This document shows, one piece after another, positions 1 to 64,000 of a stretch of 64,000 nt of DNA. The DNA lies in the IMG/VR virus record IMGVR_UViG_3300037258_000171, positions 1-64,000 of that record. The stretch is one strand, 5' to 3'. A program made the position numbers and the translations under genes. Each line of letters opens with the position of its first letter. Position 1 is the stretch's first letter. The notes beneath the pieces were generated by a model. That model did no database searches. It saw only the letters and a list, made by a program, of their open reading frames with translations, and had not been told where the DNA came from. The DNA is from a virus.

Positions 1-1095
1 CGCAACGTCATCGCCGACCTGCTGGTGTTCGGCGACGCGATGCTGGAGGTCTGCTGGTCCGGGCCGACCCCGGTGGCGCTGTACAACCAGGACGTAGCCA
101 CGACCTACCCGGTGGCCGACGAGCACGGCGCGATCACCAGCTACGTGCAGGTGACCGACTTCGGGCAGCGGGCCACGTTCGAGCCCCGCGAGATCATCCA
201 CATCTCCCTGGACTCGCCCCGGCCGGGCATGTTCGGCGTCAGCCCGACCCAGCTGATGCTCCAGCCGATCACGACGTGGCTGTTCGCCGCGGGCACGCAG
301 AAGGAGATGCTGCGCAAGGGCCTGCCGCCCACCGTGCACGCGGACCTGCCCGCGTCGGTGTCCGCCGGGGACGCTGAGCGGTGGCGCAACCAGTCCGTCG
401 CCCAGAACCTGGGCTCCCGCAACATCGGCAACCCGTGGATCACCCGCGGCGGCGGGACGCTCGCCGAGCTTCAGGCGGGGAAGCTGGCCGACGTGCTGGC
501 CGCGATGGACTCCAGCCGGGACACGATCGTCGCCGGCATGGGCGTCCCTCCCGCCGAGGCCGGGATCATCGAGAGCGGCAATCTCGGCGGGGGCACCGGG
601 GACGCGCAGCACCGCGGGTTCCAGCTCAACACCTGCCAGCCCATCGCCGCGATCGTCCTGGAGAAGCTCAACTACCACATCGCCGTCCAGGGATTCGGCG
701 TGCAGGACTGGCACTCGAAGTTCGGTGACGTGGACTACCGGGACAGCCTGACCGTGGAGCAGATCCGTGACATGCGGCTGCGCAACGGCTCGTGGACCCG
801 GAACAGGTATGCCGCGGACATTGACGAGCCGCCGATCGAGGGCGGCGATGACGCGTTCATCGTGAACAGGCAGGAAATGGTCCTGTACCGCGACCTGTCG
901 GCCATCTCTACCGCCCAGGTCGCGAACGCGGAGAACCCGCCGCCTCCCGTGATCCCCGGCAGCGCCCCGCCCGGTGATCCCGCGGACCAGGATGACGACG
1001 AGGCTGCCGAGACGCTTCAGGCTGCCTATCACGCCCGGTTCCGCGAGGCGCTGGCCCGCTACCGGGAGATCACCGAGGAAGATGAGGTGGCATGA
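1..1095 (+). CDS. Phage portal protein (5' end cut by window edge)
   Basis: The reading frame is open from base 1, so the true start lies outside the window; a GTG at 25 is only an internal codon. The product resembles the C-terminal two thirds of actinophage portal proteins: a beta-rich clip/stem region followed by a helical segment and an acidic, proline-rich tail (around residues 305-335 counted from GTG 25). Portals form the dodecameric ring at the capsid vertex through which DNA is packaged and to which the connector binds. Its place directly before a MuF-like protein, protease, scaffold and capsid gene is the classic head-module order. The 3' end overlaps the next start by 4 bp (ATGA). 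Assignment rests on order and overall character; no single catalytic motif exists for portals. Confidence 0.8.
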   Translation, partial: RNVIADLLVFGDAMLEVCWSGPTPVALYNQDVATTYPVADEHGAITSYVQVTDFGQRATFEPREIIHISLDSPRPGMFGVSPTQLMLQPITTWLFAAGTQKEMLRKGLPPTVHADLPASVSAGDAERWRNQSVAQNLGSRNIGNPWITRGGGTLAELQAGKLADVLAAMDSSRDTIVAGMGVPPAEAGIIESGNLGGGTGDAQHRGFQLNTCQPIAAIVLEKLNYHIAVQGFGVQDWHSKFGDVDYRDSLTVEQIRDMRLRNGSWTRNRYAADIDEPPIEGGDDAFIVNRQEMVLYRDLSAISTAQVANAENPPPPVIPGSAPPGDPADQDDDEAAETLQAAYHARFREALARYREITEEDEVA

Positions 1096-1409
1096 CTGAG
1101 ACTGCCACCTTCAGCACCAGCAGCCTGGACTGGGCACGCGGCGTTGAGTACGGCCTCCTGTTCGCCCGGATCAAGTACGGTGCCCGCGTCGCGACCTACC
1201 CGGTGCATTCCGATCTCGCGCAGTCAGCGCAGCGCCTGGCGGACCTGTACGGCTTCGGCTTCAGGTCCGATCCCCACGAGCACGGGGATCTCTGCGCCGA
1301 GTGCATCGGCCGCGACGACTGCAAGGACGGCCAGGGCTGGCTGGACATCACGTTCAGCCCGCGCCGGTCACCGAGGAGGCGTCGTGGCCGATCCGCAGCC
1401 GCCTCCTGA
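1092..1409 (+). CDS. Small head-module protein with Cys pair
   Basis: A 105-residue protein translationally coupled to the portal gene by an ATGA overlap. The middle part carries HGDLCAECIGRDDC, a cysteine cluster (C-x2-C-x5-C) that could bind zinc; the last 18 residues are very basic (RRSPRRRRGRS). I do not recognise a family. Position between portal and MuF-like gene suggests a virion-assembly accessory or a nucleic-acid-binding protein, but this is inference from context only. Confidence 0.6.
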   Translation: MTETATFSTSSLDWARGVEYGLLFARIKYGARVATYPVHSDLAQSAQRLADLYGFGFRSDPHEHGDLCAECIGRDDCKDGQGWLDITFSPRRSPRRRRGRSAAAS

Positions 1410-1521
1410 GCAGCCCTATCAGCTTCCCGGCACTCACCCGGCCTGGTCGCTGGCCACGCTTCCCGGCCAGCCGCTCACCGCCGCGGGAGCTGCCTGCTTC
1501 GTGCCGAAACTGATCTACTGA
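1384..1521 (+). CDS. 45-residue protein ending in a capsid N-terminus look-alike
   Basis: Starts with GTG at 1384 inside the 3' end of the preceding gene. The protein is proline-rich at the front (VADPQPPPEQPYQLPGTHP) and ends LTAAGAACFVPKLIY. That tail matches residues 8-21 of the major capsid protein (LTAAGAAPFVPKII) at 12 of 14 positions, although the codons differ. No family is recognised. If translated, it could be a capsid-assembly peptide that imitates the capsid N-arm, or a fossil of a capsid gene start. A nearby GAGGAG-type ribosome site (ACCGAGGAGGCGTC) sits before the GTG, which supports real translation. Confidence 0.5.
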   Translation: MADPQPPPEQPYQLPGTHPAWSLATLPGQPLTAAGAACFVPKLIY

Positions 1522-1531
1522 GGAGAGTTCA

Positions 1532-1834
1532 ATGACGGCGACGGGCGCGGGATGCTCCGAGTGCGGCCAGCCGGTCACCAGCCACGCTGACCGGGCCGGG
1601 AACCTCACCTACGTTCACGCCGCGCCACCGGATGACGGTCACAAGGCGGAACTGGCACCGGTCACCGTCACCTACCGGCATGAGGGCACCTGGACGGACG
1701 TGTCCTGCCCCGAACTGGGCGGCCACCTCGGCACGGTGACGGACCAGGCCGCGGCCACGGCCCTGGCCTGGACGTGCCTGCGGCGCCTGCAGCCGCCCCG
1801 CAGCGTGCGCGAGCGGCATGAGGCCGCTGCCTGA
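1532..1834 (+). CDS. Small hypothetical protein with CxxC
   Basis: A 100-residue product with an N-terminal GCSECGQPVTSH segment that looks like half of a zinc ribbon, then a region with alternating hydrophobic residues and a basic end. It follows GAGGAGAG, a strong ribosome site about 6 bases before the ATG. It overlaps the next gene by 17 bases. Family unknown; head-module location is the only functional hint. Confidence 0.6.
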   Translation: MTATGAGCSECGQPVTSHADRAGNLTYVHAAPPDDGHKAELAPVTVTYRHEGTWTDVSCPELGGHLGTVTDQAAATALAWTCLRRLQPPRSVRERHEAAA

Positions 1835-2846
1835 CGCCGCGCGGGCCTACGCCGCCGGCTGGGCGCTGTCCGGTGCCCGGCTCGGCGAGCGGTTCGACGC
1901 GGGCATCCTGGCCGCAGCCTCCGGCGATGACCATCTCGCCGAGGTCACCCTGAAACTCGGTGCTCTCACCGGCACGTGGGCTCAGGTCTACGACCGCCAG
2001 GACGCCCTGTATGACCGCGAGGCACGCAAGCTGACCCGCATCTGGCGAAAGCTCACCGCAGAGGCCGGAGCCGGCACGGCCGGGGGCATCGCGGTCGCGC
2101 GGATGGTCGCCGCGTTCCGCCGCCGGGCACTGATGACCGGTGACGGTCCCGCGCCAGCCGCGGACCATGAGAGCCCGGATGGCCGGGCTGAGCGCAGGCG
2201 GGAACTGAGGGCCATCGCGCTGGCTGCAGCCGCGGCGATGCTCGCCGGCCTGCCGGGCGCGGACCTGTACCCGGAGTTCCTGGCCGCGATCTCGGCCGCG
2301 CTGGCCGCCGGGGCGGGTGAGGGATTCGCCGCAGCGCTCGCACTGGCCGCCTCCGATGCGGGGCATGCGGGTTTCGACTGGGATGCCGCGCAGGAAGCCG
2401 GGCAGCAGGAGCCTGACCAGGGCGAGCAGATGCTCATCTCGCAGGCGCTCATCGCCGCGATGGCATCCGGGGTCGCCGCGGTCCTGGTAGCCGGGGCTGT
2501 CGCGGGAGTGACTGCGGCGGCCATGGCGAAGGCCGTGAAGGCTGCCCTGCATGAGGCCGCGAACCTGGCGGTCACCCTGACGCACGCGATCGGGTCGGCC
2601 ATCTCCTCGGCGTGGCTGGCGGTCTACGACCGGGCCCGCGCGCCGCGGATCCTCTGGGTGACGGCCGGAGATGACAGGGTCTGCCCTGTCTGCGATGGAT
2701 ATGAGGCAGACAACCCTTATACGCCAGAGACATTCCCGCCCATGCCCGCTCACTTCAAATGCAGGTGCGCGCCCCATGCCGAGGGCGCGAATGTCATCGA
2801 CCTCGATACCTACGCCCGTTTCCTGACCGACCGGAGGGCGGCCTGA
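1818..2846 (+). CDS. MuF-like minor head protein
   Basis: A 342-residue protein, mostly alanine-rich helices, ending in the metal-binding signature of the SPP1 gp7/Mu F head-morphogenesis domain: C289-x2-C292, then H312, C315 and C317 in the PAHFKCRC segment. In this family the protein binds the portal, is packaged in a few copies and aids head assembly or DNA exit. Its position right after the portal block is the normal one. A weakly hydrophobic Ala-rich stretch lies at about residues 205-240. ATG at 1818 is chosen because it begins the continuous helical domain; it overlaps the gene before by 17 bases. Family call is confident from the C-terminal motif. Confidence 0.8.
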   Translation: MRPLPDAARAYAAGWALSGARLGERFDAGILAAASGDDHLAEVTLKLGALTGTWAQVYDRQDALYDREARKLTRIWRKLTAEAGAGTAGGIAVARMVAAFRRRALMTGDGPAPAADHESPDGRAERRRELRAIALAAAAAMLAGLPGADLYPEFLAAISAALAAGAGEGFAAALALAASDAGHAGFDWDAAQEAGQQEPDQGEQMLISQALIAAMASGVAAVLVAGAVAGVTAAAMAKAVKAALHEAANLAVTLTHAIGSAISSAWLAVYDRARAPRILWVTAGDDRVCPVCDGYEADNPYTPETFPPMPAHFKCRCAPHAEGANVIDLDTYARFLTDRRAA

Positions 2847-3290
2847 ATGGCGAACCTTTACCCCCGCGCCAGGCTCCTGTGGTCCCTGACGTCATCCGGG
2901 CTGGGCACCACGATCTCCGCGGACGGCGACTCGGGCGGATGGGCCGGCCCCGGGCCCGGAGCATCCCCCCCCGCCACCGACGAGGAGACGCCGGCAGACC
3001 TGCGCGACATCTGCGACGTCACCCTCATGATCAGCGTCGGCGACATCACTGACTCGCCCACGCTGGCCGTCACCCTCAACGTCTTCGATGACCTCGGAAA
3101 CCTGTACACAACCGGCCTGGCCAGCGGCGACATCACCGAGGCCGGGGCCACGATGGTCTCCGCCGGCCTGCACGGCGGCTACGACGGCACATCGTCCTCC
3201 TACCTGGTATTGCCTATGTGGGGTCAGATCTCCTGGACCATCTCCGGCGGCACCGTCACCGGCACCGAGATCTCACTCCTCGGCCGCTGA
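2847..3290 (+). CDS. Beta-rich head protein, possible decoration protein
   Basis: Starts one base after the MuF-like gene stops. The 147 residues contain an N-terminal segment followed by a Gly/Pro-rich linker (about residues 28-45) and then strand-forming repeats typical of capsid surface proteins, ending TISGGTVTGTEISLLGR. No recognised domain. Together with the next gene it forms a pair of small beta proteins ahead of the protease, where many actinophages encode capsid decoration or fibre proteins. Function is inferred from location and composition. Confidence 0.6.
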   Translation: MANLYPRARLLWSLTSSGLGTTISADGDSGGWAGPGPGASPPATDEETPADLRDICDVTLMISVGDITDSPTLAVTLNVFDDLGNLYTTGLASGDITEAGATMVSAGLHGGYDGTSSSYLVLPMWGQISWTISGGTVTGTEISLLGR

Positions 3291-3339
3291 CGGCCTTTCC
3301 TCCCCCGTCCTGCCAGCCCACTGAAAGGGGCGCTCAGCC

Positions 3340-3672
3340 ATGGCTTTCTCTCCCGTTTCCTACCAGGCCGCCGTTGACACCGCCGGGAACCCGGTCGAGC
3401 CGACCGGCACCGCGGCCATCGCGGCCGGCGCCAGCACGACCGTGCTGAAGACCGGGCCGGGCCGCCTGGCCCGCGTCACCGTCACCACCGCCGGGACCTC
3501 CACCGACAACGCCACCATCTACGACAACACCGCCGGGTCGGGCAAGATCATCGCGGTCATCCTGGGCGGCACGGCAGTCGGGACCTCGTTCCCCTTCGAT
3601 GCCCCGGTGGCCACCGGCATCACCGTCGTGAACGTGGCCAGCGGGCCGGCCTTCACGGCCACCTTCAGCTGA
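3340..3672 (+). CDS. Small beta-sandwich structural protein, candidate head decoration
   Basis: A 110-residue protein with a pattern of short strands and Thr/Gly/Ala turns (TSTDNATIYDNTAGSGKII, then VATGITVVNVASGPAFTATFS). This architecture is common among small actinophage virion proteins. A ribosome site (GAAAGGGGCG) precedes the ATG. It abuts the following gene with a 1-base stop/start overlap (TGATG). Could alternatively be a minor tail or fibre component, but head-module position favours decoration. Confidence 0.6.
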   Translation: MAFSPVSYQAAVDTAGNPVEPTGTAAIAAGASTTVLKTGPGRLARVTVTTAGTSTDNATIYDNTAGSGKIIAVILGGTAVGTSFPFDAPVATGITVVNVASGPAFTATFS

Positions 3673-3860
3673 TGCCAGCACAGCCCGGACCTGAGCCGGA
3701 ACTGCCCGCGGCGACGTCAGTGCCGGGCAGCCCCGAGCGGTTTGCCTCGATGCTGCTGCACGCGCTGAAGGATCCCGCGCTGGCCCGCGCCATCCACGCA
3801 GCAGTCCGGCGAGATGAGAACGAGCTCGCGAAGGCCAGCCCCGCCGGGCACCGGAACTGA
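3672..3860 (+). CDS. Small hypothetical protein, 62 residues
   Basis: Begins at the ATG that shares its A with the preceding TGA stop. Residues 1-20 are proline-rich; residues 24-48 form a plausible amphipathic helix (FASMLLHALKDPALARAIHAAV) that may mediate protein contacts. It resembles short peptides that precede protease genes in some actinophages. No function assigned. Confidence 0.5.
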   Translation: MPAQPGPEPELPAATSVPGSPERFASMLLHALKDPALARAIHAAVRRDENELAKASPAGHRN

Positions 3861-3875
3861 GGGGCAGGAGGCGGC

Positions 3876-5330
3876 ATGGCGAAGGTCATCGCGACCATCG
3901 GCGGCGTTGCCCTGGCGCCGGGCATCTCGAAGAACCGCCGCTGGTACCGGTCCGAGGTCATCGCGAAGGCGTATGCCCGCGCCCAGGAGCGGATCGGGGC
4001 CGGCGAGCCCCTCACGATGCTGTCGCACCACGAGGCCGGCGACGACTCCACCCGAATCGCCGCCTCCCTGACGGGCGTCAGCCTGGACGAGGAAGGCCGG
4101 CTCCGGTGGTCGGCGGGCATCGCGGACACCGATACCGGCCGCACCATCGCATCCCTCACCGACACCAGCGACGGCAGGCCGCCGCACCTGGAGAACGTGA
4201 GCATCCGCGGTCACTGGATCGGCACTGTCCGCAAGGTCAGGGGGCCGGACGGGCAGCCGGTCGAGACCGCGGATGACCTGGCGCTGGACGGCCTGGACTT
4301 CACCAAGTCGCCGGGCGTCGCGGGCGCGGCCATCGACACGTTCACCTGGTCTGACCGCGCGGGCCGCACCGAGACGACAGAGCGCGTCTACATCACCGAG
4401 AGCGTCCAGGAGGCGCGCGTGACGATCACCGAAGAGACCGGGCCTGCTGCCGCGCCCGTCATCAGCGAGGCAGTCCTGGAGGCATTCGGCGGCGGCCACG
4501 TCCTCGACAACGGGCTCTGCGTGACCTGCGAGGCAGCCGGCTCCACGGGCGGGACGGGGCACGCTGACCCCGGCTATCAGGACGACAAGAAGCCGCGGTA
4601 CGACCTGACCACCAGGGCCAACGCCAAGGCGGCCTGGACATACATCGGCCAGAAGGACAACGCGGCCAGGTACACCGCGAACCAGCTCAAGCGCATCAAG
4701 GGCCGCATCAAGGCCGCGCTGTCCAGGTTCGGCGTCACGGTCGCCGCCGAGTCGGGGTGGCTGGTCGGCGAGCCCCTGGCCGTGTCCGAGGCGCTGGCCG
4801 AGTGGTGGCCCGGCCAGGACCCGCAGACGTCCGGGTCGTACTGCCTGTCGGCGTGCAACGGCCCCACGAGCCTCACGATCTCGTCGTGCTCCCTGGACCC
4901 CGAAGACCTCGACCCGGTCCTCCGCGCCGCCGCCGATGCCGCGTGCAAGGCCCTCGCGGCACTGGACCCGGACATGGACGGCGACATCGACGTCCCCGGC
5001 GCCGGCCACGCCGACACCGACCACGACATGGGCCGCGAGAGCGCCGATGACGACGAAGAGATGGACGAGGCCGCGAAGGCGGAGGGGCCGGTCACCGGGG
5101 TCACCAGCGCGGTGAAGAGCACCTTCCTGTCATCGGTGAAGCGCGACACCCCCGTTGACATCGCGGCGGGGATGCGGCGCCTGTCCCAGTGGGCCGCGTC
5201 CGGCCACTACCCGCAGGGGACGTCCTACGCCGACCTGAAGTGGTTCTACGACCAGTGCGCTAAAGAGCTGAAGTCCCGCGACCCGAAGTCGACGGCCGGC
5301 GGGAACTTCCCGGCGCAGAAGGCGAGCTGA
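3876..5330 (+). CDS. Capsid maturation (prohead) protease with C-terminal extension
   Basis: A 484-residue protein. The first ~160 residues have the layout of herpes/HK97-fold prohead proteases: a candidate catalytic His in LSHHEAG (H51 or H52), strand-rich middle, and the candidate nucleophile Ser109 in ENVSIRGHW. These enzymes cleave scaffold and capsid delta domains during head maturation. Residues ~195-300 add a CVTCEA pair and a basic helical segment (TANQLKRIKGRIKAALSRFG); residues 370-420 are very acidic; the end (about 430-484) is a helical segment that may be scaffold-like. It lies directly before the scaffold and capsid genes. The catalytic assignment is by motif spacing only. Confidence 0.75.
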   Translation: MAKVIATIGGVALAPGISKNRRWYRSEVIAKAYARAQERIGAGEPLTMLSHHEAGDDSTRIAASLTGVSLDEEGRLRWSAGIADTDTGRTIASLTDTSDGRPPHLENVSIRGHWIGTVRKVRGPDGQPVETADDLALDGLDFTKSPGVAGAAIDTFTWSDRAGRTETTERVYITESVQEARVTITEETGPAAAPVISEAVLEAFGGGHVLDNGLCVTCEAAGSTGGTGHADPGYQDDKKPRYDLTTRANAKAAWTYIGQKDNAARYTANQLKRIKGRIKAALSRFGVTVAAESGWLVGEPLAVSEALAEWWPGQDPQTSGSYCLSACNGPTSLTISSCSLDPEDLDPVLRAAADAACKALAALDPDMDGDIDVPGAGHADTDHDMGRESADDDEEMDEAAKAEGPVTGVTSAVKSTFLSSVKRDTPVDIAAGMRRLSQWAASGHYPQGTSYADLKWFYDQCAKELKSRDPKSTAGGNFPAQKAS

Positions 5331-5332
5331 CC

Positions 5333-5923
5333 GTGAGCGACGACGTCACCGAGTGCAAGGCCCTGATGGCCGCCCTGAAGACTGCCCGCTCGCCGGAGGG
5401 CGACGGGAACGAGACTGCGGCCCCGGCCGCGGGAACCGAGGAGGAAGCCGTGAGCGACACCACCACGGAGGCCGCGGCTATGGCCCCGGCGTCCGTCACC
5501 CTGACCCAGGAGCAGTTCGACGCCCTGCTGGCCCGCACGGCACCTGCGGCCACGGAGGCTGCCCCGGCGGCCCCCGCGGCCACCGAGACCGCCGCCCCGG
5601 CTGCTGCCGTGGCGGAGACCGCGGACCAGCGCATGGCACGCCTCAGCGCCCTGGCCGATGCCAAGGTCGCCGAGGCCGCGCAGAAGGACGGCCTTCAGGT
5701 CACCGAGACCGACGAGCAGATCATGGAGCGCCTCATCGAGGAGCGCCTCGTCCCGCTGCGCCAGGCCGCCGCCGAGAAGACCGGCGCCGGCACAGCCCGC
5801 AAGGGACTGCTGGACAACATCGCCGAGCAGGCGCCCGGCACGACCAAGGTGCTCCAGGAGTGCAGCGGCGCCGACCTCTCCGCGCTGGCCGCCGCCGCGT
5901 ACCCGGCTCCCGGGCGCCGGTAG
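5333..5923 (+). CDS. Scaffold protein
   Basis: A 196-residue Ala/Glu/Pro-rich protein with a low-complexity middle (residues ~75-95) and a charged helical C-terminal half, typical of phage scaffolds that guide procapsid assembly and are then cleaved or expelled. It sits between protease and major capsid genes. Start is GTG 5333. An in-frame second GTG at 5450 begins with the same GTGAGCGAC bases and has a much better ribosome site (GAGGAGGAA), so a shorter 157-residue form may be made. Sequence identity to other scaffolds is usually low, so this call rests on position and composition. Confidence 0.7.
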   Translation: MSDDVTECKALMAALKTARSPEGDGNETAAPAAGTEEEAVSDTTTEAAAMAPASVTLTQEQFDALLARTAPAATEAAPAAPAATETAAPAAAVAETADQRMARLSALADAKVAEAAQKDGLQVTETDEQIMERLIEERLVPLRQAAAEKTGAGTARKGLLDNIAEQAPGTTKVLQECSGADLSALAAAAYPAPGRR

Positions 5924-5934
5924 CCACGCCGGGC

Positions 5935-5989
5935 GGCACCAGCCGTCCCCCTGATCCACCCTGACCGCCAGCGCCCCCGCGCTGGTGCC
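5935..5989 (+). promoter_or_regulatory. Alternative hairpins in the scaffold-capsid gap
   Basis: Two competing inverted repeats occupy the 123-base gap before the capsid gene: GGCACCAG (5935-5942) with CTGGTGCC (5982-5989), and CCAGCGC (5968-5974) with GCGCTGG (5979-5985). Because they share bases, the RNA can form one or the other. This could be a weak terminator, an RNA-processing site or an element that raises capsid translation. Role is inference. Confidence 0.4.
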
Positions 5990-6046
5990 TCCCATGGCGG
6001 CAACGGCCGATCACCGAAACCCACCGTCACGGAAGGCCATACAGCC

Positions 6047-7441
6047 ATGTCCGAAATCCGCGAGGCGCTGACCGCCGCCGGCGCAGCCCCGTTCGTCCCG
6101 AAGATCATCGACCCGCTGCTGGTCGAGTACCAGCGCCGGTTCGCCCCCTGGTGCCGGGCCATCCCCACCAAGAAGACGAACTCCACCACGTACTACTTCA
6201 ACCAGCGCACCGTGAACGTCTCGGGCGGCGCTGTCCCGGACGGCGGCGCACGGCCCGTCAGCACCAGCACGTACGTGCAGCAGGGCGCGACCATGGGCCA
6301 CGTCCAGGCGGTCGGCTCCGTCACCGGCTACGCCCAGGCCGTCACCCAGGAAGTCATCCAGAACCTGAGGGCCACTGAAATCAACGGGGCCATCAAGGGC
6401 TACTACTGGGACGTCGAGACCTTCATGGGCTGGGGCAACGCCGCCAGCACCACCTACAACCCCGGTGCCGCGCAGCCGCAGTTCGACGGCCTCGACACGC
6501 AGATCAGCACCTTCAGCGGCGGCGGGAACCAGAACGTCATCGACTACGCCGGCAAGTCGCTGTCCCTGGCGACCCTGGACGAGCTGATCGTCATGGTGTC
6601 GGGCAACGCCGCCGAGCCCGTCGCGGACTCCTCGTGGATGTTCGTGATGTCGGTGGCGGCCGAGGCGCGGATCGGGCAACTGCTGGTCAACCAGCAGCGC
6701 TACACCGACGTTGAGGTGGAGGCCGGCCTGATCGTCGGCTCCTACAAGCGCGTCCCGCTGGTGCCGTCCTCGTTCCTGTCCACGCTGGGCTACCAGGTCG
6801 GCACGGTGAGCGCCGGCACCGCGACCACGGGCGGCTCGCTTCCCGACTCCACCACGTACAAGTACCAGGTCAGCGCGATCATCGCCCGCCAGGGCGAGAT
6901 CCTGCCGTCCCCCGAGGTCAGCCAGGCAACCGGGTCGGGCAGCGGCGCCAACACCATCACGCTGACCCTCACCCCGCCGGCCGGGCAGGACGGCCTCGGC
7001 CCGCAGCTGTACAAGGTGTGGCGCACGGCGGCGGGCGGCGCGGCGAACAGTGAGACGTTCCTCGGCTACGTGGACTCCACTGTCGGGCTGGCCAGCGACG
7101 GCGTGACGCCGGTCGTGACCAACCAGATCGTGGACACGGGCACCGCGCTGGTCCCGCAGCAGTCGAGCGGGTCGCTGGTGCCGGGCACGCTGCCGACGTC
7201 CTACTTCGGGACGAACGCAAGCATGCTGCCACCGGGCGCCGGCTCCGAGAACATCTATCTCATGAGCCGCGACCCCGGCAACATCGTGCGCCCGTTCGTG
7301 AGGGAGGCAGAAATGCTGGACGTCTACCCCACGACCAGCTCGCCCGACTCGCTGCCGTTCGCGATCATGGGTGATACGTGCCTGGCGGTTCGTACCCCTA
7401 AGTTCTGCGGGCGCGCTTATCGCGTCGGCGTCGCCGCCTGA
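6047..7441 (+). CDS. Major capsid protein with inserted beta domain
   Basis: A 464-residue protein in capsid position, preceded by a strong site (CACGGAAGG). Residues 1-245 and about 370-464 read as an HK97-fold capsid shell protein, ending with IVRPFVREAEMLDVYPT and TCLAVRTPKFCGRAYRVGVAA. Between them, residues ~251-366 form a Gly/Thr-rich insertion resembling a fibronectin/Ig-type domain (SLPDSTTYKYQVSAIIARQG ... LYKVWRTAAGG), which would project from the capsid surface. The N-arm LTAAGAAPFVPKII is echoed in the small gene at 1384. A strong terminator follows the gene. Identity as capsid is from position, length and C-terminal pattern. Confidence 0.85.
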   Translation: MSEIREALTAAGAAPFVPKIIDPLLVEYQRRFAPWCRAIPTKKTNSTTYYFNQRTVNVSGGAVPDGGARPVSTSTYVQQGATMGHVQAVGSVTGYAQAVTQEVIQNLRATEINGAIKGYYWDVETFMGWGNAASTTYNPGAAQPQFDGLDTQISTFSGGGNQNVIDYAGKSLSLATLDELIVMVSGNAAEPVADSSWMFVMSVAAEARIGQLLVNQQRYTDVEVEAGLIVGSYKRVPLVPSSFLSTLGYQVGTVSAGTATTGGSLPDSTTYKYQVSAIIARQGEILPSPEVSQATGSGSGANTITLTLTPPAGQDGLGPQLYKVWRTAAGGAANSETFLGYVDSTVGLASDGVTPVVTNQIVDTGTALVPQQSSGSLVPGTLPTSYFGTNASMLPPGAGSENIYLMSRDPGNIVRPFVREAEMLDVYPTTSSPDSLPFAIMGDTCLAVRTPKFCGRAYRVGVAA

Positions 7442-7460
7442 CCTGCACGTTTCCTAGTAC

Positions 7461-7501
7461 CGGCCGTCCCGCCTGCGTCGTGAGTGCAGGCGGGACGGCC
7501 G
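7461..7501 (+). terminator. Strong hairpin terminator after capsid gene
   Basis: A perfect 16-bp stem (7461-7476 with 7486-7501) and a 9-base loop lie 20 bases after the capsid stop. There is no T-run, as is usual in high-GC actinobacteria. It probably lowers transcription downstream so that capsid protein is made in excess. Confidence 0.8.
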
Positions 7502-7519
7502 TCACCCGGAAGGGGCGCT

Positions 7520-7810
7520 ATGCGCATCGCCAAGGAAACCGGCGGCTGCACCATCAGCTACGCCGGCAAGGACTACACCTGGAAGACGGACGGCGCCGCG
7601 ATCCAGGTACCCCGCGAGCTGGGCCGGGAACTTCTGTCCATCCGGGGTGCCGGCTACTCCGAGCCGGAGGACCCCGCGCCGTCCCAGCCCGCGAGGCCCC
7701 CCGCCGTGACCGAGCCGGAACCTGCGGAGGAGAAGGCCGTCACCGAGCCCGCGCCGGCGGCTAAGGCCCCGGTGACCGAGGCCCCCGCTAAGAGCGCCCC
7801 CGCCAAGTAA
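7520..7810 (+). CDS. Small head protein with low-complexity tail
   Basis: A 96-residue protein. The first ~50 residues look folded (MRIAKETGGCTISYAGKDY ... VPRELGRELLSIRG); the rest is an Ala/Pro/Glu/Lys repeat tail (VTEPEPAEEKAVTEPAPAAK). ATG 7520 is preferred over upstream GTG codons because AAGGGGCGCT is a good ribosome site and the upstream bases belong to the terminator stem. The same two-part design is seen in the protein at 11683. Family common near capsid genes of actinophages; role unknown. Confidence 0.65.
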   Translation: MRIAKETGGCTISYAGKDYTWKTDGAAIQVPRELGRELLSIRGAGYSEPEDPAPSQPARPPAVTEPEPAEEKAVTEPAPAAKAPVTEAPAKSAPAK

Positions 7811-7850
7811 CCGCGCGTTACCCGCTCACGCCAGACCTGCAGGGGGTGCC

Positions 7851-8510
7851 GTGGCGGATCCGGTCGTCCCCCTGTGCTCCGTCGAGGACTTCGAGGCCAG
7901 CGCCTACAACGACCTGGTGCGCCAGTTCGAGGGCGCCGAGATCTCCGAGATCCTCGCCGACGCGACCCGGCTGTGCGAGGAAGCCTGCTCCCGGCGCCTG
8001 GCGCCGTTCACGATCACCGAGACGGTCCGGGCCACGGGCATCGACCCGGACGAGTACGCGGAGGGCGCCAGCATCCCGCTGGACATCCAGGGAACCCTCG
8101 GCATGTCCTACGCGGCGGCCCTGGGCGGCATGTCGCTGGTCCGGAAGTTCTGGCTGCACGAGTACCCGTGCCGCTACCCCGACATGTGGGCGTACAGCAA
8201 CGTGTCGGTCACGATCATCCGGTCCTACGGCGGCACTCAGCAGCTGTCGCCGGGGCAGATCCTGGACGGTCCTGACGACACCGGGCAGATCCGGGTGACC
8301 CTCGGCACGTTCCTGCCGATCGGGTCCAGCATCCGGGTGACCTACTCGGGCGGCTACACGGTAGCGGTCCCGTCATCCCTGGTACGGGCGTGCAAGATGA
8401 TGGCCGCCCACCTGGTGGTCCGCGAGCTTGACCCGGAGTCCACCGCGCACGACCCGGACCAGCTCCGCGCCGACGCCCTGGAGATCCTCGGCCAGTGGGC
8501 CCGGGCGTGA
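7851..8510 (+). CDS. Head-tail connector protein (adaptor)
   Basis: A 219-residue protein with GTG start behind AGGGGGTGCC. The order helical N-terminus, strand-rich centre and helical C-terminus (SSLVRACKMMAAHLVVRELD ... LEILGQWARA) is that of gp6/gp15-type connector subunits, which attach under the portal and close the packaged head. It is the first gene after the capsid block and overlaps the next gene by a GTGA. Motif-level evidence is modest; gene order strongly supports the call. Confidence 0.65.
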   Translation: MADPVVPLCSVEDFEASAYNDLVRQFEGAEISEILADATRLCEEACSRRLAPFTITETVRATGIDPDEYAEGASIPLDIQGTLGMSYAAALGGMSLVRKFWLHEYPCRYPDMWAYSNVSVTIIRSYGGTQQLSPGQILDGPDDTGQIRVTLGTFLPIGSSIRVTYSGGYTVAVPSSLVRACKMMAAHLVVRELDPESTAHDPDQLRADALEILGQWARA

Positions 8511-9103
8511 CCGCCAAGGTCAAGTCCGGCCCGCAGCCTCACTCGCACACCACGGTCACGAACCACGGGAAGACCCGGACGACGGTGACCCGGATCGGCC
8601 ACGAGACGATCAAGTCGGTCACCACGAAAGCCGGCAACAAGCGGATCACCACCCGGACGGTCACCCGGCACGGGAAGGTGATCAGCCACTCCCGGTCGGT
8701 GTCCCAGGTCCGCAGGCATACCGCGGCGAAGCACAAGGCGAAGAAGCGCGGCGCTATCGCCCCGGTCGCCGGGGGCTTCTGGATCACCGGCTGCAACGAC
8801 TGGCTGGCCACGTGCGCGGCGACCGCCGCGGCTAACTCGCTGCTGCTGGCAACGGGACAGCGGGTGGAGGAGTGGCAGGTCCGCGCCCTCACCGGGCAGC
8901 AGTCCATCCCGGACGTCCTGGCTGCGATCGGCGTGCCGTTCCGCGAGGCTGAGAGCTTCGAGGACGGCGTGATCCTCGGCGTGACCGGCCAGCATGCCGT
9001 GACCGTCCATGACGGCGCAGCCGTGTCCTGGGGCGCGGAGACCGGCCTGTGCGGCCTGGTGATCGAGGAAGCCTGGGAGCCGCTCTGGGAGGCGATCCCG
9101 TGA
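8507..9103 (+). CDS. Basic repeat protein fused to a cysteine-peptidase-like domain
   Basis: Starts at the GTG of a GTGA overlap; 198 residues. Residues 1-75 are basic and built from TTVT/TRTVTRHGK repeats. Residues ~87-198 contain CNDWLATCAATAAANSLLLATG, which looks like the Cys-helix of papain/C39-fold peptidases (candidate nucleophile in ATCAATAAAN), and later TGQHAVTVHDGAAVSWG, where the His could be the second catalytic residue. Such a protein in the head-tail joining block is unusual: it could process a virion protein, or be a dead fold used structurally. The fold is proposed from motif spacing; no homology search was possible. Confidence 0.5.
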   Translation: MTAKVKSGPQPHSHTTVTNHGKTRTTVTRIGHETIKSVTTKAGNKRITTRTVTRHGKVISHSRSVSQVRRHTAAKHKAKKRGAIAPVAGGFWITGCNDWLATCAATAAANSLLLATGQRVEEWQVRALTGQQSIPDVLAAIGVPFREAESFEDGVILGVTGQHAVTVHDGAAVSWGAETGLCGLVIEEAWEPLWEAIP

Positions 9104-9591
9104 GCACTGCAACGGTCGAGAGCCGCGAGGCTGCCTGGCTGTCGCAGACGGGTGATTCACTGCCCTCCCTGCTGGCGGCTAACGGCGGACCGTTCGAGCT
9201 CATCGATGCGTTCGACCCGGTCGCCGCACGGCCGAAGATGAAGAACACTCTGTACGTGATGGCCCTGCACGCCAGCGACCAGCGCGTCAGCAATCAGAGG
9301 ATTCGTCCTCAGTACGAGATCACGCTGGACATCAACTGGCCCGCCCGCAAGCCCGGCACGCCGCTAGCTGAGACGGCGATGCAGGACATGAAGAACGCCG
9401 TGGACCTGGTCCTCCAGCGGGTGCGGGGGCCAGTCGGCGACAAGACGCACGGCGGGCGGTTCCTGTCCGTCGCGGAAGTCCCGGCGATGGCAAGCGTGGC
9501 CTACTCGGATCCGTCTGTGACGATCTCTGCCGGCAGCTACGTCGGCTGTGTGGTTAGTTACAGGGCCGACGACTTCGAGCTCAGCGGCTAG
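9100..9591 (+). CDS. Tail terminator / head-tail joining protein
   Basis: GTG 9100 overlaps the previous stop (GTGA). The 163-residue product, with mixed strands and helices and the segment IRPQYEITLDINWPARKPG, fits the size and position of tail terminator proteins that cap the tail tube and join it to the head. It lies immediately before a tail tube gene. The call comes mainly from synteny. Confidence 0.55.
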   Translation: MSTATVESREAAWLSQTGDSLPSLLAANGGPFELIDAFDPVAARPKMKNTLYVMALHASDQRVSNQRIRPQYEITLDINWPARKPGTPLAETAMQDMKNAVDLVLQRVRGPVGDKTHGGRFLSVAEVPAMASVAYSDPSVTISAGSYVGCVVSYRADDFELSG

Positions 9592-9606
9592 CCAGCGGAG
9601 GGCACC

Positions 9607-10830
9607 GTGACCGTGCTGTCCCGCATGGCAAAGCTCGGCATAGCCGCCGAGCCCTCGATGGCCGACTACCAGCCGCCGGCCTTCACGGTCATCTACACGC
9701 GCCCCGCCACCTACAAGCAGGTCATCGCCCCCCTGCGGGACACGGCACTGCGCGGCGAGGGCACCTGGCTGGAGGACGCCCAGCAGGGCCCCTGGCACAC
9801 CGAGTGGCAGGTGCCGAGCGACGGCTACCCGGACCTGGCGGGCTGGTACCTGCGGGCCATCATCGGTGCCGACACCTGCACGCCGGGCGTGACCACGGCG
9901 CTCACCGCGCCCGCAGCAGCCGGAGCGCAGTCGCTGACTCTCGCCGCAGCGCCTCCCGCAGGCTCGGTCCTGATGACCGGCACCGGGGACACGCTGGAGT
10001 ACGCCCAGGCCGGGACGCCATCCGGGTCCGGCCCGTACCAGGTGCCGCTGTCCTCGCCGCTGCTCTGGCATCACCTGACGGCCGAGCCCGCGGTCTCGCA
10101 GGCCACGCACGTGTTCACGCAGGAGATGTGCGCCGGCTTCCCGTCCTACTCCCTGACGATGGACGACGGCACCGGCACGCTCGGCTGGCCCGGCTGCGTC
10201 CTGTCCGCCCTGAAGGTCTCCGTCAGCCCGGCTGGCTACGTGAAGCTCCGGGCGTCCTGGTCCGGCTTCCCCGCCGCCCCGGCGAGCACCTTCACCTACG
10301 CCGCCTCGGCCATGCAGCCGATGGCCGGGTGGGACTGGGCCATCGAGCAGGCATCCGACGCGCTGCCCGTCTACTACCCGCGCGTAACCGGCCCGGTCGT
10401 CCGCCCGCTGACCTACGGCGACAGCACGCACACCACATCGACGCGGGGCCAGCGGCTGGACCTGACGCTCTCACGGGACACCGCCGTGCAGAACTGCGTG
10501 AATGGCCAGAACGCGCCATACGTCATCTCTACCGGGCCGATGAAGGCCGACGCGGACTACACGGCGATCTTCGAGGACCAGTCCGACATGGGCCTCTTCC
10601 TGGACTACGACCAGGACCCCGTGACCCACGTCATCTCCCAGCCGGTGCTGCTCGGCGGGTGCTCGCTGTCGGTGGAGCTGCCCCGCGCCGGGTGGCTGGA
10701 GGGCGAGGCCGATGACAGCGGAGACTACCTCGCGGCCAGGTTCAGGCTGAGCGGCATCGCCAGTCCGTCGCCCGGGCCAGCCGTCGCGGCGACGCTCGTC
10801 AACTATGTCCAGTCCGCATACGGTCCGTAG
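9607..10830 (+). CDS. Tail tube-like protein (copy 1)
   Basis: A 407-residue beta-rich protein. The N-terminal region, a strand-turn-strand insertion (SLTLAAAPPAGSVLMTGTG, about residues 115-135), the central TFTYAASAMQPMAGWDWAI and the C-terminal strands match the plan of the second tail protein at 12058. Tail tube proteins stack as hexamer rings around the tape measure. Two related proteins imply either two tube types, or a tube protein plus a tube-like collar or baseplate ring. GTG start after GGAGGGCACC. It is followed convergently by the antisense DUF6221 gene with only 3 bases between stops. Confidence 0.65.
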   Translation: MTVLSRMAKLGIAAEPSMADYQPPAFTVIYTRPATYKQVIAPLRDTALRGEGTWLEDAQQGPWHTEWQVPSDGYPDLAGWYLRAIIGADTCTPGVTTALTAPAAAGAQSLTLAAAPPAGSVLMTGTGDTLEYAQAGTPSGSGPYQVPLSSPLLWHHLTAEPAVSQATHVFTQEMCAGFPSYSLTMDDGTGTLGWPGCVLSALKVSVSPAGYVKLRASWSGFPAAPASTFTYAASAMQPMAGWDWAIEQASDALPVYYPRVTGPVVRPLTYGDSTHTTSTRGQRLDLTLSRDTAVQNCVNGQNAPYVISTGPMKADADYTAIFEDQSDMGLFLDYDQDPVTHVISQPVLLGGCSLSVELPRAGWLEGEADDSGDYLAARFRLSGIASPSPGPAVAATLVNYVQSAYGP

Positions 10831-10833
10831 GCA

Positions 10834-11310
10834 CTAACTGGAATCAGTCGTGTTAGCGACTCGCTCGCCCCAGTGTGCGGCCCAGCCGTCACGATGACGG
10901 TAGGCGGAAGCCAGCAGGCGCATCGTCTTGCATGGCCACGGGCATCCCTGCCAGAACTCCGGGGCCAGCCACCTTTCATCCAGGCACGTCTCGCACCGGG
11001 TCACGCCGTCCCAGTACGGCGGACGGCCGTGGAGCTCAGCCGGGTGCTCGGCCAGCAGGGCCAGCTTGGCCTCGCAGCCCGCGACCACGCCGCGCGGATC
11101 GCAAGCCCTGACCAGGTCCAGCCCGGCGCGAACCTCCGGGTCTTCGAACCGCTCGAAGGTGCGCACGACGCTGGGCGCCGGCCAGATGTCCTCGCCCGCG
11201 CGGCTACTGCCGGGACCGGCGACGTAGCGCGCGGCAACACGCTCAGCAAGCGCCATGTCGTCCGCGATCTGCGTCCGCAGCCACGCGACCGCCTCGCCCT
11301 CCCCGCTCAT
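10834..11310 (-). CDS. DUF6221 family protein (antisense moron)
   Basis: 158 residues from MSGEGEAVAWLRTQIADDMA to the stop at 10834. The N-terminal amphipathic helix (WLRTQIADDMALAERVAA), the ARVxAxxEAKLALLxxH-like middle (CEAKLALLAEHPAELHG) and the C-x2-C pair before PCKTMRLLASAYRHRDGW are the signature of the actinobacterial/actinophage DUF6221 family, whose function is unknown. A second member lies at 32904. It is encoded against the tail operon, in tandem with a membrane-protein gene 11 bases upstream. Start chosen at the ATG that begins the conserved domain; longer in-frame codons upstream lack family features. Confidence 0.75.
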   Translation of the reverse strand: MSGEGEAVAWLRTQIADDMALAERVAARYVAGPGSSRAGEDIWPAPSVVRTFERFEDPEVRAGLDLVRACDPRGVVAGCEAKLALLAEHPAELHGRPPYWDGVTRCETCLDERWLAPEFWQGCPWPCKTMRLLASAYRHRDGWAAHWGERVANTTDSS

Positions 11311-11321
11311 GGCTCCGCGGC

Positions 11322-11654
11322 CTAGCGCCGGGCCAGCCGCGACCCGGCGCGGACGGCATGAGGCCACCGGTCCCGCTCCACCCACTGCGGCCGGTCATCG
11401 TCCAGGTGAGGCGCGCGGTAAATCCGCAGCGACGGCCTGCGCTGCCGCCTGCCGATCCAGTCGATGACGGCGACGGCCAGGACCAGCGGGGCGACCAGCA
11501 GGACCACCTTCACGGCCAGCATTGCCGCGCCGAGCGCCAGGACCCCGAGCGCCGCAGTCGCGAAGAACCCGAGCGAGACGCCGGCATGGCCTCTCCGGAC
11601 GTAAGTCCGCACTTCTCTCATCTCCCCGTGCGCGAATTCCCGCGCGTCATTCAT
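11322..11654 (-). CDS. Membrane protein (antisense moron)
   Basis: 110 residues. Residues ~25-68 form one or two transmembrane helices (VSLGFFATAALGVLALGAA, then VVLLVAPLVLAVAVIDWIG); the rest is basic and cytosolic. It is upstream of the DUF6221 gene and probably in the same short antisense transcript. A GTGGGACA box precedes the ATG. Membrane morons like this often alter the infected cell or exclude other phages, but nothing in the sequence proves that here. Confidence 0.6.
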   Translation of the reverse strand: MNDAREFAHGEMREVRTYVRRGHAGVSLGFFATAALGVLALGAAMLAVKVVLLVAPLVLAVAVIDWIGRRQRRPSLRIYRAPHLDDDRPQWVERDRWPHAVRAGSRLARR

Positions 11655-11682
11655 TGTCCCACGTCAGGAGCCCGGAGGCATC

Positions 11683-12054
11683 ATGCCTGAGTTCGTTTAC
11701 GCCGGCCAGCTTCCCCGCTCCTACACCGAGCTGCGGGACGAGACGGGCGAGATCGTCGGCACTGTCGAGCACGGCGCCAGGCGGGACCTGGCGGAGGCCC
11801 CCCCGGACGGCCTGTGGCTGGACGGGGACGCGAAGATCGCGCCCGCCTGGGAGGGCGTGAGCGCGGACATGTACCGGCTGCCTGAGAGCCGTGAGGGCGA
11901 CGGCGAGCAGGACGAGGCCAGCGAGTCGCCAGCGCCGCCAGCCCCGCCGGCCGGGCGCGTGACCTCGGCGAGGGCGTCGCTTGCCGGGGCCGCCAGCGGC
12001 AGCCAGCCAGATACCAGCACCCCGGCCGGCGACGGTCAGAAGGACGAGGGCTGA
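11683..12054 (+). CDS. Small tail-module protein with disordered C-terminus
   Basis: 123 residues: an N-terminal folded half (MPEFVYAGQLPRSYTELRDE ... DGLWLDGDAKIAPAWEGV) and a Pro/Ala/Ser-rich tail. The N-terminal half resembles small proteins found before tail tube genes in actinophages. It has a strong ribosome site (CCCGGAGGC) and starts 28 bases from the divergent membrane gene. Layout parallels the protein at 7520. Function unknown. Confidence 0.6.
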   Translation: MPEFVYAGQLPRSYTELRDETGEIVGTVEHGARRDLAEAPPDGLWLDGDAKIAPAWEGVSADMYRLPESREGDGEQDEASESPAPPAPPAGRVTSARASLAGAASGSQPDTSTPAGDGQKDEG

Positions 12055-12057
12055 TCC

Positions 12058-13314
12058 GTGTCCGTTTCGATCCCGAACGTGATCTACCCGGAGGCCGGGC
12101 GGGTCCTCAATGTCGCCCGCGAGTCCGGCGGGTTCGGCGTCCTGCCGACCACCGGGTACGTGTCCGTGCCGGTGACCTCGTTCGACCCGGTGCCGAAGGT
12201 CAACCCGATCCCGGACACCGCCGAGCGGGGTGCCTACGCCACGCCGTACGACTACCAGATGGGGGCAAGCTGGACAGAGCACACCATCGGGGAATCGCCG
12301 GTATACGGCGACACCATCGGGCTGTTCCTGATGGCCCTGTTCGGTGACCTGACCAGCACCGGCACTGCGGGCACGCCGACGAGCACGCTGAGCGCCGACG
12401 TCGCTGCGGGGGTGTCGGCGCTGCCGGTGGCCTCGGGCGGGGCGAGTTTCACCGCCGGGACCTTCATCCAGATCGGCACCACGACGACCGCGGAAACCGT
12501 GACGGTCGGGGCTGGCTCGACCAGCACGAGCATCGTGACGGCGGCGCCGATCCGGTTCGCGCATGCGTCGGCCGTGGCCATTACGACCGTAGTCGCACCG
12601 TTTACGCACGTATTTTCCACCCTAAACCCGGCATCTAGTACAGGGAACGTCTCCGGCCAGCCCGCCAGCCTCGCGCTGCAGGACCGCAACCAGGTCGCGG
12701 GCAGCTCGGGCTTCTATGCCGACGTGTTCCCGTACACGTGCCTTTCCGAGCTGGAGTTCTCGGGGAACCCGATGGGGTATCTCAGCTGGACCGGCAAGGG
12801 GATGTCGCAGCCGCAGATCGCAGCGACCGGGGCGGTGGTGCCGTCGTTCGGCGGCGTCCGCGGCATGCCGGCGTGGCGGGGCACGTCCACCGTGGCATCC
12901 AGCGTGGTCAACGACATCGCCTCGTGGAAGATGACGTTCACCCGGCCGATGGAAGCGATCACGACCGTGGACGGCCAGCAGAGTTTGTACGTTTTTTCCA
13001 GGGGCCCGCTGGGTGGCACCTTCGAGATCTCCTACAGTCCCGCGCTGGACGAGTCGGCCCTGAACTACCTGCTCGCGAATACTCAGCCGTCCCTTACGTG
13101 GACGACCGCGAACGGGCTGACTGGCGCCTCACAGGTGAGCTTCTCGATTAGCGCCCTTTTTGGCGCGGTGACTGAGGCGCCCCTTAAGGTCGTAAAGGGC
13201 CTTTATTCGTACGATTTGTCCGGGACTCTGGTGGCCTCGCAATCGTCAGTGGGAAACTCCGGCGGCTGGGGCGTGGCGCAGGTGACCCTCATCAACGCGG
13301 TCGGAGCCTACTGA
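12058..13314 (+). CDS. Major tail tube protein (copy 2)
   Basis: A 418-residue protein; GTG start three bases after the previous stop. It opens with IPNVIYPEAGRVLNVARE and VPVTSFDPVPKVNPIPDTAE, has an inserted strand pair at about 120-165 (SADVAAGVSALPVASGGASF), and a C-terminal half with YVFSRGPLGGTFEISYSPALD. The plan matches phage tail tube proteins and parallels the protein at 9607. Location before the assembly chaperone makes this the better candidate for the main tube subunit. Codon use is less GC-biased near 12600-13250 than in neighbours, hinting at a separate history. Confidence 0.7.
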   Translation: MSVSIPNVIYPEAGRVLNVARESGGFGVLPTTGYVSVPVTSFDPVPKVNPIPDTAERGAYATPYDYQMGASWTEHTIGESPVYGDTIGLFLMALFGDLTSTGTAGTPTSTLSADVAAGVSALPVASGGASFTAGTFIQIGTTTTAETVTVGAGSTSTSIVTAAPIRFAHASAVAITTVVAPFTHVFSTLNPASSTGNVSGQPASLALQDRNQVAGSSGFYADVFPYTCLSELEFSGNPMGYLSWTGKGMSQPQIAATGAVVPSFGGVRGMPAWRGTSTVASSVVNDIASWKMTFTRPMEAITTVDGQQSLYVFSRGPLGGTFEISYSPALDESALNYLLANTQPSLTWTTANGLTGASQVSFSISALFGAVTEAPLKVVKGLYSYDLSGTLVASQSSVGNSGGWGVAQVTLINAVGAY

Positions 13315-13333
13315 AGCACGTGCAGCGCCCCGG

Positions 13334-14374
13334 TCAGAACAGCGCGTCCTGCGCCTCTGCGGGCACCGTCGGCCGCTGCCTTCTTGACTCAAGACGGAGT
13401 ACCTGCGCCTGAAGTTCCTGGATCTTGGCCGTCAGGTCCGAGACCTTCCTGCGGTTGTCGCCCTGCTGGCGGGGTGTCGCCCACTGGACGTTCCCGGGCT
13501 CGTAGTTGCCGTCGTTGTCGATCCGGTCAAGAGACGTCCCCGGCGGCTTCGGGCCGACGTCGGCAACAAAGTTGTACAGACCCTCAGGCGATCCCTGCCA
13601 GCGCTCGCACACCGTGATGCCCCGGCCGCCGTAGTGGAGCCAGGAAGCGTTGCGCGGGTTAGTGGTGCGCTCGATCATGGCGTACCACGCCTTGTACACC
13701 GGGTCATCGCTCATCCCGTGAACCGTCCGCAGTTCCCGCCGCAGGCATCCACACGACCGAACCTGCGCAGTGCGCAGGTTGATAGCCTTGACGTCCTTCA
13801 GCGTGCCGCACGCACAGCGGCAATTCGCACGGTCGGTGGAGTACGCGACGTCCTCCAGGACCGTCAGGCGCTCGTAGACCTCGCCGGCTTTCATGTAGAC
13901 GCGGCCTGCGGCTCCCATGCGACCCCTCCCGGCACCGCACGACTTGCTCGCCCCGTAGACGAGCGACGACACGGCCACGAGACGCTCTGTGCCGCACTTA
14001 CAGCGACAGAGAATCCGGCCCCTGGTCGTCGCGGAAGCCTCTAACGTGGTCCACTCGCTGAAGGTGTCGCCGACGGCGATCCCTGCAGCACTTCTGCGGG
14101 GGGCTGCCTCCCCCGGGTCGCCGTCCTTGCGTTCTCGGGCCTTGTGCATGACGCACATCGCCCCGCGCGGGGGCTGCGGGCAGCCCTCCACGCTGCAGCG
14201 CTTCGGCTCGCGCGGAACCTGTGGATGCTTCAGAGCCCGGAAGGCCCTGGTGCGCGCCCGGCGGCACTCGTCCGTCTTGCGGCAGATGCCGACCTTGTTG
14301 CTGCGGATAAGGCGCTCACCGCAGACCGAGCAGTACCGGTCCGCTACGGGCAGCGCAAACATAAGATCGTTCAT
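13334..14374 (-). CDS. Zinc-finger HNH-type homing endonuclease (antisense)
   Basis: 346 residues encoded against the tail operon. Three Cys-rich modules are visible: CSVCGERLIRS (N-term), then two copies of a CRCKCGTE ... KSCG / CRCACGTL ... RSCGC module (~residues 120-150 and 185-215). The C-terminal nuclease-like region contains WLHYGGRGITVCERW and SLDRIDNDGNYEPGNVQWAT followed by NRR, a signature of phage HNH-like endonucleases. A coiled coil (~residues 310-330) ends the protein. Standalone homing endonucleases commonly invade intergenic sites of phage structural operons. Likely role: spreading of its own locus by cleaving phages that lack it. Confidence 0.75.
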   Translation of the reverse strand: MNDLMFALPVADRYCSVCGERLIRSNKVGICRKTDECRRARTRAFRALKHPQVPREPKRCSVEGCPQPPRGAMCVMHKARERKDGDPGEAAPRRSAAGIAVGDTFSEWTTLEASATTRGRILCRCKCGTERLVAVSSLVYGASKSCGAGRGRMGAAGRVYMKAGEVYERLTVLEDVAYSTDRANCRCACGTLKDVKAINLRTAQVRSCGCLRRELRTVHGMSDDPVYKAWYAMIERTTNPRNASWLHYGGRGITVCERWQGSPEGLYNFVADVGPKPPGTSLDRIDNDGNYEPGNVQWATPRQQGDNRRKVSDLTAKIQELQAQVLRLESRRQRPTVPAEAQDALF

Positions 14375-14403
14375 GTCGCGTCCTACTCACGTTAGGTGCG
14401 GCA

Positions 14404-14443
14404 GCCCCGTCGTCTGCGACCGACCAAGTAGCAGCGGCGGGGC
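14404..14443 (-). terminator. Hairpin between immunity gene and HNH gene
   Basis: GCCCCG (14404-14409) pairs with CGGGGC (14438-14443) and CTGC (14414-14417) with GCAG (14431-14434). It lies downstream of the minus-strand immunity gene and upstream of the HNH gene, so it may end the immunity transcript. A smaller hairpin, CGGCC-TTTA-GGCCG, sits closer to the immunity stop codon at about 14471-14484. Confidence 0.4.
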
Positions 14444-14491
14444 CTTTACGTAGAACAGTCTATCGAATCGGCGGCCTAAAGGCCGGGACTG

Positions 14492-14749
14492 TCACCACCA
14501 GTACCGCCACCACGGCCACTTTCCGGCAGGCGTCGCATCAGCCCGGGGCGCCGGGTCGCGCAGGGCCATGGCCAGGGCGATCACCCAGCCGATGACCGTC
14601 CAGCCCAGCAGCACGTTGACCACGATGATCATTCCCTGGTCCGGGACGCCGCGCTCCCTGGCGACGAACGCCGGGATGAAGTAGAACACCGCGATCACGG
14701 CGCCGCCGATCAGCAGCGCGGCCCAGTCCGGTAAATGGCTCCCCGTCAT
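14492..14749 (-). CDS. Superinfection immunity membrane protein
   Basis: 85 residues with two transmembrane helices (about 11-33 and 41-63). The core YFIPAFVARERG followed by IIVVNVLLGWTVIGWVIALA matches the superinfection immunity family (Imm-like, PF14373 type), whose consensus is Y-F-x-P-x-x-x-A then N-x-x-x-G-W-T-x-x-G-W. T4 Imm blocks DNA entry of later phages at the inner membrane. The gene is antisense to the tail operon, so it could be expressed from the prophage when late genes are silent. Family call is from direct motif recognition; target phages are unknown. Confidence 0.85.
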   Translation of the reverse strand: MTGSHLPDWAALLIGGAVIAVFYFIPAFVARERGVPDQGMIIVVNVLLGWTVIGWVIALAMALRDPAPRADATPAGKWPWWRYWW

Positions 14750-14790
14750 GGACCGGAACCTACAGCCACGACTAGCACTACGGAGGCACT

Positions 14791-15312
14791 ATGAAGCTTG
14801 AAGGCCCGGATGGTTCGTGGCAGGTCGAGATGAGGGGCCCGTCCCAGCTGACAGGAGCCGACTTCCGGGCGCTCCAGGACATCGATGACCGGGTGAACGG
14901 CCTCGACAAGGGCCTGTGGTTCGGCGACGACGGCGACGAGTGGGAGCTGTCCCCGGACGGCGTGTCGATGGTGAAACGCCCGGGGCGCCGGAAGGTGTCC
15001 CGCCAGATCCTCAATGAGGGCCGCGACGTCATGCTGGCCCGCCTGATCAGCAGCTGGTCGTTCGACTCGCTGCCGATGCCCTACCAGCCCGGCTACCTGG
15101 ACTCCGACGCGCTGCCGCTGGACGCGATCGAGGCCATCGAGAAGGTCCGCTCCGACGTACTGGACCGCCTGCGGAACGGCGCCCCAAAAGAGATGCCGGA
15201 GACTACCGGGGACTCCTCGACTACCTCGAAGGACGACTCGACCGTCCCCCTGCCGGACTCAGCTACGACGACTGCCGTACCTGCATCTGGATCAGCCGCC
15301 ACGGCCGCCTGA
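14791..15312 (+). CDS. Tail assembly chaperone (short, unshifted form; gpG-like)
   Basis: 173 residues after CGGAGGCACT. Residues 1-130 are an acidic, helical domain (TGADFRALQDIDDRVNGLDK); the C-terminus in this frame is a Ser/Thr-rich low-complexity stretch, as expected when the reading frame past the slip site is not the selected one. Tail assembly chaperones coat the tape measure during tube polymerisation and are made in a short and a long form. Gene order (tube, chaperone, tape measure) and the slippery site support the call. Confidence 0.8.
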   Translation: MKLEGPDGSWQVEMRGPSQLTGADFRALQDIDDRVNGLDKGLWFGDDGDEWELSPDGVSMVKRPGRRKVSRQILNEGRDVMLARLISSWSFDSLPMPYQPGYLDSDALPLDAIEAIEKVRSDVLDRLRNGAPKEMPETTGDSSTTSKDDSTVPLPDSATTTAVPASGSAATAA

Positions 15313-15428
15313 CCCTCCCGGAGATCAATGGCGAGGGGATGCCGCTCAGCGTGTGGCTGTGGCTGGATGCCGTGGACTCCGTGCTCCGGGACATCGACCT
15401 GAAGAGGCGCGGACCGCTGGCGTTCTAG
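14791..15428 (+). CDS. Tail assembly chaperone, -1 frameshift product (gpGT-like)
   Basis: The ribosome reads 133 codons to the AAA at 15187-15189, slips back one base on C-CCA-AAA and continues in the -1 frame for 79 codons to TAG at 15426-15428, giving about 212 residues. The -1 extension encodes DAGDYRGLLDYLEG, then DCRTCIWISRHG and VWLWLDAVDSVLRDIDLKRR, which looks like real protein with aromatic and charged residues, unlike the zero-frame tail. This is the well-known G/GT arrangement of long-tailed phages. Only the ratio of products and exact slip are unverified. Confidence 0.85.
15183..15189 (+). promoter_or_regulatory. Programmed -1 slippery heptamer CCCAAAA
   Basis: In the chaperone frame the bases read GCC CCA AAA GAG, so C-CCA-AAA fits the canonical X-XXY-YYZ heptamer exactly in phase. 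The -1 frame is open from here to 15428. Downstream GC-rich sequence could form a stimulatory hairpin (CCGGGGACTCC region). Confidence 0.85.
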
Positions 15429-15437
15429 GGGGTTCCG

Positions 15438-15866
15438 GTGGGGGGTCTCGCGGAGCTGGCTGCGGCACTGCGCCGCGCGGACCGGGAGCTTGAGACGCAC
15501 GCCGCGATCGACTGCGCGCACGAGGCAGGGCAGGCGTACCTGGTGCAGCTCCGCCTGGAGACTCCCGTCCTGACCGGGGAACTGCGGGCGTCGGAGCGGG
15601 TGGACTCGGTCCGGGGCGGCGGCACGTCCGCGGTGGCGACGATCGGCGCGCACACGATCTACGCGGCGTTCCGGGAGACCGGCGGAACCATCACCAGCCA
15701 CGGCTCGTGGCCGCTGCGCAACGCGGGCACGGGCCAGGTGTTCGGCCACTCGGTGACGCAGGCGGGGAGTCACTACTTCGAGCATGCGACCGCGCGGGCG
15801 GGGCCTGCCATCCAGGAAGCCTGCGAGAAGGTCATCACCAAGATCCTGCGAGACGCGGGCCTCTAG
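15438..15866 (+). CDS. HK97 gp10-like tail completion protein
   Basis: 142 residues, GTG start behind TAGGGGGTTCC. The sequence VQLRLETPVLTGELRASERV, later IYAAFRETGGT, is the hallmark of the HK97 gp10-like family (R-x2-x-P-x-x-T-G-x-L-x-x-S and Y-A-x-x-x-E-x-G). Members act in tail completion or head-tail joining. Here the gene sits after the chaperone, instead of its commoner place before the tube gene, which suggests local rearrangement. The family call is good; exact role in this virion is inferred. Confidence 0.75.
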   Translation: MGGLAELAAALRRADRELETHAAIDCAHEAGQAYLVQLRLETPVLTGELRASERVDSVRGGGTSAVATIGAHTIYAAFRETGGTITSHGSWPLRNAGTGQVFGHSVTQAGSHYFEHATARAGPAIQEACEKVITKILRDAGL

Positions 15867-15886
15867 CCAGGCGGGGGTGATCCCCC

Positions 15887-18800
15887 GTGGCTGACGGCGA
15901 GTTCACCGAGGACGTAGAGATCCATGTCAGGCCCTCGGGCATGGCGGAGACGGCCGATGAGCTTGAGGCGCTTGACGAGAAGCTTCACGGCGTAGCGGCG
16001 GCCGGGGAAGAGGCCGGGGCCGGCATTGCCGCTGGCATGGCTGAGGCTGCCGCAGCCGAGGAAGAAGCTGCGGCCGAGGCCGGGCACCTGCGGGACAACC
16101 TGGTCGAGGCCGGGGCTGCGGCTGATGAGTCGTCGGCGTCCATGGCGGGGCTCGCTGCTGCCCAGGATGCCGCGAGTGCCGCGAGCAAGCGCCTGCGAGA
16201 TGAGCAGGGCGCCCTGTCAGCCGGCATGCGGAACCTCCGCCCGGGATCGCTTGAGGACACGCTCAGCAAGCTCCGCAGCGAGCTAGGCGGCGCCGGCCTG
16301 GGCGAGGCGTTCACGGCCCGGAAGACCGGTCTGGGCAACTTCCGTGTCTCCCCGGAGGACATCCCCGGGGGGATGCCGGGCGCCGGGAATAAGCCCGGCT
16401 CCGGCAATGAGTTCGCGGAGCGGTTCAAGGCCCTTGAGCAGGAGATGGGCACCTACCGCTCGGCGGCCGAGAAGGCCGATGAGGAGAGCCGCCAGCTCGG
16501 GCAGGACATCCGCACTGCCGGGCTGAGCGGTGCCGGGGCATGGTCGGGTGCTCGCGGGGAGATCGAGCAGGCCGGCGAGGCCGTCCGCAAGGCCAACGCC
16601 GCGCTCGCCGAGGCTTCCCCGGTCATCACCAAGGCGGGCGCGTCCCTGGATGCTGCCGCCTACCACGCGGACGGCGTGGCGCAGGCCACGGAACGCTGGC
16701 ACAGCGCCCTGTCCGCGGTCGGGTCCGGCGGCGGGGTGCAGGACGCCATCTCTGCGTCCGAGGATCTTGACCACGCGTTCTCCGGCTTCCGGTCCGCCGG
16801 CGATGACGCCCTTGCCGACCTGACGGAGATCCGCAACGCCGCAGCGGAGGCCGGGCAGGGGCTGGGTGCCGCCGGGCAGGCAGCCGGCTCGCTGACCGGG
16901 ATCTTCTCCGGGCTGGGCGACGCTATGGGGACCGTTCAGCCGCTGATGATGCCGGCGGCGTGGGGTGCCCTCGGGTCGGCGATCGCCGGGGTCGTGCCCG
17001 CCGCCCTGTCACTCGGCGCCGGGTTCGGCTCGTTCGCCGCCCTCGCCGCGCCCGCGTTCATGCAGGTGAAGAACGGCTACTCGGAAATCTCGTATGCCCG
17101 CACCGCGTACCTCCAGGCCAAGGGCGTAGAGGCCCGTGACCCCACGAAGTCCAACCTGGAGGCCGAGCAGCGCGACCTCGCGGCGCTGAAGACCGCCTAC
17201 GCCCAGGTCCCGGCCGATGTGCGGCCGGCGGTGAAGTCCATCCAGGATCTGAAGACGGCGTTCACCCAGGTCGGGAAGACCTCCGGCATTCAGGGCGATG
17301 CCCTCAAGGATCTTCCTAAGGCCATCAATGACATCAAGGGCCTTTTCCCCGCGATGTCGAAGCTGGGCCAGTCTGCCGCACCCGAGATTTCCAAGATGCT
17401 GAGCGGGTTCGGGAAGTTTGAGAAGAGCAAGGGCTTCACGTCCTTCATCTCCGATCTGTCGAAGGGCATAGGGCCGGCGCTTTCCTCCCTGAAGTCCGTT
17501 GGCAATGCCATCGGCGGCCTGCTGTCCGACCTGGCCAGCCCGAAGTTCGCCAAGACCGGCGACAGTTTCATCTCCTCCATAGGCGCGGCCCTGAAGGGCA
17601 TCACGCCCGCCGCGATGTCCGCCGTGACCGGCGGCCTGCACGCCATGACGGGCGCCCTCAACGAAATCGGGTCACACGGGAAAGACCTGACGTCCGCCGT
17701 CAATAACTTCAAGCAGCTGGAGAAGCTGAACTTCTCCAACCTGAAAAGCGGCGGCTCGGCGCTGAACACCCTCGTCGGCCCGTACCTGAAGCTGCTGAAC
17801 AACCTCCCGAAGATCCCGCAGGGCGGCAAGGGCGGCACCAACCCGATCGTGGCGGGCATCGAGAACGCCGCCGCGCAATTCGGTCTCGGGCCTGACAGCC
17901 CGGTCATGAAGGTCATCAACGCGATCAACAAGACCCACCAGGCGCAGGTTAAGCAGAAGGTTCACGTAAAGACCCAGGTCACCCGTGACCCGATCCCGAC
18001 GAACGTGCTGTTCCCCAAGGCCGGCCTGCCGACCCTGAACCTCAAGCAGAAGGCCAACGTCAAGCTGCAGGTTAAGGACGTCGGCTTTGACAAGCTGTTC
18101 GGCGGCCGGGACCTGAGCAAGGGCGTCGCGCTCCCGCCGACCACCATCAAGGTCAACAGCAGCGGCGCTACCCAGGCCAAGTCCCAGCTCAACCAGGTCA
18201 ACGACGCGCAGAAGAAGGTCTCCAGCACCAAGAGCAACGTCCAGGTCCACTTCACCGGCCTGGCCGCCGCCCGGGGGCAGCTGGACACCCTGCGGTCGAA
18301 GCTGACGCAGAACTGGCCGTCCCCGCACATCAAGGTGAGCCTGACTGGCGCGCAGCAGGCGACCTCGCAGCTGAGCCAGCTCGGGACGGCCGCGAACCGG
18401 ATGGCCTCCGCCGTCAACGCCGGGGCCACCCGGGCATCGTCGGCCGTGACCGGCATGGCCAGCCAGATGCGCGGCGCCATCGCGCCGCTGCCGGGCGAGT
18501 TCCGGGCCATCGGCACGGCAGCCGGGCAGGGCATGGCCGCTGGCATCGAAGCCGGGATCCCCGCTGCCGTAGCCGCAGCGCACTCGATGGCCGCCCAGGT
18601 CGAGGCCGCAGCGAAGGTGTCCCTCCAGACCCACTCGCCGTCGAAGAAGTTCCAGAAGATCGGCCACGACACGATCCTCGGGTTCATCCTCGGCCTGGAG
18701 GGCGGCAAGTCCGCGGTAGATGCCGCGATGAAGGCAGTCCTGGACGGCCCGTCTAAGAACAGCACCATCAGCAAGACCGTCGCGAAGCTCCAGGCTGACA

Positions 18801-19771
18801 TCAACGACGCCTTCGCCCACCAGAAGATCACCGCCTACCAGAAGTTCACGCTGACGCAGCGGCTGGCCGACGACAACAGCCGGCTGCAGAACCTGGTGCA
18901 GCAGCGGAAGAAGCTGGTCAGCGAGATCGCGGCCGCCGAGGCCCTGGCGAAGTCCGTCACGCAGGGCGCCATCTCGGGCGCCTCGATCATCGGCATCGCG
19001 GGCAGCACGCAGGCCGGACTCCAGCAGGCCGACCAGGCCCAGGGGGCGGCCGGGACCAGCGAGAACCCGTACCAGTCCATTCAGCAGGGCATGCGGTCCC
19101 AGCTCGCCCAGATTAAGCAGTTCAAGGCCGACATCGCGAAGCTGAAGAAAGAGGGCCTGGACAAGACCTCGATCAAGCAGCTCCTCCAGGCTGGCGTTTC
19201 CGGCGGCCTGCCGGTTGCCCAGCAGATCCTGGCCGGCGGCGCCGGCGGCGTGAAGCAGATCTCGCAGCTGCAGAACGAGATCAACAAGGCCAGCAAGCAG
19301 CTAGGCATCACCGGGGCGAACGCGGCCTACGAGAACGCGTCACAAATCGGCAAGGGGCTGGCCCAGGGCCTGAAGGACTCCCTCAAGGGCATCGACAAGG
19401 CCATTGACCAGATCGCCCGCAGCCTGGTCACCAGCCTCATGACCGCCCTCGGGGCCAGCAGCAAGGCCATCAGGGAAGCGCTCAAGAAGCTCGACTCCGA
19501 GCTCGGCCTCGGCGGCGGCTCCGGAGGCGGCGGCGGGGCGGGCGGTCACAAGGTCACGCCGCCCCACCAGATCCTTCGGCCAGGGCCGATCGTGCCAGTC
19601 CATCCCGTCTCCGGAGGCGGGGGCGGAGGCGGGGGCGAGGTCATGCAGCCCGTCAACCTCACTGTCGTCCTGAACAAGGACGGGAAAGAGGAGAGCCGGG
19701 TCACGCGCTCCCTCAATTACCGGCATGGCAAGCGAAACCCGGCGCTCTACCCCAACCTGCCCGGCCGCTGA
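15887..19771 (+). CDS. Tape measure protein
   Basis: At 1294 residues it is the longest gene. It is Ala/Gly/Gln/Lys-rich and helical, with long coiled-coil stretches (1-330, 950-1060), a hydrophobic segment at about 352-392 (AAWGALGSAIAGVVPAALSL), basic repeats (KQKVHVKTQVTRDP, LKQKANVKLQV) and a Gly-rich hinge near 1205-1250. Tape measures set tail length and are ejected into the cell. At roughly 0.15 nm per residue the tail would be near 190 nm. A motif THSPSKKFQKIGHDTILGF near 910-930 is common in tape measures. Starts GTG after GGGGGTGATCC. Confidence 0.9.
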   Translation: MADGEFTEDVEIHVRPSGMAETADELEALDEKLHGVAAAGEEAGAGIAAGMAEAAAAEEEAAAEAGHLRDNLVEAGAAADESSASMAGLAAAQDAASAASKRLRDEQGALSAGMRNLRPGSLEDTLSKLRSELGGAGLGEAFTARKTGLGNFRVSPEDIPGGMPGAGNKPGSGNEFAERFKALEQEMGTYRSAAEKADEESRQLGQDIRTAGLSGAGAWSGARGEIEQAGEAVRKANAALAEASPVITKAGASLDAAAYHADGVAQATERWHSALSAVGSGGGVQDAISASEDLDHAFSGFRSAGDDALADLTEIRNAAAEAGQGLGAAGQAAGSLTGIFSGLGDAMGTVQPLMMPAAWGALGSAIAGVVPAALSLGAGFGSFAALAAPAFMQVKNGYSEISYARTAYLQAKGVEARDPTKSNLEAEQRDLAALKTAYAQVPADVRPAVKSIQDLKTAFTQVGKTSGIQGDALKDLPKAINDIKGLFPAMSKLGQSAAPEISKMLSGFGKFEKSKGFTSFISDLSKGIGPALSSLKSVGNAIGGLLSDLASPKFAKTGDSFISSIGAALKGITPAAMSAVTGGLHAMTGALNEIGSHGKDLTSAVNNFKQLEKLNFSNLKSGGSALNTLVGPYLKLLNNLPKIPQGGKGGTNPIVAGIENAAAQFGLGPDSPVMKVINAINKTHQAQVKQKVHVKTQVTRDPIPTNVLFPKAGLPTLNLKQKANVKLQVKDVGFDKLFGGRDLSKGVALPPTTIKVNSSGATQAKSQLNQVNDAQKKVSSTKSNVQVHFTGLAAARGQLDTLRSKLTQNWPSPHIKVSLTGAQQATSQLSQLGTAANRMASAVNAGATRASSAVTGMASQMRGAIAPLPGEFRAIGTAAGQGMAAGIEAGIPAAVAAAHSMAAQVEAAAKVSLQTHSPSKKFQKIGHDTILGFILGLEGGKSAVDAAMKAVLDGPSKNSTISKTVAKLQADINDAFAHQKITAYQKFTLTQRLADDNSRLQNLVQQRKKLVSEIAAAEALAKSVTQGAISGASIIGIAGSTQAGLQQADQAQGAAGTSENPYQSIQQGMRSQLAQIKQFKADIAKLKKEGLDKTSIKQLLQAGVSGGLPVAQQILAGGAGGVKQISQLQNEINKASKQLGITGANAAYENASQIGKGLAQGLKDSLKGIDKAIDQIARSLVTSLMTALGASSKAIREALKKLDSELGLGGGSGGGGGAGGHKVTPPHQILRPGPIVPVHPVSGGGGGGGGEVMQPVNLTVVLNKDGKEESRVTRSLNYRHGKRNPALYPNLPGR

Positions 19772-19804
19772 ACTTCACCCTCCCGCTGAACCCCTAGGAG
19801 TGCC

Positions 19805-20161
19805 ATGTCCGTACCCGACGCTGCCCCGATGGTGCTCAGGGTTCTTTGCCCGGGGTGCAGGAGCGAGGCGCTCACCAGCAACTGCGCCGACCCGGATGGC
19901 GCGTTCGACGCTGACCCCGGCACCGACTGCCGGTGCTGCCCCGGCGACAGTCATCCCGGCCAGAGCCACGGCGAGGCCGCTCAGGCGTGCCCGCAGGGCC
20001 ATGAGGACGCGGCGTGCGGCACCGGCCCGGACTGCCTGGTGCATACCCCTGCTGGCGAGGACTGCCCGGGCGGTCACTGCGGGCCGGGCGTGGACGGCTG
20101 CACCGTCTGCCGCCCGCTGATCATCTTCGCTGGCGCCCTGCTCGGCGGGGAGGCGGTCTGA
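19805..20161 (+). CDS. Cysteine-rich small tail-module protein
   Basis: 118 residues with 13 cysteines in pairs (CPGC, CRCC, CPGGHC, CTVC), many with neighbouring His or Asp, suggesting several zinc sites or a disulphide-rich fold. The last 12 residues are hydrophobic (IIFAGALLGG). It lies between tape measure and minor tail genes, where such composition is unusual. No family recognised. ATG follows CTAGGAGTGCC, a good ribosome site. Confidence 0.6.
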   Translation: MSVPDAAPMVLRVLCPGCRSEALTSNCADPDGAFDADPGTDCRCCPGDSHPGQSHGEAAQACPQGHEDAACGTGPDCLVHTPAGEDCPGGHCGPGVDGCTVCRPLIIFAGALLGGEAV

Positions 20162-20162
20162 C

Positions 20163-20558
20163 GTGGCGATGTACTCAGCCGCCGACGCGAATGCGACGCT
20201 AGCTGCCAATCTGGGCATCGGGTCTGCTTACACGACGGTGACCGGCACGCACATCCGGCTCGGCACGACGGTCGGCACGGCCACGGTCGCCATGACCGAG
20301 CTGACCGGGTCGGGCTACATCACGGGCGGCTCGTCCATCTCGTGGAACGCCCCGTCCGGGCAGGCGACCAGCAACTCGGGCGCGGTGTCGTGGACGAACG
20401 GCGGGTCTACCTGGCCGATCGCGGGCCTGGAGATCTGGGACGTGGCAGGGACTCCGGTGCGGCACTATTTCGGCGCCTGGACAGGTCAGCCCATATCGGT
20501 GATCAACGGCAACGTGTTCCAGGCCTCGGCCGGGGCCGTCGCTCCGTCCCTGGTCTAG
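20163..20558 (+). CDS. Minor tail protein, small beta-rich
   Basis: 131 residues, GTG start right after the preceding stop. It has strand-forming repeats (TVTGTHIRLGTTVGTATVAM, SGYITGGSSISWNAPSG, GAVSWTNGGSTWPIAGLEIW). This pattern is widespread among small structural proteins of actinophages and probably forms a jelly-roll on the tail tip. Function inferred from composition and location in the tail-tip block. Confidence 0.6.
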   Translation: MAMYSAADANATLAANLGIGSAYTTVTGTHIRLGTTVGTATVAMTELTGSGYITGGSSISWNAPSGQATSNSGAVSWTNGGSTWPIAGLEIWDVAGTPVRHYFGAWTGQPISVINGNVFQASAGAVAPSLV

Positions 20559-20607
20559 GTTTATCCGTCTTCGTCCGGTAATGGCCACGCCACGGCGGGG
20601 GTGAGAC

Positions 20608-21984
20608 GTGGCCGTCTCTGTCGTTCAGACCGCCACGCCCGCCACTCCGGTCGGGACGACCGCGACCTGCACCTTCGCATCCCCGGTCACGGCCGGGAAC
20701 ACGATCTGCGCCTCGGTCTCCGTCCTCGACGGCGGCACGGCCGGGTTCACGGTCGCCTTCACCCTCGGCTCCAGCCCCGACAACTGGCTGCTGCACCGCA
20801 AGGCCACCCGGTCGGCCTCGGGCAGCAACATCTACACCGCGCAGTGGGCCGACTCCGGCTGCGCGGGAGGCGCGTCGGGCGTCACCGTCACCCTTTCCGG
20901 GGCGACGGGCGGTTTCGACACCAGCATCATCCTGGAAGCATGGGAAGTCGCCGGCCTGTCCAGCGCGGCCGAGGACGGGACGGGCGCCAGCAGCGGCAGC
21001 TCCACCGCCTACAGCACCGGGTCGTTCACGCCGAATTCCACGACCACCGCCGCTGATGAGTTCTGGTGGGGCTCGGTCACCTTCGGCTCGTCGCTGACAG
21101 CGTCGTTCCCGTCCGGCTGGACGAACACCGCCAAGCTCACCACGTCGCTCGGCCAGGCGATGGTCGCCGGCTACCAGGTCCGGACGACCACCGGCTCGCC
21201 GCTGTACTCCGGGACGCTGTCCGGGGCGGGCGGCCAGTGGGCCTGCTCCGGGGCGACACTGAAGGCCGGCTCCATCTCGGCCACGGCGACACTGGCCGGG
21301 CACGGCACCGAGTCCGCCGCCGGCGCCATCGGCGGCGCCAGTCCCCCGGCCGGCGAGGGGACGCTGACCGCCACTCCCTCGGGCGGCCTGCCGGACACCT
21401 GGACCGGCGCGGGTACGGGCACTCTCGGCGCGACCGCCACGGAGACCAGCGAGGGCACGGCATCCCTCGCGGGAGCCGGCACCCTGGCCGGCACGCCCGG
21501 CACCGCGCCCATCACCGTTGTCAACCAGTGGCAGGGCACTCTCGCGCAGAACCCTCAGTTCGGGCCGAGCCTTCCCGCCGCGCCGACATGCAACGTCCCG
21601 CTGACTCATGCTGCGTCGGTCGGCGGCGGGTCCGGTGTTCCCACGCCAGGCAACTGGCTGTTCGCCGCCGTGGGATGGCGGCAGGACCCCGGCATCCCCG
21701 GGATCACCATCGCCGTCCAGGACGACGGGCACCAGTGGAACCGCCCGAACCAGCCGTCCTCCGGGACGGGCCTCACCCGGTGCGTCCTGTGGTACCAGCC
21801 GAACATCGGCGCGGTCACCGGCTTCGCCCCGGCGATCGTCTACGTCGCGCCTTCCGGCTACGTCGCGTCGATGTCGGTGCTGGTGTTCGAGGTGACCGGC
21901 ATCGGCACGTGGGATGACCAGGTGGCAGTCGGGGTGAACTACAGCGGCTCGGCGCTCTCGCTGAATCTCACGCTGACGCTCTAG
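20608..21984 (+). CDS. Minor tail protein with two beta-sandwich modules and GTL linker
   Basis: 458 residues. Two similar beta-sandwich modules (about 1-215 and 300-458) are joined by a repetitive linker (about 220-295) built from G-x-G-T-L units (EGTLTATPSG, GTGTLGATATE, AGAGTLAGTPG). The modules look like carbohydrate-binding or jelly-roll folds. The next gene begins with the same linker and a third module start, so these genes share interchangeable parts. Likely a tail-tip or fibre protein contacting the cell surface. Confidence 0.6.
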   Translation: MAVSVVQTATPATPVGTTATCTFASPVTAGNTICASVSVLDGGTAGFTVAFTLGSSPDNWLLHRKATRSASGSNIYTAQWADSGCAGGASGVTVTLSGATGGFDTSIILEAWEVAGLSSAAEDGTGASSGSSTAYSTGSFTPNSTTTAADEFWWGSVTFGSSLTASFPSGWTNTAKLTTSLGQAMVAGYQVRTTTGSPLYSGTLSGAGGQWACSGATLKAGSISATATLAGHGTESAAGAIGGASPPAGEGTLTATPSGGLPDTWTGAGTGTLGATATETSEGTASLAGAGTLAGTPGTAPITVVNQWQGTLAQNPQFGPSLPAAPTCNVPLTHAASVGGGSGVPTPGNWLFAAVGWRQDPGIPGITIAVQDDGHQWNRPNQPSSGTGLTRCVLWYQPNIGAVTGFAPAIVYVAPSGYVASMSVLVFEVTGIGTWDDQVAVGVNYSGSALSLNLTLTL

Positions 21985-22001
21985 GCGGAGGGGGGCGGCC
22001 G

Positions 22002-24950
22002 GTGCCGGTCTACTTCCCCGGCGTCCCCGGCCCGGTAGTCCGGCCGCTGTCGTGGCCGTCCTCGCCTGCCTCGGCGGAGAGCGGCACCGGCACGCTGGCC
22101 GCTGCGGGAGCGGTCCTCAGCGAGGGCACCGCGGCCCCGGCCGGCTCCGGGACTCTCGCCGCCGCGGCTACGACGGCGCCCGCGCTTACCTTCGCCGTGG
22201 CCATCGCCTGCGGCAGCAGCACCACGGCGGGCACGAAGGTCACCCCGTCCGGGTGGACCCCGCTGCACACCGTCAGCGCGTCGAACGGCGTGGATCACTC
22301 CGGGGACTGCGTCCTGGCCGCCGCGGTCACCACGACCTCATCGAGCACGACGATCAGCGCCACGGCGACCACGGCTGAGGCGATGTCCGGGCAGGTCGCC
22401 GGCTACCTGGTGAACGCCCCGGACCCGCGCCCGGCCGGGCTGAACCCGAACTGGCCCTACGTCCTGGTCGAGTGCGCCTTCGGGTCGGGTTACATGACCC
22501 CGCCGGACCAGATGACCTGGACGAACATCCAGTCGCAGGCGAACGGCAGGCGACTCCGGTCCGACAGTGAGACCACGGGCGCCGAGTACGAGCTCGCCGC
22601 GCTTGAGGCATCCGAGCTGACGCTGGTCCTGGACAACCCGGACGGCTGGCTCAGCCCGGGGAATCCGAGCTCGCCCTGGGCGCCATTCGTGGTTCCTGGC
22701 GTGCCCATCAGGATCCGCGCCATCCCGCCGGCTTCAACTGGCTGCAATGCCTGGACCGTCATCCAGCGGAACGTGGAGCGCTGGCCGCAGTCGTGGGATC
22801 CGAATAAGCGCGGCCTGACCAATGCCACCGGCACCGACATCTGGTCCGTGGTGGCGAAGACGCTGCCGACCGCCTACCGGGCCGAGGTGCTGGGCGAGCT
22901 GGCGCTGTACGCCGCCTGGTTCGGCGACGACCCGGCCACGGTCCCGCTCCCGGTGTCGCTGGTGAACGCGGCGCCGGGCAACGCGAGCCCGCTGCGGATC
23001 GTCACCAGCCCCGCCGGCCTGGCGTCCACGCTCACCACGCCGTTCACCGCGGCCTACTCGGCGGTGCAGGACTTCGCCGCGAACTCGGGCTGGATGTACG
23101 GCGACCCCGCGTCGTCGTCGTGGCAGCAGTCCGGCAACGGCTCGGGGACCACGGGCCGGTACCTGATGTGCCAGGACTCCGGCTTCCCGCCGCTGTCCGG
23201 CGGGGTGACCATCGAGCACTGGTTCAACCTGGCGTTCCTCGGCACCGGCTCGGGGTCGGGCACGGGCGCCGTCCAGGGCCCGTACACCCAGCCGCCGTCC
23301 ACCACGCTGGTGCTGTGGGAGATCGCCTCCGCGACGGCACCCCTGGCCTCACTCCAGGTGAGCACGTCCGGGGCGCTGCAGCTGGTCACCTGGTCGGGCT
23401 CCACTCCGACGACGCACGCCATCTACTCCGGCTCCGACGTGCGGAACACCACCTGGACGGGCGTCACGGTCACGCTGACGCAGACCGGGTGGCAGGCGTG
23501 GGTCAACGGCGGGGTCGTGGCCTTCGCGTCCGGCAGCGCCAGCATGGGCTCGTCCTGGAGCTACTTCCTCGCCGGGGCGGGGACGGGGAACTCCGGCGGC
23601 GGCGCCTCCCCGGCGGGCATCCCGAACTGCGCGCACTCCTCGATCGCCGTCTACGGCAGCGTCCTTCCCGCACCGCGGGTCATGGCCCACTACATGGCCG
23701 CCTACGCCGGCTTCGGCCAGCTCCCCGCCCCGGCCCTCAGCGCTCAGTTCATCTCGCAGAGCAGCGCCTTCATCGGCGCCTACGCGCCGGACGGGAACAT
23801 CTACACCGGGGCGTTCTTCGGCACGCCCATCAGCCTGGGCCTGTACCAGCCGTCCCTCGCCGCTGAGGCCGCTGGCACCGGAGGGGGTCTTACCTCAGGC
23901 CCCGCGGTCCCCGAGTCGGTGACCATCCAGCCGCCGGTCGCCGACCCGGCCACCGCGGTCTCCGGGTTCAACTGGCTGACCGCGTCCGGGCAGGCTGTCC
24001 CGCAGTACGCCTGGTACACCTCGCAGGGCGCGGGGAGCGAGAAGCTGGCCGCGACCACGCTCCAGAACTACCTGTACGTGAACAGCTACGCCTCCGGCGC
24101 CGCCATGCCCTCAGTGCCGTCCGCGCTCGGGGACACCGTCCAGCAGCGCATCGAGCGGCTGCTGGCGGCCGGGCTCGTCACGACCCCGGCCAGGGCGATC
24201 GACGCGGCCACGTCGCCCGTGGTCGCCGCGCTGGACACAGGCGGGCAGGCGTGCGGCTCGGCCGTGCAGAACATCGCGCAGAGTGACGGCGGTCTCCTGG
24301 CGGTGGACAATATGGGCTGCCTCTTCTTTTTCAGCAAGCCGCACCTGGCGTCCATGCCGGTGCTCTGGGTACTTGGCGAGGATGTCGCCTCGGGGATGAT
24401 CCCCTACCTGCCCGATGCGGAATTTGACACCGATCCCCAGCAGTGCCGGAACGACATCCAGATCACGCAGGCATCCGTGGCTCCGGACGCTGCCGGCGGC
24501 GGTGGCGGGGAGTCATCGGGCAGCGGCGAGACGTCGGTCGGGCTGACCTTCGGTCCATCGGCGGCACTCCAGGCGGCGATGGTCGCGAGCCAGTTGCAGA
24601 ACGGCCCGCAGGGATACTCAAGTACGAACTATCTCCAGTCAACCGCATCAATCCAGGCATTTTGCGACTGGCTAGGCGAGAACTACGGGTCGCCGCGCCA
24701 GCGCATCTCGAACATGACGGTGGATGCTGCGCCGATGACGCGCTCGGCCCCCCAGTCGTGGCTGATGATGCTGGGGGCGAATTGCGGCGATGTAATGCAA
24801 GCCTTCCGTAGTCCGCCTGGTCAGCCCTCTTTCAACGGTATCTACAGAATTAGCCAGATACGCCGGAAACTCTCGTTTGGCGAGGGCGGCCAGGTGACGG
24901 CGGCGATCACCGTGCTCGGCGACTACTGGACCGACGAGATGTGGACTTAA
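22002..24950 (+). CDS. Large minor tail (baseplate) protein with LamG-like domain
   Basis: 982 residues, GTG start. Residues ~20-140 repeat the GTL linker and part of the beta module of the preceding protein. Residues ~145-250 (LTLVLDNPDGWLSPGNP, VPGVPIRIRA) match the core of actinophage baseplate proteins. Residues ~390-570 form a LamG/concanavalin-like domain (GVTIEHWFNLAFLG ... WTGVTVTLTQTGWQAWVNGG). The C-terminal third resembles hub or Tal-like proteins and ends GQVTAAITVLGDYWTDEMWT. Probably a central tail-tip protein that binds surface glycans. Confidence 0.65.
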   Translation: MPVYFPGVPGPVVRPLSWPSSPASAESGTGTLAAAGAVLSEGTAAPAGSGTLAAAATTAPALTFAVAIACGSSTTAGTKVTPSGWTPLHTVSASNGVDHSGDCVLAAAVTTTSSSTTISATATTAEAMSGQVAGYLVNAPDPRPAGLNPNWPYVLVECAFGSGYMTPPDQMTWTNIQSQANGRRLRSDSETTGAEYELAALEASELTLVLDNPDGWLSPGNPSSPWAPFVVPGVPIRIRAIPPASTGCNAWTVIQRNVERWPQSWDPNKRGLTNATGTDIWSVVAKTLPTAYRAEVLGELALYAAWFGDDPATVPLPVSLVNAAPGNASPLRIVTSPAGLASTLTTPFTAAYSAVQDFAANSGWMYGDPASSSWQQSGNGSGTTGRYLMCQDSGFPPLSGGVTIEHWFNLAFLGTGSGSGTGAVQGPYTQPPSTTLVLWEIASATAPLASLQVSTSGALQLVTWSGSTPTTHAIYSGSDVRNTTWTGVTVTLTQTGWQAWVNGGVVAFASGSASMGSSWSYFLAGAGTGNSGGGASPAGIPNCAHSSIAVYGSVLPAPRVMAHYMAAYAGFGQLPAPALSAQFISQSSAFIGAYAPDGNIYTGAFFGTPISLGLYQPSLAAEAAGTGGGLTSGPAVPESVTIQPPVADPATAVSGFNWLTASGQAVPQYAWYTSQGAGSEKLAATTLQNYLYVNSYASGAAMPSVPSALGDTVQQRIERLLAAGLVTTPARAIDAATSPVVAALDTGGQACGSAVQNIAQSDGGLLAVDNMGCLFFFSKPHLASMPVLWVLGEDVASGMIPYLPDAEFDTDPQQCRNDIQITQASVAPDAAGGGGGESSGSGETSVGLTFGPSAALQAAMVASQLQNGPQGYSSTNYLQSTASIQAFCDWLGENYGSPRQRISNMTVDAAPMTRSAPQSWLMMLGANCGDVMQAFRSPPGQPSFNGIYRISQIRRKLSFGEGGQVTAAITVLGDYWTDEMWT

Positions 24951-24982
24951 GCGCCCTCGCCGGGGTTTTTCGTACAACCACT

Positions 24983-24997
24983 CTAGCGGCTCGCTAG
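24983..24997. repeat. Short perfect inverted repeat before tail spike gene
   Basis: CTAGCG-GCT-CGCTAG lies in the 74-base gap between two tail genes, downstream of a GGGGTTTTT stretch (24961-24969). Together they could act as a terminator or RNA-processing site that sets tail-spike expression. Confidence 0.35.
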
Positions 24998-25024
24998 CGC
25001 CGTCAGCTCATCTCGCACACGGAC

Positions 25025-27952
25025 ATGGGGGGCGTTTTGAGCCAGTCGCGCTACTACGTTTCGACGGCGTCCGCCACTACGCTCCCCTCCGGCTGCGGGG
25101 CGTCGGACACGACACTCACCATCGCCGCCATGCCGGGCACCTGGCCCGCGCAGTACCCCTACGGACTGCTGGCGGACTGGGGTCTTTCCACCCAGGAGGT
25201 CATGCTCGTCACGGGGGCGCCGACCGGCGGCGGCCCGTTCGTCATCCCGGTCACGCGCGGGGCAGACGGGACCACCGCGCAGTCCCACGCCACAGGCGCC
25301 GAGGTCGTGCACGGGGTCAGCGGCGAGGACTTCAACCAGTGGTCAGCGTTCATCGACAGCCTGACCGGCACTGCGGCGTCCAGCTTCACGCAGCGGTCGA
25401 ACAACCTCTCCGACCTCGCCAGCGCCGGGACTGCCAGGACGAACCTGGGGCTGGGCACGGCGGCCACCCAGGCATCCTCCGCGTTCGACGCTGCCGGGGC
25501 TGCCTCGGCGGCAGTGGCCACGGAGACCACCCGCGCCGAGGCCGCGGAGGCCCTGCTGGCGCCGCTAGCGTCCCCCGGCCTGACCGGAACACCAACCGCA
25601 CCGACGAAGACGGCCCTGACGAGCTCCACGGCCCTCGCCACCACGGCCTACGCAGATGCAGCCGTGGGCGCGGAGACCACGCGGGCGCAGGCGGCCGAGG
25701 CGGCCAAAACCAACCTGCTCACCAAGACCGCCGTCAAGACCACCACGTACACCGCTGCCGCAGGCGACTACGTGGCGTGCGACTCGACCTCGGGCACGTT
25801 CACCGTCACGCTGCCGAACGCCCCGGCAGTCGCCACGGTGGTCGGGGTCAAGCTCGTCACCTCGGCGGCGTCCGTCAATGCCGTCACGGTGGCGTGCGCC
25901 GGGTCGGACGTGCTGAACAAGTCCGGTGGCTCGACCACTTACACGCTGAGCCTGCTCAGCCAGGGCGCCACCTTCCAGTACGGAAGCGGCGGCATCTGGC
26001 TTGTCCAGAACGATGACCTGCCGCTGGGGCAGATGGATGCCCGGTACGCGAACGTGTTCTCGCCGCTGGCGTTCGGCGCGGCGGGCAACGGCACCACCGA
26101 CGACACGACCGCCCTGCAGAACTGCGCTGCCGCGGCAGCCGCAGCCAAGGGCGTCATGGACCTCGGCACCCGGACTTTCAAGACCACCTCGGCGATCACC
26201 GTCAGCAACGACCTCCACGTATGCGGATCCGGGCTAAATGGCGGCGTAATCACCAACGGCGCCTCCGATCTGTTCTCCGTGTCGGGAACAGTGACCAGTG
26301 TCAACTTCATCAGCTGCTCCCTGTTCGCGTCGGCCGGGCATGTCTTCAACTGCGCGAGCGGCGCGAACACCGGCTTCTGGAACATCCTGAACTGCAACCT
26401 GGGACAGGCGGGGGGCAGCTTCAGCATCTGGTACATGCCCAGTGGCAACTACATCGACATGCTCGTTGGTGATAACTGCTTCATGACGTGTGCTGCTACT
26501 GCCTCAGTGTCCCCCTGGTACATAGTCTCGACCGGCGGCAGCGCATGTAACAGCAACACCTGGCGGCGCATGCGGATGACTGCGAATCACGCCCAGGTTC
26601 CCTGGTTCCACATCGAGAATCAGAGTGGCGTATCTGTCGATAATCAGTTCTCCGGGATAACCGGTGAGGTGTGCGATGGCGGCCTCATTCAGCTGAGATC
26701 CTGCCTGGGCGCAACAATGGAGAACTTCTGCGCTTATGACACGACTGTTTTCACCGGGCACCTGTACGACATCGGAACTCACGTCGGCGCCGGCCAGTCG
26801 GGGAACATAACGATCCGCAATTCAGGCCGGCGCGGCGGAGCCCTCGGCTCCCCGGCGTGGGCCGCGACCACCTCCTACGCTGCGGGGGTCTACGTCCACC
26901 CCACAGTGTGGAACGGCCACGTCTACAAGTGCACCGTCGCCGGAACTTCAGGCGGCAGCGAGCCCACGTGGATCACCACCGGGCCGCCGAACACTCAGAC
27001 GGACGGCGGCGTCACCTGGGAGGATCTCGGCAGCGGGTTCGCTCAGACCGTATATGACGTCAATACTGACGGCAACGTGACGGCGCTGATCCTGGAGAAC
27101 GCCGGGCCGCAGAGCGGTAGCGCGTCGTATAACCTTCCCGCTCGCACGGGCGGCGCCGAGGCGACGACGACGATTCTCGGGCAATCCGGCGCGGTGGTCC
27201 CCGGCGTAGTGTCCACGATGAACGAGGTCGCTATCTCATCGGCGACCACCCTTGTCACGTCGGATCTGGGCAAGATGCACGCCTGCGCCCTGTCCTCGGC
27301 GGGGTACACATTCACGCTGCCTGCCCCCACGTTCTTCACTGGCCAGCAGATAGGCGTGCGGGTCACTCCGGCAAGCACCAAACTGCTGACGCTCGCCACC
27401 GCTGCGGGGAACATCGACGGCGCCTCGACCCGGATCATGTGGGCCGGGGAGTCGGCGATCCTGGAGTCGGACGGCACGAACTGGGTCAAGATCGCGGGCA
27501 AGACGCTGCCCATGCAGGGCGTCATGGTCGGCACCAGCACGAGCACCGCCACCGGCACGGTAACCAACGTCCCGCTCGGCGCCACCTACATTGACAACAC
27601 CGGGCTGATGTGCGACCCGACGACGGGCAAGACGATTACCGTCCAGCGTCCCGCTACCTACTCCGTGCTGGGACGGATTGAGTGGAACACAATGCCGGCC
27701 GCCAGCAACCGCACCATCACGGTCTGCTACAAGAACGGCAGCGGCAGCACCGTGGTTGCCCAGGATGAGCGCACCGCCGGGAACGCAAGCTCGCCCTGCA
27801 TCAGTGCCGTGGGCACCGTCACGTTCGCTGCTAGCGACACCTGCACGCTGAACGCCTTCCAGAACAGCGGCTCATCAGTCAGCACCGTGGGGGGCTCCAC
27901 CCCGTTCGGCGCCGGAACGATCATGTCGCTGACTGAGATCCCCGCCTGGTAG
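25025..27952 (+). CDS. Tail fibre/spike with beta-helix and carbohydrate-binding insertion
   Basis: 975 residues. The N-terminus (SRYYVSTASATTLPSGCG) is the usual virion-attachment start of actinophage fibres. Residues ~118-145 hold a phage tail repeat (NNLSDLASAGTARTNLGLGT), then a trimerising helix region. FGAAGNGTTDDTTALQ (~350) opens a pectate-lyase-type beta-helix to ~600. An inserted module (about 610-675, AWAATTSYAAGVYVHPTVWN) looks like a carbohydrate-binding CBM5/12 unit. The C-terminal ~110 residues form a beta tip. Likely receptor-binding spike with possible polysaccharide depolymerase activity. Start could instead be TTG 25037 (LSQSRYY), which has the better ribosome site GGGGGG. 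Confidence 0.75.
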   Translation: MGGVLSQSRYYVSTASATTLPSGCGASDTTLTIAAMPGTWPAQYPYGLLADWGLSTQEVMLVTGAPTGGGPFVIPVTRGADGTTAQSHATGAEVVHGVSGEDFNQWSAFIDSLTGTAASSFTQRSNNLSDLASAGTARTNLGLGTAATQASSAFDAAGAASAAVATETTRAEAAEALLAPLASPGLTGTPTAPTKTALTSSTALATTAYADAAVGAETTRAQAAEAAKTNLLTKTAVKTTTYTAAAGDYVACDSTSGTFTVTLPNAPAVATVVGVKLVTSAASVNAVTVACAGSDVLNKSGGSTTYTLSLLSQGATFQYGSGGIWLVQNDDLPLGQMDARYANVFSPLAFGAAGNGTTDDTTALQNCAAAAAAAKGVMDLGTRTFKTTSAITVSNDLHVCGSGLNGGVITNGASDLFSVSGTVTSVNFISCSLFASAGHVFNCASGANTGFWNILNCNLGQAGGSFSIWYMPSGNYIDMLVGDNCFMTCAATASVSPWYIVSTGGSACNSNTWRRMRMTANHAQVPWFHIENQSGVSVDNQFSGITGEVCDGGLIQLRSCLGATMENFCAYDTTVFTGHLYDIGTHVGAGQSGNITIRNSGRRGGALGSPAWAATTSYAAGVYVHPTVWNGHVYKCTVAGTSGGSEPTWITTGPPNTQTDGGVTWEDLGSGFAQTVYDVNTDGNVTALILENAGPQSGSASYNLPARTGGAEATTTILGQSGAVVPGVVSTMNEVAISSATTLVTSDLGKMHACALSSAGYTFTLPAPTFFTGQQIGVRVTPASTKLLTLATAAGNIDGASTRIMWAGESAILESDGTNWVKIAGKTLPMQGVMVGTSTSTATGTVTNVPLGATYIDNTGLMCDPTTGKTITVQRPATYSVLGRIEWNTMPAASNRTITVCYKNGSGSTVVAQDERTAGNASSPCISAVGTVTFAASDTCTLNAFQNSGSSVSTVGGSTPFGAGTIMSLTEIPAW

Positions 27953-29177
27953 CCCAGCCGAATGTGAACAGCAGGACCGCGAGGACCACTACCGCTGACC
28001 CCGTGCCGCCCGAGTTGACCGTGGCGGCGACCAGCCAGGGCAGCATCACAGCGGCCATGACGGGGTAGCGCCGCATCCGCCACGCCGCCGTCACCATCAG
28101 GACCGCGAGCACGGCAACGCCGGCCTCGCCGAAGTCGAACAGGACGCTGACCCACACCGCGTTCGGCTCCAGCGCCGTCGTCCCGCCGCCGCCGGGGTAC
28201 ATGGCCCTGAAGTACGTGGTGTCAGCGGACGGCCCGGCGCCGAGGCGCATCCGGCCGCTGTCCCTGGTGATGCTGATGATCTCGCTCGTCCCGGTGAGCC
28301 GGGTGTTCGTCCCCTCAATCCCCCCTGTCTCGGCGGACTGGATGCCCGACACGAGCCGGCCGGCGGCGATCCGGGCGGGGCTGCCGCTGGCCATCAGCGC
28401 CTGCGCGTCCGCGTGCTGCACCAGGACGACCCCGGCGGGGATGACGACCACCAGGGCCGCGAGCAGCAGCGCGCGGTACCACCACGACGTCACCAGCGCC
28501 GCGTAAAGCGGCAGGGTCACCGCCAGCACCAGGATGCATACCGGGGAGTCCGCCAGCACCACGCCGGCCACCGCAAGCGCCAGCCACGCCCGCGCCCGGC
28601 GGCGCAGGCCCAGCAGGGCAACCATCGCCAGGACCGGCGCCCACGCGGACGGCTCGCCCAGCGTCCCGTACATCCGCAGCGCCCCGTGCGCGTCGTTCAC
28701 CAGGACCAGGTGCCCGGTCAGGCGGCTGAACGCGCACGTCACCACGCCTGCCGCCAGGGCCAGCGTCGCCGCCCTCCAGATGACCCGCTCCAGGATGCCG
28801 GCGTCGAAGAACAGCGCCGCGTAGACCGCCACGGCGATCACCGTCCCGGCCCACACCGCTGCCCCGCCGTCGTAGGACCGCGCGGTCCCGGCTAGCTCGG
28901 GCCAGGGACTGAATGCCAGGTAGGCGATCACGATCAGCGCCAGCACGGCAGTGACCGCGAAGACCCGCTCCACGGCACGCTCCGGCAGCGGGCCGCGCAC
29001 CAGCATCACGAACGCCAGCACGGCGAGGCCGGTCACCTGGAGCTTCACGACGCCGGGCAGCACGCCCACGGTCAGCAGCGGCAGGACAAGCAGCCAGGTC
29101 GCGGCGGTTCGCATCCGCGAGTCCCGCGCCTCGGGTAACGCGGCCAGCCGGGGAACCTGCGGGACCATGACGCTCAT
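27921..29177 (-). CDS. Polytopic membrane protein, O-antigen polymerase/ligase-like
   Basis: 418 residues with about ten transmembrane helices. A large polar loop (about residues 262-345) contains TGTSEIISITRDSGRMRLG-type sequence followed by LEPNAVWVSVLFDFGEAGVA; the order R, LGxGPxxD, PN, then GxxGV resembles the periplasmic loop and following helix of Wzy/WaaL polymerases and ligases. It is encoded opposite to the tail spike and overlaps its 3' end by 32 bases. Such a phage gene would remodel the cell-surface polysaccharide, a form of lysogenic conversion that removes the phage receptor. The fold class is moderately sure; the substrate is unknown. Confidence 0.6.
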   Translation of the reverse strand: MSVMVPQVPRLAALPEARDSRMRTAATWLLVLPLLTVGVLPGVVKLQVTGLAVLAFVMLVRGPLPERAVERVFAVTAVLALIVIAYLAFSPWPELAGTARSYDGGAAVWAGTVIAVAVYAALFFDAGILERVIWRAATLALAAGVVTCAFSRLTGHLVLVNDAHGALRMYGTLGEPSAWAPVLAMVALLGLRRRARAWLALAVAGVVLADSPVCILVLAVTLPLYAALVTSWWYRALLLAALVVVIPAGVVLVQHADAQALMASGSPARIAAGRLVSGIQSAETGGIEGTNTRLTGTSEIISITRDSGRMRLGAGPSADTTYFRAMYPGGGGTTALEPNAVWVSVLFDFGEAGVAVLAVLMVTAAWRMRRYPVMAAVMLPWLVAATVNSGGTGSAVVVLAVLLFTFGWATRRGSQSAT

Positions 29178-29287
29178 CGCGCGATCCTAGCTGTCACCAC
29201 CCGCTCACGCTCCGTAATCCCCGCACCCCGCAAGCCCCCCGGGGGCCACGACCAGGCCGCCAGCGGCAATCACCGAGGGGGCGACCG

Positions 29288-29641
29288 TTGCACTGGCTTC
29301 CCCTCCTGGCCTTGTCGGTCAGCCCGGTGCCCGCAATCGCGGAGGGCATCTCGCCAGCCAGCAATGCGGCCGGGGATGTTGTGACCTACCTGCTCGGATT
29401 TGGGCCGATCGGGATCGGGATCGTCCTCTACCAGCTCGGCCTCATCGTCCCGAAGCCGGTCCTGTCAGCAGTCAGGGCCGATGCGGAGAAGTGGCGGCAG
29501 GCATTCGAGGACGAGCGGGCAGCCCACGCGACGACACGGGAGTCCCTCGCCGTCGCCAATGACCGGGCGGAGGCCGCCGTCGAGGCGGCGCGGGTAACCA
29601 CCAAGCTGCTGGAAGTGGTCGAGCAGCGGAGAGATTCCTGA
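29288..29641 (+). CDS. Membrane protein of the lysis cassette with coiled coil
   Basis: 117 residues from a TTG start behind CCGAGGGGGCG. It has a signal-like N-terminus (LHWLPLLALSVSPVPAIAEG), one clear transmembrane helix at about 38-60 (LGFGPIGIGIVLYQLGLIV), and a C-terminal coiled coil (residues 70-115). As the first gene before other small membrane proteins and the endolysin it may be a holin partner or antiholin. It is on the opposite strand to the polymerase-like gene. Confidence 0.6.
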   Translation: MHWLPLLALSVSPVPAIAEGISPASNAAGDVVTYLLGFGPIGIGIVLYQLGLIVPKPVLSAVRADAEKWRQAFEDERAAHATTRESLAVANDRAEAAVEAARVTTKLLEVVEQRRDS

Positions 29642-29642
29642 C

Positions 29643-29861
29643 ATGCGCCTGCGCCGCAAGCACGCGAAGCTGCCGGACCCGGCCGGAGCGGCGGCAGAGG
29701 CGATCATCTCGCGCGAGCGTGCCGAGGCGGAGCTGGAGCGGCAGCGAGCCACCGCGCACGCCGAGCACGTCGATGTCGTGGCCCCGCTGCGCCGGATGCG
29801 CGAGCGCAACCACCTCGCCGAGATGTTCATCCGGACGATCCAGGAGGGGTACCGGCATTGA
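29643..29861 (+). CDS. Small coiled-coil protein (DUF7620-like)
   Basis: 72 residues, highly charged and helical, ending in LRRMRERNHLAEMFIRTIQE. This C-terminal R-E-x-N-H-x-A pattern is typical of a short protein found in many actinophage lysis cassettes. It begins one base after the previous stop and overlaps the next gene by TTGA. No activity is known; a role in timing lysis is inferred from context. Confidence 0.6.
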   Translation: MRLRRKHAKLPDPAGAAAEAIISRERAEAELERQRATAHAEHVDVVAPLRRMRERNHLAEMFIRTIQEGYRH

Positions 29862-30184
29862 CGCAGGCCCAGGTACTCCACGACGTCAGCGAATGGGTAA
29901 TTCAGGCTGCCTTCTGGTGTTCCATCGCATTCCCGGTCTGGTACACGATCTGCGCTCCCTGGTGGCGCTACCCGGTCGGCCGGGCCATCGTCGCACTGGA
30001 CTCGGCCATCGCGCTCGCCACGGGGCCTACGACCATCGGGCTGATCTTCGGGGCGTCGGTCGTAGCCAGCTCGTTCTTCTCCTGGCTGACCGTCTTCGCG
30101 TTCGGCTGCATCCCGGTCATCACCATCTACCGGGGCGTCGTCGTCTGGCAGGTCCAGCGCCGGGGCGGCAGCGATGGGGGCTGA
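29858..30184 (+). CDS. Holin-like membrane protein (copy 1)
   Basis: 108 residues, TTG start in a TTGA overlap and a good site (CAGGAGGGG). Three hydrophobic segments: about 10-33, 44-60 and 62-92. The motif WWRYPVGRAIVALDSAIALA is echoed in the next protein (WFRTQVGRTLVTTNAAISLA), so the two are paralogues of an actinophage holin-like family. Two such proteins could be holin and antiholin that together time membrane opening. Confidence 0.65.
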   Translation: MTQAQVLHDVSEWVIQAAFWCSIAFPVWYTICAPWWRYPVGRAIVALDSAIALATGPTTIGLIFGASVVASSFFSWLTVFAFGCIPVITIYRGVVVWQVQRRGGSDGG

Positions 30185-30521
30185 CCTCGCTACCGCATCG
30201 GTCATCGCCGCGTTCATCGCCCCGCTGCTGCTGATCTGCGTCTATACGGTCACAGCCCCCTGGTTCAGAACTCAGGTCGGCCGGACGCTGGTCACGACCA
30301 ACGCGGCTATCTCCCTGGCCCTGCTGCCGCCGTTCGTCCACCGCGTCAGCGGAGGCCCGGCGGCTGTCAGCGCGGCGTTCACCGTTTTCCAGGCGGCCAC
30401 CTGGGGATTCCTGGCGCTCGTGCTTGCCCGCATGTCGTGGGTCATCATCGCCACCCAGCAGCGCGGTCGGCGCGAGGCCCGGGACACCCTCAGCGCCGGG
30501 CAGGAGAGGCGCACTACCTGA
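30174..30521 (+). CDS. Holin-like membrane protein (copy 2)
   Basis: 115 residues with three hydrophobic helices (about 8-27, 42-55, 62-92) and a basic C-terminus. It overlaps copy 1 by 11 bases and shares its W-x-R-x-x-V-G-R motif. Probably acts in the host membrane at lysis. Which copy forms the lethal pore cannot be told from sequence. Confidence 0.65.
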   Translation: MGADLATASVIAAFIAPLLLICVYTVTAPWFRTQVGRTLVTTNAAISLALLPPFVHRVSGGPAAVSAAFTVFQAATWGFLALVLARMSWVIIATQQRGRREARDTLSAGQERRTT

Positions 30522-30556
30522 CCGCCCGACTTCCCGCTGACTACCGGAGGTAACCC

Positions 30557-30652
30557 ATGTCCGCATTTCAGCTCGGCGTAGTCGTCCCGCTGTGCTTCAT
30601 CGCCTTCTGCCACGCCGTCAACCTGCTGCGGGCACTCGTCGGGAAGGGCTAG
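30557..30652 (+). CDS. 31-residue membrane peptide
   Basis: ATG 30557 follows an ideal ribosome site (CCGGAGGTAACCC). The product MSAFQLGVVVPLCFIAFCHA then VNLLRALVGKG is a single transmembrane helix with a short basic end. The strong initiation signal and tight packing in the lysis cassette argue that it is translated. It could be a lysis regulator; it is too short for family assignment. Confidence 0.6.
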   Translation: MSAFQLGVVVPLCFIAFCHAVNLLRALVGKG

Positions 30653-30655
30653 CGC

Positions 30656-31075
30656 TTGCCGCTCTGGCTGCTGCACTTCCTCGGCATCGACAACGTCTCC
30701 GGCGCTGCCTATGCCTGGTGGAGCGGGGCCGGATCGGACATATCGGAACTCGCCGTGGTCGGCGCGATCCTCGGCCTCCTGCGCAAGCACAACTGCGCGG
30801 TGCGCCATTGCTGGCGGATCGGGCGGCATGTCGTGCCCGGCACTGATCATGCCTGCTGTGCGCGGCACGCGCCGGGCGGCGCTCCCACCCATGACGACGT
30901 GATCGCTGACCACCTGGCTGGCGTGACGGCTCACGATGCCGCTGAGTCTGTGCCAGCCGCTCCCGCGGACGCCGACCTGGGCCGGAAGCTCGACACGCTC
31001 CACGCCGATCTCAGCGACCTGAGTCACACGCTCCGGGCAGTCCTGCTCACCCAGCACGAGGGGAGGCAGCCATGA
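30656..31075 (+). CDS. Membrane protein with Cys/His motif, lysis cassette
   Basis: 139 residues from TTG 30656, three bases after the preceding stop. The N-terminal region LHFLGIDNVSGAAYAWWSG, one membrane helix (SELAVVGAILGLLRKH), then CAVRHCWRIGRHVVPGT with more Cys/His residues matches a membrane protein found beside endolysins in many actinophages. The C-terminus is a short coiled coil. It overlaps the endolysin gene by ATGA. Role unknown, possibly lysis control. Confidence 0.65.
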   Translation: MPLWLLHFLGIDNVSGAAYAWWSGAGSDISELAVVGAILGLLRKHNCAVRHCWRIGRHVVPGTDHACCARHAPGGAPTHDDVIADHLAGVTAHDAAESVPAAPADADLGRKLDTLHADLSDLSHTLRAVLLTQHEGRQP

Positions 31076-31941
31076 CCGTTCTCGGGAAGCTCCTGGCAGA
31101 CGCCCGATCCTGGCTCCAGGGCCACGGCGAGCACACGGAGGCAGCCGTGCAGATCACAGTGCCCGGCCGCTGCCACTTCGACGGCGAGGGCAAGCTCCGC
31201 GGCGACATCAAGATCAGCTACAACAAGCCGTTCCCGACAAAGAACGGCGATTACGGATCGGGCGCGATGGATGGCGTCCTGATGCACACGATGGTCGGGA
31301 ACCTTCCGGGCACCGTCGCTGTCTTCAATGAGGACCGCGGCGCGGACTCAGCGAGCGCCACGTTCGGAATCGCACAGGACGGCAGCGTCGTCCAGTTCGG
31401 CCCGGTCGGCAAGGGCTGGTATGCGTGGCATGCCGTCGCGGCCAACCGAACGTACTACGGCATCGAGCACGCCGACAATGCGAACCCGGACAACCCGCTG
31501 ACCGCTGAGCAGATCGCAGCGTCGGCGCAGATCGTGGAGGCGCTGTCCGCCTTCGCCGGCTTCCCGCTGCGGCTCGCCAACGCCCCGGGCGAGAAGGGCT
31601 ATGGCACTCACTTCATGGGCGGCGCGGCCTACGGCGGGCACTCGTGCCCCGACCTGCCGCCGAAGCACGTCCGGTCGCAGCAGCGCGCCGCGATCCTCAC
31701 CATTGCCGCAGCCATCAGGAAGGGACTCACCGTGATCACGGTCAAGGCAGACGGGAAGACCTCCCTCCACGCCCTCGCGGCTAAGCACGGGATGTCAGCC
31801 AGCCACCTGCTGCGGGTGACCGCCGTGGAGGACAAGAGCTTCCCCGACGACGTGGCCGCGTTCATCAACGACGTGTTCGCCGGGCGGACCTCCGCGACCG
31901 GGCCGGTTCCGGCAGGCTGCGAGTTCAAGGCACCGAAGTAG
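31072..31941 (+). CDS. Endolysin: N-acetylmuramoyl-L-alanine amidase with LysM-like end
   Basis: 289 residues. The Amidase_2/PGRP fold is shown by MDGVLMHTMVG (zinc ligand H72), ASATFGIAQDGSVVQF, NRTYYGIEHAD and GGHSCPD (zinc ligands H190 and C192). The enzyme cuts the bond between muramic acid and the peptide stem. Residues ~221-265 (ITVKADGKTSLHALAAKHGM) resemble a LysM-type wall-binding unit. No signal peptide is seen, so release needs the holins encoded upstream. Overlaps the membrane gene by ATGA and the antisense gene at its 3' end by 17 bases. Confidence 0.9.
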   Translation: MTVLGKLLADARSWLQGHGEHTEAAVQITVPGRCHFDGEGKLRGDIKISYNKPFPTKNGDYGSGAMDGVLMHTMVGNLPGTVAVFNEDRGADSASATFGIAQDGSVVQFGPVGKGWYAWHAVAANRTYYGIEHADNANPDNPLTAEQIAASAQIVEALSAFAGFPLRLANAPGEKGYGTHFMGGAAYGGHSCPDLPPKHVRSQQRAAILTIAAAIRKGLTVITVKADGKTSLHALAAKHGMSASHLLRVTAVEDKSFPDDVAAFINDVFAGRTSATGPVPAGCEFKAPK

Positions 31942-32128
31942 CCGCTCCGGAGAACGCCACCGGGCACACCGGGACTCCTGGCGTCATCGAGTGCGGGAAC
32001 GGGTCGGCCCACTCGTGGCCGCATGAGCACGCCCACCTGAGCCAGGCGTAAGAGCCGCCGGTAGCGGTGACCTTGCTTCCCTGGTCAGCCACGAACACGT
32101 GGTGAGGCGGAAGCGCTAGCTCGGTCAT
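31925..32128 (-). CDS. Small zinc-ribbon-like protein
   Basis: 67 residues starting MTELALPPHHVFVADQGSK; the centre WACSCGHEWADPFPH plus a later Cys could bind one zinc. It is the last gene of a leftward early cluster and runs into the end of the endolysin gene from the other strand. ATGA overlap with the gene upstream supports the start. Confidence 0.6.
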   Translation of the reverse strand: MTELALPPHHVFVADQGSKVTATGGSYAWLRWACSCGHEWADPFPHSMTPGVPVCPVAFSGAATSVP

Positions 32129-32360
32129 GACGCCATCCTCCCAGCCGCAGTCCTGACCACGAGCCACGACCCGCAGTCCTCCACCGCCATCCCGGCCGCC
32201 TCCAGCAGGGCCGCGTAGCCGTCCAGGAACTGGCCGCGCACAGCTACCGCGCCGGGGACGCGGGATGCCAGTGGGCGCGCCAGTCGAGTATCCCGGCCTC
32301 TCCCAGGGCCTGCCGGACAGCGGATAGCAGGTCGGGGGACTCAGCGGCAGCGGCGGTCAT
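32125..32360 (-). pseudogene. Small gene split by a one-base frameshift
   Basis: Two abutting 38-codon frames: 32244-32360 (MTAAAAESPDLLSAVRQALG ... WHPASPAR, then TAG) and 32125-32241 (VRGQFLDGYAALLEAAGMAV ... AGRMAS). A single extra base in the CCCC run near 32255 would fuse them into one protein (WHPASPGAVAVRGQFLDGY). Both halves keep overlapping start/stop contacts with neighbours, so they may instead be two genuine tiny genes. Most likely a recently broken gene or an assembly error in a homopolymer. Confidence 0.5.
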
Positions 32361-32539
32361 CGGCGCCGGTTTCCGGGCCAGCCGCACGGCAGGTCACGGC
32401 CGGCCTCGTCATAGCCGTCGTCACCGGGCCGCAGTAGGTGGCCGTGCTGGCGCAGCAGCTGCTTATAGCGCTCCGGGTCGAAGTCCTCAGTTCCGCCGCC
32501 TGCCTCGCGCCAGAGCTGCGCCGGCGATGGTGCGGTCAT
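32357..32539 (-). CDS. Small hypothetical protein, 60 residues
   Basis: Starts MTAPSPAQLWREAGGGTEDF and is rich in charged residues, ending DLPCGWPGNRRR. ATGA overlaps at both ends place it inside a tightly coupled leftward operon. No motif recognised. Confidence 0.55.
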   Translation of the reverse strand: MTAPSPAQLWREAGGGTEDFDPERYKQLLRQHGHLLRPGDDGYDEAGRDLPCGWPGNRRR

Positions 32540-32907
32540 GGCTGCGTTCCATCCTGCGGCGGGTCGGCCCACGCGATCGGCGCCCAGTGCGTGACGCGCA
32601 GGTCGTCGTAGCCGTCCTTGTCGCGGAACGTGAAGCCGTCGAAGTGGCCCACCGTCACAGGGATGCCGTAGTCGGCCGCCGGGGCAATCCACACAAGCTC
32701 ACCGCGCGCCGGGGCGGTGCCAGCCTTGTCCGCGCTGTCGAACGGGCGCCATTTGACAGTGGTCATCGGGCCACCCCGCCCAGCCGCGATGTGTCCCTCC
32801 AGGCACTTCTCGTGCCAGACCACGATGCCCTCCGGTGATTCCCGCTCGCCCATGTAGAGCGCCTTGCCGTCGCACCCGGGGCAGTGCTCATAGTCGGCAT
32901 AGCTCAC
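32536..32907 (-). CDS. Zinc-binding plus DUF551-like protein
   Basis: 123 residues. N-terminus EHCPGCDGKALYMG carries a C-x2-C pair with later His and Cys. The C-terminal part (GELVWIAPAADYGIPVTVGH, then THWAPIAWADPPQDG) follows the pattern of DUF551-type proteins, which end in THWMPLPxPP. Function unknown; common in phage early regions. ATGA overlap with the DUF6221 gene upstream. Confidence 0.6.
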   Translation of the reverse strand: MSYADYEHCPGCDGKALYMGERESPEGIVVWHEKCLEGHIAAGRGGPMTTVKWRPFDSADKAGTAPARGELVWIAPAADYGIPVTVGHFDGFTFRDKDGYDDLRVTHWAPIAWADPPQDGTQP

Positions 32908-33239
32908 GACGTCGCTCCTTCAGGCGCCCAGCGCGGGTCGTAGTCCGGGTGGTCCCTGTCGATGGCGGCGAGATGCCGGACGGTCGGGCAGGCGCCGGGC
33001 CATCCGCCGTCGTCCCTGTTCCAGTCACAGGTATGGCACTCGATGCTGCCGCGCCCGTCAGGCTGGTGGGGATGCCCGGCCAGGATCGCCCGCATGGCCG
33101 CTACCTCGCGCAGCTCCCGGTCGCAGTGCTCGATCATCGACGCCCGGTAGTGCGTCCGCTTGAGGGCGCCGTCCTTCGCGGCCTGCGCCGACCAGGCCTT
33201 GGCATCGAGTCGCGCGGTGATGAAATCCGTGATCGTCAT
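32904..33239 (-). CDS. DUF6221 family protein (copy 2)
   Basis: 111 residues with the DUF6221 layout: N-terminal helix FITARLDAKAWSAQAAKDG, central helix EVAAMRAILAGHPHQ, a C-x2-C pair (CHTCDW) and the family end ACPTVRHLAAIDRDHPDYDP. Compared with the copy at 10834, the middle arginine/aspartate helix is better kept and it sits in an early operon, not a moron cassette. Function unknown. Confidence 0.75.
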   Translation of the reverse strand: MTITDFITARLDAKAWSAQAAKDGALKRTHYRASMIEHCDRELREVAAMRAILAGHPHQPDGRGSIECHTCDWNRDDGGWPGACPTVRHLAAIDRDHPDYDPRWAPEGATS

Positions 33240-33454
33240 GCGCTCGCCTCCTGCGTGGCGAGCCGGGCAACCTCGCGGACCGTCTCAGGCCCGGCGGCCA
33301 GCAGTTCCTCCGCGAGCTCCAGTCCGCCGCAGGTCGGCCCGGCCGTATCCAGCTTGCGAGCGGTGCCCTCATCGAGGCCCATCCTCCGCAGCCTGCGGAT
33401 GGCGGAGTGCAGTCGCATGCCGTCCTGGAAGATCTGACCCGGCGTGATTGCCAT
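33236..33454 (-). CDS. Small helical protein, first gene of leftward operon
   Basis: 72 residues (MAITPGQIFQDGMRLHSAIR ...), helical throughout with LDEGTARKLDTAGPTCGGLE in the centre. Upstream in-frame codons exist, but ATG 33454 is best placed behind GGGACAATGGATGC. It is the first gene downstream of the palindromic operator array, so it and the four to six genes after it are probably controlled together. No family recognised. Confidence 0.55.
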   Translation of the reverse strand: MAITPGQIFQDGMRLHSAIRRLRRMGLDEGTARKLDTAGPTCGGLELAEELLAAGPETVREVARLATQEASA

Positions 33455-33562
33455 GCATCCATTGTCCCGCACCTGGCCTGTCGTCGCTGGCGCGACACGA
33501 GAGTAGCACTACCTGTCAATTGCACGTCAAGCTGTCCTTTCGGTACCTCTGACCTGCGGTTC

Positions 33563-33653
33563 CGTCCGGAAATCCGGACTCTCAAAGGTGCTGATAGGCA
33601 GTCCGGATATCCGGACTATGAGTGACCTGCGGCGGAGTCCGGGAATCCGGACT
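33563..33653. promoter_or_regulatory. Operator array: three near-identical palindromes
   Basis: Three 18-bp sites at 33563-33580, 33600-33617 and 33636-33653 share GTCCGG-N4-CCGGAC; the middle one, AGTCCGGATATCCGGACT, is a perfect palindrome. Start-to-start spacing is 37 and 36 bases, about 3.5 helical turns. The third site lies in the last codons of the Zn-ribbon/HTH gene and the second touches its stop. They are upstream of the leftward operon that begins at 33454, where TTGACG/TTGACA hexamers occur at 33514-33530. Confidence 0.75.
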
Positions 33654-34110
33654 GGCGGCCGAGCGCTTTCATCGCCTCGTAGTAGGTGGACTTCGGAATC
33701 CTGAGTTCGGCCTGCGCCTCGGCAGCCGAGAATCCGACCGCACTGAGCATGGCGACCTTGAGCGCGGTCGCGGACAGCTGGCATCGCGCCAGGCGCAGCG
33801 CACGCTCGCGGTCGATGACCGGGGCCGTCTTGCGTGCGGCCTTCGCCGGCCAGAAACAGTCCGGCATGAGCTTGACCAGCGCGGCCGTCAGATCGTCCTG
33901 GGACGCCTTGCACTTCTGGCAGTGCCGCAGGATGGACCGGCCCTTGGCGGTCAGCGTGAGCTTGCCCTGGCCACCGCAGCAGGGGCATGTGGCCGCCCAC
34001 TCCCACGGGACATCGTGGCCGGCTACCCGGCGCGTCTTGGTCGGTCGCCCTCGTAGTTTCGGGGCGGCGTGCCTCAGCGCGCACTCGGTGCCGTCTTCAC
34101 CGCAGCGCAC
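33616..34110 (-). CDS. Zn-ribbon and helix-turn-helix DNA-binding protein
   Basis: 164 residues, GTG start. Residues ~38-72 form a four-Cys ribbon (CPCCGGQGKLTLTAKG ... HCQKC), resembling those of primases and transposon regulators. Residues ~108-153 hold a helix-turn-helix (SAAEAQAELRIPKSTYYEAM). It is a good candidate for the protein that binds the three palindromes overlapping its own 3' end. Its upstream region holds a candidate structured RNA, which would be in its leader if transcription starts beyond 34280. No closer family name can be given. Confidence 0.6.
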   Translation of the reverse strand: MRCGEDGTECALRHAAPKLRGRPTKTRRVAGHDVPWEWAATCPCCGGQGKLTLTAKGRSILRHCQKCKASQDDLTAALVKLMPDCFWPAKAARKTAPVIDRERALRLARCQLSATALKVAMLSAVGFSAAEAQAELRIPKSTYYEAMKALGRQSGFPDSAAGHS

Positions 34111-34149
34111 GCTCTACGCGGGTGCAGGTGAACTGATACGGGAGGTTGC

Positions 34150-34278
34150 GCGCTGAACTCGCAGCGCTGCCTTTAGGCTTGGGGACAAGGCCGATCACCG
34201 GACTTTCGCGAGGCGGTGTGACGCTGAAGTCCTCCGGTTGCGGACCTCACATCCGCTTCCGGGGGCACCCCAAGCCTA
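34150..34278. ncRNA. Candidate structured RNA closed by an 11-bp stem
   Basis: TAGGCTTGGGG (34174-34184) and CCCCAAGCCTA (34268-34278) are perfect complements enclosing 83 bases that fold further: GGACTT/AAGTCC and GCGGA/TCCGC inner stems. A separate hairpin GCGCTG-AACTCG-CAGCGC lies at 34150-34167. No ORF with a good start covers the stretch. On the minus strand it would be the leader of the gene at 33616-34110. It is not a tRNA (no T-loop, 105 bases). Strand and function are unknown. Confidence 0.45.
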
Positions 34279-34337
34279 CCGAATCCCTGTGCGAAGAGTG
34301 GCCGCATCGTGGCCCGTTGTGACCCGTACCAGGCAGA

Positions 34338-34667
34338 TCAGGCAGCCCGCGTCGATCGCGGAGAGCGCTGCGAGCGGCGCCACTTCTCTTCCATTGACGC
34401 CGCCTCCTGCTCCCGCTTGTTGCCGTCCCGGTTGCACCCCCGGCACCAGAGGACACGCTTGCCGCCACGCGGCCGGCCCATCTGACCCGTAATCGGATCG
34501 CGGACGGGATGCCAGCGCGAGTTCACGTGCTCGATGGTGGCGAAGTTATCGGGCAGCACCTCACCCGGCCCGGGCCTGTACCAGATGACCTCGATGCCGC
34601 AGTTCCCGCAGTGCGGATCCTGCGCCATCAGGTTGGCGCGGCGGTTCCGCAGAGACGACTTCCCCAT
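34338..34667 (-). CDS. HNH endonuclease
   Basis: 109 residues from MGKSSLRNRRANLMAQDPHC. The HNH metal/active-site pattern is visible: CGNCGIEV, then NFATIEHVNSRWHP (candidate catalytic His) and VLWCRGCNRDGNKREQE. It is a free-standing small nuclease next to the structured-RNA segment. Could be a homing nuclease or act in DNA packaging or repair. GTGGGAG precedes the ATG by nine bases. Confidence 0.75.
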   Translation of the reverse strand: MGKSSLRNRRANLMAQDPHCGNCGIEVIWYRPGPGEVLPDNFATIEHVNSRWHPVRDPITGQMGRPRGGKRVLWCRGCNRDGNKREQEAASMEEKWRRSQRSPRSTRAA

Positions 34668-34696
34668 CCGTCCATTCTCCCACGTCAGGAGTCCTG

Positions 34697-34981
34697 ATGT
34701 CCGAAGTGAAGAAGGCAGGCCTGCGCGCCGAGATCTCCCGGCTCCGCGAGGAACTGGCCGCCGAGAAGGCCCGCAGCGAAACCCTCCGCGAGCACGCCCA
34801 CTGCCACGGCTGCACCTGCGCTCACGCGGCGTGGGTCTACCCGTACGTGCCGACGTACCCGGCCAGTCCGACGCCGGTATGGACTTCACAGCCGTACACC
34901 GTCACCTGCGCCAGCGACACCACCGGCTTCAGCACGGCCACCCTGTCCGGCGTGACCACCACGAACGCGGCTCTCAGCTAG
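34697..34981 (+). CDS. Coiled-coil small protein
   Basis: 94 residues: a basic coiled coil (residues 5-37, ISRLREELAAEKARSETLRE), then HCHGCTCAHAAW, which may bind zinc, and a Pro/Tyr/Thr-rich end. It is a single rightward gene between leftward ones, with ribosome site CAGGAG and a strong terminator after it, so it is likely its own transcription unit. Family unknown. Confidence 0.6.
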   Translation: MSEVKKAGLRAEISRLREELAAEKARSETLREHAHCHGCTCAHAAWVYPYVPTYPASPTPVWTSQPYTVTCASDTTGFSTATLSGVTTTNAALS

Positions 34982-34993
34982 CCCGGAACAGCG

Positions 34994-35033
34994 AACCGGC
35001 CCGGTCCCCATCGCGGGGGCCGGGCCGGTTTCT
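34994..35033 (+). terminator. Strong rho-independent terminator
   Basis: AACCGGCCCGG (34994-35004) pairs with CCGGGCCGGTT (35020-35030), with inner CCCC/GGGG pairing, then TTTCTT. It is 12 bases after the stop of the coiled-coil gene. The stem is nearly symmetrical, so it may also end leftward transcripts. Confidence 0.9.
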
Positions 35034-35049
35034 TGCTGTCTGCGGCCAG

Positions 35050-35262
35050 CTACAGGACTGCGGCGGCAACCCGCTCGTGTCTTACGCTGCAGAGAGACGA
35101 GCGGTATCTGAGCTGACTCCTGCACTTCAGCCCCCGTCCCGGCCGCACCACAGACCAGGTGCAAATGCAGGTGCCGGGGACCAGGAGAGTCGGCATCTCC
35201 ACGGTGCCGGCGGGTACCTGGCCGATGCCCTTGCGGAGGTCGAACACGCGGGCGGTGGTCAC
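35050..35262 (-). CDS. Small hypothetical protein downstream of RNA ligase
   Basis: 70 residues, GTG start in a GTGA overlap with the RNA ligase stop. It reads VTTARVFDLRKGIGQVPAGT, with a hydrophobic centre (TLLVPGTCICTWSV) and a basic end. The coupling suggests translation, but no domain is seen. Confidence 0.45.
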   Translation of the reverse strand: MTTARVFDLRKGIGQVPAGTVEMPTLLVPGTCICTWSVVRPGRGLKCRSQLRYRSSLCSVRHERVAAAVL

Positions 35263-35966
35263 GACGCGCCGACCTGCTCGCGCGGACGCCCTGAGCGGCG
35301 CCCCTGCGCCCGGAAGTCCTTGCCCTTCAGCTTGAAGATCAGTCGCTCGCCCCGGTTGTCGTACAGCGGCTCCACGGTCCGCGCGACGATCCCCTCGGCC
35401 ATGAACTCCGGGTCGAACTCCTGCGCCGCGCCCGAGGCAAAGCCGTCCCGCACGAGGGCCACGATCTCGGCCAGCGCCATCGGCTCGCCGCCGTTCAGCA
35501 GCGGCACGCGGGGGATGCCCAGCTTCTCCGCGGTCTCCGTGACCGCTCCATCGGACAGGTAGGTGCCATCGGCCACGGCCACGTCAAACAGCGTGAAGCC
35601 CTGGTCCGGGCGGTAACGTCCGCCACTCTGGATCTTCGCCCCGTAGCCCTCGCCGTAGAGCGTGAGAGCGTCCAGGTCGTGCTCGCGCATGATGGCCAGC
35701 ACCTCCGGGGCCACGCGGCCGGCGAGGTCGCTGCAGTGCGCCAGGAGCTTCGGCGGGATCGACGCCTCATCGGTCTTGCCCGCCACGGTGTACGTCGTGC
35801 CGTCCTTGATGCGACTGAACCCGATCCGGATGTTCGTGCCGTCTACCTTCTCCGTCACCAGCCAGCCCGCGATGGTGCCGAACACCGGGCGGCGCAGCTT
35901 ACTCACGTCCACCCGGAAGTCCTCGTCCCGGTCGAATAACGTCTCGATCTTGCTGTACGGCTTCAC
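35259..35966 (-). CDS. ATP-dependent RNA ligase, Rnl2 type
   Basis: 235 residues. Nucleotidyltransferase motifs are clear and in order: motif I VTEKVDGTNIRI (adenylated K40), motif III LYGEGYGAK, motif IV EFMAEGIVART, motif V RLIFKLKGKDF. The size and spacing fit T4 Rnl2-like RNA ligases, which seal nicks in RNA. In phages these enzymes repair tRNAs cut by host anticodon nucleases. It lies between a terminator and a small gene. A second, unrelated RNA ligase (RtcB) is encoded at 40287. Confidence 0.85.
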   Translation of the reverse strand: MKPYSKIETLFDRDEDFRVDVSKLRRPVFGTIAGWLVTEKVDGTNIRIGFSRIKDGTTYTVAGKTDEASIPPKLLAHCSDLAGRVAPEVLAIMREHDLDALTLYGEGYGAKIQSGGRYRPDQGFTLFDVAVADGTYLSDGAVTETAEKLGIPRVPLLNGGEPMALAEIVALVRDGFASGAAQEFDPEFMAEGIVARTVEPLYDNRGERLIFKLKGKDFRAQGRRSGRPREQVGAS

Positions 35967-35989
35967 TGCCTCTCCCCTCTCAGCGGAAC

Positions 35990-36028
35990 GGCCCGCGCCA
36001 GGTAGCCATGTGCTGCCCGGCGCGGGCC
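35990..36028 (-). terminator. Terminator after secreted protein gene
   Basis: GGCCCGCGCC (35990-35999) pairs with GGCGCGGGCC (36019-36028); inside, GGTAGC pairs with GCTGCC, so the stem is nearly 17 bp with one mismatch. It separates the secreted-protein gene from the RNA ligase gene. Confidence 0.8.
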
Positions 36029-36047
36029 GATTTCTGCGTTCCTGCGG

Positions 36048-36755
36048 TCAGACGGACGGCCCGTCCTGGCCAGTCCACATCTGGCTGTTGGCGATGTAAC
36101 CGCCAGTCAGCTTGTTCTCCGGCTCGCCGAACAGCTGGTTGACCGGCTTCTTGCTGCCCGCGTTGACGGTCAGCGAGATGGGATGCGAAAAGCCGGTGAA
36201 GCCAGCCGACACCAGCGGCGTGTACCAGTGGCCGCTGGTGAAGTGGGCGTTGGCCAGGTCGCCGATCCACAGCGAGCCCGCGTCCGCGCCGCAATTGCGC
36301 AGCGTCACGTGCTCGCCCGCGAACTCCGGCAGCGCGAGGCCGGCACACAAACCGGTCTCATTGCCGAACGGAGACACGTCTGCCTCGTAGATCGGGTAGC
36401 TGGGGTATTTCAGGCACGCGTACGACGTGGAGGACAGCAGGCCCTGCGGGTTGGTCGCCGACTGGCAGAACTGCGAGACGGTGCCCACCTTCCCGCCAGT
36501 CACGTCCTCGTTGACCTGAGTGTCCGTCTTGAAGTGCAGATTGACCTTCTGGCCGACCTTCGCGCCGACCCCGGTGTCCCCGGGCACGTAGGCGTTGACG
36601 ATCTGCGACGTCCCCAGCTCCAGGCTGGAGATGTCAATGCAGTGGTGCCCGCAGGCCGGCGTAGCGCCCGGGTGCACCGACGCGGAGGCGGCAGCGGGCA
36701 GTCCTGCGACTGCCAGGGCCGCGATGCCCGCGACGGCAAGAGTGATGCGGTTCAT
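36048..36755 (-). CDS. Secreted protein with Sec signal peptide
   Basis: 235 residues. Residues 1-26 are a textbook signal peptide (MNRITLAVAGIAALAVAGLP, then AAASAS). The mature part is rich in Gly, Thr and Asn, with six Cys (ACGHHC, FCQ, ACLK, LCAG, NCGA) likely forming disulphides outside the cell. It resembles secreted proteins of unknown function in actinomycete chromosomes. GGAAGGAAACGC is an excellent ribosome site. As a lone gene with its own terminator next to the repressor block, it is a likely lysogenic-conversion gene expressed from the prophage. Confidence 0.65.
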   Translation of the reverse strand: MNRITLAVAGIAALAVAGLPAAASASVHPGATPACGHHCIDISSLELGTSQIVNAYVPGDTGVGAKVGQKVNLHFKTDTQVNEDVTGGKVGTVSQFCQSATNPQGLLSSTSYACLKYPSYPIYEADVSPFGNETGLCAGLALPEFAGEHVTLRNCGADAGSLWIGDLANAHFTSGHWYTPLVSAGFTGFSHPISLTVNAGSKKPVNQLFGEPENKLTGGYIANSQMWTGQDGPSV

Positions 36756-36896
36756 GCGTTTCCTTCCTGAGATGCATCTCTGGTTCCCGCCCCCCGGCTC
36801 GCGTGGTCCGGGGCAACTGCTTACGCGCGGCGGCTGCGCGGTCCTGCTCGCCCGTTGCGCCGGGCGCCCTCGCCGTGAAGCGGGGGAAGTCTTGGG

Positions 36897-37145
36897 TCAG
36901 AACTCGCGATGACCCTCCAGGCCCTGGAGTGCCCCGGCGGGCGGCAGGCTGTCGTCGCGGTGATGCTGCTCGATATGCCGGCGGCGGCCCTCAACCGCCT
37001 CAGCGCGATCGCGGTAGAACTCGCTGTCCACGTTGCCGTTGCACTCCGGGTGCTGGCAGATCACCTCATACACGCGCTGGACGCTCACCATCGACGCCCG
37101 GAACTTCTCGGGCGCGGGCCTGGGCTCCCATCCGCGCCGGCTCAC
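36897..37145 (-). CDS. Small C2H2-like protein next to excisionase
   Basis: 82 residues, GTG start overlapping the excisionase stop (GTGA). VYEVICQHPECNGNV and RRRHIEQHHRDD together give C-x4-C and H-x3/4-H spacing of a single zinc finger. It is probably co-expressed with the excisionase and may be a DNA-binding partner. Function inferred from position. Confidence 0.55.
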   Translation of the reverse strand: MSRRGWEPRPAPEKFRASMVSVQRVYEVICQHPECNGNVDSEFYRDRAEAVEGRRRHIEQHHRDDSLPPAGALQGLEGHREF

Positions 37146-37426
37146 GACGCCTTCTGTTCCGGGTGGTCGTCCGACTCGGCGGACTCAGCGGCGTTGCTCT
37201 TGGCCCGCTTCTGCTCAGCGCTCTTGCGGTCCAGGTAGGCGGTGATCTCCTCAACGCGGATCTTGCGAATCCGCGGGCCGAGCAGCACCGAGGGCAGCTC
37301 GCCGGTACGCAGGAGGCTGAACAAGGTCGCCTTGCTGACGCCCAGCGCCTCCATGGCCTGCTTCGGGCTTAAGACGAGCGCCTTCTGCGGCTGCTCGCCG
37401 TCACCGCTGCTGGTGTTAGTGCTCAC
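37142..37426 (-). CDS. Excisionase / MerR-type HTH protein
   Basis: 94 residues. VLSPKQAMEALGVSKATLFS (helix-turn-helix) followed by LLRTGELPSVLLGPRIRKIR (wing) and EITAYLDRK is the HTH_17 excisionase pattern. The gene is divergent from the repressor-integrase operon, as expected for a recombination directionality factor. GTG 37426 is preferred over an upstream GTG because the promoter at 37436-37464 would start RNA within a few bases of it, giving a leaderless message. C-terminal tail is charged and disordered. Confidence 0.75.
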   Translation of the reverse strand: MSTNTSSGDGEQPQKALVLSPKQAMEALGVSKATLFSLLRTGELPSVLLGPRIRKIRVEEITAYLDRKSAEQKRAKSNAAESAESDDHPEQKAS

Positions 37427-37435
37427 ACCGAAACC

Positions 37436-37464
37436 GTAGCACACCTAAAGTGCACGCGGGTCAA
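37436..37464 (-). promoter_or_regulatory. Promoter of excisionase gene with overlapping operator
   Basis: On the minus strand TTGACC (37464-37459), a 17-base spacer and TGCTAC (37441-37436) form a sigma-70-type promoter. Its -35 box touches the palindrome ACATCAG-A-CTGATGT at 37464-37478. A repressor on that palindrome would block excisionase transcription. Confidence 0.6.
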
Positions 37465-37478
37465 CATCAGACTGATGT
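37464..37478. promoter_or_regulatory. Palindromic operator between repressor and excisionase
   Basis: ACATCAG-A-CTGATGT has perfect 7-bp arms about one central base. It lies 14 bases before the repressor start and against the excisionase -35 box. TAGGCT (37478-37483) may be the repressor -10 box, which would also give a leaderless message. Confidence 0.6.
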
Positions 37479-37491
37479 AGGCTTCACCGGT

Positions 37492-37941
37492 ATGGCAGAG
37501 GATCCGTTGCTGATGGCCGATACCTGGCTCATCCGCAACATCAAGCAGGAGCGCGAAGCGCGCGGACTGTCCCAGGGGGCGCTCGCTGCCCAGATGCACG
37601 ACCTCGGATTCAAGTTCGCGCAGCAGACCATCGGCCGCATCGAGAAGGGCCAGCGGACCGTCAGCGGCGGCGAGGCCCTGGCCTTCGCCCGGCTGTTCGG
37701 GCGGGAGCTGAACGACCTGTTCCAGGCGCCCGACGTGACGAAGTACCAGGCCGACCTGCGGCACAAGACGCGGAACCTGCAGGAGACCGAGGCGTACGCC
37801 AACGGCGCGATGATCAGCCACCAGACGGCCGCCGCCGAGCTCAGCAGCCTCGTCGCAGACCTCCGGGCCGGTCCGCACGCCGCGGCTCTGGCCGAGGAGC
37901 TGGACGCCGCCGAGAAGGCACTCAAGGGAGGGCGGCCATGA
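37492..37941 (+). CDS. XRE-family repressor
   Basis: 149 residues. Residues ~13-72 are an XRE/Cro-CI helix-turn-helix: LIRNIKQEREARGLSQGALA, then FAQQTIGRIEKGQRTVSGGE and LARLFG-like close. A helical C-terminal half (residues 80-149) likely dimerises. It overlaps the integrase by ATGA, so both are translated together. It is the best candidate for the lysogeny repressor. Start ATG 37492 is used; the upstream in-frame ATG 37450 would cross the operator. Confidence 0.75.
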   Translation: MAEDPLLMADTWLIRNIKQEREARGLSQGALAAQMHDLGFKFAQQTIGRIEKGQRTVSGGEALAFARLFGRELNDLFQAPDVTKYQADLRHKTRNLQETEAYANGAMISHQTAAAELSSLVADLRAGPHAAALAEELDAAEKALKGGRP

Positions 37942-39317
37942 CCGGCACCCGCAAGGACAACGGCGAGTCCTGGGTAGGCACCGAGAAGAACGCGCGCGGC
38001 TACTACGAGGCCAGTGTGTGGATGGGCGTGAAGGGCAACGGCCGGCCGGACCGGCGCCACGTCCAGCGCAAGAGCCAGAAGGCGGTCAAGGAGCGGGTCA
38101 AGGAACTGGAGCGCAAGCGTGACCTCGGCCAGTCAGTCAAGGCCGGGAAGGCGCCCACCGTCCAGCAGATGCTTGAGCGGCACCTGACCGTCGTGCTCCC
38201 CCAGCGCGGAGTGTCGCCGACGACCATCCGCGGGTACCGGTCGCAGTGCCGGACCGACATCTTCCCCCGGTGGGGTGCGCAGCGCATCGACCGGCTCCAG
38301 GCCGAGGACATCGAGGAAGGCCTGGCCGACATGCTTGCCGAGGGCAAGTCAGCGGCAACCGTCGTCAAGGCCAGGGCGATCCTGTCGGCCGCCCTGGCGG
38401 ATCAGGTGAAGCGCGAGCGCATCGCCCGCAACCCGTGCGCCATCATCCGGCCGACCAAGATCCCCGACCGGAAGATGGCGTCACTGTCCGAGGACGAGGC
38501 GATGCGCGTGCTGGACGCCGCGGCGAAGCACGTGAACGCGCCGCGGTGGTCGCTGGCGATCCTGCGGGGCCTGCGGCAGGGCGAGGTGCTGGGACCGCGG
38601 TGGGACGACCTGGACCTGAACGCCGGGCGCCTGCTGATCCACCGGCAGCTGCAGCGGCTCACCTGGTCGCACGGATGCGCCGACCAGGACCGCGCGCAGT
38701 ACGCCGACATGAACGATGAGAAGAAGCGCAAGGCGCGGCTGGCCATCGAGCACGCCTGCGCGGCACCGCACTGCAAGGTGAAGCCGTGCAAGAAGGTCAA
38801 GGGGAAGTGCCGGCTGCACACCCGCGAGTGCCCGCCGCCGTGCCCGGCGGACTGCACCGACCACGCCCGGCTGTGCCCGCACCGCAAGGGCGGCGGCCTG
38901 GTGTTCCGCGAGATCAAGGAGAACCGCCAGAAGACCGTCCGGCTGACCGCGCCGCTCATCGCCGAGCTGAAGGGCCACCGTGACGCCCAGTTCCTTCAGA
39001 AGGAGACGACGGGGGAGTTGTGGGATGACCACGGGCTGATCTTCTGCCGGTGGAACGGGAAGCCGGTTGACCCGCGCCGGGACTACGGCGAGTGGCAGCA
39101 GATCCTGAAGGAGGCCGGCCTGCCCCGGCACCGGCTGCACGCGCTGCGGCACTCGGCCGCGTCAATCGCGCTGGACGGCGGGGCGGACATCGCCGTCGTC
39201 CAGGAGATGCTGGGCCACTCCGATATCCGGATGACGCGCCGCTACGCCCATCCCTCGGACGCCCGGCATGACGAGATGGGCCGCCAGATGGACCGTCTCC
39301 TGGGGGGCGGGAAATGA
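37938..39317 (+). CDS. int: Tyrosine integrase with Cys-rich insertion
   Basis: 459 residues. N-terminal arm-binding region (~1-75), SAM-like core-binding domain (~76-170) and catalytic domain with R213 (LRGLRQGE), K332, H401-x2-R404 (HALRH), H427 (LGHS) and Y436 (RRYAH). Between R213 and K332 the protein carries an insertion (residues ~245-315) with nine cysteines (C247-C313) and several His, suggesting bound zinc. The enzyme recombines attP with attB in a tRNA-Thr gene. It is coupled to the repressor upstream and lies 86 bases before the att core. Confidence 0.9.
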   Translation: MTGTRKDNGESWVGTEKNARGYYEASVWMGVKGNGRPDRRHVQRKSQKAVKERVKELERKRDLGQSVKAGKAPTVQQMLERHLTVVLPQRGVSPTTIRGYRSQCRTDIFPRWGAQRIDRLQAEDIEEGLADMLAEGKSAATVVKARAILSAALADQVKRERIARNPCAIIRPTKIPDRKMASLSEDEAMRVLDAAAKHVNAPRWSLAILRGLRQGEVLGPRWDDLDLNAGRLLIHRQLQRLTWSHGCADQDRAQYADMNDEKKRKARLAIEHACAAPHCKVKPCKKVKGKCRLHTRECPPPCPADCTDHARLCPHRKGGGLVFREIKENRQKTVRLTAPLIAELKGHRDAQFLQKETTGELWDDHGLIFCRWNGKPVDPRRDYGEWQQILKEAGLPRHRLHALRHSAASIALDGGADIAVVQEMLGHSDIRMTRRYAHPSDARHDEMGRQMDRLLGGGK

Positions 39318-39329
39318 CCCGCCAGGCCG

Positions 39330-39355
39330 AGAACTGCTACCAGAACTGCTCCCAT
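39330..39355 (+). repeat. Integrase arm-type sites, left pair
   Basis: AGAACTGCTACC (39330-39341) and AGAACTGCTCCCAT (39342-39355) are tandem copies. The second is repeated exactly at 39540-39553 on the other side of the att core. Flanking direct repeats at this distance are typical arm-binding sites of tyrosine integrases. Confidence 0.65.
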
Positions 39356-39402
39356 CCGGGAAGATCAACGATCTTGGTTACGGAGTTTTCCCAGGTCACG
39401 GG

Positions 39403-39448
39403 TGGAGCCGCCTATCGGAATCGAACCGATGACCTATTCATTACGAGT
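39403..39448 (-). other. attP: attP core: 3' half of tRNA-Thr(CGT)
   Basis: On the minus strand the 46 bases run from the anticodon loop (CTCGTAA, anticodon CGT) through the T-arm (ATCGGTTCGATTCCGAT) to AGGCGGCTCCA with a CCA end. No 5' half of a tRNA precedes it, so it is an attachment core, not a tRNA gene. Integration would restore the host tRNA-Thr gene. Phage genes lie on both sides, meaning the phage is not integrated in this sequence. Confidence 0.85.
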
Positions 39449-39539
39449 TCCCACCCACTAGGTATATCGGGGGTCGCTCAGGTTTCTCCGGTCCAGGTCA
39501 GGCCGAGTTGCGTCCCTGCTATACCCCAGCATCCCCCAA

Positions 39540-39553
39540 AGAACTGCTCCCAT
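39540..39553 (+). repeat. Integrase arm-type site, right
   Basis: AGAACTGCTCCCAT repeats 39342-39355 exactly, 92 bases beyond the att core. A related TTCCCAC motif occurs at 39448-39454 and 39559-39565. Confidence 0.65.
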
Positions 39554-39594
39554 AAATGTTCCCACGATGTCTTCCCGCGGACAGGATCCCGGCC

Positions 39595-40152
39595 ATGACC
39601 AGCACCCTCCCGGACCGCCCGGCACGTGCGTACGTGCCCCTCTGGAAGATCGCCTCGTACTGGGCGACTCGCGGAATCTTCTGGGTCGAGCTCGACTACC
39701 CGTGGTGCTTCGGCTGCGGCAAGGATGCCGACGTCGATGAGAGCATGCCCCGCGACGAGCGCTGGAATGCGGCCAGCACCTTCCTTGAGCGCGCCCATCT
39801 TGCCGACCGGGCCTGGAATGGCCTGGATCAGGTCCAGAACATCGTGCCCCTGTGCGGACTGTGCCACCGCGTCATGCCGTCCTTCACTGACGGCCGGGAG
39901 GCGATCAAGTGGGTGCAGGGCGGAGGGCACCGTCAGGTGAGCGGGCGGCAGCTCGACAAGCTGATCGCCAAGTTCCGCCGCGGGGACATAGACCTGACCC
40001 AGTTCGGGACGAGGGTTGCGAGCGTGCTTCACATCCCGAAGTCGGCGGGGATCCAGATCGTCACGGAGGCTGAGGACAATTACCGGCGTGTCCAGCGGGG
40101 GAAGAAGCCACCGACGAAGCAGGTGCCGGCGCAGGACATGATGTTCTCCTAG
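39595..40152 (+). CDS. HNH endonuclease
   Basis: 185 residues. WCFGCGKDADVDESMPRDE gives the first Cys pair; ASTFLERAHLADRAW holds the catalytic His; NIVPLCGLCHRVMPS supplies the second Cys pair and the final His of the HNH fold. The remaining C-terminal half is helical and basic, suited to DNA binding. It begins just after the right arm site of attP and ends at a terminator, so it is an independent unit. Possible roles: homing or packaging-linked nicking. Confidence 0.8.
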   Translation: MTSTLPDRPARAYVPLWKIASYWATRGIFWVELDYPWCFGCGKDADVDESMPRDERWNAASTFLERAHLADRAWNGLDQVQNIVPLCGLCHRVMPSFTDGREAIKWVQGGGHRQVSGRQLDKLIAKFRRGDIDLTQFGTRVASVLHIPKSAGIQIVTEAEDNYRRVQRGKKPPTKQVPAQDMMFS

Positions 40153-40160
40153 ACATGCCC

Positions 40161-40198
40161 CGGCCCCCGCCGCAGCCCCCAGGTTGCGACGGGGGCCG
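40161..40198 (+). terminator. Terminator after HNH gene
   Basis: CGGCCCCCG (40161-40169) pairs with CGGGGGCCG (40190-40198) and CGCA (40171-40174) with TGCG (40185-40188). It is eight bases after the stop codon. Confidence 0.85.
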
Positions 40199-40243
40199 TA
40201 TAGGTCCCCAGCATGGTCAAGCCTAGTGGTGCGGGGGTGCTTG

Positions 40244-40286
40244 CCGGCCGGTGCGGATGTCTAAGATGTCCGCAGGAGCAGGCCGG
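40244..40286 (-). terminator. Nested hairpin after rtcB
   Basis: CCGGCC (40244-40249) pairs with GGCCGG (40281-40286) around GCGGA/TCCGC (40253-40257 with 40269-40273). It abuts the stop codon of the minus-strand rtcB gene, so it probably ends that transcript. Confidence 0.6.
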
Positions 40287-41441
40287 TCAGCCTTTGTAGT
40301 TGAACACCTGGTGCAGTGTGTGCTCGATCGCGGCGAGGTCGCGCTGGTCTGCCATGACCTTGTCCACGTCCTTGTACGCCTCAGGGTGCTCATCCACCAG
40401 GTCCCCGGCGCGGTCGGAGTTCCACGTGCGGTCGCCCATCGCCAACGTGAGCGACTCGGCAGTCAGCTTCCGCCGGGCATCACCGCGCGACATCCTGCGC
40501 CCGGCTCCGTGGGAGCAGGAGTCATAGGACGCCGCGCTGCCGAGGCCGCGGACGATGTAGGAGCGCGTACCCATCGACCCGGGGATGATCCCCATGTCCC
40601 CGCTGGCCGCCTTGATGGCGCCCTTCCGGGTGATCCACATGTCCCGGCCGTGGTGGTGCTCCATAGCCGTGAAGTTGTGATGGCAGTTCGTGGTGGCGAC
40701 GACGGCGCCGCATCCGACTACCTCGAACAGCGAGCGGGCGATGGCTGAGTTCATCCTCGCCCGCGACGCCATCGCATAGCGCTGGCACCAGAGCATGTCC
40801 TCGATGTAGGCCGTGAACTCCGGCGTGCCCTGCACCAGGTAGGCGAGGTCGGGATCCTCCAGTTCGATGAACCACTGCTTCATCAGCTTGCGGGCCTTGT
40901 CGATGTGGGTCTTCGCGAGCTGGTTGCCGATGCCGCGCGACCCGCTGTGCAGGACAGTCCAGACGTGGTCCCGCTCATCCAGGCAGACCTCTACGAAGTG
41001 GTTGCCCGATCCGAGGGTGCCGAACTGGCAGCCGACTGTGTTGACCTGCTTGCCGGTCAGGTCGCTGTGCGGGTCTCCGAGCTCGCCGAGGGCGGAGTCC
41101 GTGGCCGGGTCATCGTGGCCCTTGCCGACGCCGGCCGGGATCCGCTGCTCAACCAGCGGCATCAGGGCGGCGAGGTTGTCGGGCAGGTCTTCCGCCTTCA
41201 GCGTGGTCTCGCTGGCAACCATCCCGCAGCCGATATCAACCCCGACCGCGGCGGGGATTATGGCTCCGCGCGTCGGGATGACAGAGCCGACCGTGGACCC
41301 GATGCCGTAATGCGCGTCAGGCATGAGCGCGACGTGGCCCTGGATGAACGGCAGGCGCGAGGTCCGGGCCGCCTGCTCGACAGTGCCGGACTCGATGTCG
41401 CTGGCCCATGACAGCAGGGCCGGGGCTAGCTTCTCGGGCAT
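40287..41441 (-). CDS. rtcB: RtcB-type RNA ligase
   Basis: 384 residues with the full RtcB signature: MPDAHYGIGSTVGSVIPT, GVDIGCGM (metal Cys72), GSGNHFVEV, LHSGSRGIGN, NCHHNFTAMEHHHG and SYDSCSHGAGRRMSR with the guanylated His. RtcB joins 2',3'-cyclic phosphate or 3'-phosphate RNA ends to 5'-OH ends using GTP and Mn2+, the chemistry needed to reseal tRNAs cut by anticodon nucleases. No archease gene is recognised in the window. It is the last gene of the leftward early train and is followed by a hairpin. Confidence 0.93.
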   Translation of the reverse strand: MPEKLAPALLSWASDIESGTVEQAARTSRLPFIQGHVALMPDAHYGIGSTVGSVIPTRGAIIPAAVGVDIGCGMVASETTLKAEDLPDNLAALMPLVEQRIPAGVGKGHDDPATDSALGELGDPHSDLTGKQVNTVGCQFGTLGSGNHFVEVCLDERDHVWTVLHSGSRGIGNQLAKTHIDKARKLMKQWFIELEDPDLAYLVQGTPEFTAYIEDMLWCQRYAMASRARMNSAIARSLFEVVGCGAVVATTNCHHNFTAMEHHHGRDMWITRKGAIKAASGDMGIIPGSMGTRSYIVRGLGSAASYDSCSHGAGRRMSRGDARRKLTAESLTLAMGDRTWNSDRAGDLVDEHPEAYKDVDKVMADQRDLAAIEHTLHQVFNYKG

Positions 41442-41473
41442 CCTTCTATCCTCCAGTTGATCAGTAAGGTCAG

Positions 41474-41710
41474 CTACTCGTTATCGGTGCTCTGGACCTT
41501 CGCCTGCTCGTGCGCGGCCTGCTGCCTGCGGTGTGCCTCCGCCGCTTCCAGGCAGGCAGCGGACAGGGCCTCAGCGTCCTCCGGGCTGGAGAATGTGATG
41601 CTCGCCCCTGCCAGGCCCACAGATGAGTACGTGCGCCCCTGCGGGTCAGTCCAGGCGCGGCCGTGGCGTGGTGTCCCCAGGTCTGACCAGGTGCTTATGT
41701 CGCTGCTCAT
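41474..41710 (-). CDS. Small hypothetical protein
   Basis: 78 residues beginning MSSDISTWSDLGTPRHGRAW; strands followed by a long helix (SPEDAEALSAACLEAAEAHR). The pattern suggests a small antiparallel-strand plus helix fold. ATGA overlap with the ASCH gene upstream. No function known. Confidence 0.55.
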   Translation of the reverse strand: MSSDISTWSDLGTPRHGRAWTDPQGRTYSSVGLAGASITFSSPEDAEALSAACLEAAEAHRRQQAAHEQAKVQSTDNE

Positions 41711-42090
41711 GACGGCTGGTCCTCTCCGGCCGGGTCGGGGGCCTCGGCGTCCAGGTAGCGCCACTCGATGCGCGTCACCAGAGACTCCGGCGTGCAGCCC
41801 TTGTGCGAGCCGCAGAAGAACTCCACGAACTCGGCGGGCGTCCAGTCCGGGAAGCCCTCGGCGGCGACCTCAGCCGGGGTGATCAGGTCCAGGCGCTCAC
41901 GGCGCACCGACAGGACCAGGACGTCCGTGATGCGCTCCAGCGGCTCGCCCTTGCGCCGGCCCATGACCTTGCGGCAGAGGGTGAGGCGGTCGCCCTCGCG
42001 GAGCATCAGCCAGCCGGCGCGGCGGGTGACGGTCTTCGAGCGGGCGCGCACCTGGGGCTCGGTGAGCGCGACAGACATCAGGCGTGCCAT
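41707..42090 (-). CDS. ASCH-domain protein
   Basis: 127 residues. KTVTRRAGWLMLREGDRLTL near the N-terminus, the central VLVLSVRRERLDLITPAEVA and EGFPDWTPAEFVEFF are typical of the PUA-like ASCH fold found in many phages. The family is thought to bind RNA or modified nucleosides. Here it is near rtcB, which fits an RNA-related role but does not prove it. One-base overlap (TGATG) with the gene upstream. Confidence 0.75.
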   Translation of the reverse strand: MARLMSVALTEPQVRARSKTVTRRAGWLMLREGDRLTLCRKVMGRRKGEPLERITDVLVLSVRRERLDLITPAEVAAEGFPDWTPAEFVEFFCGSHKGCTPESLVTRIEWRYLDAEAPDPAGEDQPS

Positions 42091-42392
42091 CAGTCATCCT
42101 CCGTCGCCGGTTCGTAGATGAACCTGCTGAACGTGTGGACGCCCGGGCAGGCTGTCGGGTCGGCTCCGACGCAGTCCCGCATCTCGTTCTGGACGAGCGG
42201 GTAGTCCTGGTCCCGGCGTGCCCACGCGGTCAGGACGTACTGCGGGGGCTCGGTGCAGGACGAGGCGACGGTCAGGGAGTCCAGGCCGCCGTTCTCCCCG
42301 ATGACCTGCCAGTAGTCCTCGCGGGTGATGGTCTCCCAGCGACCTGGCCAGCCGGAGGCGTCAGTGATGCGGCCGGGGGCAGCATCGCTCAT
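42090..42392 (-). CDS. Small hypothetical protein
   Basis: 100 residues, starting MSDAAPGRITDASGWPGRWE. Contains TREDYWQVIGENGGLDSL and two later Cys (RDCVGADPTACPGV). No family recognised; longer upstream codons are rejected because they overlap the neighbour heavily. Coupled to both neighbours. Confidence 0.55.
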   Translation of the reverse strand: MSDAAPGRITDASGWPGRWETITREDYWQVIGENGGLDSLTVASSCTEPPQYVLTAWARRDQDYPLVQNEMRDCVGADPTACPGVHTFSRFIYEPATEDD

Positions 42393-42616
42393 CTCGTCCA
42401 CCTTCCGTGCTTGCAGCCCTCCGCCGGGCAGCCGTAATGGTCCTGCCACTCCTCGCTGCCCAGGTAGACCTCGGCGTGGCCGTGGACGGGGCACTTCCGG
42501 TCGGCGGGGACCAGGTCGTGGTCGTCCTCGCAGTCGGGGCAGGGGCCGGACGGCTCGGGCTGGGTGGTCAGCCAGGTGTCGAAGGAGTCAGGCAGGCGGG
42601 GGGTGTCGGTGCTCAC
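42389..42616 (-). CDS. Small zinc-ribbon protein
   Basis: 75 residues, GTG start. Cys/His pairs: CPDCEDDHD, KCPVHGH and GCPAEGCKHG, enough for one or two zinc sites. Mostly short loops otherwise. Overlaps its neighbours by ATGA/GTGA. Function unknown. Confidence 0.55.
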   Translation of the reverse strand: MSTDTPRLPDSFDTWLTTQPEPSGPCPDCEDDHDLVPADRKCPVHGHAEVYLGSEEWQDHYGCPAEGCKHGRWTR

Positions 42617-42840
42617 CGGGAAGCCTCCGCGTCAGGGTCGTCATCGAAGCGGACATGCACCGTCACCGGGACATCCTCGCCGTCCGCGAGGTAGGCGATC
42701 GTGTCGGACAGGTGCGCCGGGCACGCCTCAGCCGGGGAGTAGCCCTCGCCGGGCCGCTCGACGCGGAAGCGCGACGGGGCAGCGCATCCGCCCCAGTAGT
42801 CGCTGGTCCAGTCCGCTCCGCAGGACGGGAGCTTGCTCAT
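42613..42840 (-). CDS. Small hypothetical protein with Cys residues
   Basis: 75 residues: MSKLPSCGADWTSDYWGGCA then ACPAHLSDTIAYLADGEDVP and an acidic end. The C-x(11)-C and later C-P-A-H resemble a degenerate zinc-binding unit seen in other phage small proteins. No function known. Confidence 0.55.
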   Translation of the reverse strand: MSKLPSCGADWTSDYWGGCAAPSRFRVERPGEGYSPAEACPAHLSDTIAYLADGEDVPVTVHVRFDDDPDAEASR

Positions 42841-43022
42841 CGGTCAGCCTTCCGGGTAACGGTGACGGCGCTCTGGCAGCGGACGAACACGCGGCCCTCT
42901 GAGCTGATGGTCACGTAAGGGTCCGTTGCCGGGCGGTCCCAGACGCGGGTGACGTGGCCGGCGGCGGGAGTCTCCGTGTTCTCGCGGAAGCTCACGATGT
43001 CGTGCAGGCTGATCGCGGTCAT
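42837..43022 (-). CDS. Small beta-barrel-like protein
   Basis: 61 residues; strands DIVSFRENTETPAAGHVTRV and YVTISSEGRVFVRCQSAVTV suggest a small barrel. ATG 43022 is preferred to GTG 43025 because it keeps the usual one-base coupling with the gene before. No family recognised. Confidence 0.55.
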   Translation of the reverse strand: MTAISLHDIVSFRENTETPAAGHVTRVWDRPATDPYVTISSEGRVFVRCQSAVTVTRKADR

Positions 43023-43294
43023 CACTCCCCCTCGGTGTAGCGGCGGACGGCGGTGTAGCGGTCCCCGTGGCGCTCGCTGGATACCAGTGCCCCGTTGTCC
43101 AGCCGGTGGTCGATGTCCACGGCCGGGAAGGTGGTCCCGTCGCCCCAGGGCTTCCGGGTGACGCGGACGCGCTCGGCCAGGATCAGGCAGTCGTCCAGCA
43201 GCACCAGGTCGCGCTCCTGAACTTCGGTCCAGGTGAGGATCTGGTCTGCTACGGCGCTGGGCGGGCAGTGGCTGTCGGCGGAGATGGCGGTCAT
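43022..43294 (-). CDS. Small hypothetical protein
   Basis: 90 residues with MTAISADSHCPPSAVADQIL, an LVLLDDCLILAERVRVTRKP strand pair, and a charged end. It shares its first five residues (MTAIS) with the gene that follows, suggesting shared start-region DNA. Role unknown. Confidence 0.55.
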   Translation of the reverse strand: MTAISADSHCPPSAVADQILTWTEVQERDLVLLDDCLILAERVRVTRKPWGDGTTFPAVDIDHRLDNGALVSSERHGDRYTAVRRYTEGE

Positions 43295-43296
43295 CG

Positions 43297-43536
43297 CTAG
43301 TTCACCGGCCCCAGGACCACGACGCGCTCGATGCCCTCTTCCTCGTTGTGGACGGCAGGATCCACGATGTATCCGGAGCAGGACGACTCTGCGGCGTACA
43401 GTTCCTCGGTCGCCTCGGCGAGCGGCGAGAATCCGTTACCCTCGCCGTCCTTCTGGAGGATGACCTTGCGGTCGCGGGGCTGCGTGGCGAGGTAGTCCAT
43501 CAGGTCGCCAGCGGTGCTGATCTGGTCGTCGCTCAT
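43297..43536 (-). CDS. Conserved phage small protein (SKDGEGN-type)
   Basis: 79 residues. DLMDYLATQPRDRKVILQKD, GEGNGFSPLAEATEELYAAE and the end RVVVLGPVN form a pattern widely seen in phage and prophage proteins of unknown function (V-I-L-x-K-D-x-E-G-N-x-F-S-P). Probably a small regulator or partner of a host enzyme; the sequence alone does not say. Confidence 0.65.
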   Translation of the reverse strand: MSDDQISTAGDLMDYLATQPRDRKVILQKDGEGNGFSPLAEATEELYAAESSCSGYIVDPAVHNEEEGIERVVVLGPVN

Positions 43537-43539
43537 CAG

Positions 43540-44187
43540 TCAGGCCTCCAGTGCAGCGATGTGCGGGTCGTACAGAGCGGCCTTGGCGTCGGTGTCGGCG
43601 GCCAACTTGGCGCAGCGGCGCCGGTTGTCCTCGTCGCGCAGCGCGGTGTCGGCGGCGTAGCCCCGGAACTCCTCGGCGCGGTCAATGTGCTCCTGCCGGG
43701 CGGCCTTCAGCTCAGCCAGCACGGCCTCGCGGGTCGCCCACTGGTCATCGAAGATCACGGCGGGGCCGTCGTACTCCACCGCCTTCGCCACGTACCAGTG
43801 CAGCCCGATCAGGTACATGTGGGCCTTGCGGTCGTAGAACGCGGCCTTGTAGAAGATGCTGACGCGCTCGCGGCCGAGCGGGTCCGTGATCACCGAGCCC
43901 ATGCTGTGGTCGGTGGCGCGCTTCTCCCAGCCCGGCGGGAGCGTGGCCGGCATGAACAGCGGGTCGGACGGGTCCGGGTCGCCGAAGGTGAACCCCAGCG
44001 CCTCGAATGCCTCCTTGTCGCGGCAGTCGGACGGCAGGCTGTCCGAGTGGACTAGCTCGTGCTGTCCCGCGCGCTCCTGGCCGGCGATGAACGTCTCGGG
44101 CGAGCCGGTGACCATGCTCTCGGCCAGCAGTCCCATCTGATTCGCCGGGTCGCGCATGTCGGCGGTCGTGTTGCGGATCTTCGTCAT
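43540..44187 (-). CDS. Conserved phage hypothetical protein
   Basis: 215 residues. The central LPPGWEKRATDHSMGSVITD, then LGRERVSIFYKAAFYDRKAH is a conserved block known from several actinophages and other large phages. C-terminal third is a coiled helix (LRDEDNRRRCAKLAADTDAK). It is preceded by GGGAGAACTAGCG and a 95-base gap, so it may start a transcription unit. Function unknown. Confidence 0.6.
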   Translation of the reverse strand: MTKIRNTTADMRDPANQMGLLAESMVTGSPETFIAGQERAGQHELVHSDSLPSDCRDKEAFEALGFTFGDPDPSDPLFMPATLPPGWEKRATDHSMGSVITDPLGRERVSIFYKAAFYDRKAHMYLIGLHWYVAKAVEYDGPAVIFDDQWATREAVLAELKAARQEHIDRAEEFRGYAADTALRDEDNRRRCAKLAADTDAKAALYDPHIAALEA

Positions 44188-44282
44188 ATCGCTAGTTCTC
44201 CCTGGTCTCGTGCTCAGGCTCTGTCTCAGTGCCCCCGGCCCGTCTTGAGCGGGCAGCAGTCTTAGTGGCGGGGGCGGCGGGG

Positions 44283-44714
44283 CTAGGGCTCCCTGACCGC
44301 CAGATGATCAATGCCCCTCATGAACTGGCCGCCGACGCTGACGAACGAGGGTGCCCAGCCGTCCTCGGTGAACTTGCGCGCGGCTTCGGGCGAGCACTGC
44401 TCACGGCCAGCGGCGGGGCTGGACAGCCACTGCGCTAACTCATCCTTCGTTGCGAAGACCGGCGAGACGGGCGAGCCCTCGCTGACGGTCTGGTACATCT
44501 GCCAGCCGAACGGCGTGCCCTCCTTCAGCTCGGGCATGTAGTCAGCCGGGTCAATCTCGATCAGGTCGTCGGGGTTCTCGGTGTTCCAGTCCAGGTGCCG
44601 CAGGAGGTCTTCGCGCGAGTGCAGCGCGCGGTAGCGCGGCGTCCCGTCGTAGTAGGTGCCGCCCATCTGCGGGTGCTCCCAGTCCAGGGCGACGGGGCGG
44701 ATCTCACGGCTCAT
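44283..44714 (-). CDS. Small hypothetical protein
   Basis: 143 residues from MSREIRPVALDWEHPQMGGT. Segments YYDGTPRYRALHSREDLLRH and FGWQMYQTVSEGSPVSPVFA then DELAQWLSS resemble a common phage protein that ends in a W-containing helix. Start at the ATG within the repeated CTCATCGGTCT junction. No function assigned. Confidence 0.55.
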   Translation of the reverse strand: MSREIRPVALDWEHPQMGGTYYDGTPRYRALHSREDLLRHLDWNTENPDDLIEIDPADYMPELKEGTPFGWQMYQTVSEGSPVSPVFATKDELAQWLSSPAAGREQCSPEAARKFTEDGWAPSFVSVGGQFMRGIDHLAVREP

Positions 44715-44719
44715 CGGTC

Positions 44720-45019
44720 TCAGGCCTCCCTGACGTTCAGCGGGTGATCGTCCTTGAAGCTCAGCGACAGGCCGCAGGTGCTGCAAGAGCCGCCGTAGTC
44801 AACGGTGACGACCCCATCGGTCGCGCCGTAGATCTCGTAGTCCTCGCGGAAGGTCCGGTAGTCCTCCGGATCTACTTCCTTGATCTGGCTCCGGGCCCGG
44901 TCGAATTCCTCAACCGGCACGGTGCCGTAGGTGGCCATGACATCCGCGAGGCGGGAGTCGTGGTCGCGCGTGGCGCGGGTGACGCAGCGGGGGCAGATAG
45001 CCCAGTTGCTAGCGCTCAT
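44720..45019 (-). CDS. Zinc-ribbon protein of phage early region
   Basis: 99 residues. Two Cys pairs (ICPRCVTRA and CSTCGLSLSF) about 70 residues apart enclose a helix with YRTFREDYEIYG. This LREDYEI-centred protein is seen in many phages with the same Cys pairs, function unknown; it may be a small nucleic-acid-binding factor. Confidence 0.65.
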   Translation of the reverse strand: MSASNWAICPRCVTRATRDHDSRLADVMATYGTVPVEEFDRARSQIKEVDPEDYRTFREDYEIYGATDGVVTVDYGGSCSTCGLSLSFKDDHPLNVREA

Positions 45020-45023
45020 CGGT

Positions 45024-45302
45024 CTAGCTCTCCTTGGTGTCGGGGTTGTGGTCGGCCGGAAGTTTCACGTGCTCGCCCGCGCGGATGCAGTCACGGTCGG
45101 GGCACTCATCCGCAGGCCCGAGGCGGTGAAAGTCGCCATAGGTGCCGTCGCGCAGGTCCGCTACCGTCCACTCCGGGCCGATCGTCCCGTGGCCGGTGAT
45201 GCCGTCAACGGCGACGATCCGGCGCCCGGTGTCGATCCGGACGGCAGTCAGGCCGGGGATCTCGATGGTCAGCACGCCATCGGTGAGCTTGATCTTGCTC
45301 AT
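45024..45302 (-). CDS. Small protein with shared C-terminal tag (1)
   Basis: 92 residues: a strand-rich N-terminal part (LTDGVLTIEIPGLTAVRIDT) and a Cys pair (ECPDRDC), ending KLPADHNPDTKES. The final ten residues are nearly identical to those of the next gene upstream, encoded by the 31-base repeat at 45029-45059. Function unknown. Confidence 0.55.
   Translation of the reverse strand: MSKIKLTDGVLTIEIPGLTAVRIDTGRRIVAVDGITGHGTIGPEWTVADLRDGTYGDFHRLGPADECPDRDCIRAGEHVKLPADHNPDTKES
45029..45059. repeat. 31-base direct repeat, copy A
   Basis: The 31 bases here recur exactly at 45310-45340. Each copy encodes the ADHNPDTKE tail of a small minus-strand gene and ends close to the start of the next, so the repeat marks a gene boundary. 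Confidence 0.85.
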
Positions 45303-45514
45303 CGGGTGGTCTCCTTGGTGTCGGGGTTGTGGTCGGCCGGCATGCGCACAGCCTCATCAGGCAGCGGCAGCGGCTGGCGCTTCGTCCAGCCAGCGCCGAC
45401 GACGGGCTTGCAGTCGATGTCGGCCCATGACCCGTCGCGGGCAGTGCGCAGGACGGTAATCACGGAGCCCATCCAGATGAAGCGGTCGCCCTTGGCGTAG
45501 GTCGTGGCGCTCAT
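45299..45514 (-). CDS. Small protein with shared C-terminal tag (2)
   Basis: 71 residues: MSATTYAKGDRFIWMGSVIT and WADIDCKPVVGAGWTKR suggest a small beta barrel, ending MPADHNPDTKETTR. The body differs from the neighbour's, but the tail is shared through the 31-base repeat. Coupled by ATGA to the gene at 45024. Confidence 0.55.
   Translation of the reverse strand: MSATTYAKGDRFIWMGSVITVLRTARDGSWADIDCKPVVGAGWTKRQPLPLPDEAVRMPADHNPDTKETTR
45310..45340. repeat. 31-base direct repeat, copy B
   Basis: Identical to 45029-45059. Both copies are followed on the minus strand by a short spacer and an ATGAGC start codon context. Confidence 0.85.
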
Positions 45515-45519
45515 CGGTC

Positions 45520-45858
45520 TTACTCGCTCTCGGAAGGGTGGTCGGGCGGGAAGCAGGCCGGGCAGGTATCGGCGTCCAGGTCGGTCGCATGGGTGTGCGA
45601 CTGAAGCGCGGCAATGGCGCGTTCCGCTTCCTCGCGGGTCATCGGCACGAATGGATCACCGGCCTCCAGTACGAGCACGAAACGACCGTTCCGGAAACAG
45701 GTCTTGACGACAGCCACGTACCAGAAGTCGTCCTTGACCTGGATGACGGCCTTCTTGGACTCGTGGAGGTTCGCTCCCAGGACTCCACCGAGATCCATCG
45801 CGTCAATTAGCGCCTCGCGGAGTTCTCCGACACTCAGCCAACTCGCGGTCTCGCTCAT
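45520..45858 (-). CDS. Small hypothetical protein ending PDHPSESE
   Basis: 112 residues. It has strands DDFWYVAVVKTCFRNGRFVL, a helix (MTREEAERAIAALQ) and a C-terminal CPACFPPDHPSESE. The tail recalls the tags of neighbouring genes. Its stop codon lies in a repeated junction (TTACTCGCTCTC) also found at the next boundary. Function unknown. Confidence 0.55.
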   Translation of the reverse strand: MSETASWLSVGELREALIDAMDLGGVLGANLHESKKAVIQVKDDFWYVAVVKTCFRNGRFVLVLEAGDPFVPMTREEAERAIAALQSHTHATDLDADTCPACFPPDHPSESE

Positions 45859-45863
45859 CTGTC

Positions 45864-46232
45864 TTACTCGCTCTCTGAGGTTTGGTCGGGGCGCAGGATG
45901 GCGGCGATGGCCTCGATCTCCTCCAGCGGCAGCGAGTGCCCGTAGTCCAGCCGCAGCCCGTGCTCGTGAAGAACGCCTAGGGCGGCTGTTCTCCGCGCCT
46001 GCCTGGCGGCTTCGTCCAGCGTCAGGAATGACTGGTGCCCGTACTGGTCGTTAGCCGCGCCGCCGTCAATGCGGAAGGCCTTCGGCTCGCGGCTGCCGGG
46101 GTAGTCGATGTAGACCAGCGTCCGGCCGACCCTCGTGATCGTGCCGGCCCATCCGCCGTGCGGCTGGCCGCGACGCCGGGCGTTCACGTCGAACACGCGG
46201 ACCTCCTGGCCCACGGTCAGCTTCTCGGTCAT
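45864..46232 (-). CDS. Small beta-barrel protein ending RPDQTSESE
   Basis: 122 residues. LTVGQEVRVFDVNARRRGQP and GGWAGTITRVGRTLVYIDYP form a KOW/SH3-like barrel common in actinobacterial phage proteins. The C-terminal half is helical and ends SESE. The segment may bind RNA or protein. Function unknown. Confidence 0.6.
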   Translation of the reverse strand: MTEKLTVGQEVRVFDVNARRRGQPHGGWAGTITRVGRTLVYIDYPGSREPKAFRIDGGAANDQYGHQSFLTLDEAARQARRTAALGVLHEHGLRLDYGHSLPLEEIEAIAAILRPDQTSESE

Positions 46233-46235
46233 TGC

Positions 46236-46409
46236 TCAGCCTCCAGTCCGGGGTTGCGTGCAGCGGCAGTGACCGTCACCGCCGGCGCAGAAGGGAATCA
46301 GCACGGCTCCCCGGTCGAGAGCGGCAACCTCGCGAGGCGTCGGGTGCTCCCACCACTGATGCAGGCATCCGGAGCAGCGCTGGCCCGGGGTTAGGAGTGC
46401 GGTGCTCAT
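46236..46409 (-). CDS. Small Cys-rich protein
   Basis: 57 residues: QRCSGCLHQWWEHPTPREV, then PFCAGGDGHCRCTQP. Four to five Cys plus His make a compact zinc-binding fold likely. ATGA overlap with the gene upstream. Function unknown. Confidence 0.55.
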   Translation of the reverse strand: MSTALLTPGQRCSGCLHQWWEHPTPREVAALDRGAVLIPFCAGGDGHCRCTQPRTGG

Positions 46410-46684
46410 CGGCCAGCCGCCGCCTTCTCGTTCATGGCCCGGAGCACGCGGGTGATCGCGTCCATGCCCATCCCGTTTACGCCGCCCTGCGCGAAAGCAG
46501 TGGCGGCCTTGGGGTTGCGGGTGGCCCAGGAGATGATGCGGGCGCCCATCGCCAGCTTGTCGGCCAGGTCGAAGCACTCATCCAGCGTGACCTCGTTCTC
46601 GCTGAGGAAGTGCAGCGCCAGCGGGTCCTCGCCGTTCTCCAGCGCGTCGGCTGCCTTGTCCAGCAGGTCTGCCATGCGGCTCAT
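46406..46684 (-). CDS. First gene of long leftward early operon
   Basis: 92 residues, all-helical and acidic (MADLLDKAADALENGEDPLA ... DECFDLADKLAMGARI). ATG 46684 is favoured over 46696 by GGAG seven bases before it. It is the promoter-proximal gene of a train that runs to rtcB. No family recognised. Confidence 0.6.
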   Translation of the reverse strand: MSRMADLLDKAADALENGEDPLALHFLSENEVTLDECFDLADKLAMGARIISWATRNPKAATAFAQGGVNGMGMDAITRVLRAMNEKAAAGR

Positions 46685-46726
46685 GTCGTGCTCCATGTTT
46701 GCGAACCGATATCACGTACACAGGCC

Positions 46727-46755
46727 ACGCTACTGCCTGCTATGCTGGACGTCAA
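46727..46755 (-). promoter_or_regulatory. Leftward early promoter
   Basis: TTGACG (46755-46750), 17-base spacer, TAGCGT (46732-46727) on the minus strand; transcription would begin near 46720 and read through the small genes to rtcB. TATGCT at 46741-46746 on the plus strand may serve the divergent regulator, so the two promoters overlap. Confidence 0.65.
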
Positions 46756-46794
46756 CTCAGTTCGCCGCATTGCCTCACGGAAGCAGTTCACGCC

Positions 46795-47043
46795 ATGATG
46801 GTTCTCATGACGCCAGACGAACGCCTTGAGCAGATACGCAAGGCCCGCGCCGACATGGACCGCGCCCAGACCCGAACGGACGGCGCCCGCGAACGGCTGC
46901 ACGCCGAGATAGCGGAGGCGCTGGCTGAGGCCACGCGGCTGCCGGACGACCAGAAGCGGAAGCTCGGGCCGTCTGCGATCGGCCGCGCGGCCAACTTCAC
47001 GCGGGAGTACATCACCAAGATCAGGGACGGCAAGACGAAGTAA
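46795..47043 (+). CDS. Small HTH regulator, divergent from early operon
   Basis: 82 residues: a helical charged N-terminus (TPDERLEQIRKARADMDRAQ) and a C-terminal helix-turn-helix (GPSAIGRAANFTREYITKIR). It matches a class of short actinobacterial regulators whose recognition helix ends in Y-I/V-x-x-I-R. Its divergent position at the early promoter suggests control of that promoter. Start could be ATG 46795, 46798 or 46807. Confidence 0.65.
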   Translation: MMVLMTPDERLEQIRKARADMDRAQTRTDGARERLHAEIAEALAEATRLPDDQKRKLGPSAIGRAANFTREYITKIRDGKTK

Positions 47044-47051
47044 GCGAAGGT

Positions 47052-47082
47052 GCCCCGGCGGTGTAGTGAGCACCACCGGGGC
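47052..47082 (+). terminator. Terminator after small regulator
   Basis: GCCCCGGCGGTG (47052-47063) pairs with CACCACCGGGGC (47071-47082) with one mismatch and a 7-base loop, eight bases after the stop codon. Confidence 0.75.
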
Positions 47083-47142
47083 CAGCCACACCGGCCCAAG
47101 CACAGGAACACGGTGCCACCCAACCCCCCGGAAAGGTTCAGC

Positions 47143-47664
47143 ATGCCCCCGGCAAGCACCACCCTCAAGGTTCCTACGACGCTCTACCGGCTGTTCAGCG
47201 CTGATGATGCTCTGCTCTATGTCGGGGTGACCGGCAACGTCAAGACGCGGATGGCGTATCACTCGACCGACAAGCCGTGGTGGCCTGAGGTTGCGCGGAT
47301 GGAGGTTGAGTCCCATCCAAGCCGCACTGCGGCAGAGACAGCCGAGGACCACGCCATCGCTGGCGAGCGACCGCGCTACAACATCGCGGGCGTCGATCCT
47401 GCCGGCCGCTACAGGCGCCCGAACGCGCCCGTTGACTGGCCTGAGTGGGATGACGACATTCTCATGGACATGTTCGGCAAGATCAGCGCCCTCATGGCAG
47501 ACCCGGCCGTGGGTCATGCCGATGCCAGGCTGCGGTCGCTCAACATCCTGCTCACGGGCCGCGACGAACTGCCTGGCGGCACGGAACTCGCCAGGCTGGC
47601 CAGCCAGTGTGGCGTCAGCCGCAGCGAGGCATACAACGCCCGCAGACGGGTGCCGGTGGCCTGA
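47143..47664 (+). CDS. GIY-YIG nuclease with C-terminal DNA-binding helix
   Basis: 173 residues. TTLYRLFSADDALLYVGVTG is the GIY-YIG core (Y15 and Y26-V-G), followed by R36, H40, WWPEV and a Glu-containing helix, ending RPRYNIAG, as in the UvrC/Slx4-type nuclease family. The C-terminal LARLASQCGVSRSEAYNARR adds a helix-turn-helix. It begins behind GGAAAGG. Likely roles: homing or host-genome cleavage. Confidence 0.75.
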   Translation: MPPASTTLKVPTTLYRLFSADDALLYVGVTGNVKTRMAYHSTDKPWWPEVARMEVESHPSRTAAETAEDHAIAGERPRYNIAGVDPAGRYRRPNAPVDWPEWDDDILMDMFGKISALMADPAVGHADARLRSLNILLTGRDELPGGTELARLASQCGVSRSEAYNARRRVPVA

Positions 47665-47672
47665 CGCACTTC

Positions 47673-47801
47673 TCACCGGGCACTCTCCCGCGCTCCCGTA
47701 CACCGCCGGCACCAGCACCAGGTCCCGTGCTCCCGCCGGGCAGCCCGTGCCCACACCGCGACAACGGCCAGGGCGGCACCAGCAGCGGCGAGGCGCCTCA
47801 C
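47673..47801 (-). CDS. 42-residue membrane peptide with CxCxxC
   Basis: GTG start in a GTGA overlap. A hydrophobic stretch (LAAAGAALAVVAVWARAA) precedes TWCWCRRCTG. The coupling to the gene upstream supports translation. Function unknown; its 3' end faces the GIY-YIG gene convergently. Confidence 0.4.
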   Translation of the reverse strand: MRRLAAAGAALAVVAVWARAARREHGTWCWCRRCTGARESAR

Positions 47802-48052
47802 TGCCACCACTCCCCGTCGTCTGCCAGCCGCTTCTCCAGCGCCGCCCTCAGCTCCCTGAGCCGCAGGCACTTCGGCCCGGTCACCCATCCGGCGTGCGAG
47901 TCTCCTGCCACCTTCCACAGGTACGCGGTCCACGCCCCGTTCCTCGTGTCCCGGTCGTCCCACCACGTCAGCGCGTGGCCGACCTCCACGCCCTTTACCC
48001 GCACGCGGCGGTTGCCTGGCTCGACTGGCGAGAGCACGAGACCGGCCCTCAT
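47798..48052 (-). CDS. Small hypothetical protein
   Basis: 84 residues: MRAGLVLSPVEPGNRRVRVK, then a Trp-rich segment (ALTWWDDRDTRNGAWTAYLW) and a helix. The pattern is common among actinophage proteins of unknown role. ATGA overlap with the membrane gene upstream. Confidence 0.5.
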   Translation of the reverse strand: MRAGLVLSPVEPGNRRVRVKGVEVGHALTWWDDRDTRNGAWTAYLWKVAGDSHAGWVTGPKCLRLRELRAALEKRLADDGEWWQ

Positions 48053-48408
48053 CGCGGCACCGGTACAGGCCGCAGAACCGGCCGGGGCCGGGCCACCTCG
48101 CGGGCTTTACGGACGATGGCGTCTCGCAAAGCGCGGGACTTCGCCCCGATGAGCGCGGCCACGTTCCGCCGCTTCTTCCGCCTCCACCACCAGATGGCCA
48201 GTGCGACTAACGCGCTGAGGGAGCAGCCGGCAAGCCACCACCAGTCCTGGTCGAACAGGCAGCTGATGCCGCCTCCAGCGCAGCCAGAGATCCAGCTGGT
48301 GATGACGTTGATCCGGAAGCCGAAGAGCCGGCCGATGCTTCGCCACATGCTCGCCGCCACCGGGGCCAGCAGAAGGCCCAGCAGGAAGTTCAGCAGCATG
48401 CCGCTCAC
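48049..48408 (-). CDS. Membrane protein with basic tail
   Basis: 119 residues, GTG start. Two transmembrane helices (about 3-20 and 52-74, WWWLAGCSLSALVALAIWWW) and a strongly basic C-terminus (RRKKRRNVAALIGAKSRALR). The tail could contact DNA or RNA beneath the membrane. Early expression of a membrane protein may serve exclusion or host takeover; inference only. Confidence 0.55.
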   Translation of the reverse strand: MSGMLLNFLLGLLLAPVAASMWRSIGRLFGFRINVITSWISGCAGGGISCLFDQDWWWLAGCSLSALVALAIWWWRRKKRRNVAALIGAKSRALRDAIVRKAREVARPRPVLRPVPVPR

Positions 48409-48620
48409 CTCGGTCTCCGGTACCCCGCAGGACGGCGAGCCTTCAGCTCCCGCACCGGCCGGAAGTGCTGCTCGATCAGCCGTGCCGCGTACGCATCCGC
48501 CAGCGCCCCGGCCTCTGCCAGCTGCGACGGTGAAGCTCCGGGGAACACCCGCTCCAGGCCTGCTGCCAGAGGGTGGCGCTCAGGGAGGGCGAACAGCGGC
48601 TCGGTCAGGTGGGCGGTCAC
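48405..48620 (-). CDS. Small hypothetical protein
   Basis: 71 residues, GTG start with GTGA overlap. LFALPERHPLAAGLERVFPG and the helix ALADAYAARLIEQHFRPVRE are seen; no zinc or membrane motif. Family unknown. Confidence 0.5.
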   Translation of the reverse strand: MTAHLTEPLFALPERHPLAAGLERVFPGASPSQLAEAGALADAYAARLIEQHFRPVRELKARRPAGYRRPR

Positions 48621-48988
48621 GGCTTGACCTCCGGAAGGCAGACCTGGCGCAGGCGCTCCATGTCGTGATGCGCGCACTTGGCATCAATCTCAGGATCGGG
48701 ATAGTCCTCCTTGCAGGTGCACAGCCCGAACGTGTAGCAGTCGTCAGCGGTGTCCTGCGGCAGCAGGACGACATGGCCGGCCTCGCATTCCACCCGCCAT
48801 GTCCATGTCATGGCTGACGTGACGTTCGCGAGCTTGTCCAGCGTGTCGGACAGGTACAGGGCCGAGCCTGACGACCAGACGATGTGCAAGGGCTCGCCGC
48901 AGCCTGCGAGCACGCACAGGGCCTCCGCGTAGCTGGATGCTCCTGCCGAAATCTGCCCGCTTGCCGCTGAGGCGCGAGGGCCGGTCAC
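48617..48988 (-). CDS. Cys-containing hypothetical protein
   Basis: 123 residues. N-terminal helix with CVLAGCGEPLHIVWSSGSAL, a centre TWTWRVECEAGHVVLLPQDT, then CYTFGLCTCKEDYPDPEID and AKCAHH. The Cys/His layout may bind two zincs. GTGA overlaps at both ends. No known family. Confidence 0.5.
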   Translation of the reverse strand: MTGPRASAASGQISAGASSYAEALCVLAGCGEPLHIVWSSGSALYLSDTLDKLANVTSAMTWTWRVECEAGHVVLLPQDTADDCYTFGLCTCKEDYPDPEIDAKCAHHDMERLRQVCLPEVKP

Positions 48989-49524
48989 GGCGTCTCCCCG
49001 GCCAGCAGGTCAGCGAACGGGTAGTCGGCGATCGAGGACCCGCCGACACTGGCATAACGGGCGCCATAGCCGATGGCCAGCTGGCGGATGCGCTCCCGCT
49101 CGGCGGTGGCTGCCTGTGCGACCTGCTGGCGCAGCTCGTCGCGCTCGGCCGTGGTCGCTTTGCAGGCGCCGTCCATCAGGTCGTATCCGAGTTGCAGGCC
49201 GGCTAGCAGGCTGCGCAGGTCGTCGCGTTCGTGGACCAGCTCGGCGACCTGGCGGCGGAGGGCGGCAGTGTAGCAGCCGGCGCCCATCTGCTCGGCCAGC
49301 TGAGCGCATGCCTCCCGCTCATCCGCTGCCGCCTTGAGCAGCAGCTGCCCGATGAACAACTCGGCCGTCGTCAGGCCGAGGCACGGCTGCCCGCGCTCGG
49401 ACGGCGTCCTGGACGCTGCGTAGTACCGGCGCACGGCTGCGAAGATCGCGGTCACCTTGCGCTGCGCGGTCGGCTCAGCGGCCAGCCAGTCCGGCTCGGC
49501 CATCATCTCGTTCTCCGCGCTCAT
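48985..49524 (-). CDS. Coiled-coil protein with shared C-terminal module (1)
   Basis: 179 residues. Residues ~60-140 are a coiled coil (LVHERDDLRSLLAGLQLGYD). The C-terminal ~45 residues (AERERIRQLAIGYGARYASV ... YPFADLLAGETP) recur in the next gene (49521). The N-terminus has no recognised motif. Shared tails suggest a swap of gene ends by recombination. Confidence 0.55.
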   Translation of the reverse strand: MSAENEMMAEPDWLAAEPTAQRKVTAIFAAVRRYYAASRTPSERGQPCLGLTTAELFIGQLLLKAAADEREACAQLAEQMGAGCYTAALRRQVAELVHERDDLRSLLAGLQLGYDLMDGACKATTAERDELRQQVAQAATAERERIRQLAIGYGARYASVGGSSIADYPFADLLAGETP

Positions 49525-49919
49525 GGCGTCTCCCCGGTCAGCAGGTCAGCGAACGGGTAGGCGAACTCGTGGCCCCAGCACGCCTCGTGGTCAATGGCCA
49601 GCTGGCGTATGCGCTCCCGCTCGGCAGCGACGGCCTCAGCTACCACGGCCTCGATTTCCGGCGGCGGTGTGCCGTGCCCGCTGGTAGCCCACCTGTGCGG
49701 CAGGCCAAGGTGCTTGCGGATCTCCAGGGCCAGGTCGTGGGCGCGGCGTGCCTGCGGGGCGATGGTGTGGGTCCAGGGCGACAGGTCGGGTGCGTCGGTG
49801 AAGGGCTTGGTGAGGTACGGGCTGGCGGCGATCAGCCGGAGTGCCGTGCTGTGCAGGGCGTCCTCGGCTCGTTCGAGCAACTCGCGCTCGGGTGTCATCC
49901 CGGTCTCGGTGTCGCTCAC
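49521..49919 (-). CDS. Helical protein with shared C-terminal module (2)
   Basis: 132 residues. The N-terminal 85 residues differ from the neighbour (ERAEDALHSTALRLIAASPY), while the end AERERIRQLAIDHEACWGHE ... PFADLLTGETP is the same module. The DNA of the modules is 35/36 identical at 48989-49024 and 49525-49560. Function unknown. Confidence 0.55.
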   Translation of the reverse strand: MSDTETGMTPERELLERAEDALHSTALRLIAASPYLTKPFTDAPDLSPWTHTIAPQARRAHDLALEIRKHLGLPHRWATSGHGTPPPEIEAVVAEAVAAERERIRQLAIDHEACWGHEFAYPFADLLTGETP

Positions 49920-50371
49920 GCTGCCTCCTGCTGCTCACGCTGCCGCCTGCGCAGCTCAGCCATGTACTTGTAGGCCGTCCCCGCCTTCACTCCGGTCATC
50001 CGGGCAGCGACAGGGAACGGGTACCTGCGGCCCAGCAGCGAGGCCAGGCGGGCTATCCGTTCCTCCCGGCCGGCGGTGGCCCGGTCCCTCGCTGCCGCTC
50101 CCCGCCTGCTGCGCGGCACGGGCGCCGGGATCACGTCCGGGAACCCCGCATCGCGTGCCCGGTCGTAGCAGGCGCGGCACAGGTCGCGGGCGCCCTCCAG
50201 GAAGCCGCTCGGGCGACGTTTCCGGGGCTTGCGGCAGCGCGGGTTGCGGCACAGCGGGGCGCAGGTCTCCGCGGCGCTCAGAACGCCGTCAGCCGTTCCG
50301 CCGTCCACGGACACCGGGAGTAGGCCGGTCGTCGCTCCTGGTGAAGCTGGAGGCTGCGCGAGGGCGCTCAC
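49916..50371 (-). CDS. Zn-finger and HTH protein
   Basis: 151 residues, GTG start. A Cys cluster (CAPLCRNPRCRKPRKRRPSG ... LCRACYDRARDAG, residues ~40-80) is followed by a basic segment and an HTH (RIARLASLLGRRYPFPVAAR, MTGVKAGTAYKYMAEL). It is likely a DNA-binding regulator of early genes; the target is not known. Confidence 0.6.
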   Translation of the reverse strand: MSALAQPPASPGATTGLLPVSVDGGTADGVLSAAETCAPLCRNPRCRKPRKRRPSGFLEGARDLCRACYDRARDAGFPDVIPAPVPRSRRGAAARDRATAGREERIARLASLLGRRYPFPVAARMTGVKAGTAYKYMAELRRRQREQQEAA

Positions 50372-51078
50372 GGCTTCGCCTCCGGTGCCGCCATACGGTC
50401 GATCTCGGCGGCGATGAGCGCGCCGGCCTTGACCAGCTGACGGCGGATGGTTGATCGCTTGCAGCGCCACTGCGGAGGCCAGCAGCCGGGGTCCAGGCCG
50501 ATGGTGTCGGCGGCGTACCAGATGGCAGCGCGCGTCAGTGCGCGGTCCTCGTGCCCGGCGTCGTGCCCGGCGGTGTAGCCCTCTTCCGCGATCTGGCGCC
50601 GACGTTCGGCGGCGATCAGCGCGGCACCGTCGTTGCGGGGGTCGCGCAGGCCCGCTATCTCGGCGTCCCGCTCGGCCATCAGCGCCTCAGCCTTCTCTGC
50701 CCGCTCATCAGCCGACCGGCATGAATCCAGCAGCCGGGCACATGCGCCGCAGCTCGTGTTCCAGGTGATCCGGTTCTCGTAGTCGGCAATGGTGGCGCGC
50801 AGGGATTCAAGCTCAGCGTCCTTACGGGCGATCAGCTCCCGCAGTTCCCCGGAGGCATGCAGGTCAGCCGCAGATCCTGTGCGCTCCTGTACCTCGCACT
50901 CGGCGATCGTGAACGACTGCGGCAGGCACATCCGAACTCCGTCTGCCTGCTCGATGATGACGCCGGGGTCGGAGTGCATGGCGATGAGCTGGCCGGACCA
51001 GGATGAGCCGTGGACCGGGTTAGTCACCGTGACCCATGCGCGCCGGGAGAGCAGGGCGTCCAGGTCGGCATCACTCAC
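50368..51078 (-). CDS. Conserved phage protein with C-terminal AEIDR module
   Basis: 236 residues. N-terminal barrel-like part (RRAWVTVTNPVHGSSWSGQL), a coiled coil (~85-150) and a C-terminal block AALIAAERRRQIAEEGYTAG, HDAGHEDRALTRAA, LVKAGALIAAEIDRMA. The last block is a widely found phage module of unknown function. The modular build, with unrelated N-termini joined to it in other phages, is known. Confidence 0.6.
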   Translation of the reverse strand: MSDADLDALLSRRAWVTVTNPVHGSSWSGQLIAMHSDPGVIIEQADGVRMCLPQSFTIAECEVQERTGSAADLHASGELRELIARKDAELESLRATIADYENRITWNTSCGACARLLDSCRSADERAEKAEALMAERDAEIAGLRDPRNDGAALIAAERRRQIAEEGYTAGHDAGHEDRALTRAAIWYAADTIGLDPGCWPPQWRCKRSTIRRQLVKAGALIAAEIDRMAAPEAKP

Positions 51079-51613
51079 CGGCCACCTCCGCGGTCCGGTC
51101 CAGCCATTCCGTCGCGGACTCCGTGCCGTTCCACTGGTCAGCCGGGTCGTTGTCGTCCACGTCCGGGATGGCGTTCAGGATCCACTCCATGGCCTTCCCG
51201 GCGCCGTTCTGCCGCATCTCGATCTGCGCCGCCCGCATGGTCCGGGACATGTGCGTCACCGTCCGGCCGAGTTCCCTGCCGCCGGAGCGCAGCCGCTCCA
51301 GTTCGGTTCGCTCCGGCGCCTCGTCGGACCCCGCAGCCTCGTAGGACGCCACGCGCACCTCATCGGCCAGCGGGTAGATGCCGGCCCCGTCAGCCTCCAG
51401 CGCCGCCCAGTCGCCCGGGGGAAGCCACATCCACGCCGCGGACTTCTGCACCCACACGTTCAGGGCGCCCTGCTGAGTGTCGGCCGGGACAGGCTTGCCG
51501 CTGTGCTCGGCGATGAGCAGCCGGGCCCTCTCGCTGCCGTCCCAGCGGATCATCTCCACCAGGGCCGGCCTCTTGCGGAAGCGCCGGATCGCGCCGGGGG
51601 TCTTGTCAGGCAC
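51071..51613 (-). CDS. Conserved actinophage hypothetical protein
   Basis: 180 residues. The start FRKRPALVEMIRWDGSERAR and VWVQKSAAWMWLPPGDWAAL ... YPLADEVRVASYEAA follow the pattern of a common phage protein (F-R-K-K-P-V-x-V-E-A, ending W-I-x-x-x-P-x-D/F). The C-terminal 75 residues are a separate helix block. Function unknown. Confidence 0.6.
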   Translation of the reverse strand: MPDKTPGAIRRFRKRPALVEMIRWDGSERARLLIAEHSGKPVPADTQQGALNVWVQKSAAWMWLPPGDWAALEADGAGIYPLADEVRVASYEAAGSDEAPERTELERLRSGGRELGRTVTHMSRTMRAAQIEMRQNGAGKAMEWILNAIPDVDDNDPADQWNGTESATEWLDRTAEVAGE

Positions 51614-51797
51614 GGGGAGCCTCCGTAACGGCCGCTCGCAGTTCGGCGGCCAGCCGGTCCATCAGGTTCGCTTCCTTGTGGCCGCGGGCCAGCATCGCCA
51701 GAGCGTTACTGTCGCCGGCGAACTCGACGCGCATCTGCCGGGACTCGGTTTCCCACTTCTCAGCGAGGGCCAGCAGCCCGGCCGTGGCGTCACTCAC
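51606..51797 (-). CDS. Small helical protein
   Basis: 63 residues, GTG start (VSDATAGLLALAEKWETESR). It resembles a short helical segment common in phages that follows L-x-x-x-A-x-x-W-x-x-E. It overlaps its neighbours by eight bases on each side. Function unknown. Confidence 0.5.
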   Translation of the reverse strand: MSDATAGLLALAEKWETESRQMRVEFAGDSNALAMLARGHKEANLMDRLAAELRAAVTEAPRA

Positions 51798-52107
51798 CGC
51801 CGGCCTCCGCATCTGGCGTCACGTCCGCGTTAAGCGCCGCGCCGTCGCCGTTGGTCAGGATGTCGTCCGCCTTGCACGCCAGGCGGGCTGCGACCTCATG
51901 GCCGAACTCCCGCTCAGCGACAGCCAGGACCGCAGCGAGCGCGTAGGAATAGTTCGCGGCCATGAGCGCGCCGGCCCACGCATCGCCCTGCGGCGTGCCG
52001 GGCTTCCATTCGCGGTAGGAGTGCGAGACATCGTGCTGCCGGCCGGACTCATGGACCAGGTCGCGGCGGAAGTCGGTCACCGAGCCGCTGTAGATCGTGT
52101 CGGTCAT
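51790..52107 (-). CDS. Small hypothetical protein
   Basis: 105 residues, mostly helical (AGALMAANYSYALAAVLAVA EREFG region) after MTDTIYSGSVTDFRRDLVHE. First gene downstream of a strong terminator, so a promoter may lie at 52108-52132 or transcription leaks through. No family recognised. Confidence 0.5.
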   Translation of the reverse strand: MTDTIYSGSVTDFRRDLVHESGRQHDVSHSYREWKPGTPQGDAWAGALMAANYSYALAAVLAVAEREFGHEVAARLACKADDILTNGDGAALNADVTPDAEAGGE

Positions 52108-52132
52108 CTAGGGTTCCCTTCGGGGGTTGTTC

Positions 52133-52171
52133 CCGCCGCCCGCCCGGCCCCTGTAGGCGGGCGGGCGGCGG
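52133..52171 (-). terminator. Strong GC hairpin between early genes
   Basis: A 14-bp stem (52133-52146 with 52158-52171) with an 11-base loop lies four bases after the minus-strand gene ending at 52176. It divides the leftward early cluster into two transcript segments. Confidence 0.85.
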
Positions 52172-52175
52172 ATGC

Positions 52176-52415
52176 TTACTGGTTGAGTTCAAGATCAGGC
52201 AGCAGGTTCTCCACGGCCTTCGCCAGCGGGACCAGTTCCGCCCACGCCTCATCCAGGGCGGACCATGCGTCCTTCAGTTCCTCGTCGCCCTCGGGCATCC
52301 ACCCGGCCGTGATGCCGTAGTCCAGGGCATCCACCACCTCGCCGCCCTGAGCGTCGATGCGAGCCGCCAGCGCCGCGCGGCTGGAGAAGATGCAGGGGAA
52401 GCGCCCCTCGGTCAT
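52176..52415 (-). CDS. Small hypothetical protein
   Basis: 79 residues: MTEGRFPCIFSSRAALAARI, an acidic helix WSALDEAWAELVPLAKAVEN and the end LPDLELNQ. Last gene before the terminator. No motif recognised. Confidence 0.5.
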   Translation of the reverse strand: MTEGRFPCIFSSRAALAARIDAQGGEVVDALDYGITAGWMPEGDEELKDAWSALDEAWAELVPLAKAVENLLPDLELNQ

Positions 52416-52549
52416 GCCGCTCTCCCTTTCCGCGCCTCAGCGCAGTACTTCGTGTGGGAGTCCCACCAGTCCAGGAAGGCCCACTGGTCGGGCAGGGAAG
52501 GGTGGCCAGTGCCGCAGGCCTGGCAGCGGTGCGACCAGTACGGGTCCAT
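52412..52549 (-). CDS. 45-residue zinc-finger-like protein
   Basis: MDPYWSHRCQACGTGHPSLP then FLDWWDSHTKYCAEARKGRA: Cys and His at HRCQAC and HTKYC spacing suggest one zinc finger. It has ATGA coupling to the next gene and a one-base overlap with the gene upstream, which supports translation. Confidence 0.55.
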   Translation of the reverse strand: MDPYWSHRCQACGTGHPSLPDQWAFLDWWDSHTKYCAEARKGRAA

Positions 52550-52812
52550 CAGGCGGCCCACCCCTGCTCGCGCTCGGCCTTGTCGCGGTAGGCCCTGGCC
52601 TCATCGCAGGCGATGCCCCAGCTGCTGCCCGGCGTCGTGATGTGCGTCTTGGCCGTCCACCAGTGCGGGCTCTCGTTGCCGTCGCTCCACGGCGGCGCCT
52701 TGTGGATCTCGTAGCGCTCGCCCGGCCCGATTACCTGGCGGCAGCGGGAGCAGCGGTGCTCCTTGCGCGCGGTGCGGATGATGAGCGGGACCGCGGGCTT
52801 GTAGTCGCTCAT
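52549..52812 (-). CDS. Small zinc-binding protein
   Basis: 87 residues from MSDYKPAVPLIIRTARKEHR. The CSRCRQVIGPGERYEIHKAP segment is a common phage/actinobacterial motif (C-x2-C then H), followed by Trp-rich WWTAKTHITTPGSSWGIACD and a basic helix. Probably structural zinc; function unknown. Confidence 0.6.
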   Translation of the reverse strand: MSDYKPAVPLIIRTARKEHRCSRCRQVIGPGERYEIHKAPPWSDGNESPHWWTAKTHITTPGSSWGIACDEARAYRDKAEREQGWAA

Positions 52813-53018
52813 CGCGGCAGCCCCATCACGTGGCGCTCCCACGGGCCGACGAAGGTATCCAGCGACTGGTCCGGGCGGATCAGCCCGAACGGCGTGCCGC
52901 ACTGGCAGCGGCCCGGCAGTTCCTCGTCGCCGAACTCGACCACCAGGGCGTGGCCGCCCTCCCATGTGGCGGGGAAGTCTTCCTCCACCGTTGCTGTCGC
53001 TCGCTGAGTACGGGTCAT
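52809..53018 (-). CDS. Small hypothetical protein
   Basis: 69 residues: MTRTQRATATVEEDFPATWE, then ALVVEFGDEELPGRCQCGTP and a W-containing end. The C-x-C pair may bind metal with partners elsewhere. ATGA overlaps on both sides. Confidence 0.5.
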   Translation of the reverse strand: MTRTQRATATVEEDFPATWEGGHALVVEFGDEELPGRCQCGTPFGLIRPDQSLDTFVGPWERHVMGLPR

Positions 53019-53170
53019 GACTGCACTTCCGTTCCCGCTGGCTCCGGGTACAGCGGAGCCGACTCGATTGCTGTCTTGCATGGGGGGCAGAGGATTCCGC
53101 CCGGCCCTGGCTTCGCGGTGCCGCACTTGGCGCAGAGCCGCTGAGGCTTCGGGGTCTCGTTGTCGCTCAC
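53015..53170 (-). CDS. 51-residue zinc ribbon
   Basis: GTG start in a GTGA overlap. LCAKCGTAKPGPGGILCPPC is a complete four-Cys ribbon (C-x2-C-x12-C-x2-C). The short size and coupling are typical for this region. Function unknown. Confidence 0.6.
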   Translation of the reverse strand: MSDNETPKPQRLCAKCGTAKPGPGGILCPPCKTAIESAPLYPEPAGTEVQS

Positions 53171-53364
53171 GCAGCACCGTCCATCTCGTCATCCAGGGCA
53201 CTCGCCAGGAACGTGGTCGTCCACCGGTAGCCGCACTCGCGGCAGCGGTAGTAGGCCCGGATCGCCTCCGGGAACTGGGGCTCGGTCAGGTACGGGGTCG
53301 CGGTGACGGACCGCTCGGCGATCACGCACTCGCCGCAGTTGTCGGGGCGGGCGGTCGCCTTCAC
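53167..53364 (-). CDS. Zinc-ribbon protein after helicase gene
   Basis: 65 residues, GTG start coupled to the DnaB gene stop. CGECVIAERSVTATPYLTEP and YYRCRECGYRWTTTFLAS give a four-Cys ribbon resembling transcription-factor or NrdR-type zinc ribbons. May assist replication or transcription; not proven. Confidence 0.6.
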   Translation of the reverse strand: MKATARPDNCGECVIAERSVTATPYLTEPQFPEAIRAYYRCRECGYRWTTTFLASALDDEMDGAA

Positions 53365-54719
53365 TGCGCCCACTTCCCGGACGCACTCCAGGCCGCCGGC
53401 GCCATGTCCACGATTCGCGAGTGCTGGCCCTGGAATGCCTCAGTGATGGTCGTGAGCGGGCCGTTGCGGTTCTTGGCGACGATCAGGTCAATCTCGCCCG
53501 CGCGAGGGGATTCCCGCTCGTGCATGTCCTCGCGGTAGAGCAGGATCACGCGGACGGCATCCTGGGCCAGGCGCCCGGTGTCGCGGAGATCTTCCAGCGT
53601 GGGCTTGTGAGCGGGGCGCCGCTTGAGCTGGTGCAGGCCGACCAGCGGGATATCGAACTCGCGGGCCATGCCCTGGAAGCCGGCGGAGATGGCCGCGATA
53701 GCTAGCTGGTAGCTCTCGGCCTTCGGGACGCTGAGCAGGCCCATGTGATCGATGACGGCCAGGGCGGCCGGATCGCCGGCGCGTTCCATCTGGCGGAGCC
53801 GGGTCCGGATGTGCGACTGCGGCACCATGGGCGTGTCATCGATGCGCAGCGGGGCTGCGGCGATCGGCTCGGCCTGGGCCACCGCGCGGGCCAGCTCCTC
53901 GTCGGACAGGGTGCCGTCCAGCAGCCGGGACAGGTTCACCCGTGCCTCGGCGCTGATCAGCCGGGCCATGCACAGATCGGCCGACATCTCGCCGGTCCAG
54001 TAGTAGACCGGCCTCCCGAGCCGCAGCGCGACATGCGCGGCCAGGTTCAGCCCGAGCACCGACTTGCCGACTGACGTGTCCGCCGCGACGATGTCGAACT
54101 CGCCATTGTCGAGCGAGAACACGCAGTCCAGGTCCGTCAGGCCGGTCGTCATCCCGCGCCGCTCGCCGCGCTCGGCGGCGTTGATCACGTCCCAGAAGAT
54201 TTCCTCTGCGGACCGGGTCTTCTCCGGGGCGACCCCGGAGACCGCATCCGTCATCTCGGCTGTCGCGCGGTCCGCGATCTCACCCGCCGTCCCGTCACCC
54301 TGGTACCCGAGCTGGATAGCCCGCGTGGCTGCCTCGATGACCCGGCGTCGCACGGCGTGCTCGCGGACTATGCGGGCGTAGTAGCCGGCGTTGGCAGCGG
54401 TCGGCACGGCCTCGATCAGCGTGTGCAGGTACGGGTAGCCGCCCGTCCGGACGATGTCGCCCCGGCGCGTCAGCTCGGCCGCGATCGTCACGGCGTCAAC
54501 CGGGGCGCCGGCGTCCCGCATCTCCGACGCGGCAGCGAACACGAGCTGGTGGGCCGGGCGATAGAAATCCCGCTCCTGGAGAATGCCCAGCACGTCGTCT
54601 ATCGCGTCGCGCGACAGGAGCATCCCCCCGAGTGCGCTCTGCTCGGCAGCGATGTCGTGTGGCGGCGTCAGGTCGTCGCCGTCCGCGCGGGACCGGTCCG
54701 CCAGATCCGTGACGGTCAC
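53361..54719 (-). CDS. DnaB-like replicative helicase
   Basis: 452 residues. N-terminal DnaB domain (DIAAEQSALGGMLLSRDAID, GGYPYLHTLIEAVPTAANAG) and RecA-type motor with Walker A VAADTSVGKS (~residues 211-220), Walker B LAVIDHMGLL, and later LHQLKRRPAHKPTLEDLRDTG with IVAKNRNGPL. It unwinds DNA at the replication fork as a hexamer. The first Walker A position is Ala/Asp, not Gly. GTG 54719 couples it to the loader gene (GTGA). It is the main replisome enzyme in the window; no polymerase or primase gene is obvious. Confidence 0.9.
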   Translation of the reverse strand: MTVTDLADRSRADGDDLTPPHDIAAEQSALGGMLLSRDAIDDVLGILQERDFYRPAHQLVFAAASEMRDAGAPVDAVTIAAELTRRGDIVRTGGYPYLHTLIEAVPTAANAGYYARIVREHAVRRRVIEAATRAIQLGYQGDGTAGEIADRATAEMTDAVSGVAPEKTRSAEEIFWDVINAAERGERRGMTTGLTDLDCVFSLDNGEFDIVAADTSVGKSVLGLNLAAHVALRLGRPVYYWTGEMSADLCMARLISAEARVNLSRLLDGTLSDEELARAVAQAEPIAAAPLRIDDTPMVPQSHIRTRLRQMERAGDPAALAVIDHMGLLSVPKAESYQLAIAAISAGFQGMAREFDIPLVGLHQLKRRPAHKPTLEDLRDTGRLAQDAVRVILLYREDMHERESPRAGEIDLIVAKNRNGPLTTITEAFQGQHSRIVDMAPAAWSASGKWAQ

Positions 54720-55438
54720 GCCGGCCACCGCCGGTCGGCCCCGGTCATCGCCACGACCGTCCGGCACATCTCAGCGAGACGGCTAGCCGCCCGCTCCCCG
54801 ATCTGCGGCGCGAGGTCACTGGCCGGCAAGTTGCTGGTGATGATCAGCGGCAGGCAGTTGGCGTAACGGTGATCAACAATCGAGTAGATGCGCTCCTGCG
54901 TCCATTCGGTGGCCTTCTCGGCGCCCACGTCATCAAGCACCAGGAGCCTGGTGTGCTGGCAGTCACCGATTCGCAGCGTGCCGTCGTCGCCAGGCCGCAG
55001 CGAGTCGAGCAGGTCCGTCATCCGGGTGAACACCACGGAGGGGTGGCCCTTGCGGGCATCGTCGTACATCAGGGGCTCGCCGTCGTGCGGGCGCGTCCTG
55101 GTGGCCGCGCACCAGCGGGCCACCGCCTCCCACGCGGCGTGCGTCTTGCCGGTGCCGACCTGTCCGGAGATGTACAGGCCCTCGGCCTGCTTGCCCTCCT
55201 GGAGCCAGGCATCGACACCGGCCGGGACGTCGATGCGAGGCCGGAACCTCTTGGGTACGAAGCCCGTGATCTCGCGGCCGAGGCGGTCCTGCTCGCAGAC
55301 CGGGCACCGGCCGGCGCGGTACGACGGCTCGCCCGCGACGGTGATCTTCACGGACCCGTAGCCGTCACACTCGGCCGACTCGGCATCGGGGTAGGCGTCG
55401 AGCAGGTTGTCATGCCCCAGTAGGGCGGCGGAATCCAC
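54716..55438 (-). CDS. DnaC-like helicase loader ATPase
   Basis: 240 residues. A Cys pair (CPVCEQ, C45/C48), Walker A ISGQVGTGKTHAA (~90-101), Walker B RLLVLDDVGAEK (~164-175) and sensor-1 LIITSNLPAS mark the AAA+ DnaC/IstB family, which loads DnaB. The frame continues upstream for hundreds of bases within the initiator gene, but GTG 55438, behind GAGGAG, is the right start. It overlaps the initiator gene by 29 bases. Together with neighbours it forms an initiator-loader-helicase set. Confidence 0.85.
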   Translation of the reverse strand: MDSAALLGHDNLLDAYPDAESAECDGYGSVKITVAGEPSYRAGRCPVCEQDRLGREITGFVPKRFRPRIDVPAGVDAWLQEGKQAEGLYISGQVGTGKTHAAWEAVARWCAATRTRPHDGEPLMYDDARKGHPSVVFTRMTDLLDSLRPGDDGTLRIGDCQHTRLLVLDDVGAEKATEWTQERIYSIVDHRYANCLPLIITSNLPASDLAPQIGERAASRLAEMCRTVVAMTGADRRWPA

Positions 55439-56300
55439 GCTGGTGCTCCTCGTCGGTGTAGTCGGCTTGCTTCGGCCCGCTGCCGTTCCGGCCAGCGGCA
55501 GGGGGTTGGGGCGTGGGCTCATCGGTCCAGCAGCCCTTGTTGAGCCATGTCGCCGGGTTCTTAGGGAAGCCCGCCAGCACATGGATGTCGTTGCGGTAGC
55601 TCTTGGCGGCGGCGAGGAGGATCGCCGGGTCGGCGCCCTTGTTGACGACCTTGAGGTAGGCGGTCTCTGCCGCCGCGCGCTCCTTGTGAACCGGGTAGAC
55701 CGCGTACCACTCAGCGAAGAGCGGCTTGATGGTGACGGCGGTCCACTTCTTCGGCGTGGCCTCTGCTGCGGGGTCGTCATCGCCGAAGAGGGAGCCAGTC
55801 GCGACGCCGCTCGGGGAAGTAGAACTCTTCGTAGAAGAGTTCTTTGATGGTTCCTTAACGGTTCCGCCCGCAAAGTTTGCGGGGTCTGGCGCAGGATCTG
55901 CGGGGTGCATATTTTGCGGGGGTGCAGATCCTGCGGGGTCGTGCCCATTGACCTGCGACGATTCCGACCCCCGCGAATCCTGCGGGTCCGCAGACTTTGC
56001 GCCCCGCAGACTTTGCGCCCCCGCAGACTTTGCGGGGTTCCGGCCCATGAGCAGGCGATACCTGTTGCAGCCCTTCGGGCCCTGCTGGTAGCCGATCTCC
56101 AGCTCTCCGAGCTTGGCGAGGTCGATGAGGGCGGTCTGCACGGCTCGCTCACCGAGTCCCGTCTTGCGCTTCAGCTCGGCCACGCTCGGCCATGCCACCC
56201 CGGTCTCGCGGGCGCAGTCGGCCAGGGCCAGCAGAACCAGGCGCGCGGCATGGCGGGACCGGGAGTGATCCCAGACCCAGTTGCTGACGCTGATCGCCAC
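55410..56300 (-). CDS. Replication initiator (winged helix; lambda O-like)
   Basis: 296 residues. Residues 1-85 are a winged helix (AISVSNWVWDHSRSRHAARL, VAWPSVAELKRKTGLGERAV, QTALIDLAKLGELEIG). Residues ~88-145 are a disordered linker encoded by the iteron repeats. The C-terminal part (WYAVYPVHKERAAAETAYLK, PATWLNKGCWTDE) matches phage replication proteins that recruit helicase. Genes like this bind repeats inside their own coding sequence, as lambda O does. Order initiator, loader, helicase supports the role. Confidence 0.8.
   Translation of the reverse strand: MAISVSNWVWDHSRSRHAARLVLLALADCARETGVAWPSVAELKRKTGLGERAVQTALIDLAKLGELEIGYQQGPKGCNRYRLLMGRNPAKSAGAQSLRGAKSADPQDSRGSESSQVNGHDPAGSAPPQNMHPADPAPDPANFAGGTVKEPSKNSSTKSSTSPSGVATGSLFGDDDPAAEATPKKWTAVTIKPLFAEWYAVYPVHKERAAAETAYLKVVNKGADPAILLAAAKSYRNDIHVLAGFPKNPATWLNKGCWTDEPTPQPPAAGRNGSGPKQADYTDEEHQRGFRRPTGA
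55821..56037. other. Putative replication origin: iterons inside initiator gene
   Basis: Eight 15-base iterons with consensus GCAGANTTTGCGGGG start at 55870, 55891, 55907, 55924, 55973, 55990, 56006 and 56023, mostly 16-17 bases apart. The first is within a perfect palindrome (CCCGCAAA-G-TTTGCGGG). Beside them at 55821-55843 is AGAACTCTTC-GTA-GAAGAGTTCT in the only AT-rich patch nearby (55815-55862), a likely unwinding element. This mirrors the layout of the lambda origin inside gene O. Confidence 0.75.
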
Positions 56301-56453
56301 TGAACCCCACCGTCTGCCGTCCCTGCATGATCGTCTGTTGTTCTAGCGCGCCAAGCGTATCATCATGGCGTACCATGAGGGAGAGCGTAATGGTAATCCA
56401 CCACGGACTACATTCGCGGTGTCCGGTATGTCAGGCAGGGAGGGTGTGTCATC

Positions 56454-56690
56454 ATGACTTGCGTGAGCGACGAGACCAGGGGACGGCTGGCCAAGGCCAC
56501 CCGCGACTACAACCGGCTGAAGGACATCCGGAAGGAAGTCGCTGCCGCGATCGTGGCTGAGCGCCTTGAGGGCACTGCCATCGAGGTGATTGCCCGCATG
56601 TCGCCGTACAAGCAGACGCAGGTCAACCGCATCCTGAAGGCGGCCGGCCTGACCGAGGAACGACCCAAGTCCCCCGCTGGCGAGTCCTGA
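56454..56690 (+). CDS. Small HTH protein divergent from initiator
   Basis: 78 residues. Helical TRDYNRLKDIRKEVAAAIVA followed by an HTH-like block (AIEVIARMSPYKQTQVNRIL). It faces the replication operon across a 153-base gap with several short palindromes such as ATGG-CGTA-CCAT (56363-56374 area). Likely a regulator of the replication promoter. Start ATG 56454 or GTG 56463, both behind GGGAGGG. Confidence 0.6.
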   Translation: MTCVSDETRGRLAKATRDYNRLKDIRKEVAAAIVAERLEGTAIEVIARMSPYKQTQVNRILKAAGLTEERPKSPAGES

Positions 56691-56757
56691 TCTCACGAGG
56701 CCACCCGCTCGTCCTCGCCCCGCCGCTCAGCGTCCGGCTCCCGGCGCTCCCGCCAGC

Positions 56758-57021
56758 TCACGGCCCCTCCAGCAGTTCCAGCACGGCCTCCACGGGCACA
56801 GCGCGCACATGGTCCGGCCCGGAGCAGACCGCTGACAGCCCCTCGACCGCCTCGCGGATCCGCTCCCTCTCAGCCCTCGCAACCGCCGCGGCGATCTGCT
56901 CGTACATCTGCCGCTGGCCGGGCTGGAGGTCATCCCACTGCGGCGGGATCACTCCTGATGACAGGGAGCAGCGGGCAGCCTCGCGGTAGGCGATGCGGGC
57001 CAGATCATCGCGGCGGGTCAC
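56758..57021 (-). CDS. Small helical protein with AERERIR motif
   Basis: 87 residues: DDLARIAYREAARCSLSSGV, PQWDDLQPGQRQMYEQIAAA and AERERIREAVEGL. It belongs to a common phage group whose C-terminal AERERIR module is also seen at 48985 and 49521. Last gene of the run from 64 kb; no function known. Confidence 0.55.
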   Translation of the reverse strand: MTRRDDLARIAYREAARCSLSSGVIPPQWDDLQPGQRQMYEQIAAAVARAERERIREAVEGLSAVCSGPDHVRAVPVEAVLELLEGP

Positions 57022-57275
57022 CGGCTACCTCCCGAGCTCCGCGCCTGGTACAGGGTCATCGCGTCCTGGCCGGACGCGGGAATCTCGCAGTCAGGGCACG
57101 AGTCCCACTGGCGCGGGCCTTCCTTGTTCCGCGGCAGCTCGGGGAACTCGGCGAACCGCCATCCGTCCCGTGACGCGGCGATGCGGGCGCTCGTGCCGCC
57201 GCGCTGCATGCCCTTGTGAACGACTCCGCAGTTGTCGCAGGCAACCTGGGCGAAGCTGACCGCCTTGATGCTCAC
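57018..57275 (-). CDS. Small zinc-binding protein
   Basis: 85 residues, GTG start. ACDNCGVVHKGMQRG and DSCPDCEIPASG give a widely spaced four-Cys set around a WRFAEFPEL segment. This matches a recurrent actinophage protein with C-x2-C at both ends. GTGA coupling upstream. Confidence 0.6.
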   Translation of the reverse strand: MSIKAVSFAQVACDNCGVVHKGMQRGGTSARIAASRDGWRFAEFPELPRNKEGPRQWDSCPDCEIPASGQDAMTLYQARSSGGSR

Positions 57276-57484
57276 GGGGCGTCCTTCCGGTGGCAGGAGC
57301 ACCCGCACAGGACGCACAGGCAGGCGTGAAGGGGACCGCGGTGCGGGCGGCAGGTGCGATGCCCGAAGATCCGGAAGTCGAGGTCACAGCCGCATGGGCG
57401 GACGTTCAGGACGTCGGGCACCCACCTGGCCTGCTCGAAGGGGAGGCCGAGGACGTGGCGCCCCTCGTAGCTGAGGGCGGTCAT
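57272..57484 (-). CDS. Cys-rich small protein
   Basis: 70 residues: YEGRHVLGLPFEQARWVPDV, CGCDLDFRIFGHRTCRPHRG, HACLCVLCGCSCHRK. Eight Cys and five His in the second half predict a compact zinc fold. Function unknown. Confidence 0.55.
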   Translation of the reverse strand: MTALSYEGRHVLGLPFEQARWVPDVLNVRPCGCDLDFRIFGHRTCRPHRGPLHACLCVLCGCSCHRKDAP

Positions 57485-57699
57485 GGCGCCAGCCCCAGGG
57501 TCTGCAGCACCTCGCGGGCAGCCTCAGCGGGACGGTCGCACCGGAGGGCAGCGGGGCGGGCGGCTGGAGCAGCGCTGCGGGCCGCCTGCGGGCTGATGTC
57601 CCCGATGGCAAAGTCCGCGATCAGGGTCTTGGCGATGGGCTTCTTGGGCGTGACCATGGCCAGGTCGATGCGGAGCTCGGATGCCTCTGATCGCCTCAT
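57481..57699 (-). CDS. Small hypothetical protein
   Basis: 72 residues from MRRSEASELRIDLAMVTPKK; an Ala/Pro-rich middle and a C-terminal helix (AEAAREVLQTLGL). ATGA overlap with the methyltransferase gene. No motif. Confidence 0.5.
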   Translation of the reverse strand: MRRSEASELRIDLAMVTPKKPIAKTLIADFAIGDISPQAARSAAPAARPAALRCDRPAEAAREVLQTLGLAP

Positions 57700-58316
57700 G
57701 CGGCGCCTGCCTGCGTGATGGAGGCGAGCATCTGGGCGCCTATGTACTCCGCGAATGCCGGCGGCACGGCCTGCCGGCCTTCCAGGTTCGTCATCCACGT
57801 GCAGCCCATGGCGTCCGCGAATGCCCGCTCATCCTTGTGCTCGAACGGGATGAGCTCCGGGTTCCGGTAGCAGTCGCACCGCGGCAGCAGGTCGTAGGTG
57901 CTCCAGTTGCCGCGCTGGAATGCGCGGTGGCGCTTGACCCTCAGGCCGAACTGCGTCCCGCACAGGAGGTAGTCAGGCCGGATGGGCGCCTCGGGGACGT
58001 TCTCCGCGACCCACGGGACCGGCTGGGCCTCCAGCAGCGCCAGCGAGGGCGTCAGCAGGTCCGGGTAGTCGCTGCGGCTGCCCCGCCAGTCGGTGACACT
58101 GGCGTGGCCCTGACAGATCGGGGAGACGTGGATCGCGTCGAAGGTGGCCAGGAAATCCCGGTCGGCCAGGACTTCCATGGCGTCGGCCTTAAAGAAGGCG
58201 AACGGGTAGTTCGGCTGGTCCTCGATGTCGAATCCGGTCACGTCGAATCCGGCCTTGTCGTAGCCGTAGCCAGCCCCGCCGGCCTTGCAGAAGCCGTCCA
58301 GCAGCCGCGGCCTCAT
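57696..58316 (-). CDS. DNA cytosine methyltransferase-like protein
   Basis: 206 residues. MRPRLLDGFCKAGGAGYGYD is the S-adenosylmethionine-binding start of C5 methyltransferases; FDAIHVSPICQGHASVTDWR holds the catalytic loop with Cys in P-I-C-Q rather than the usual P-P-C-Q; VPWVAENVPEAPIRPDYLLC and FGLRVKRHRAF complete the fold. It is short and has no target-recognition domain, like many phage enzymes. May protect phage DNA from host restriction. Start at the ATG within the ATGA overlap. Confidence 0.75.
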   Translation of the reverse strand: MRPRLLDGFCKAGGAGYGYDKAGFDVTGFDIEDQPNYPFAFFKADAMEVLADRDFLATFDAIHVSPICQGHASVTDWRGSRSDYPDLLTPSLALLEAQPVPWVAENVPEAPIRPDYLLCGTQFGLRVKRHRAFQRGNWSTYDLLPRCDCYRNPELIPFEHKDERAFADAMGCTWMTNLEGRQAVPPAFAEYIGAQMLASITQAGAA

Positions 58317-58843
58317 CGCGCTCCGCCGATCCCTGCCAGCGCGGCAAGCTCCCGCGCGATGCGTCCCGACAGCAGGTCGGACGGGCGCCACACTCCGGCG
58401 TCAGCCCCGGACGCGGTGAGGGCGTCAAGCCATGCCTGCTGCGCCTTGGTCGGCTTCTCGCTCTCGCGCTTCAGCTCGCGGAAGATCACGCCGCGAGGGC
58501 CGCCGATCGCCCAGTCCGGCCAGCCGCGGTGGGCGCGCCGGGAGTCGCTGTTGTGCTGCCGCAGGAAGGCCGGGAAGTTGTCGTCCAGCATCTTGATCAG
58601 GGCATGCTCCAGGCTGCCCCTGCCGCCGTTCTCGGGCATCTTCGAGGCCATCAGCGCGAGTCCGGTCAGCGGGGGCTTGCGGTGCCGCGGTGGTGTCCCG
58701 CCGGGAGCATGGGTGCCGGGCACGCCGCGATGAGCTGCGGACGTGCCCGGCGTGGCAGGCAGCCGGTCGGGGCCGGCTCCTGCCGTCGCGGCGGTCAGGC
58801 CGGGGGGACCTGAGGCCGCGAGCTTCTTGGATGTGGCGCTCAT
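58313..58843 (-). CDS. VRR-NUC domain nuclease
   Basis: 176 residues. The C-terminal ~110 residues carry GWPDWAIGGPRGVIFRELKR, then QQAWLDALTASGADAGVWRP: a PD-(D/E)XK-type VRR-NUC nuclease (Asp of PD, then E-x-K). The N-terminal 65 residues are Pro/Gly/Ala-rich and disordered. Such nucleases resolve DNA branches in phage replication and recombination, fitting the nearby RecT/RecE pair. Confidence 0.8.
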   Translation of the reverse strand: MSATSKKLAASGPPGLTAATAGAGPDRLPATPGTSAAHRGVPGTHAPGGTPPRHRKPPLTGLALMASKMPENGGRGSLEHALIKMLDDNFPAFLRQHNSDSRRAHRGWPDWAIGGPRGVIFRELKRESEKPTKAQQAWLDALTASGADAGVWRPSDLLSGRIARELAALAGIGGAR

Positions 58844-59058
58844 AGCCGCGCCTGAGCTTCCCGGTGCTCGCGCAGGGCGATGACCTCGGCGGCCAGGTAG
58901 CGGTACCGGATGTCGGCAGGCGAGAAGCTGATGACGCCCGCGTGGCGGAGCTGGGACAGGCGGGACGTGCCGATGTCCAGCAGGTCCGCTGCCTCGCCGG
59001 GCGTCATGAGGTCGTCAGGGTCCAGCAGGCGACCGCGGACCACGTACTGCCTAGCCAC
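58840..59058 (-). CDS. MerR/BldC-type HTH protein
   Basis: 72 residues, GTG start. LMTPGEAADLLDIGTSRLSQ then LRHAGVISFSPADIRYRYLA is the MerR-type HTH and wing (similar to excisionases and BldC). The gene may be a second excisionase-like or regulatory factor in the recombination operon. Confidence 0.65.
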   Translation of the reverse strand: MARQYVVRGRLLDPDDLMTPGEAADLLDIGTSRLSQLRHAGVISFSPADIRYRYLAAEVIALREHREAQARL

Positions 59059-59326
59059 GACCGCTCCCGTAGTCAGGCTCGGCCGGGGCGTAGCGGGCAT
59101 CGCCGGCGAATAGCATGCCCACGAGCTCGTCCCACTCGCCGGGGGTCAGCGGCCTGCCATCGACGGGCAGGCCGGGCACCTTCAGGACGCGGGCTGCCGG
59201 ATGGCGGGGGGCGCGGTCAAGGGTGCGCCTGCGGATGTCCTCGCGGGACTCCCGCCAGAAACCCCAGGCGATCCCGCCGATGATGGCAGCGATGATGGCC
59301 AGCGGGCCGAAGACCTGGGCGCTCAC
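59051..59326 (-). CDS. Small membrane-anchored protein
   Basis: 91 residues, GTG start. One N-terminal transmembrane helix (GPLAIIAAIIGGIAWGFW), a basic helix, and a soluble tail with LTPGEWDELVGMLF. Overlaps its neighbours by 4-8 bases. Function unknown. Confidence 0.55.
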   Translation of the reverse strand: MSAQVFGPLAIIAAIIGGIAWGFWRESREDIRRRTLDRAPRHPAARVLKVPGLPVDGRPLTPGEWDELVGMLFAGDARYAPAEPDYGSGRG

Positions 59327-59607
59327 GGCTGCACCGCTTCCATGTGCTTGCGCCACACCTGGATCGGCTCGTGCGACTCCCAGCGGGATCTGGTCTCCAG
59401 CGGCTCGTAGTGGCACGTCCCCCCGCCGACTGCGCCGGTCGCCCGGCAGGTGCAGCTCACGGAGATGCCGTTATTGCCGTTGAGATTCAGCCGGATCTGG
59501 TGCGGCAGCGAGTCGTCGCGCATGACGTAGCGGTGGGCGGCCGTCGTGGTCTGCACCTCTCGCAGCGCCCCGGTCGCCAGGGCTGCGGCGAAGGATGCGG
59601 CGCTCAC
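59323..59607 (-). CDS. Small hypothetical protein
   Basis: 94 residues, GTG start. HRYVMRDDSLPHQIRLNLNG and ISVSCTCRATGAVGGGTCHY suggest a beta fold with a Cys pair, resembling actinobacterial proteins of unknown function. ATG/GTG coupling at both ends. Confidence 0.55.
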   Translation of the reverse strand: MSAASFAAALATGALREVQTTTAAHRYVMRDDSLPHQIRLNLNGNNGISVSCTCRATGAVGGGTCHYEPLETRSRWESHEPIQVWRKHMEAVQP

Positions 59608-60179
59608 GCGGCACCCCCGAGGTGCGGGCGCGGCGCGGTCAGGATGTTTCCGTCCTGGTCCACGTAGTGAGCGGCGTCGTCCAGCCAGACCTGGATGCCG
59701 CCGTCCGCCCCTGCCAGCAGGATGGCCACCAGCAGCGCGTCCTCGGTCGAGAGCAGCCAGAACCCGGCCTCGTGCATGTGCGGATCCCGGGACTCGGCCA
59801 GCCGGTGTGCCTCGCCCGACAGCAGGGCGCCGTTGGCGATGTTGTTGCGCAGCCTTGACCCCCCGGCGCGGCGGGCATTCCGGTGCTGAATCTCCCCGCC
59901 GTAGCGGCCGAGCCAGACCCCCGTCGCCTCGCAGCGGGCATCGTCTGGATCCCCGTTCCCGGCCCTGGTGCGGATGGCCAGCCTGGTGACGGCGCTGAAC
60001 CCGGCGTCCCGGCGTGTCCTCGGCGGTGCTGTCCCCGGCCTCAGCTCCACGGCTGTGATGACGGGCCTGGACGCCACGGGAGGACGGAAGGGTGTCCTTG
60101 GGATGGGTGCGGACCGGGGGGGCATCGTGGTGAAGGCGTTCGCGCCGGGAGTGCGCCGGAGGCTGCCTGAGCGGTTCAT
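59604..60179 (-). CDS. HNH-like endonuclease
   Basis: 191 residues from MNRSGSLRRTPGANAFTTMP. The nuclease-like core is RCEATGVWLGRYGGEIQHRN with RRAGGSRLRNNIANGALLSG after it; the H of IQHRN and N of NNIANG match the HNH active site, but the second zinc Cys pair is missing. The N-terminal third is basic and disordered. Likely a nicking enzyme or a decayed homing nuclease in the early region. Confidence 0.6.
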   Translation of the reverse strand: MNRSGSLRRTPGANAFTTMPPRSAPIPRTPFRPPVASRPVITAVELRPGTAPPRTRRDAGFSAVTRLAIRTRAGNGDPDDARCEATGVWLGRYGGEIQHRNARRAGGSRLRNNIANGALLSGEAHRLAESRDPHMHEAGFWLLSTEDALLVAILLAGADGGIQVWLDDAAHYVDQDGNILTAPRPHLGGAA

Positions 60180-60574
60180 CGCTGACCGCCCCACTGACCC
60201 CGGTAGGAGTCCCGCACTGAGGCACCGATGGACTGCTGGAAGCCGCCCTGCTTGCCGACGGTCCGCAGGTGATCCGAGGCTGCCTGCCGGGCCGCCCGGG
60301 CGAGCATCCATGCCAGTTCCTCATCGGCGCACTGATCCTCAGCCCAGGCGTCCCGCTCGGCGACGGTCCACTCGTTGCGGCGGACCTTCGGGCAGTCCGG
60401 CGACAGCAGCGCCCGGCGCTTGGCCGACTTGAGCGCGGCCAGCGCGTCAACCTCCAGGTCGCGCTTGTCGGCCAGCGCCTGCCGGGCGTCCTCCAGTGCG
60501 TCCGAGAACGACTGGAGGGCAGCCTCGGCGCCGGGCGGTGTCTGCGGGTCGTGGCCCTGATGGGCGGCGCTCAC
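60176..60574 (-). CDS. Helical protein of recombination operon
   Basis: 132 residues, GTG start. Long helix (LEDARQALADKRDLEVDALA) and a conserved SPDCPKVRRNEWTVAERDAW ... LLRTVGKQGGFQQSIGASVR-like end, found in actinophages beside RecT-like genes. It may assist the annealing protein; not proven. Confidence 0.6.
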   Translation of the reverse strand: MSAAHQGHDPQTPPGAEAALQSFSDALEDARQALADKRDLEVDALAALKSAKRRALLSPDCPKVRRNEWTVAERDAWAEDQCADEELAWMLARAARQAASDHLRTVGKQGGFQQSIGASVRDSYRGQWGGQR

Positions 60575-61752
60575 CGCTGCTCGGCCTTGTCTGCGCGCTC
60601 GTCCTTGTAGGCGGTCCAGACCGCGGAGGCGGCAGCGTCAGCGTCGCCCCGGGCGGTCTCCAGCGCCTTCTCCAGGAGCTCGATGGACGCAGCGACCTCA
60701 TCGGCGCTCATGTCGGCCAGGCGGCAGCCCTCGCGGCCGGTACGCCAGGCGATGAACTCCGAGATGTCATCGGCGGTCCCGAGCGGGATCTGGGTCAGCA
60801 GCTTGCCGAGCCTGGATGCACCGTTGCCGCCTCGCGCGGGTGCCGGATCGGCCTTCGCCGCGGACTCCTTCGCCTGCGGAGCCGCCGGAGCGGGGGCGGC
60901 AGGAGTCGCGGCCGGAGGAGCCTGCTGCCCGGTGATGTCGGCAGCGGTCAGCCGCTCGGTGGCGGACTCGAACTCGTCCTCCTTGCGGATCTCGCCGCGC
61001 TCCAGGCTCCGGTAGATGACGGTCAGCGTGGCCAGGTCGAACGAGGTCCACTTGTCGGCCGGGCTGCCGAGCTTCTGCACGAGCTGGCTCTCGATGACGC
61101 CGAACCGGGCGAAGCCGGCCAGGCACTTGTCGCGCCGCTCGGCGATGTCGGAGTCGTCGCCCTCCAGGGTCCGGTAGCAGGCCGCCACCGCGTCCTCGGT
61201 GAACCAGCCCGGCAGGATCGCGAAGATCATCTCCCGCAGGCGCCGGGCGCCCATGTTCGCGTTCAGCTCGTAGATGTCGCGGGTCTCGACCAGCTGCTTG
61301 GGGCCCTGCTTGGTGTCGCGGATGTGCGGCACGACGAACGTGGTGGAAGATCGGGTGTTGGTCTGGACGTCCCACGCCCACGCCTGCATCTCGGACTGGC
61401 CGTACTCGTCATCGCGGCGAAGCTCGGTGATGCCGTACTGCAGGTTGCCGAAGCAGCGGCCCAGTTCCCGGGCGAGCTGGACGGACGGCCCGGAGATCTG
61501 GCCGCCGCCGCGGCTGTAGCGGAAGAACGCCTTCTCTGCGAGCGACTTCTGCGCGCACGAGCGCTGCATCTCGGTGACGGCGCGGTTCATGTCGCGCGGG
61601 TGGCGCAGTGCGACGACGATCGCGGCCTCGACTTCGGCGACTGCGCGGGACTGCTCGACGGCGGTTCCCTGGCCGACTCGCGAAGGCCCGGCGACGCGCG
61701 GCGTCATCTGCTGGTGGCCGTTCTGGATCTGGTCAAGCGACGTGCTGGTCAT
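60571..61752 (-). CDS. RecT-like single-strand annealing protein
   Basis: 393 residues from MTSTSLDQIQNGHQQMTPRV. The core (VALRHPRDMNRAVTEMQRSC, FFRYSRGGGQISGPSVQLAR, SEMQAWAWDVQTNTRSSTTF) is typical of a phage annealing family within the RecT/Redbeta-like group. A Pro/Ala linker (~280-310) leads to a helical C-terminus. It binds and anneals single strands for phage recombination. It is coupled to the exonuclease upstream (ATGA), as in lambda Red and RecET. The family is inferred from pattern and pairing. Confidence 0.7.
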   Translation of the reverse strand: MTSTSLDQIQNGHQQMTPRVAGPSRVGQGTAVEQSRAVAEVEAAIVVALRHPRDMNRAVTEMQRSCAQKSLAEKAFFRYSRGGGQISGPSVQLARELGRCFGNLQYGITELRRDDEYGQSEMQAWAWDVQTNTRSSTTFVVPHIRDTKQGPKQLVETRDIYELNANMGARRLREMIFAILPGWFTEDAVAACYRTLEGDDSDIAERRDKCLAGFARFGVIESQLVQKLGSPADKWTSFDLATLTVIYRSLERGEIRKEDEFESATERLTAADITGQQAPPAATPAAPAPAAPQAKESAAKADPAPARGGNGASRLGKLLTQIPLGTADDISEFIAWRTGREGCRLADMSADEVAASIELLEKALETARGDADAAASAVWTAYKDERADKAEQR

Positions 61753-62612
61753 GAATAGTCCCCCCTTGCCTGCGCCCACATGGGCAGGCGAATCTGTGCG
61801 ACTTCGGATGTGTAGCCCGGCCAGATCCCGGACTCCTCGCAGTCCCGGTAGATCTCCAGGGCGCGCTCGTTGTGCTCGCGTCCGGCGGCCTGCCCGTCTG
61901 GGTCCAGCTGGCAGGCGGTCACCAGGTACGGCGGTTCCTTCTCCTGGAAGATGAAGAGGAACGGCAGGCGCAGCCCCGTCAGCGCCTCGATGCCGTCCAC
62001 GTACCAGGCGTCCTGCATGAAGTAGCGGAAGTTCCCCATCGAGCGGGCGATGGCGCCCGGGTCGGCTGACTGGCAGGTCTTGTAGTCAGCGAGGACGGGC
62101 ATGGCGGCATCCAGGTCGGGCAGCCAGTCCACGCGGGACCGGCGCCAGATCCCCCAGCGCTGGTCCTCCCAGAACAGGGACTGCTCCGGGTGGCCGCCGC
62201 GCTCCGGGTCGAATACGACGCTGGCGATGCGATGGGCGCGGATGGCCGCGGCCATCTCCTTCACCTGGTGATGCTCGACAGGCAGCAGCGGGACCTTCCC
62301 CTCCGCCCGAGCGGCCTTCGCCTGGTCCTTCGCGTCGTTCGTCCGCCAGCTGAGAGCGTCCACAACGGCTAGCTCGGCGCCCGTTCCGAGCACCAGCTTG
62401 TGCGCGGCGGTCCCGAGCTCCATCGCCGATGTCGGCGCCGGCGGGTGCTCGCGGTCGTAGGCGAACCTCGCCGGGCAGGATGGCGGCAGGAGTTTCTTGG
62501 CGCCGGAGACGGACAGGCTGCGACCGGGGACCGGGTCGGCGTGGTAGGCCGACTCGTCCAGGTCGTCGTAGATCCCGGCCTGGAAAACGGGTGCCTCCGC
62601 GAGCGCGGTCAT
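61749..62612 (-). CDS. RecE/lambda-exonuclease-type nuclease (PD-D/ExK)
   Basis: 287 residues. Typical exonuclease VIII-like motifs: LSVSGAKKLLPPSCPARFAY, MELGTAAHKLVLGTG (the A-x-H helix), RVDWLPDLDAAMPVLADYKT (catalytic D and D-Y-K) and QDAWYVDGIEALTG. It degrades 5' ends of double-stranded DNA to make 3' tails for the annealing protein. GTG/ATG coupling to genes on both sides. The call is firm for fold, good for role. Confidence 0.8.
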   Translation of the reverse strand: MTALAEAPVFQAGIYDDLDESAYHADPVPGRSLSVSGAKKLLPPSCPARFAYDREHPPAPTSAMELGTAAHKLVLGTGAELAVVDALSWRTNDAKDQAKAARAEGKVPLLPVEHHQVKEMAAAIRAHRIASVVFDPERGGHPEQSLFWEDQRWGIWRRSRVDWLPDLDAAMPVLADYKTCQSADPGAIARSMGNFRYFMQDAWYVDGIEALTGLRLPFLFIFQEKEPPYLVTACQLDPDGQAAGREHNERALEIYRDCEESGIWPGYTSEVAQIRLPMWAQARGDYS

Positions 62613-62977
62613 GCCCGGTCACCGTGATAGCGGTCGGTCCCCAGAACGAGATCGTCCTGAGCCGCCTGCAAGTCCTCCTCGTAGAAGCCGGGCCGGTCGC
62701 GGAAGTCGGCATCATCGCCGGCCCAGTTCGCCCAGCGCGTCATCTCGGCCACGTACTTGCCCCAGCGCTCCAGCGCCTCAGCAGGCGACAGCGACGGCGA
62801 GGACCAGGCGATGACCTGGACCTCAACGACCTCCGGCACGGGCGGCACGTCAGGGCCGACGACGATGGCTGAGGCCAGTTCCTCCAGCAGCTCCCGGCGG
62901 CGGTTCTCCGGCAGCAGGCGCAGGGCCCGCAGGCAGGTGACCTCCGCTTGCCGGATGGCGGTGACGGTGGCGCTCAT
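62609..62977 (-). CDS. Small hypothetical protein
   Basis: 122 residues: N-terminal helices (CLRALRLLPENRRRELLEEL), a proline-rich strand (VPPVPEVVEVQVIAWSSPSL) and an acidic W-rich helix. No family recognised. First of two coupled genes before the exonuclease. Confidence 0.5.
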   Translation of the reverse strand: MSATVTAIRQAEVTCLRALRLLPENRRRELLEELASAIVVGPDVPPVPEVVEVQVIAWSSPSLSPAEALERWGKYVAEMTRWANWAGDDADFRDRPGFYEEDLQAAQDDLVLGTDRYHGDRA

Positions 62978-63372
62978 AGCGACGCCTCCGCCGGGATGCT
63001 GGCCATCAGGTCGGCCATCTCGCGCTGGTAGGACTCGGCGGTGCGCTCTAGCTCGGCCTGCTTGTCAGCCACATCCCGGACCCTGATCGCCTCAGCTGCA
63101 GCGGTGATCGCGGCGAAAGCCTCAGCGACAAGGGGCGGGTAGGGCAGCAGGTCGGTGACCGGCACGTTGTAGAAGCCGGCCAGGATCCAGAGCCGCTCGA
63201 CGGTGACCGCGCGGTCAGCTCTCTCGTGACTGCCGACGACGACGGCCTTGAGCCTGCCGCCGGACGCCGCCTCAACCTGGCTGAGCGACATCCCGGCGCG
63301 GTCCCTGACTGCGCGGAGTCGCCTGCCGAGTGCGAGCTCGAAGTCGCTCGGGTTGCTGGCAGCGGCGGTCAT
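62974..63372 (-). CDS. BldD-like HTH regulator
   Basis: 132 residues. The N-terminal 70 residues (FELALGRRLRAVRDRAGMSL, GRLKAVVVGSHERADRAVTV, GFYNVPVTDLLP) match the DNA-binding domain of BldD, the master regulator of streptomycete development (K-A-V-V-V-G-S-Y-E-R-G-D-R-A-V-T). The C-terminal half is a helical segment (EAIRVRDVADKQAELERTAE) in place of the c-di-GMP-binding domain of BldD. So dimerisation and control likely differ. It lies at the head of the recombination operon and may control phage or host genes. Confidence 0.8.
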   Translation of the reverse strand: MTAAASNPSDFELALGRRLRAVRDRAGMSLSQVEAASGGRLKAVVVGSHERADRAVTVERLWILAGFYNVPVTDLLPYPPLVAEAFAAITAAAEAIRVRDVADKQAELERTAESYQREMADLMASIPAEASL

Positions 63373-63554
63373 GACGCACCGCCTGCGGGCTGCTCGGCTT
63401 TCGCCGGGCGCTTCGGTGCCGGCTTGGACCACCGGATCGCGGCGGCGAAGGCGTAGCCCTTGCGCGTCCCGTGAACGGCGACCACGACCCCGGCGACGAT
63501 GGCGGCGAGGACAACGACGCCGGTCACCAGCGCGGCGACTGCGAGAGTGCTCAC
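63369..63554 (-). CDS. Small membrane protein
   Basis: 61 residues, GTG start. A long hydrophobic stretch at residues 5-28 (AVAALVTGVVVLAAIVAGVV), then a basic cytosolic tail (RKGYAFAAAIRWSKPAPKRP). Coupled to the BldD-like gene. Could anchor a partner to the membrane; unknown. Confidence 0.55.
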   Translation of the reverse strand: MSTLAVAALVTGVVVLAAIVAGVVVAVHGTRKGYAFAAAIRWSKPAPKRPAKAEQPAGGAS

Positions 63555-64000
63555 TTGCCTGCCTCCTCATCGGTCACGACCGGCACCAGCTCGGTTGGCG
63601 TGTCCGCTACGGGCATGACCTGCGTCTCGTCCGGCGCCTGCTTACCGCCGCCCCACCGGCTCAGTGATTCCTGCGCGGCCTTCTGTGCCGCATCAGCGTC
63701 GGCTGCCTCAGCGGCCAGCCGGTCGCGGGTCGCATCCGGGATCGGGCCGGTCGCCGGGACGATCTCCCCGCTGGCCGTGACGGGCTGCGACACGGGCGGT
63801 ACCGGGGTGACGTGGACCGGGGGCACGGGCCGGAAGTCCGGCGCCCTGTACTCGGCGTACAGCCACGGCAGGACGTACGACGCCGGGTCGGCCTTGCGTG
63901 CGGCGTAGACCTTCAGCTCGTCCTCGGTCGGCTCCCGGAACGCTGCCGGGTCGGCGAGGTAGGCGAACTGCTCCTCGTGGTCGGGGATGATCGACCAGCC
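63551..64000 (-). CDS. Early protein cut by window edge
   Basis: The frame is open to base 64000, so the start lies outside; at least 149 codons remain. The visible N-terminal part reads PDHEEQFAYLADPAAFREPT and VYAARKADPASYVLPWLYAE, followed by a long Pro/Val linker and a C-terminal charged helix (RDRLAAEAADADAAQKAAQE). The GTG at 63826 in this frame is internal. Function unknown. Confidence 0.55.
   Translation of the reverse strand, partial: GWSIIPDHEEQFAYLADPAAFREPTEDELKVYAARKADPASYVLPWLYAEYRAPDFRPVPPVHVTPVPPVSQPVTASGEIVPATGPIPDATRDRLAAEAADADAAQKAAQESLSRWGGGKQAPDETQVMPVADTPTELVPVVTDEEAGK

Follow-up and report, generated by a model that had tools for sequence, protein, structure and literature searches.

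A divergent WaaL/Wzy-like gene convergent with the tail spike gene of a presumed temperate actinophage, with a possible role in remodelling the host surface glycan

The window analysed here, a stretch of 64,000 nucleotides from a virus record of 64,926 bp, carries on its minus strand, antisense to the late operon, a gene (27921..29177) for a Wzy/WaaL-like (GT-C_B) polytopic membrane protein. Several tests, bearing on both descent and fold, assign the product, designated P0001, to a divergent subfamily of the WaaL/Wzy_C (GT-C_B) superfamily whose function is a prediction. On balance, and by a modest lean rather than with assurance, the gene is best explained as lysogenic-conversion cargo (a 'moron') of a temperate actinophage, its product being a divergent WaaL/Wzy protein that would remodel a surface glycan, likely the receptor.

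The open reading frame begins with an ATG and specifies 418 amino acids. It runs head-on into the tail spike gene, whose 3′ end lies at 27952, and the coordinates confirm the arrangement described in the original prediction: the convergent overlap measures exactly 32 bp. GC content by codon position is 0.71/0.54/0.93 (GC3 0.93), the same pattern as in the genes of the window, and the frame is preferred over every overlapping open reading frame on both strands. Coding status is further backed by a homologue in an actinobacterial genome, L101, which matches across 379 residues. The open reading frame is a real gene. Nine segments have a mean Kyte-Doolittle hydropathy of 1.4 or more, and AlphaFold2 models predict more than 10 helices; the ten helices originally ascribed to the protein are therefore approximately right.

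Direct scans of P0001 against Pfam, PHROGs, NCBIfam and PADLOC returned nothing above cut-off, and the sole Pfam match up to E=1 was to an unrelated V-ATPase subunit (0.001, below cut-off). No relatives were recovered by tblastn among 50,697 phage records, nor by scanning viral and genome contigs for exact words. Five weak matches (E 9e-4 to 8e-3), from the family of a Streptosporangiaceae genome, were set aside as chance-like, because the frames around them encode unrelated proteins or do not resemble genes. Among 394 genomes of the class, one strong homologue was recovered, the chromosomal L101, with 31% identity to P0001 residues 33-411 (E=1.2e-32). In Pfam, L101 matches Wzy_C best (3.3e-5, 24.1 bits), and its only NCBIfam match is to the polysaccharide-biosynthesis family VpsF (2.2e-4), both sub-threshold. 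When a profile of P0001 and L101 was searched against 396 genomes from the phylum, one further protein emerged (E=8.2e-5), and this protein belongs to Wzy_C above the cut-off of that family, at 39.9 bits. In the opposite direction, a six-frame search of 14 phage records with Wzy_C produced a single match (E=9.3e-4), and that match is the P0001 gene: the aligned stretch (28107..28583, minus strand) covers positions 3-148 of the 149 in the profile. Its score of 14.5 bits does not reach the curated PF04932 cut-off of 31.7 bits, a shortfall that counts against the placement. Wzy_C-type proteins are present in 46 of 60 Actinomycetes genomes.

Controls bear directly on whether this resemblance amounts to more than shared hydrophobicity. 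By hhalign, the P0001 and L101 profile aligned to 30 actinobacterial Wzy_C proteins with a probability of 90 (E=1.6e-6). Reversing the profile lowered this to 3.6, and FtsW gave 0.3; L106, an established member of Wzy_C, reached 88.7 in the same test. P0001 by itself was not significant against Wzy_C by hhalign (probability 4.4), so the profile-profile result leans on L101. With HMMER, none of 1000 local shuffles attained the score of P0001 alone against the Wzy_C profile; against FtsW its score was ordinary, 472 of 1000 local shuffles reaching it. The profile relationship of P0001 to accepted Wzy_C members thus exceeds what hydrophobicity yields. A profile search of PDB sequences with the P0001 and L101 alignment found nothing.

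Structure prediction points the same way. A first AlphaFold2 model, from a two-sequence alignment, was uninformative (pLDDT 41.2); a second attained a pLDDT of 66.5 and a pTM of 0.65. The top PDB match of this second model is WaaL 7tpg (Foldseek E=4.9e-4, prob 1.00), and the predicted fold superposes on it with Z=13.0 and an rmsd of 5.9 over 349 residues. The model is biased toward WaaL and is not independent evidence, since 14 of the 16 rows in its alignment are Wzy_C-type proteins; the sequence controls (hhalign and shuffles) are independent of it. The SEDS proteins FtsW and RodA come next, at Z 6.8-8.7, and the remaining entries score Z of ∼6 or less: FtsW/RodA share the broad fold of the P0001 model, but their sequence-profile similarity to P0001 is not above controls. 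The BFVD viral structure library holds no structural homologue of P0001. A different transporter fold, the outcome that would have spoken against the original prediction, does not appear in the model, where WaaL 7tpg ranks first and transporters lie far below. Together with L101, the sub-threshold Wzy_C match and the hhalign and shuffle controls, the WaaL-like fold supports the Wzy/WaaL-like identity first proposed.

The alignment between P0001 and Wzy_C extends to short motifs: R..G..EPS, N-x-R, G-x-G-P and the C-terminal helix, including its glycine, all find counterparts. Arg293 lies within TNTRLT (residues 290-295; 28293..28310 on the minus strand, as computed from residue numbers). It aligns with an arginine invariant in 31 of 31 Wzy_C proteins and, in the profile alignment, corresponds to the arginine of VGVRLKIW in 7tpg, which precedes the G-x-G motif. 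Arg293, Gly313 and Gly315 are invariant across all 33 aligned sequences, and the position of Arg168 is occupied by arginine in 23 of the 31 other proteins. Two customary features are missing. Where 30 of 31 Wzy_C proteins have the arginine of the SRG motif, P0001 has Pro212; the histidine of the HN motif, found in 23 of the 31 others and hence not universal, is absent at or beside its position in both P0001 and L101. L101 shares the proline as well. Judging from the sequence, the activity of P0001 may be altered or lost through the missing arginine and histidine. Likeness to WaaL and Wzy_C (PF04932; 7tpg) therefore resides in the predicted fold, Arg293, G-x-G and the glycine of the C-terminal helix, whereas the score below the Pfam cut-off and the two lost residues set P0001 apart; lacking these two usual PF04932 features, it is not classed with the ordinary O-antigen ligases or polymerases.

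The virus record has no near relatives in the phage collection. The window also encodes portal, capsid, tail, amidase and DnaB genes, and relatives of the capsid occur in genomes of Streptosporangiaceae, Streptantibioticus, Streptomyces, Kitasatospora and other actinobacteria, so that the earlier description as an actinophage is well supported. A tyrosine integrase (37938..39317, plus strand) and an HTH repressor-like protein (37450..37941, plus strand) indicate that the phage is probably temperate, in keeping with the lysogeny that had been presumed. The tail spike gene (25025..27952, plus strand) encodes a protein with a fibre-type N-terminus and a C-terminal part unlike that of its relatives. 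Spike residues ∼310-414 are pectate-lyase-like and match a pectin-lyase structure (E=2.9e-4), residues 611-644 resemble CBM5/12 below cut-off, and the homologous spike of the related record L035 matches tail spike families; the identification of the neighbouring product as a tail spike holds. A glycan receptor for this spike is plausible from its sequence.

The position behind the spike is variable among related phages. In the related record L022 the spike is separated from the following gene by another gene convergent with the spike, whose product, P0002, has 457 amino acids, at least seven hydrophobic segments and no significant similarity to P0001; the two spikes have only a 119-residue stretch in common. 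The gene on the far side of the site in the window (29288..29641, plus strand) has a counterpart 61% identical in L035, where it follows the spike after ∼170 bp with no inserted gene. In L023 the spike abuts the next gene and the site is empty. Occupancy was thus compared in four phages, two with a gene at the site (window and L022) and two without (L035 and L023). An unrelated occupant in L022 and empty sites in L035 and L023 mark the P0001 gene as optional cargo at an exchangeable position. The gene accordingly shares with seroconversion genes the character of temperate-phage accessory cargo: it is accompanied by an integrase and a repressor-like gene, and its site is empty or differently filled in relatives. 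Searches of viral contigs with the spike N-terminus and the downstream gene returned the L035 record only. P0002 itself did not stand out from chance against Wzy_C, 66 of 1000 shuffles scoring as high, and is not called a polymerase here; it has homologues in three actinobacterial genomes, one of them adjoining a Wzy-like gene, to which P0002 could not be linked either. As a separate observation, 15 actinobacterial genome loci downstream of the baseplate homologue lack a polytopic gene shortly after the tail genes; their tail regions end in a different arrangement, which makes these loci little informative.

Upstream of the P0001 gene, a TAGGAT hexamer (29184..29189, minus strand) is a candidate -10 element of a leaderless promoter. 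In actinobacteria, leaderless genes carry a TANNNT box ∼12 bp before the start codon, and ∼21% of transcripts in S. coelicolor are leaderless (PMC3160421, PMC4895711). The first T of the hexamer lies 12 nt before the ATG and its end falls six bases short of it; a TAGCAT in front of the L022 gene likewise stops exactly six bases short, so that a TAGNAT hexamer placed exactly 12 nt before the ATG is common to both cargo genes. Within the window, TANNNT occurs in the -12 range at 9 of 1444 ATGs and TAGNAT at one of them, that of the P0001 gene. A two-box sigma-70 scan found no promoter, and the promoter call therefore draws solely on the -10-like hexamer and its position. The sequence suggests that P0001 could be expressed independently of the late operon from this candidate promoter.

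The favoured mechanism would then run as follows. A leaderless-type promoter of its own, on the opposite strand to the late genes, would drive the gene, and the lysogen would produce P0001 with the late operon silent. The protein would act on a polyprenyl-linked oligosaccharide at the external face of the membrane, where it would either make a different linkage or compete with the host polymerase or ligase, and an altered surface polysaccharide would result. The benefit would be an altered glycan receptor, leading to superinfection exclusion, to less re-adsorption of progeny, or to both. Receptor alteration is singled out as the likely benefit because the site is exchangeable and beside the spike, and because its occupants differ between phages with different spikes. 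We infer the expression in lysogens, the enzymatic activity, the substrate and the receptor link; exclusion of superinfecting phage at the level of the receptor is plausible. The original prediction thus proves largely correct on the nature of the protein, while its functional claim reaches further than the evidence does.

Other accounts of the gene have to be weighed against lysogenic conversion of the receptor. P0001 might be a membrane glycan enzyme that helps the lysogen otherwise, for instance in desiccation, grazing or biofilm, with no relation to the spike, the site being merely the permissive end of an operon stretch. Cargo genes usually land at the ends of convergent late genes, and the two relatives without any gene at the site, L035 and L023, nonetheless possess spikes, both of which speak for such a role. 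Both occupied sites, however, lie directly against a spike, with different polytopic proteins beside different spikes, although two cases are too few to decide; a benefit unrelated to the spike is judged rather improbable. Somewhat more doubtful is the view that P0001 is a WaaL/Wzy paralogue with altered or no catalytic activity, which would act as a dominant negative on the host polymerase or ligase, so that the glycan would be shortened or removed instead of relinked. The proline at the motif arginine and the missing histidine, with the same changes in L101, are what such a paralogue might display; yet the invariance of Arg293, Gly313 and Gly315 suggests that active-site constraint remains, and the recurrence of the changes in a chromosomal protein suggests a subfamily, not decay.

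A more radical alternative holds that P0001 is another kind of polytopic membrane protein, such as a transporter or a holin-like protein, which resembles Wzy by hydrophobicity only. That no curated family reaches its cut-off, and that the sole Pfam match is to an unrelated V-ATPase subunit, would agree with this. Controls that preserve hydrophobicity fail, however, to reproduce the Wzy_C match, the conserved motifs and C-terminal helix align, and the best fold match of the predicted model is WaaL, with transporters far below; this account is very improbable.

Beyond lysogenic conversion by P0001 itself, a broader proposal can be advanced tentatively, as a possibility that we regard as unlikely: related actinophages may keep a slot directly behind the spike into which different membrane proteins for glycan assembly are exchanged together with the receptor-binding part of the spike, yielding matched pairs of a spike and a remodeller of its glycan in the lysogen. 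P0001 would represent a new WaaL/Wzy subfamily without the SRG arginine and the HN histidine.

Conversion of the host surface by glycan polymerases is known from Gram-negative phages. The seroconversion cassette of phage D3 combines a beta-polymerase with an inhibitor of the alpha-polymerase, and in it a Wzy-type polymerase serves to convert the receptor glycan of the lysogen; this is a multi-gene cassette in a Gram-negative host, whereas P0001 is encoded by a single gene head-on to the spike. This Pseudomonas phage cassette is mentioned in PMC8787464, which documents modification of the O-antigen receptor by a temperate phage in E. coli. In Acinetobacter baumannii, a prophage Wzy, WzyPh1, changes capsule linkage (PMC9241936). 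P0001 is the proposed counterpart of this prophage polymerase, a Wzy-type membrane protein by which the linkage of a host surface polysaccharide is altered. WzyPh1, however, acts on a Gram-negative capsule and its effect has been tested, whereas P0001 comes from an actinophage, is known from its sequence and belongs to a divergent subfamily in which two motif residues are missing. Seroconversion of the P22 and Shigella-phage type (gtrABC, O-acetyltransferases) similarly involves a temperate phage altering its own glycan receptor, yet relies on enzymes that modify side groups and are not polymerase or ligase homologues. No precedent for a Wzy/WaaL-type gene in an actinophage was found in the collections and literature searched. 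Three things are new: the gene belongs to an actinophage, its product to a subfamily that lacks two motif residues, and its place is an exchangeable slot facing the spike.

If the proposal is true, receptor remodelling by prophages would extend to soil actinobacteria, a group in which little is known about phage receptors, and the spike encoded next to P0001 would offer a handle on which glycan serves as the receptor. The missing motif residues of P0001 provide a test of which residues WaaL/Wzy chemistry needs.

Homologues of P0002, the polytopic protein encoded by the related phage L022 (L022:5958-7331, + strand) at the same site behind the spike gene, are found in three actinobacterial genomes at 31-33% identity, and one of these, G460, also encodes a homologue of P0001, the Wzy/WaaL-like protein of the window. 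On the actinobacterial chromosomal locus L109, a P0002 homologue is convergent with a Wzy-like gene (L109:21-1325, +; NF046084, E=3.6e-10, below the cut-off).

The capsid-to-adaptor genes are 99-100% identical between the window and the related sequence L002, whereas the genes upstream of this block are only ~80% identical. This step in identity indicates a recombination breakpoint just upstream of the capsid gene, at window positions ~5923-6047. An HNH endonuclease gene (13334-14374, -; PHROG 374, E=3.1e-59) lies between tail genes in antisense orientation.

Upstream of the amidase gene (31072-31941) are two adjacent genes for small membrane proteins (29858-30184 and 30174-30521, both +), which look like tandem paralogues because their products cross-match in the related phage L035; the proteins are possibly holin-related. 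The phage also has two genes whose joint presence suggests a capacity for RNA repair: the one at 35259-35966 (-) encodes an RNA ligase (PF09414, 65 bits), the one at 40287-41441 (-) a tRNA-splicing ligase of the RtcB type (PF01139, 369 bits).

Follow-up and report, generated by a model that had tools for sequence, protein, structure and literature searches.

Background

BldD, which is found across actinomycetes, is the master brake on spore formation. In the mechanism described for it, tetrameric c-di-GMP joins two C-terminal domains (CTDs) of BldD, by which weakly interacting DNA-binding domains (DBDs) are brought together (PMC4151990). The DBD alone forms dimers only at concentrations of at least 10 µM, and good binding needs the c-di-GMP-joined CTD (PMC4151990). 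Since the DBD by itself dimerises so weakly, a working protein of BldD type lacking the CTD would need another dimeriser. As for phages, whi genes and bldM are repressed early in infection by phage Alderaan, and ΔbldD hyphae regrow faster after phage infection (PMC10117723). WhiB-like and Lsr2-like regulators are known in actinobacteriophages, and the survey describing them does not mention BldD (PMC8612146). No report of a BldD-type regulator in phages was found in our literature searches, which covered the literature in part.

Here we examine a stretch of 64,000 nucleotides (the window), positions 1 to 64,000 of IMG/VR record IMGVR_UViG_3300037258_000171. The original prediction proposed that it encodes a BldD DNA-binding domain with a different C-terminus. 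This was borne out by an open reading frame at exactly the positions given there, by domain matches, by the absence of the CTD and by the phage genes around it.

Results and discussion

Phage genome and likely host

The complete record (64,926 bases) represents a temperate actinobacterial phage. It codes for portal, major head, tape measure, tail fibre and endolysin proteins as well as integrase, excisionase, DnaB, DnaC and a repressor. A megablast search with its first 25 kb returned no near relatives among 50,697 phage records. The integration cassette comprises an excisionase-like HTH_17 protein (37142..37426, minus strand), a HTH repressor of cI/HipB type, not of BldD type (37513..37941, plus strand), and a tyrosine integrase directly beside it (37938..39317, plus strand; phrog_1, E 4.5e-58). 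The repressor and integrase genes overlap at 37938-37941 and thus appear translationally coupled, and the former is likely the lysogeny repressor. Such a role was also considered for the BldD-like protein and rejected, as its gene is located about 25 kb from the switch region and the other HTH repressor adjoins the integrase.

The attP core (39403..39448, minus strand, 46 nt) is identical at 46 of 46 positions to the 3' half of tRNA-Thr(CGT) from Actinomadura craniellae; in three other actinomycete genomes the identity is 88-95% across the aligned stretch. From this one tRNA match, the host is probably Actinomadura-like, with no Streptomyces genome among those compared. A streptomycete host is therefore unsupported. 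A canonical BldD is present in the likely host group (L055).

Two ligases flank the repressor-integrase cassette, one on each side: an RNA ligase (35259-35966, minus strand; phrog_548) and a tRNA splicing ligase of RtcB type (40287-41441, minus strand; phrog_1075, E 8e-131). They possibly constitute an RNA-repair answer to tRNA-cutting host defences. Beside the cassette there is also a gene with an apparent signal peptide and no Pfam or PHROG match (36048-36755, minus strand), possibly a lysogenic conversion gene.

The BldD-like gene and its operon

The BldD-like gene (62974..63372, minus strand) encodes 132 amino acids and starts with an ATG that overlaps the upstream stop codon. We preferred this ATG to longer in-frame starts because of the ATGA overlap upstream and because a block of high identity with another phage contig, L002, starts there. 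Directly upstream, and sharing the ATGA overlap, is a gene for a small predicted membrane protein (63369..63554, minus strand); the corresponding slot in L002 likewise holds a small membrane protein. It is preceded by a gene of unassigned function (63551..64000, continuing to about 64073 in the record, minus strand) with a 59% identical homologue in L002. Downstream, again with an ATGA overlap, lies another gene of unassigned function (62609..62977, minus strand), which had no relatives in the viral contigs searched. It is followed by an exonuclease VIII (RecE)-like gene with DUF3799 (61749..62612, minus strand; phrog_412, E 1.4e-89) and, next in the same operon, by a gene for a phrog_3657 protein (60571..61752, minus strand; E 8.5e-97). 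Given the ATGA overlaps on both sides, the BldD-like gene is a link in a leftward operon that extends to the RecE-like and phrog_3657 genes. Judging from its gene content, this operon would be an early one.

DNA-binding domain and recognition segment

Residues 9-77 (63142..63348, minus strand) form an XRE DNA-binding domain of BldD type. In the alignment with residues 3-71 of Streptomyces coelicolor BldD, 42 of 69 positions (61%) are identical. BldD was the top match by a wide margin in searches of PDB sequences, PDB folds and NCBIfam. With phmmer, BldD entries 2ewt/4ob4 were matched at E 7.8e-19 and the runner-up XRE protein at E 0.012. The AlphaFold2 model (mean pLDDT 87) superimposes in Foldseek on the BldD DBD crystal structures 2ewt/4ob4 with an rmsd of 0.5-0.6 Å and a TM-score of 0.95-0.98, depending on the target. 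The helix-turn-helix is therefore as close to BldD as had been claimed. Pfam HTH_3 was matched with 25.4 bits (gathering score 23), and NCBIfam NF050110 (TransRegBldD) at E 1.7e-27. The NF050110 score of 96.2 bits lies below the equivalog cut-off of 250, whereas a BldD control (L007) reached 295.5.

The best conserved part comprises the recognition helix and the loop after it, residues 42-58 (KAVVVGSHERADRAVTV; 63199..63249, minus strand), which correspond to BldD 36-52 (KAVVVGSYERGDRAVTV). Here 15 of 17 residues are identical, against 27 of 52 in the remainder of the domain (Fisher one-sided p 0.007, for a segment picked post hoc from an alignment of related sequences). A phage homologue with an unrelated tail, L099, also retains 15 of 17 residues in this segment and 22 of 52 elsewhere. 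In paralogues from bacterial chromosomes whose total identity to BldD is comparable, just 9-13 of the 17 are retained. Nineteen positions of the domain differ from all 19 BldD orthologues compared. The check for altered recognition residues was divided in its outcome: the segment is kept at 15 of 17 positions, but three of the nineteen differing positions, which belong to the recognition region and are invariant in the 19 orthologues, are changed (W35L, Y43H and G46A). As the sole BldD-DNA structure found has a resolution of 4.5 Å, DNA-contacting residues cannot be named from it (PMC4151990). Judged by sequence, the protein likely reads BldD-like boxes, and conservation of the recognition segment is consistent with its reading BldD boxes in the absence of c-di-GMP.

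BldD boxes in the phage genome

The record was searched for perfect BldD boxes, TNAC(N)5GTNA. Five were present where 4.6 were expected, i.e. there was no enrichment. The reversed pattern matched once, although it is the poorer control, the palindrome being over-represented in bacterial genomes too. Three boxes are intergenic: TAACCGCGCGTTA (7808..7820) and TGACCCGGCGTGA (33435..33447) lie between called genes and TCACGCTCCGTAA (29205..29217) between divergent genes. With five seen against 4.6 expected, these may have arisen by chance. Upstream of the BldD-like gene no perfect box occurs within the record, beyond which the operon start lies. The suggestion that the phage uses BldD-like sites of its own thus gained no positive support from the search, and the box count offers no support either way on host targets. 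At positions 11-80 of L002, three TAAC repeats resembling BldD half-sites follow a terminator-like hairpin and precede the first gene; the region matching them falls outside the record of the window.

These observations bear on a reading that we consider possible, though on the unlikely side: that the protein descends from the BldD type and now regulates the early operon of the phage itself, as an autorepressor or Cro-like factor reading a different operator. The location of the gene among recombination genes, the three recognition-region residues unlike those of all BldD orthologues, the intergenic position of three of the five perfect boxes and the common occurrence of small XRE regulators in phages all agree with it. 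Arguing against it are the preferential conservation of the recognition segment, the presence of a separate repressor of cI type beside the integrase and the lack of a perfect box ahead of the gene, the last in sequence that excludes the operon start.

A predicted helix in place of the c-di-GMP domain

Neither the CTD (PF21179, BldD-like_C) nor the c-di-GMP signature RXD-X8-RXXD was found in the 132-aa protein; PF21179 was detected in the BldD control (L007). In place of the linker and c-di-GMP domain, AlphaFold2 predicts a single helix of 47 residues (79-125; 62998..63138, minus strand), with block-mean pLDDT mostly 76-91. This agrees with the earlier claim that the c-di-GMP domain had been replaced. 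We conclude with high confidence that the gene encodes a BldD-type transcription factor which is unable to respond to c-di-GMP as BldD does.

The second half of the helix, from about V98 to I126, shows zipper-like heptads with V/L/Y/L at d positions. The signal is modest, an equally good heptad contrast being obtained in 66 of 2000 shuffles (p about 0.03). We also considered whether the tail could be a decayed BldD CTD, with the start of which it aligns weakly, as far as residue 121. This was rejected, as the scores were no better than those of shuffled tails (166 of 2967 and 275 of 3000 equally good, p about 0.06-0.09).

A DBD devoid of the CTD would be a plausible competitor of host BldD, occupying boxes or forming mixed dimers without proper repression, so that host genes are released. 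The weak and malleable contacts between BldD DBDs (PMC4151990) would favour such interference, and a temperate phage might still benefit from entry into spores. However, hypersporulating ΔbldD hosts recover better from phage (PMC10117723), and disabling BldD should therefore harm the phage; in addition, the long helix of the model suggests stable homodimers. We regard this dominant-negative action as improbable.

Relatives in phages and bacteria

A tblastn search with the 132-aa protein (E 0.001) found no relatives among the 50,697 phage records, and IMG/VR contained four phage relatives. Being absent from so many records of isolated phages, the protein appears to be an uncommon variant, occurring mainly in uncultured phages. 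The closest relative, in L002, is 96% identical and occupies the same operon slot. The others are a protein of 72 aa read from an inner ATG, which consists of the DBD only and is 53% identical (L003/L098), the 135-aa protein of L099, which is 62% identical across 55 residues and has a different tail, and a doubtful relative with 36% identity (L004/L100). In these three, of 72-135 aa, the tail is a different one or is missing.

The block of 95% DNA identity shared with L002 (63380-62951) corresponds nearly exactly to the gene, while its neighbours are diverged. Within it, 13 codons differ synonymously between the two genes and 6 nonsynonymously, which gives dN of about 0.02, dS of 0.13-0.16 and dN/dS of about 0.12-0.16. 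The gene is thus under purifying selection relative to the L002 phage. A gene-sized block amid diverged neighbours is reminiscent of a horizontally exchanged cassette, and together with the rarity of relatives it would suit a passenger of little or no function that was recently transferred from phage to phage. Yet the gene is intact in both phages at this low dN/dS, its operon slot is shared with L002 and three more phage homologues exist, and we consider such a passenger very unlikely. Next to the BldD-like gene of L002, positions 1473-1735 have a relative of 72% nucleotide identity at 51071-51613 (minus strand), about 11 kb off in the window, a likeness that, on sequence grounds, reflects mosaic exchange of early genes.

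In bacteria, 165 of 247 sampled genomes of one class contained a match at E 1e-8, and among the matches listed from these genomes the open frames had at least 153 residues. The RXD-X8-RXXD signature was present in 24 of 24 actinobacterial homologues checked and in none of the five phage proteins. All homologues that were read out possessed both CTD and motif, with the exception of a Variovorax plasmid protein. The latter (L005, 6001-6666), encoded outside actinobacteria, is BldD-like and of full length but lacks the c-di-GMP motif. Assignment of a chromosomal paralogue class to BldO was dropped, BldO being of MerR type (PMC5485038).

In a tree of the DBDs, the phage proteins are placed outside the BldD orthologue clade (support 81/76), with long branches and most forks open. 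The tree was for this reason abandoned as an arbiter between single and repeated acquisition. It is conceivable, though rather doubtful, that phages of sporulating actinomycetes repeatedly took the DBD of BldD and swapped its sensor for other tails, producing signal-blind mimics by which an infected host is kept growing vegetatively.

Proposed mechanism

According to our model, the C-terminal helix would pair two copies of the protein, constitutively replacing the role that tetrameric c-di-GMP has in BldD. The paired protein could then occupy sites resembling BldD boxes at any c-di-GMP level, and may work like a BldD locked in the bound state. It would most likely be produced early in infection or induction and repress BldD-controlled promoters of the host, keeping it in vegetative, phage-permissive growth; phage promoters are the main alternative target. 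Since Alderaan lowers developmental transcripts early and ΔbldD hosts regrow faster (PMC10117723), it is plausible that the protein holds its host in vegetative growth. For the reading as a whole, a c-di-GMP-independent factor of BldD type, made early and repressing host BldD-controlled promoters, we put the chances at about even. Against it weigh the three altered residues of the recognition region, the number of BldD boxes in the phage, which is no higher than expected, the modest heptad signal, the placement of the phage proteins outside the BldD orthologue clade in a poorly resolved tree and a host assignment drawn from one tRNA match.

If BldD boxes are indeed bound, the phage would bypass c-di-GMP, the signal by which antibiotic-producing actinomycetes are directed either to grow or to sporulate. 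Such binding would offer an explanation of how developmental genes come to be repressed early in infection, as has been reported, and the protein, as a natural constitutive BldD, would be usable as a tool.

Comparison with known systems

The phage protein shares with BldD (2ewt, 4ob4, NF050110) the fold and sequence of the DBD (61% identity), including 15 of 17 residues of the recognition segment. Unlike BldD, it has a single long helix instead of the CTD (PF21179) and c-di-GMP motifs, and it scores 96 bits against the 250 of the NF050110 cut-off. It is thus not a member of BldD proper, lacking the CTD and the motif and falling below that cut-off. ClgR of Corynebacterium glutamicum (3f51) also has an XRE domain followed by a helix and aligns with the model across about 94 columns, but the identity is 26%, the tails deviate by an rmsd of about 10 Å and the lineage is different. 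Phage repressors of Cro/cI type likewise carry an XRE helix-turn-helix, although the similarity is weak (phrog_2328, E 0.006). In the manner of acquisition, a parallel is provided by the WhiB and Lsr2 regulators of phages, which are likewise host-type actinobacterial transcription factors acquired by phages, though of different families (PMC8612146). If the protein binds BldD boxes, BldD would join WhiB and Lsr2 among the host regulators borrowed by actinobacteriophages.
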